Below, piece by piece: positions 1 to 6,539 of a stretch of DNA of 6,539 bases. The notes beneath the pieces are model-generated. The model was given only the letters and a program-made list of their open reading frames with translations. It was not told where the DNA came from and ran no database searches. The stretch covers positions 1 through 6,539 of the forward strand of contig JALVIU010000001.1 of the NCBI GenBank assembly GCA_027028665.1. The letters run 5' to 3'. Positions within the stretch are counted from its first letter, which is position 1. Each line of letters starts with the position of its first letter. The translations under genes and the position numbers were made by a program. Source of the stretch: Candidatus Atribacteria bacterium. Its GTDB lineage: Bacteria > Atribacterota > JALVIU01.

Positions 1-157
1 TAACAGAAGGGATTAAAGTAACCTACAGAAAAGATGGAGCTGAGAGAGGCGATATAGCATGATATTTGATGCAGCAGGGATAAAGAAGTCAGATATTTTA
101 ATACTATCAAAGAAATTTTTAGAAGAAATAAAAGCAATGAAATATAAAATGTGGTAA
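1..157 (+). pseudogene. hsdR: Relic of a type I restriction endonuclease subunit R gene (hsdR) with a large internal deletion
   Basis: Two short coding fragments in different frames both resemble HsdR. Bases 3-62 read TEGIKVTYRKDGAERGDIA then stop. This matches the N-terminal nuclease-domain segment of HsdR (typically 'EGVxVEYRxDGxxxGDxVxLIDF'). Bases 59-157, one frame over, contain IFDAAGIKKSDILILSKKF followed by LEEIKAMKYK. This matches a segment near the HsdR C-terminus ('[26 protein letters not shown]'). In an intact protein of roughly 1000 residues these segments lie many hundreds of residues apart, so most of the gene, including the helicase motor, is missing. The C-terminal match also breaks off after MKYK, where MW and a stop follow. 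No hsdM or hsdS is visible. The family match is from memory of conserved segments. The frame break and stops are read directly. A non-functional remnant is much the likeliest reading. Confidence 0.72.
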
Positions 158-256
158 CCAAAAACTTAAAAAAAATCTATAAATGATGAATATACTTTTT
201 ATTGTGCTGTTCCAGAAAATAAAAGTGTAAGGAAGCTTATAAGAAAAACTATTTAT
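158..256. other. AT-rich spacer with a short open frame running into the lipoprotein gene
   Basis: This stretch between the hsdR relic and the lipoprotein gene is very AT-rich. The lipoprotein reading frame is open from base 170, after a TAA at 167-169, and reads NDEYTFYCAVPENKSVRKLI just upstream of the gene. It has no ATG, GTG or TTG there. I do not recognise that peptide; it may be a decayed gene fragment or chance. No promoter with two convincing boxes can be picked out. Confidence 0.4.
229..235 (+). promoter_or_regulatory. Possible Shine-Dalgarno AAGGAAG upstream of the lipoprotein gene
   Basis: AAGGAAG is the only purine-rich Shine-Dalgarno-like stretch before this gene. Its AAGGA core is 23 nt from the ATG at 257, too far to serve it, but only 5 nt from an in-frame ATA at 239. 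It may be chance. It is noted because two other genes in the window also appear to use ATA starts. Confidence 0.3.
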
Positions 257-568
257 ATGCTAAAAAATTATATGATTAAAACGACAATTTTAAGTTTAAT
301 AATTTTCCTCCTAATAGGGGGATGTACTATGGGAATAGAAGAAAAAATCATAAATATTGAAGGAACTATAAAATATGTACCATTAGAAGGTGGATTTTAT
401 GGCATTATAGGTGATAATGGCGAATATTATGATCCTACCAATCTTTTAAAGAAATTTCAAAAAGATGGTTTAAGAGTAAAAATAACTGCAAAACTCAAAG
501 AAGACATGGCAAGTATACATATGTGGGGTAAGGTAATAGAAATATTAGAGATTACTTTACTGCCTTAA
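257..568 (+). CDS. Small predicted lipoprotein
   Basis: This is a 103-residue protein with an export signal. A Lys-containing N-region is followed by a hydrophobic core (about residues 9-20, TTILSLIIFLLI) and then a lipobox-like IGGC with the cysteine at residue 23, so it is predicted to be lipid-anchored outside the cytoplasm. The mature part is about 80 residues and begins with a Lys/Glu/Ile stretch. It then contains EGTIKYVPLEGGFYGIIGD, YDPTNL, KKDGLRVK-like and MWGKVIEI segments. These look like a small beta-rich domain that I have seen in short hypothetical proteins of archaea and bacteria; the function is unknown to me. The start is uncertain. ATG 257 and ATG 272 (Met6, which gives a more typical signal length) both lack a Shine-Dalgarno, and an ATA at 239 is the only codon placed correctly behind one. 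The 3' end overlaps the convergent methyltransferase gene by 17 bp. Confidence 0.72.
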   Translation: MLKNYMIKTTILSLIIFLLIGGCTMGIEEKIINIEGTIKYVPLEGGFYGIIGDNGEYYDPTNLLKKFQKDGLRVKITAKLKEDMASIHMWGKVIEILEITLLP

Positions 569-1181
569 TCACAACAAAGGAACCCTTTCCATACCCCTCT
601 TCTATAGGTTCGCAGGCTTTGATTTCATCTAATTTATGAAATATAGTTTGTACAAATGAAAAAGTTTTAAAATCTATCTTCTTTAACAAATTTACAATCT
701 CTTCTGTAGTATAAAATGTAGCATACTTATAGAATAGGTTTTCATTTTTGTGGGCTTCATATTCTTTTCCAAGAGGACTTTCTCTGTCTACAAATCCTAT
801 TATCAAACTACCATTTGGCTTCAAAATCCTATATACTTCACTAAAAGCCTTTTTTATATCATCAACAAAACATATTGTAGTTACCATCAAGGCAAAATCA
901 AATTCTGCATCATCAATTGGTAGTGCCTCTGCCACACCCTTTATTACTTCTATACCTCTCTTAATTGAAACTCTTCCCATCTTCTCTGATGGTTCAACTC
1001 CTACCTTTATACCCAAAGGTACAGCAAACTTGCCACTTCCTACTCCTATTTCTATACCTTTTCCTTTTTTCGGGAGTAAACTCCTAATAGCCTCAAGCTC
1101 TGATTCATATGCATACTTATTTTTCTCAAACCACCCCTCATAGAGATCAATATGTTCCTCAAAGGGTTCTATTTTTGGCAT
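552..1181 (-). CDS. Class I SAM-dependent methyltransferase, substrate unknown
   Basis: This is a 209-residue Rossmann-fold methyltransferase of the Methyltransf_11 type. Motif I is EIGVGSGKF (residues 44-52). The acidic residue ending strand 2 is E63 in GVEPS. VAEALPIDDAEFD (83-95) precedes strand 4, LMVTTICFVDD (98-108). ILKPNGSLIIGF (119-130) is the usual post-motif helix and strand. The ending GYGKGSFVVIKA is typical of small methyltransferases acting on metabolites or cofactors, but nothing identifies the acceptor. I chose ATG 1181 because GGAGG lies 5 nt upstream. The ATG at 1193 would add four residues but puts that Shine-Dalgarno inside the gene. It is the last gene of the his-birA run, 16 nt after the birA stop, so it is probably co-transcribed. 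A role in histidine synthesis is not implied. Confidence 0.88.
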   Translation of the reverse strand: MPKIEPFEEHIDLYEGWFEKNKYAYESELEAIRSLLPKKGKGIEIGVGSGKFAVPLGIKVGVEPSEKMGRVSIKRGIEVIKGVAEALPIDDAEFDFALMVTTICFVDDIKKAFSEVYRILKPNGSLIIGFVDRESPLGKEYEAHKNENLFYKYATFYTTEEIVNLLKKIDFKTFSFVQTIFHKLDEIKACEPIEEGYGKGSFVVIKAVK

Positions 1182-1185
1182 TTTG

Positions 1186-1191
1186 CCCTCC
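1186..1191 (-). promoter_or_regulatory. Shine-Dalgarno GGAGGG that sets the methyltransferase start
   Basis: GGAGGG on the minus strand lies just before ATG 1181, with 5 nt between GGAGG and the ATG. It favours this ATG over the in-frame ATG at 1193, whose own bases overlap the motif and which has no Shine-Dalgarno of its own. Confidence 0.7.
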
Positions 1192-1197
1192 ATTTAA

Positions 1198-1848
1198 TTA
1201 CTTTATTACCACCTGACTCCATAATTCATCTATACCTTCCTTTTTGTTAAATAATTCATTAAAACCAATAAAAATATTATCCAGAATCTCAAATAAAAGA
1301 TCCCGAAGGGGATAAGTCCTGAGAGTCAGATCATACATAGTTGTAACTATTTCGGAGATCTCATCTGGCATATCTTTTACACTATTATTCACATTTAGAC
1401 CTATACCTATATAGATCGTTTCCACACTTTCTCTTCTTACTTTTGTATCTATAAGGATGCCAGCTATCTTTTTGCCATTCCAGAACCCCTCCCGGCCTCC
1501 CCTTTGAAAGGGGAGGGGTATGTATATATCATTTGGGGGTTTGACCTGAGAATGTATATTATGATTTTTAAGAGTCCTGACCAAAGAAAGTGCAGGAATC
1601 TTTACTATATACGGAAGATATTCTCGTGGAAAACCAGAAGGGCAAAAAGAGAGGGTAAACCAGAGTCCTCCTTCAGGAGATACCCAATCTCTTTTTTTTC
1701 TCCCCCTTCCATCTTTTTGGATATCTGCCCAGATGACTATCTTCTTATGCTCACACAAAAATTCTCTTATTAGATCAGAAGTGGAACCTACCTTTCTATA
1801 ATGGTAGATCAGGATATCCTTATACCAGAATTTTTCAGCTTCCTCTAT
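1198..1848 (-). CDS. birA: Biotin-protein ligase (BirA-like), short form with an in-frame palindromic insertion
   Basis: Predicted biotin-[acetyl-CoA-carboxylase] ligase, which makes biotinyl-AMP and attaches biotin to carboxyl carrier proteins. In 216-residue numbering, GSTSD (about 32-36) is the N-terminal STN-like motif. [12 protein letters not shown] (47-58) is the ATP/biotin glycine-rich loop, KPPND (103-107) stands in place of the usual [16 protein letters not shown] (124-134) carries the biotin-contacting lysine, and IGIGLNVNN (147-155) is conserved. There is no N-terminal DNA-binding domain. The protein ends at ELWSQVVIK, where the C-terminal SH3-like domain would begin, so that domain is missing. 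A 13-residue insert ([13 protein letters not shown], 111-123) separates two normally adjacent motifs. No ATG, GTG or TTG precedes the GSTSD motif in frame. I place the start at ATA 1848, 8 nt after AGGAGG and overlapping the hisIE stop. CTG 1812 is an alternative, and TTG 1758 would remove the motif. The gene could be decaying. Confidence 0.78.
1480..1518 (-). repeat. 39-bp in-frame palindromic element inside birA
   Basis: Relative to the family pattern NDIYI-NGKKIAG, exactly 13 codons are inserted here. The core is palindromic in two ways: CCTCCCCTTT (1496-1505) pairs with AAAGGGGAGG (1507-1516) around one base, and ACCCCTCCC (1485-1493) pairs with GGGAGGGGT (1511-1519). It is strikingly GC-rich against its AT-rich surroundings. 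This looks like a dispersed palindromic repeat that landed in frame in a gene, similar in behaviour to the Rickettsia palindromic elements. No other copy is visible in the window and no target duplication is obvious. Confidence 0.7.
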
Positions 1849-2483
1849 CTCTCCTTCCTCCTGCCCCTGAGCTCCTCAAATATCTTATAAAGCGGTATAT
1901 CCATAAAACCAAGAAGTACCATTGTATGAAACCAGAGGTCTGCTACTTCATATATGATCTGTGCTTCATCTTTATCTTTGTAAGCTATAACTACTTCTGT
2001 AGCCTCCTCACCGATTTTTTTAGGAAGTTTATCTTCTGGATTAGAAAAGAGATAGTTTACATACGAACCCTCTTTGGGGTTTTGCTTTCTATCCTTAATT
2101 ACACCCATTACTTCTCCCAATACATCATAGGAATCCTCCTTCTCCACAATGTTAAACTTAGGGGAAATCTCTCTGTAAAAACAGGAGTAGTGTCCTGTAT
2201 GACATGCCACACCTACCTGCTCTACCAGTAGTAAAATGGTATCCTCATCACAATCTATTCGGATCTCCTTTACATACTGATAATGTCCCGATGTCTCACC
2301 CTTTTTCCAGAGCTTTTGGCGAGAACGAGAAAAATAGTGGGCAATCTTTGTTTCAAGGGTCAGCCTGAGAGCCTCCTCATTCATATATGCCACCATAAGT
2401 ACCTGTCGTGTAGAATAATCTTGCACTACAGCAGGCACAAGGCCTCTATCATCAAATTTTATACTATCTATAATATCCTTTAT
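1845..2483 (-). CDS. hisI: Bifunctional phosphoribosyl-AMP cyclohydrolase / phosphoribosyl-ATP pyrophosphohydrolase (HisIE)
   Basis: Catalyses steps 2 and 3 of histidine synthesis: pyrophosphate removal from PR-ATP by the C-terminal HisE domain, then ring opening of PR-AMP by the N-terminal HisI domain. In 212-residue numbering, HisI shows [14 protein letters not shown] (9-22), [15 protein letters not shown] (52-66), DCDED (77-81), [10 protein letters not shown] (93-102) and the zinc-binding cysteines 78, 94 and 101. HisE shows GSYVNYL (139-145), [15 protein letters not shown] (155-169) and EVADLWFH (179-186), a MazG-like helical metal site. The length fits fused HisIE proteins. The conserved KFDxxGL stretch lies upstream of the first GTG (2438), so translation must begin earlier. 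The frame opens after a TGA at 2493-2495 and has no ATG, GTG or TTG. I choose ATA 2483, which overlaps the hisF TAA by 4 nt with GAGG 7 nt upstream. ATT 2486 is possible. Confidence 0.93.
1857..1862 (-). promoter_or_regulatory. Shine-Dalgarno AGGAGG placed for an ATA start of birA
   Basis: A perfect AGGAGG sits inside the last codons of hisIE, 8 nt upstream of the ATA at 1848. No standard start codon lies at a usable distance, so this site is the main reason for choosing ATA. Confidence 0.6.
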
Positions 2484-3235
2484 AATCTTACCTCAACTCC
2501 TTTCTCTCTCAGATATTCCTTTAGTTTCTCTATCCTTAGTTCCCCAAAATGAAAAAGAGAAGCTGCAAGTGCTGCATCTGCATGGGCATAATCAAATACC
2601 TCGAAAAAGTGCTCTACCTTCCCTGCACCACCTGATGCAATAACAGGGATAGAAACTGCATCTGAGATAGCCCTTGTAAGTTCAAGTTCATACCCATCCT
2701 TTGTTCCATCTTTATCAATACTTGTAAGGAGGATCTCTCCTGCGCCCCTATCTTCTACCTCTTTTGCCCATTTTACTGCATCAAGTTCAGTAGGAGTCCT
2801 TCCTCCTTCTACATATACCCTATACATATCCTCATCCTTTTTGGCATCTATTGCCACTACTATACATTGGGCCCCGAATCTCTCAGAGGCCTCCTGGATA
2901 AAATCTGGATTCCTTACAGCCTGGGTATTAATAGAAACCTTATCAGCACCTGCCATGAGGAGATTCTCTATATCCTGAATATTTCTTATTCCTCCACCTA
3001 CAGTAAATGGGATAAATACATTTTGGGCAACTCGCTCCGCTACATCGAGCATGATATTTCTCTTCTCATATGATGCAGTTATATCTAAAAAGACGAGTTC
3101 ATCTGCCCCTTCGTCATTGTATATTTTCGCAAGATTAACAGGATCTCCTGCATCTATAAGACTTACAAAATTTACACCCTTTACTACTCTACCCTCTTTC
3201 ACATCAAGACAGGGAATTATTCGTTTTGCAAGCAT
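2480..3235 (-). CDS. hisF: Imidazole glycerol phosphate synthase, cyclase subunit HisF
   Basis: The (beta/alpha)8-barrel cyclase uses ammonia from HisH to turn PRFAR into imidazole glycerol phosphate and AICAR. The 251-residue length is normal. The catalytic aspartates fall at the expected places: D11 in [14 protein letters not shown] and D130 in VVAIDAKK. The phosphate-binding loops are FTVGGGIR (77-84) and, in the second half barrel, [19 protein letters not shown] and [14 protein letters not shown] are also family signatures. ATG 3235 follows directly on the hisA stop (TAG|ATG), and its Shine-Dalgarno GGAGGAGA (3243-3250) lies within the end of hisA, so translation of the two is probably coupled. 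The partner glutaminase HisH is encoded one gene upstream, with hisA between. Confidence 0.98.
2491..2494 (-). promoter_or_regulatory. Shine-Dalgarno GAGG placed for an ATA start of hisIE
   Basis: GAGG within the last codons of hisF is 7 nt upstream of the ATA at 2483, good spacing for initiation. It is only 4 nt from the alternative ATT at 2486. The competing GTG at 2438 also has a GAGG, but only 4 nt away, and would cost a conserved segment. Confidence 0.5.
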
Positions 3236-3964
3236 CTATCTATCTCCTCCATATAGAGAAATAGCTTCAGAGAAATCAATCTTTCCTGTGTAAAGTGCCT
3301 TCCCTATTATTACACCAACTACCATTGGAAACATAGAAATTTTCTCTAAGTCCTCTATCGATGTAATTCCTCCACCTACTATAAATCTCAAATTGGGATA
3401 TCTTTCACTTAGATAATCCAATAAAGCAGTATCAAACCCTTCAAGTGTTCCATCTCTTTTTATATCTGTCACGATAATCTCTTCAACACCAAAACTCTCA
3501 AGATAAGGTATTGCATCATCTATGGTAAACATTGTATCTTCCAGCCATCCTGAGATAGCAACCCTCTTATTTCTGATATCAAGAGACGGAATAATTCTAT
3601 CTGGATATATGGTGAATAGAGTCTTTGCAAGGGATTGATTTTTAAATATCATACTCCCTATCACAACCCTCTTTACGCCCATACTAAAATATTCTTTTAC
3701 AAGCTCTTCACTCCTTATCCCTCCCCCTATCTCTATATCTATATTCACAGCCTTTACTATCTTTTTTACTACCTCTTTATTTACACCCCTTCCCTCTCTT
3801 GCACCATCCAGATCTACCACATGTATAAGCTTTGCACCCAGGTCTTCCCACTTCTTCGCCACATCAACAGGATCCTCTGAAAAGACCTCTACCTTTTCAT
3901 AATCTCCCTGAAAAAGCCTTACACACCTTCCATCTTTTATATCTATAGCAGGGACAATAAGCAT
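3236..3964 (-). CDS. hisA: ProFAR isomerase HisA
   Basis: 1-(5-phosphoribosyl)-5-[(5-phosphoribosylamino)methylideneamino]imidazole-4-carboxamide isomerase, a (beta/alpha)8 barrel performing an Amadori rearrangement to give PRFAR, the HisF substrate. It has 242 residues, the usual length. The catalytic pair is D8 ([14 protein letters not shown]) and D129 (IPSLDI). The phosphate-binding elements IEIGGGIRS (78-85) and FIVGGGITS mark the two half barrels, and [12 protein letters not shown] is conserved. ATG 3964 has AAGGAG 5 nt upstream (3970-3975). The 9-nt gap from hisH is the only real intergenic spacing in the his part of the operon. Nothing suggests the dual HisA/TrpF (PriA) activity seen in actinobacteria, but that cannot be judged from sequence alone. 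Confidence 0.98.
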
Positions 3965-3973
3965 ACTTACTCC

Positions 3974-4573
3974 TTATATATTTGCAAAGTTTTCAAGGAC
4001 CTTAAGCCCTATATTTCCACTTTTTTCTGGATGAAACTGGGTACCAAATATATTACCCTTCTCCACTACAGATGGAAACTCTATTCCATATCTGGTAATC
4101 CCCTTTATCACATTTCTATCTTTAGTATCTGCATAGTAGGAATTGGCAAAATAAAAATAGGTATTATCAGGTATGCCCCTCAAAAGATAGGACGAACCTG
4201 CCAAAGAGACACTATTCCAGCCCATATGAGGTACTTTAACATCACCCTCAAAACGCACAACCCTTCCTTTAAGAAGGGCAAGACCTTTATATAATCCTCC
4301 CTCTTCACTTTCTTCAAACAAAAGCTGAAGACCAAGACATATACCCAGAAGGGGCTTCCCTTTTGCAACTTCCTCTTTTATCACACTGATAAGCTCTCTT
4401 TCTTCTAAAAAAGTTATGGCATCACGAAATGCCCCAACTCCTGGTAAAATAATTTTTTCTGCGTCCTTCACATCTTTTGCATCATTACTTATCTTTACTG
4501 CCTTCCCAATAAATCTTAGAGCCTTCTCCACACTTCCAAAGTTTCCTACACCATAATTTATAATCACTATCAT
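3974..4573 (-). CDS. hisH: Imidazole glycerol phosphate synthase, glutaminase subunit HisH
   Basis: A class I (triad) glutamine amidotransferase of 199 residues that hydrolyses glutamine and feeds ammonia through the HisF barrel. The nucleophile is C79 in GICLGLQLLF; H181 and E183 in TQFHPEKSG complete the triad. The oxyanion segment PGVG is at 44-47, and the start MIVIINYGVGNFGSV is the standard HisH N-terminus, as is VPHMGWN (114-120). A departure from the family is YFANSYY (140-147) where YFVHSYY is common, so the usual histidine is an asparagine. The start ATG 4573 overlaps the hisB stop as ATGA, which suggests translational coupling. Confidence 0.97.
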   Translation of the reverse strand: MIVIINYGVGNFGSVEKALRFIGKAVKISNDAKDVKDAEKIILPGVGAFRDAITFLEERELISVIKEEVAKGKPLLGICLGLQLLFEESEEGGLYKGLALLKGRVVRFEGDVKVPHMGWNSVSLAGSSYLLRGIPDNTYFYFANSYYADTKDRNVIKGITRYGIEFPSVVEKGNIFGTQFHPEKSGNIGLKVLENFANI

Positions 4574-5157
4574 ACAAGTAACCCCTTTGTAGATGGAATA
4601 TCATCTCCTGTAAGAGATGTAGCTATATGTAAGGATTTTCCCAATGCCTTAAACATAGCCTCAATAACATGGTGTGCATTTTCACCTCTTATCATATCCA
4701 CATGAAGTGTAATCCTGGCCTGATTAACAAATGCCCTTAAAAATTCTACTACAAGACTTACAGGAAAATCCCCTACACGTTCCTCGTAAAACTTTACATT
4801 ATAAGATAGATAAGGTCTCCCACTTATATCCAATACCACCCTTAAAAGTGCATCATCCATAGGAAGTAAAAAGGCACCAAATCGCTCTATTCCCTTTGCA
4901 TCCCCTACAGCTTTAAGGATTGTACTCCCAAGCACTATCCCTACATCTTCCACTGTATGATGGAAATCTACCTCGAGGTCCCCTTTTGCCTTAAGCTCTA
5001 AGTCAAACCTCGCATAACGAGAAAAGGAGACAAGCATATGATCGAAAAAAGGGATCCCTGTATCTATATCTGCTAATCCCTTTCCATCAAGATTCAATGT
5101 GCATAAAATATCTGTCTCCTTTGTCTTTCTCTTCAAGGTATAGGTTCTATCAGCCAT
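4570..5157 (-). CDS. hisB: Imidazoleglycerol-phosphate dehydratase (monofunctional HisB)
   Basis: Mn-dependent dehydratase converting imidazole glycerol phosphate to imidazole acetol phosphate, the substrate of HisC. The 195-residue protein is the dehydratase alone, without the N-terminal histidinol-phosphatase domain of the enterobacterial enzyme. Metal ligand motifs are FFDHML (37-42), DFHHTVEDVGI (64-74), H152 in LHVD and NAHHVIEA (160-167). The C-terminal IPSTKGLL (188-194) is the normal family ending. ATG 5157 overlaps the end of the upstream HAD gene by 8 nt and has GAGGG 7 nt upstream. It is notable that the gene directly before it encodes a separate HAD phosphatase, as though the two enterobacterial HisB activities were split into neighbouring genes. 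Confidence 0.98.
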   Translation of the reverse strand: MADRTYTLKRKTKETDILCTLNLDGKGLADIDTGIPFFDHMLVSFSRYARFDLELKAKGDLEVDFHHTVEDVGIVLGSTILKAVGDAKGIERFGAFLLPMDDALLRVVLDISGRPYLSYNVKFYEERVGDFPVSLVVEFLRAFVNQARITLHVDMIRGENAHHVIEAMFKALGKSLHIATSLTGDDIPSTKGLLV

Positions 5158-6118
5158 TTTTATCCCTCAAATATTCTAAAAATTCATTTACACTGGGAAA
5201 TACAAAAGAGGCACCTATCTTCTTATAAGTCTCAAACCTTATACCTGCATCACTTTCTGTACCCCTGGAAAGCACCATACAGGAAAGCACCTCTTTTCTT
5301 CCTGCCCTTTTATTATAATTCTCTGTAACCCTATAATCATCCATGGTATCCCCTATAAATACAGCCATTTTAAAATCTAATCTCTCTTTTAGTATTTCAA
5401 GACCCCTGGGGTCGGGTTTATCAGGGATTTCACTATTTGTAAGTATATATTCATCACTAATAAGGTCAAAGAGCTTGATTTTTGGTTTTATTATATCTAC
5501 CTCTTCCTTTAACCTCCCTGTAAGTACACCTATCTTATATCTCTTTACAACATCTATAAGATCCTCTCTCATAAGAGGTTTTTCTTTTTCTATTACACCA
5601 TCATCTTTAAAATACTTCGGTTCAAATCCGTATAAAATCTTAGTATACTTACCTGCATATGATTCCATTCCAATCTTTTCTATAAGTTCCTCATCGTATG
5701 AAACCTTATCAACAGGAAGCCCCTCATCCTCAAGAAGTCTTAAAAACCTCTCAAAGCCCCCTCCCATTTCCCTTAACCTCTCCAGAACCAAAACAAGATC
5801 TGGTGGTTTACTCATAAGCTTTTCAAGGTCTTTTGTGTTGTATTTTATAGATTTTGCAATAAAAAATATGGCAACTGCCTTTAAGATATTCCACTCATTA
5901 TTAAACCCACCAGTAAGTTTAAACAATTCTACCTGTTCATAGGGAAAAAACTTATCAGGTCCTGAAAAACCGTATATATCCTTTAGATAGATATCAAGGG
6001 CAATCCTGATACTATCACTATATGAGAATCTTGTATCTATAAGTACACCATCTATGTCAAATATAAGGGTATCTATATCATCTATATTGACATCTTCATC
6101 AACCCAAGAAAGATTCAA
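5150..6118 (-). CDS. HAD-superfamily phosphatase; candidate histidinol-phosphate phosphatase
   Basis: A 322-residue haloacid dehalogenase-fold protein with all four catalytic motifs. Motif I is FDIDGVLID (nucleophile D21, acid/base D23), motif II is GVLTGR (T200), motif III is K234 in KPDPRGLEIL, and motif IV is GDTMDDY (D257, D260, D261). The cap is inserted between motifs I and II (about residues 30-190) and is unusually long. It contains FKLTGGFNNEW, which I associate with the uncharacterised HAD subfamily IA group described by TIGR01548. The start is TTG 6118: AAGGAGG lies 7 nt upstream, and TTG overlaps the hisC stop as TTGA. The gene sits between hisC and hisB in an operon with no other histidinol-phosphatase, so I infer that it removes phosphate from histidinol phosphate. 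The enzyme class is firm; the substrate is inference. Confidence 0.88.
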   Translation of the reverse strand: MNLSWVDEDVNIDDIDTLIFDIDGVLIDTRFSYSDSIRIALDIYLKDIYGFSGPDKFFPYEQVELFKLTGGFNNEWNILKAVAIFFIAKSIKYNTKDLEKLMSKPPDLVLVLERLREMGGGFERFLRLLEDEGLPVDKVSYDEELIEKIGMESYAGKYTKILYGFEPKYFKDDGVIEKEKPLMREDLIDVVKRYKIGVLTGRLKEEVDIIKPKIKLFDLISDEYILTNSEIPDKPDPRGLEILKERLDFKMAVFIGDTMDDYRVTENYNKRAGRKEVLSCMVLSRGTESDAGIRFETYKKIGASFVFPSVNEFLEYLRDKNG

Positions 6119-6539
6119 TCTAAAACCTCCTTAAGGGCCTCTAAAAAGATATCCATCTCTTCTTTCTTTCCAATAGTAATACGCAGTGAATATGTATTAC
6201 CATTTAATGGATCCTTATATGTCCTTATGAGGATACCTTTATCTGCCAATGCCTTTCTGATCTTATCATCATGATCATCTGTTTGCGCATACAAAAAGTT
6301 TGCCACACCAGGATATACCTTAAGCTGAGGGAACTCTTCCTTTAATATTTTATACACACGTTCCCTCTCTTCTATAATCTTATCTACATAAGGTTTGAGC
6401 TTATCGTAGTTCTCCCATACGATACTTGCAATAGCTACAGAGAGAGAATTTATATTATAAGGACTCTTTACCTTCATAATCTCACTCATTATATAAGGAT
6501 TTGCAATAAGATAGCCCACCCTCATTCCTGCAAGGGCAA
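6115..6539 (-). CDS. hisC: Histidinol-phosphate aminotransferase HisC (C-terminal part; 5' end outside the window)
   Basis: The PLP-dependent fold-type I aminotransferase converts imidazole acetol phosphate and glutamate to histidinol phosphate. About 140 residues of an expected 350 or so are present. The visible part begins ALAGMRVGYLIANP, the segment just after the PLP-binding lysine, which itself lies beyond the window edge. Further on, SPYNINSLSVAIA, the GVANFLYA strand, the GILIRTYKDPL segment and SLRITIGKKEEMDIFLEAL follow, including the C-terminal arginine that binds the substrate carboxylate or phosphate. The frame is open to the window end, and the ATG at 6523-6525 is internal, not the start. 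The stop TGA overlaps the TTG start of the HAD gene. The promoter and hisG/hisD are presumably further right. Confidence 0.96.
   Translation of the reverse strand, partial: ALAGMRVGYLIANPYIMSEIMKVKSPYNINSLSVAIASIVWENYDKLKPYVDKIIEERERVYKILKEEFPQLKVYPGVANFLYAQTDDHDDKIRKALADKGILIRTYKDPLNGNTYSLRITIGKKEEMDIFLEALKEVLD
6126..6132 (-). promoter_or_regulatory. Shine-Dalgarno AAGGAGG that sets the TTG start of the HAD gene
   Basis: AAGGAGG within the end of hisC is exactly 7 nt before TTG 6118. It is one of the two strongest Shine-Dalgarno sequences in the window and makes the TTG start convincing even though no ATG is available nearby. Confidence 0.8.

Follow-up and report, generated by a model that had tools for sequence, protein, structure and literature searches.

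Putative AUA starts of hisIE and birA in an Atribacterota histidine operon, with candidate AUA and AUU starts elsewhere in the genome

The histidine operon of Candidatus Atribacteria bacterium (contig JALVIU010000001.1) raises the question of where translation of two of its genes begins. The window, i.e. the whole stretch of 6,539 nucleotides that was analysed, carries on its minus strand the genes hisC-HAD-hisB-hisH-hisA-hisF-hisIE-birA, in this order, followed by a methyltransferase. The original prediction was that hisIE and birA, having no ATG, GTG or TTG ahead of their conserved N-termini, start at an ATA placed within a 4-nt overlap with the preceding stop codon, and that the organism uses AUA for coupled initiation. 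The features of the two junctions are the following.

2480–3235, minus strand: hisF, the gene upstream of hisIE; its TAA overlaps the hisIE ATA
2493–2495, minus strand: TGA closing the hisIE frame 4 codons upstream of the ATA
2491–2494, minus strand: GAGG, Shine-Dalgarno (SD) sequence of hisIE, 7 nt ahead of the ATA
2484–2486, minus strand: ATT, a second candidate for a non-standard hisIE start, directly before the ATA and with an SD score about equal to it
2481–2483, minus strand: ATA, proposed hisIE start codon, in the ATAA overlap (2483-2480) with the hisF stop; no ATG, GTG or TTG from TGA 2495-2493 to residue 16, and an ATG at or near this position in most relatives
1845–2483, minus strand: proposed coding sequence of hisIE, running from ATA to TAG, for HisI cyclohydrolase and HisE pyrophosphohydrolase (PF01502, PF01503, NF002747)
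1876–1878, minus strand: TGA closing the birA frame 10 codons upstream of the ATA
1857–1862, minus strand: AGGAGG, SD of birA, 8 nt ahead of the ATA
1846–1848, minus strand: ATA, proposed birA start codon from the reading of the frame, in the ATAG overlap (1848-1845) with the hisIE stop
1198–1848, minus strand: proposed coding region of a birA-type biotin--protein ligase, from ATA to TAA (PF03099; TIGR00121)

Both junctions are arranged as the prediction had described them, in codons, coordinates, spacings and closed frames. The ATA forms the first three bases and the stop codon the last three bases of ATAA and ATAG, produced by the ends of hisF (...TTA TAA) and hisIE (...AGA TAG). After its TGA, the hisIE frame reads GGT AAG ATT ATA AAG GAT ATT ATA GAT AGT ATA AAA TTT GAT; the first standard codon downstream is GTG 2438, at residue 16, within sequence conserved in relatives (KFD..GL.P..QD). 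In birA, none of the nine codons between the TGA and the ATA is ATG, GTG, TTG, CTG, ATT or ATC, and the first standard codon downstream, TTG 1758, corresponds to residue 31, past the RKVGSTSD sequence. The N-termini predicted from the ATA codons are (M)KDIIDSIK for HisIE and (M)EEAEK for BirA, in which the first residue would be formylmethionine. Both spacings fall within the norm of this genome, where the distance from SD to ATG peaks at 5-8 nt. Local RNA folding at the two starts was no better than that of shuffled sequences. The sites resemble the ATGA, GTGA and TTGA overlaps of coupled genes, since start and stop codons share bases, and differ from them in that the start is ATA, hence the stops are TAA and TAG. 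Other 4-nt overlaps in the operon are ATGA, between hisB and hisH, and TTGA, between hisC and HAD; the latter provides the TTG start of a HAD-type hydrolase (window 5150-6118, between hisC and hisB), which is TIGR01548-like with a score under the cut-off.

Taken together, these features suggest that hisIE and birA are probably intact genes translated from AUA, which would act as a general, weak start directed by the SD and possibly helped by coupling. In the proposed mechanism, the SD located within the end of the preceding gene would position the 30S subunit, and the initiator fMet-tRNA, whose anticodon is CAU, would pair with AU, the mismatch on the third base being tolerated; this mismatch is one that IF3 normally disfavours. 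Through its overlap with the stop codon ahead of it, the AUA would receive ribosomes that terminate on hisF and hisIE; this may raise an inherently weak start, from which a reduced yield is expected. The overlap geometry alone is weak evidence for ATA starts and is unsurprising: in this genome there are 34 junctions where a gene follows TAA or TAG in the 4-nt register, and 19 of these carry an A ahead of the stop. The force of the case, as read from the sequence, is in the missing standard starts, the SDs and the N-terminal homology.

The hisIE start was also compared with that of relatives, which belong at closest to the same phylum, the best HisIE identity being 57%. Twenty-nine HisIE loci were compared, almost all of them from this phylum. 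In 28, an ATG stands no more than a few codons away from the position that aligns with the hisIE ATA, and it often falls exactly on it (e.g. L010, L013, L015, L021); the exception, a locus from another phylum (L026), has TTG. Thus the ATA start of hisIE is not conserved in the relatives behind these 29 loci. A standard start, defined as one anywhere in the frame before the eleventh codon, was present in 333/333 control genes (hisF, hisA, hisH, hisB and hisIE, from relatives and loci of other species).

Further genes with the same appearance were found in the genome itself, a fragmented metagenome assembly of 413 contigs with a completeness of 89.9, of which about 403 kb of readable sequence was sampled, contigs below about 3 kb being mostly masked. 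Among the standard starts in this sample ATG predominates, TTG and GTG being less frequent. The strongest further case of a missing standard start appears to be mnmE (L051, 788-786, minus strand), where an ATA lies 8 nt after AGGAGGT and a TAG closes the frame 8 codons upstream (TAG GCG GAA GAG GAG GTA GAA AAG ATA GTC GAC TTT GAT ACT ATC GCA). No standard codon occurs near its N-terminus, VDFDTIASISTPPGEGGIGIVRISG, which from the ATA is predicted to be (M)VDFDTIASISTPPGEGGIGIVR; TrmE_N matches from residue 6, and the matches of the relatives' MnmE proteins start at residues 2-6. In mnhG (L138, 629, plus strand), an ATA in an ATAG overlap follows AAGGGGGGAG; the next standard codon is a TTG, and a start there would cut part of the first hydrophobic stretch. 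In the gene of an MFS transporter (L039, 953, minus strand), an ATA follows the AAGGAGG of AAGGAGGTGA at a distance of 8 nt, and the sole in-frame GTG of the start region (AAGGAGGTGAAAAAAATA) lies inside the SD. An apparent ATT start was found in infC (L252, 1459-2001, minus strand), two codons after an in-frame TAA (TAA AGA ATT TCT AAA AAG). Two further possible ATT starts are less certain. One belongs to a lytic transglycosylase (L172, 60, plus strand), with GAGGTGA as SD and a signal peptide directly after the ATT, the other to an O-antigen-ligase-like protein (L179, 1720, minus strand).

Many other genes lacking an obvious start behind an SD were set aside; they actually have ATG, GTG or TTG without an SD, or their coding onset had been misplaced, as for rpsD on L226. 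Ambiguous cases were also excluded, namely dnaB on L220 (ATA GGT ATG), a phosphatase on L197 and L221 1747. The lipoprotein gene of the window had been put forward as a third case, with ATA 239 as its start; here two ordinary codons, ATG 257 and ATG 272, are present ahead of a normal lipoprotein signal (MIKTTILSLIIFLLIGGC), and the proposal was dropped.

Outside this operon, a minimum of two or three unrelated genes of the genome thus look like hisIE and birA, which probably reflects actual use of a start signal that is known though seldom documented, rather than sequencing mistakes. The claim of coupled initiation at AUA holds in part: AUA is the best reading for hisIE and birA, and the pattern recurs in mnmE, mnhG and the MFS transporter, but a device specific to 4-nt overlaps is not supported, as mnmE and the MFS transporter use ATA outside any overlap and infC, possibly with the two other genes, appears to use ATT. 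The occurrence of the same type of start outside overlaps therefore suggests a general, weak, SD-dependent start rather than a special coupling code, and AUA and AUU initiation are probably real and recurrent in this genome independently of the 4-nt overlap.

Pooled scans did not reveal a significant excess of ATA, because it is a very common codon in this genome (5.6% of codons, 56 per 1000). Among 33 genes with a strong SD and no standard start in register, ATA is found in the SD register in 10, and shifted controls gave 5-11. The whole-genome pattern GGAGG-N5-9-ATA was uninformative, with 446 matches vs 576 for the reversed pattern. The argument is accordingly carried by individual genes, in the first place mnmE, followed by birA and hisIE.

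Alternative explanations have different weight at the different genes. It is unlikely, yet worth considering, that another non-standard codon is used, either ATT 2486-2484 in hisIE or CTG 1812, or another near-cognate, in birA. In hisIE the ATT equals the ATA by SD and spacing, with scores of 8.1 and 8.0, and infC of the same genome appears to start with ATT; moreover, in the birA frame the TIGR00121 match sets in only around residue 13. However, ATT does not account for birA or mnmE, where ATA is the sole near-start codon in the SD register, and in birA the best SD points to the ATA, the CTG being preceded by AAGGA only. Use of the downstream standard codons, GTG 2438 and TTG 1758, both in frame, is very improbable: the shortened proteins would begin inside or beyond the conserved sequences described above, the SDs are weak (5.9 for the GTG), and mnmE offers no such codon near its N-terminus.

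The remaining alternatives concern the integrity of the sequence and of the genes. A true ATG could have been changed to ATA by errors of sequencing or assembly, or by mixed strains; in favour of this, the assembly is fragmented, and ATGA is the overlap that one would normally expect between hisF and hisIE. Such an origin is nevertheless quite improbable: several unrelated contigs are affected, always on the third base of a start codon that has an SD ahead of it, and in birA a G at position 3 of the codon would also destroy the hisIE stop, so that no single error restores a normal junction there. Very improbable is also that the genes are decaying, with start codons lost and hisIE and/or birA poorly expressed or silent. 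The modest score of BirA (99.5 bits for TIGR00121, cut-off 83.1), an in-frame palindrome and the sequence VKPPNDI in place of the KWPND usual in the family suggest that birA may be degenerating. Against this, hisIE and birA have uninterrupted frames of 212 and 216 codons, both score at family level (263 bits for HisIE with NF002747, cut-off 187), strong SDs are kept, and mnmE and hisIE are housekeeping genes. The birA palindrome (window 1488-1520, CCTCCCCTTTGAAAGGGGAGG with its flanks) lies between NDIYI and NGKKIAG and looks like an inserted repeat unit, of which the sampled contigs of the same genome yielded no second copy.

Initiation at AUA in hisIE and birA would be of a kind already known, as AUA is among the listed bacterial initiation triplets (PMC4611024) and, rare as the prediction held it to be, has been proven for infC, ccpN and citZ of Staphylococcus aureus (PMC13009471). 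In reporters, the AUA starts of ccpN and citZ yield about 10-30% of AUG output, and that of citZ is confined to one S. aureus lineage (PMC13009471); in Escherichia coli O104:H4, a change of ATG to ATA in rpoS cut RpoS up to 5-fold (PMC12864459). The genes described here resemble S. aureus infC, ccpN, citZ and cvfC1 in that a strong SD precedes the AUA or AUU at normal spacing (PMC13009471). Unlike them, they are read from sequence, whereas the S. aureus starts were established by ribosome profiling and reporters; in addition, the non-standard starts of ccpN and cvfC1 are conserved among relatives (PMC13009471), whereas here housekeeping and operon genes are concerned and the starts are not conserved in the relatives examined. 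The apparent ATT of infC recalls the AUU start of E. coli infC, which is repressed by IF3 (PMC5472188); for hisIE, birA and mnmE, by contrast, no reason is known why they should respond to the IF3 level. The MFS transporter is similar to Streptomyces sigR, having an in-frame GTG inside the SD and a candidate non-standard start 3' of it; in sigR, however, the codon is GTC, and both the start and its repression by IF3 were shown by experiment (PMC5472188). IF3 overexpression represses non-canonical starts (PMC2268962; PMC5472188).

The IF3 of this genome is otherwise normal, with a score of 205 bits (cut-off 60), and has a serine (FSGRE) at the position of E. coli Arg131 (FRGRE). The E. coli IF3 allele R131P relaxes start-codon discrimination. 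In solved IF3 structures this position is occupied by Arg (8jsg_A and 5lmn_X) or Lys (5me0_Y). By pattern search, FRGRE was found inside infC in seven relatives of the phylum, those that could be read at this position (G002, G004, G008, G012, G026, G027, G030), and FSGRE in the genome of the window only, the remaining relatives giving no match. As a hypothesis, the serine could be the cause of a relaxed choice of starts. It is conceivable, if doubtful, that this is a lineage with relaxed start-codon selection, helped by the IF3 serine, in which AUA and also AUU would be ordinary minor starts of perhaps 1-2% of genes, including housekeeping ones. The evidence comes from one genome, in which the unusual traits are the number of housekeeping genes concerned and the IF3 serine at an otherwise conserved basic position. 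No tRNA with a CAU anticodon (Met, initiator or Ile2) was present among the 28 tRNA genes found in this genome (G000); presumably these genes are missing from the assembly or lie on masked contigs.

As gene-finding programs usually accept no starts other than ATG, GTG and TTG, they will probably truncate or overlook genes such as hisIE, birA and mnmE in genomes of this type. If the lineage often starts at AUA or AUU, it would offer a natural test of the stringency of start-codon selection set by IF3, and of whether strong SDs or coupling offset weak starts. A minor observation in the same genome concerns a gene on L167 (5359-5425, plus strand) starting RRISYIADKISDLLAKWVLG, which looks like a TRAP transporter small subunit: AAGGAGGT precedes its ATG by about 40 nt, and the interval between the two may form a hairpin (GGGAG...CTCCC).
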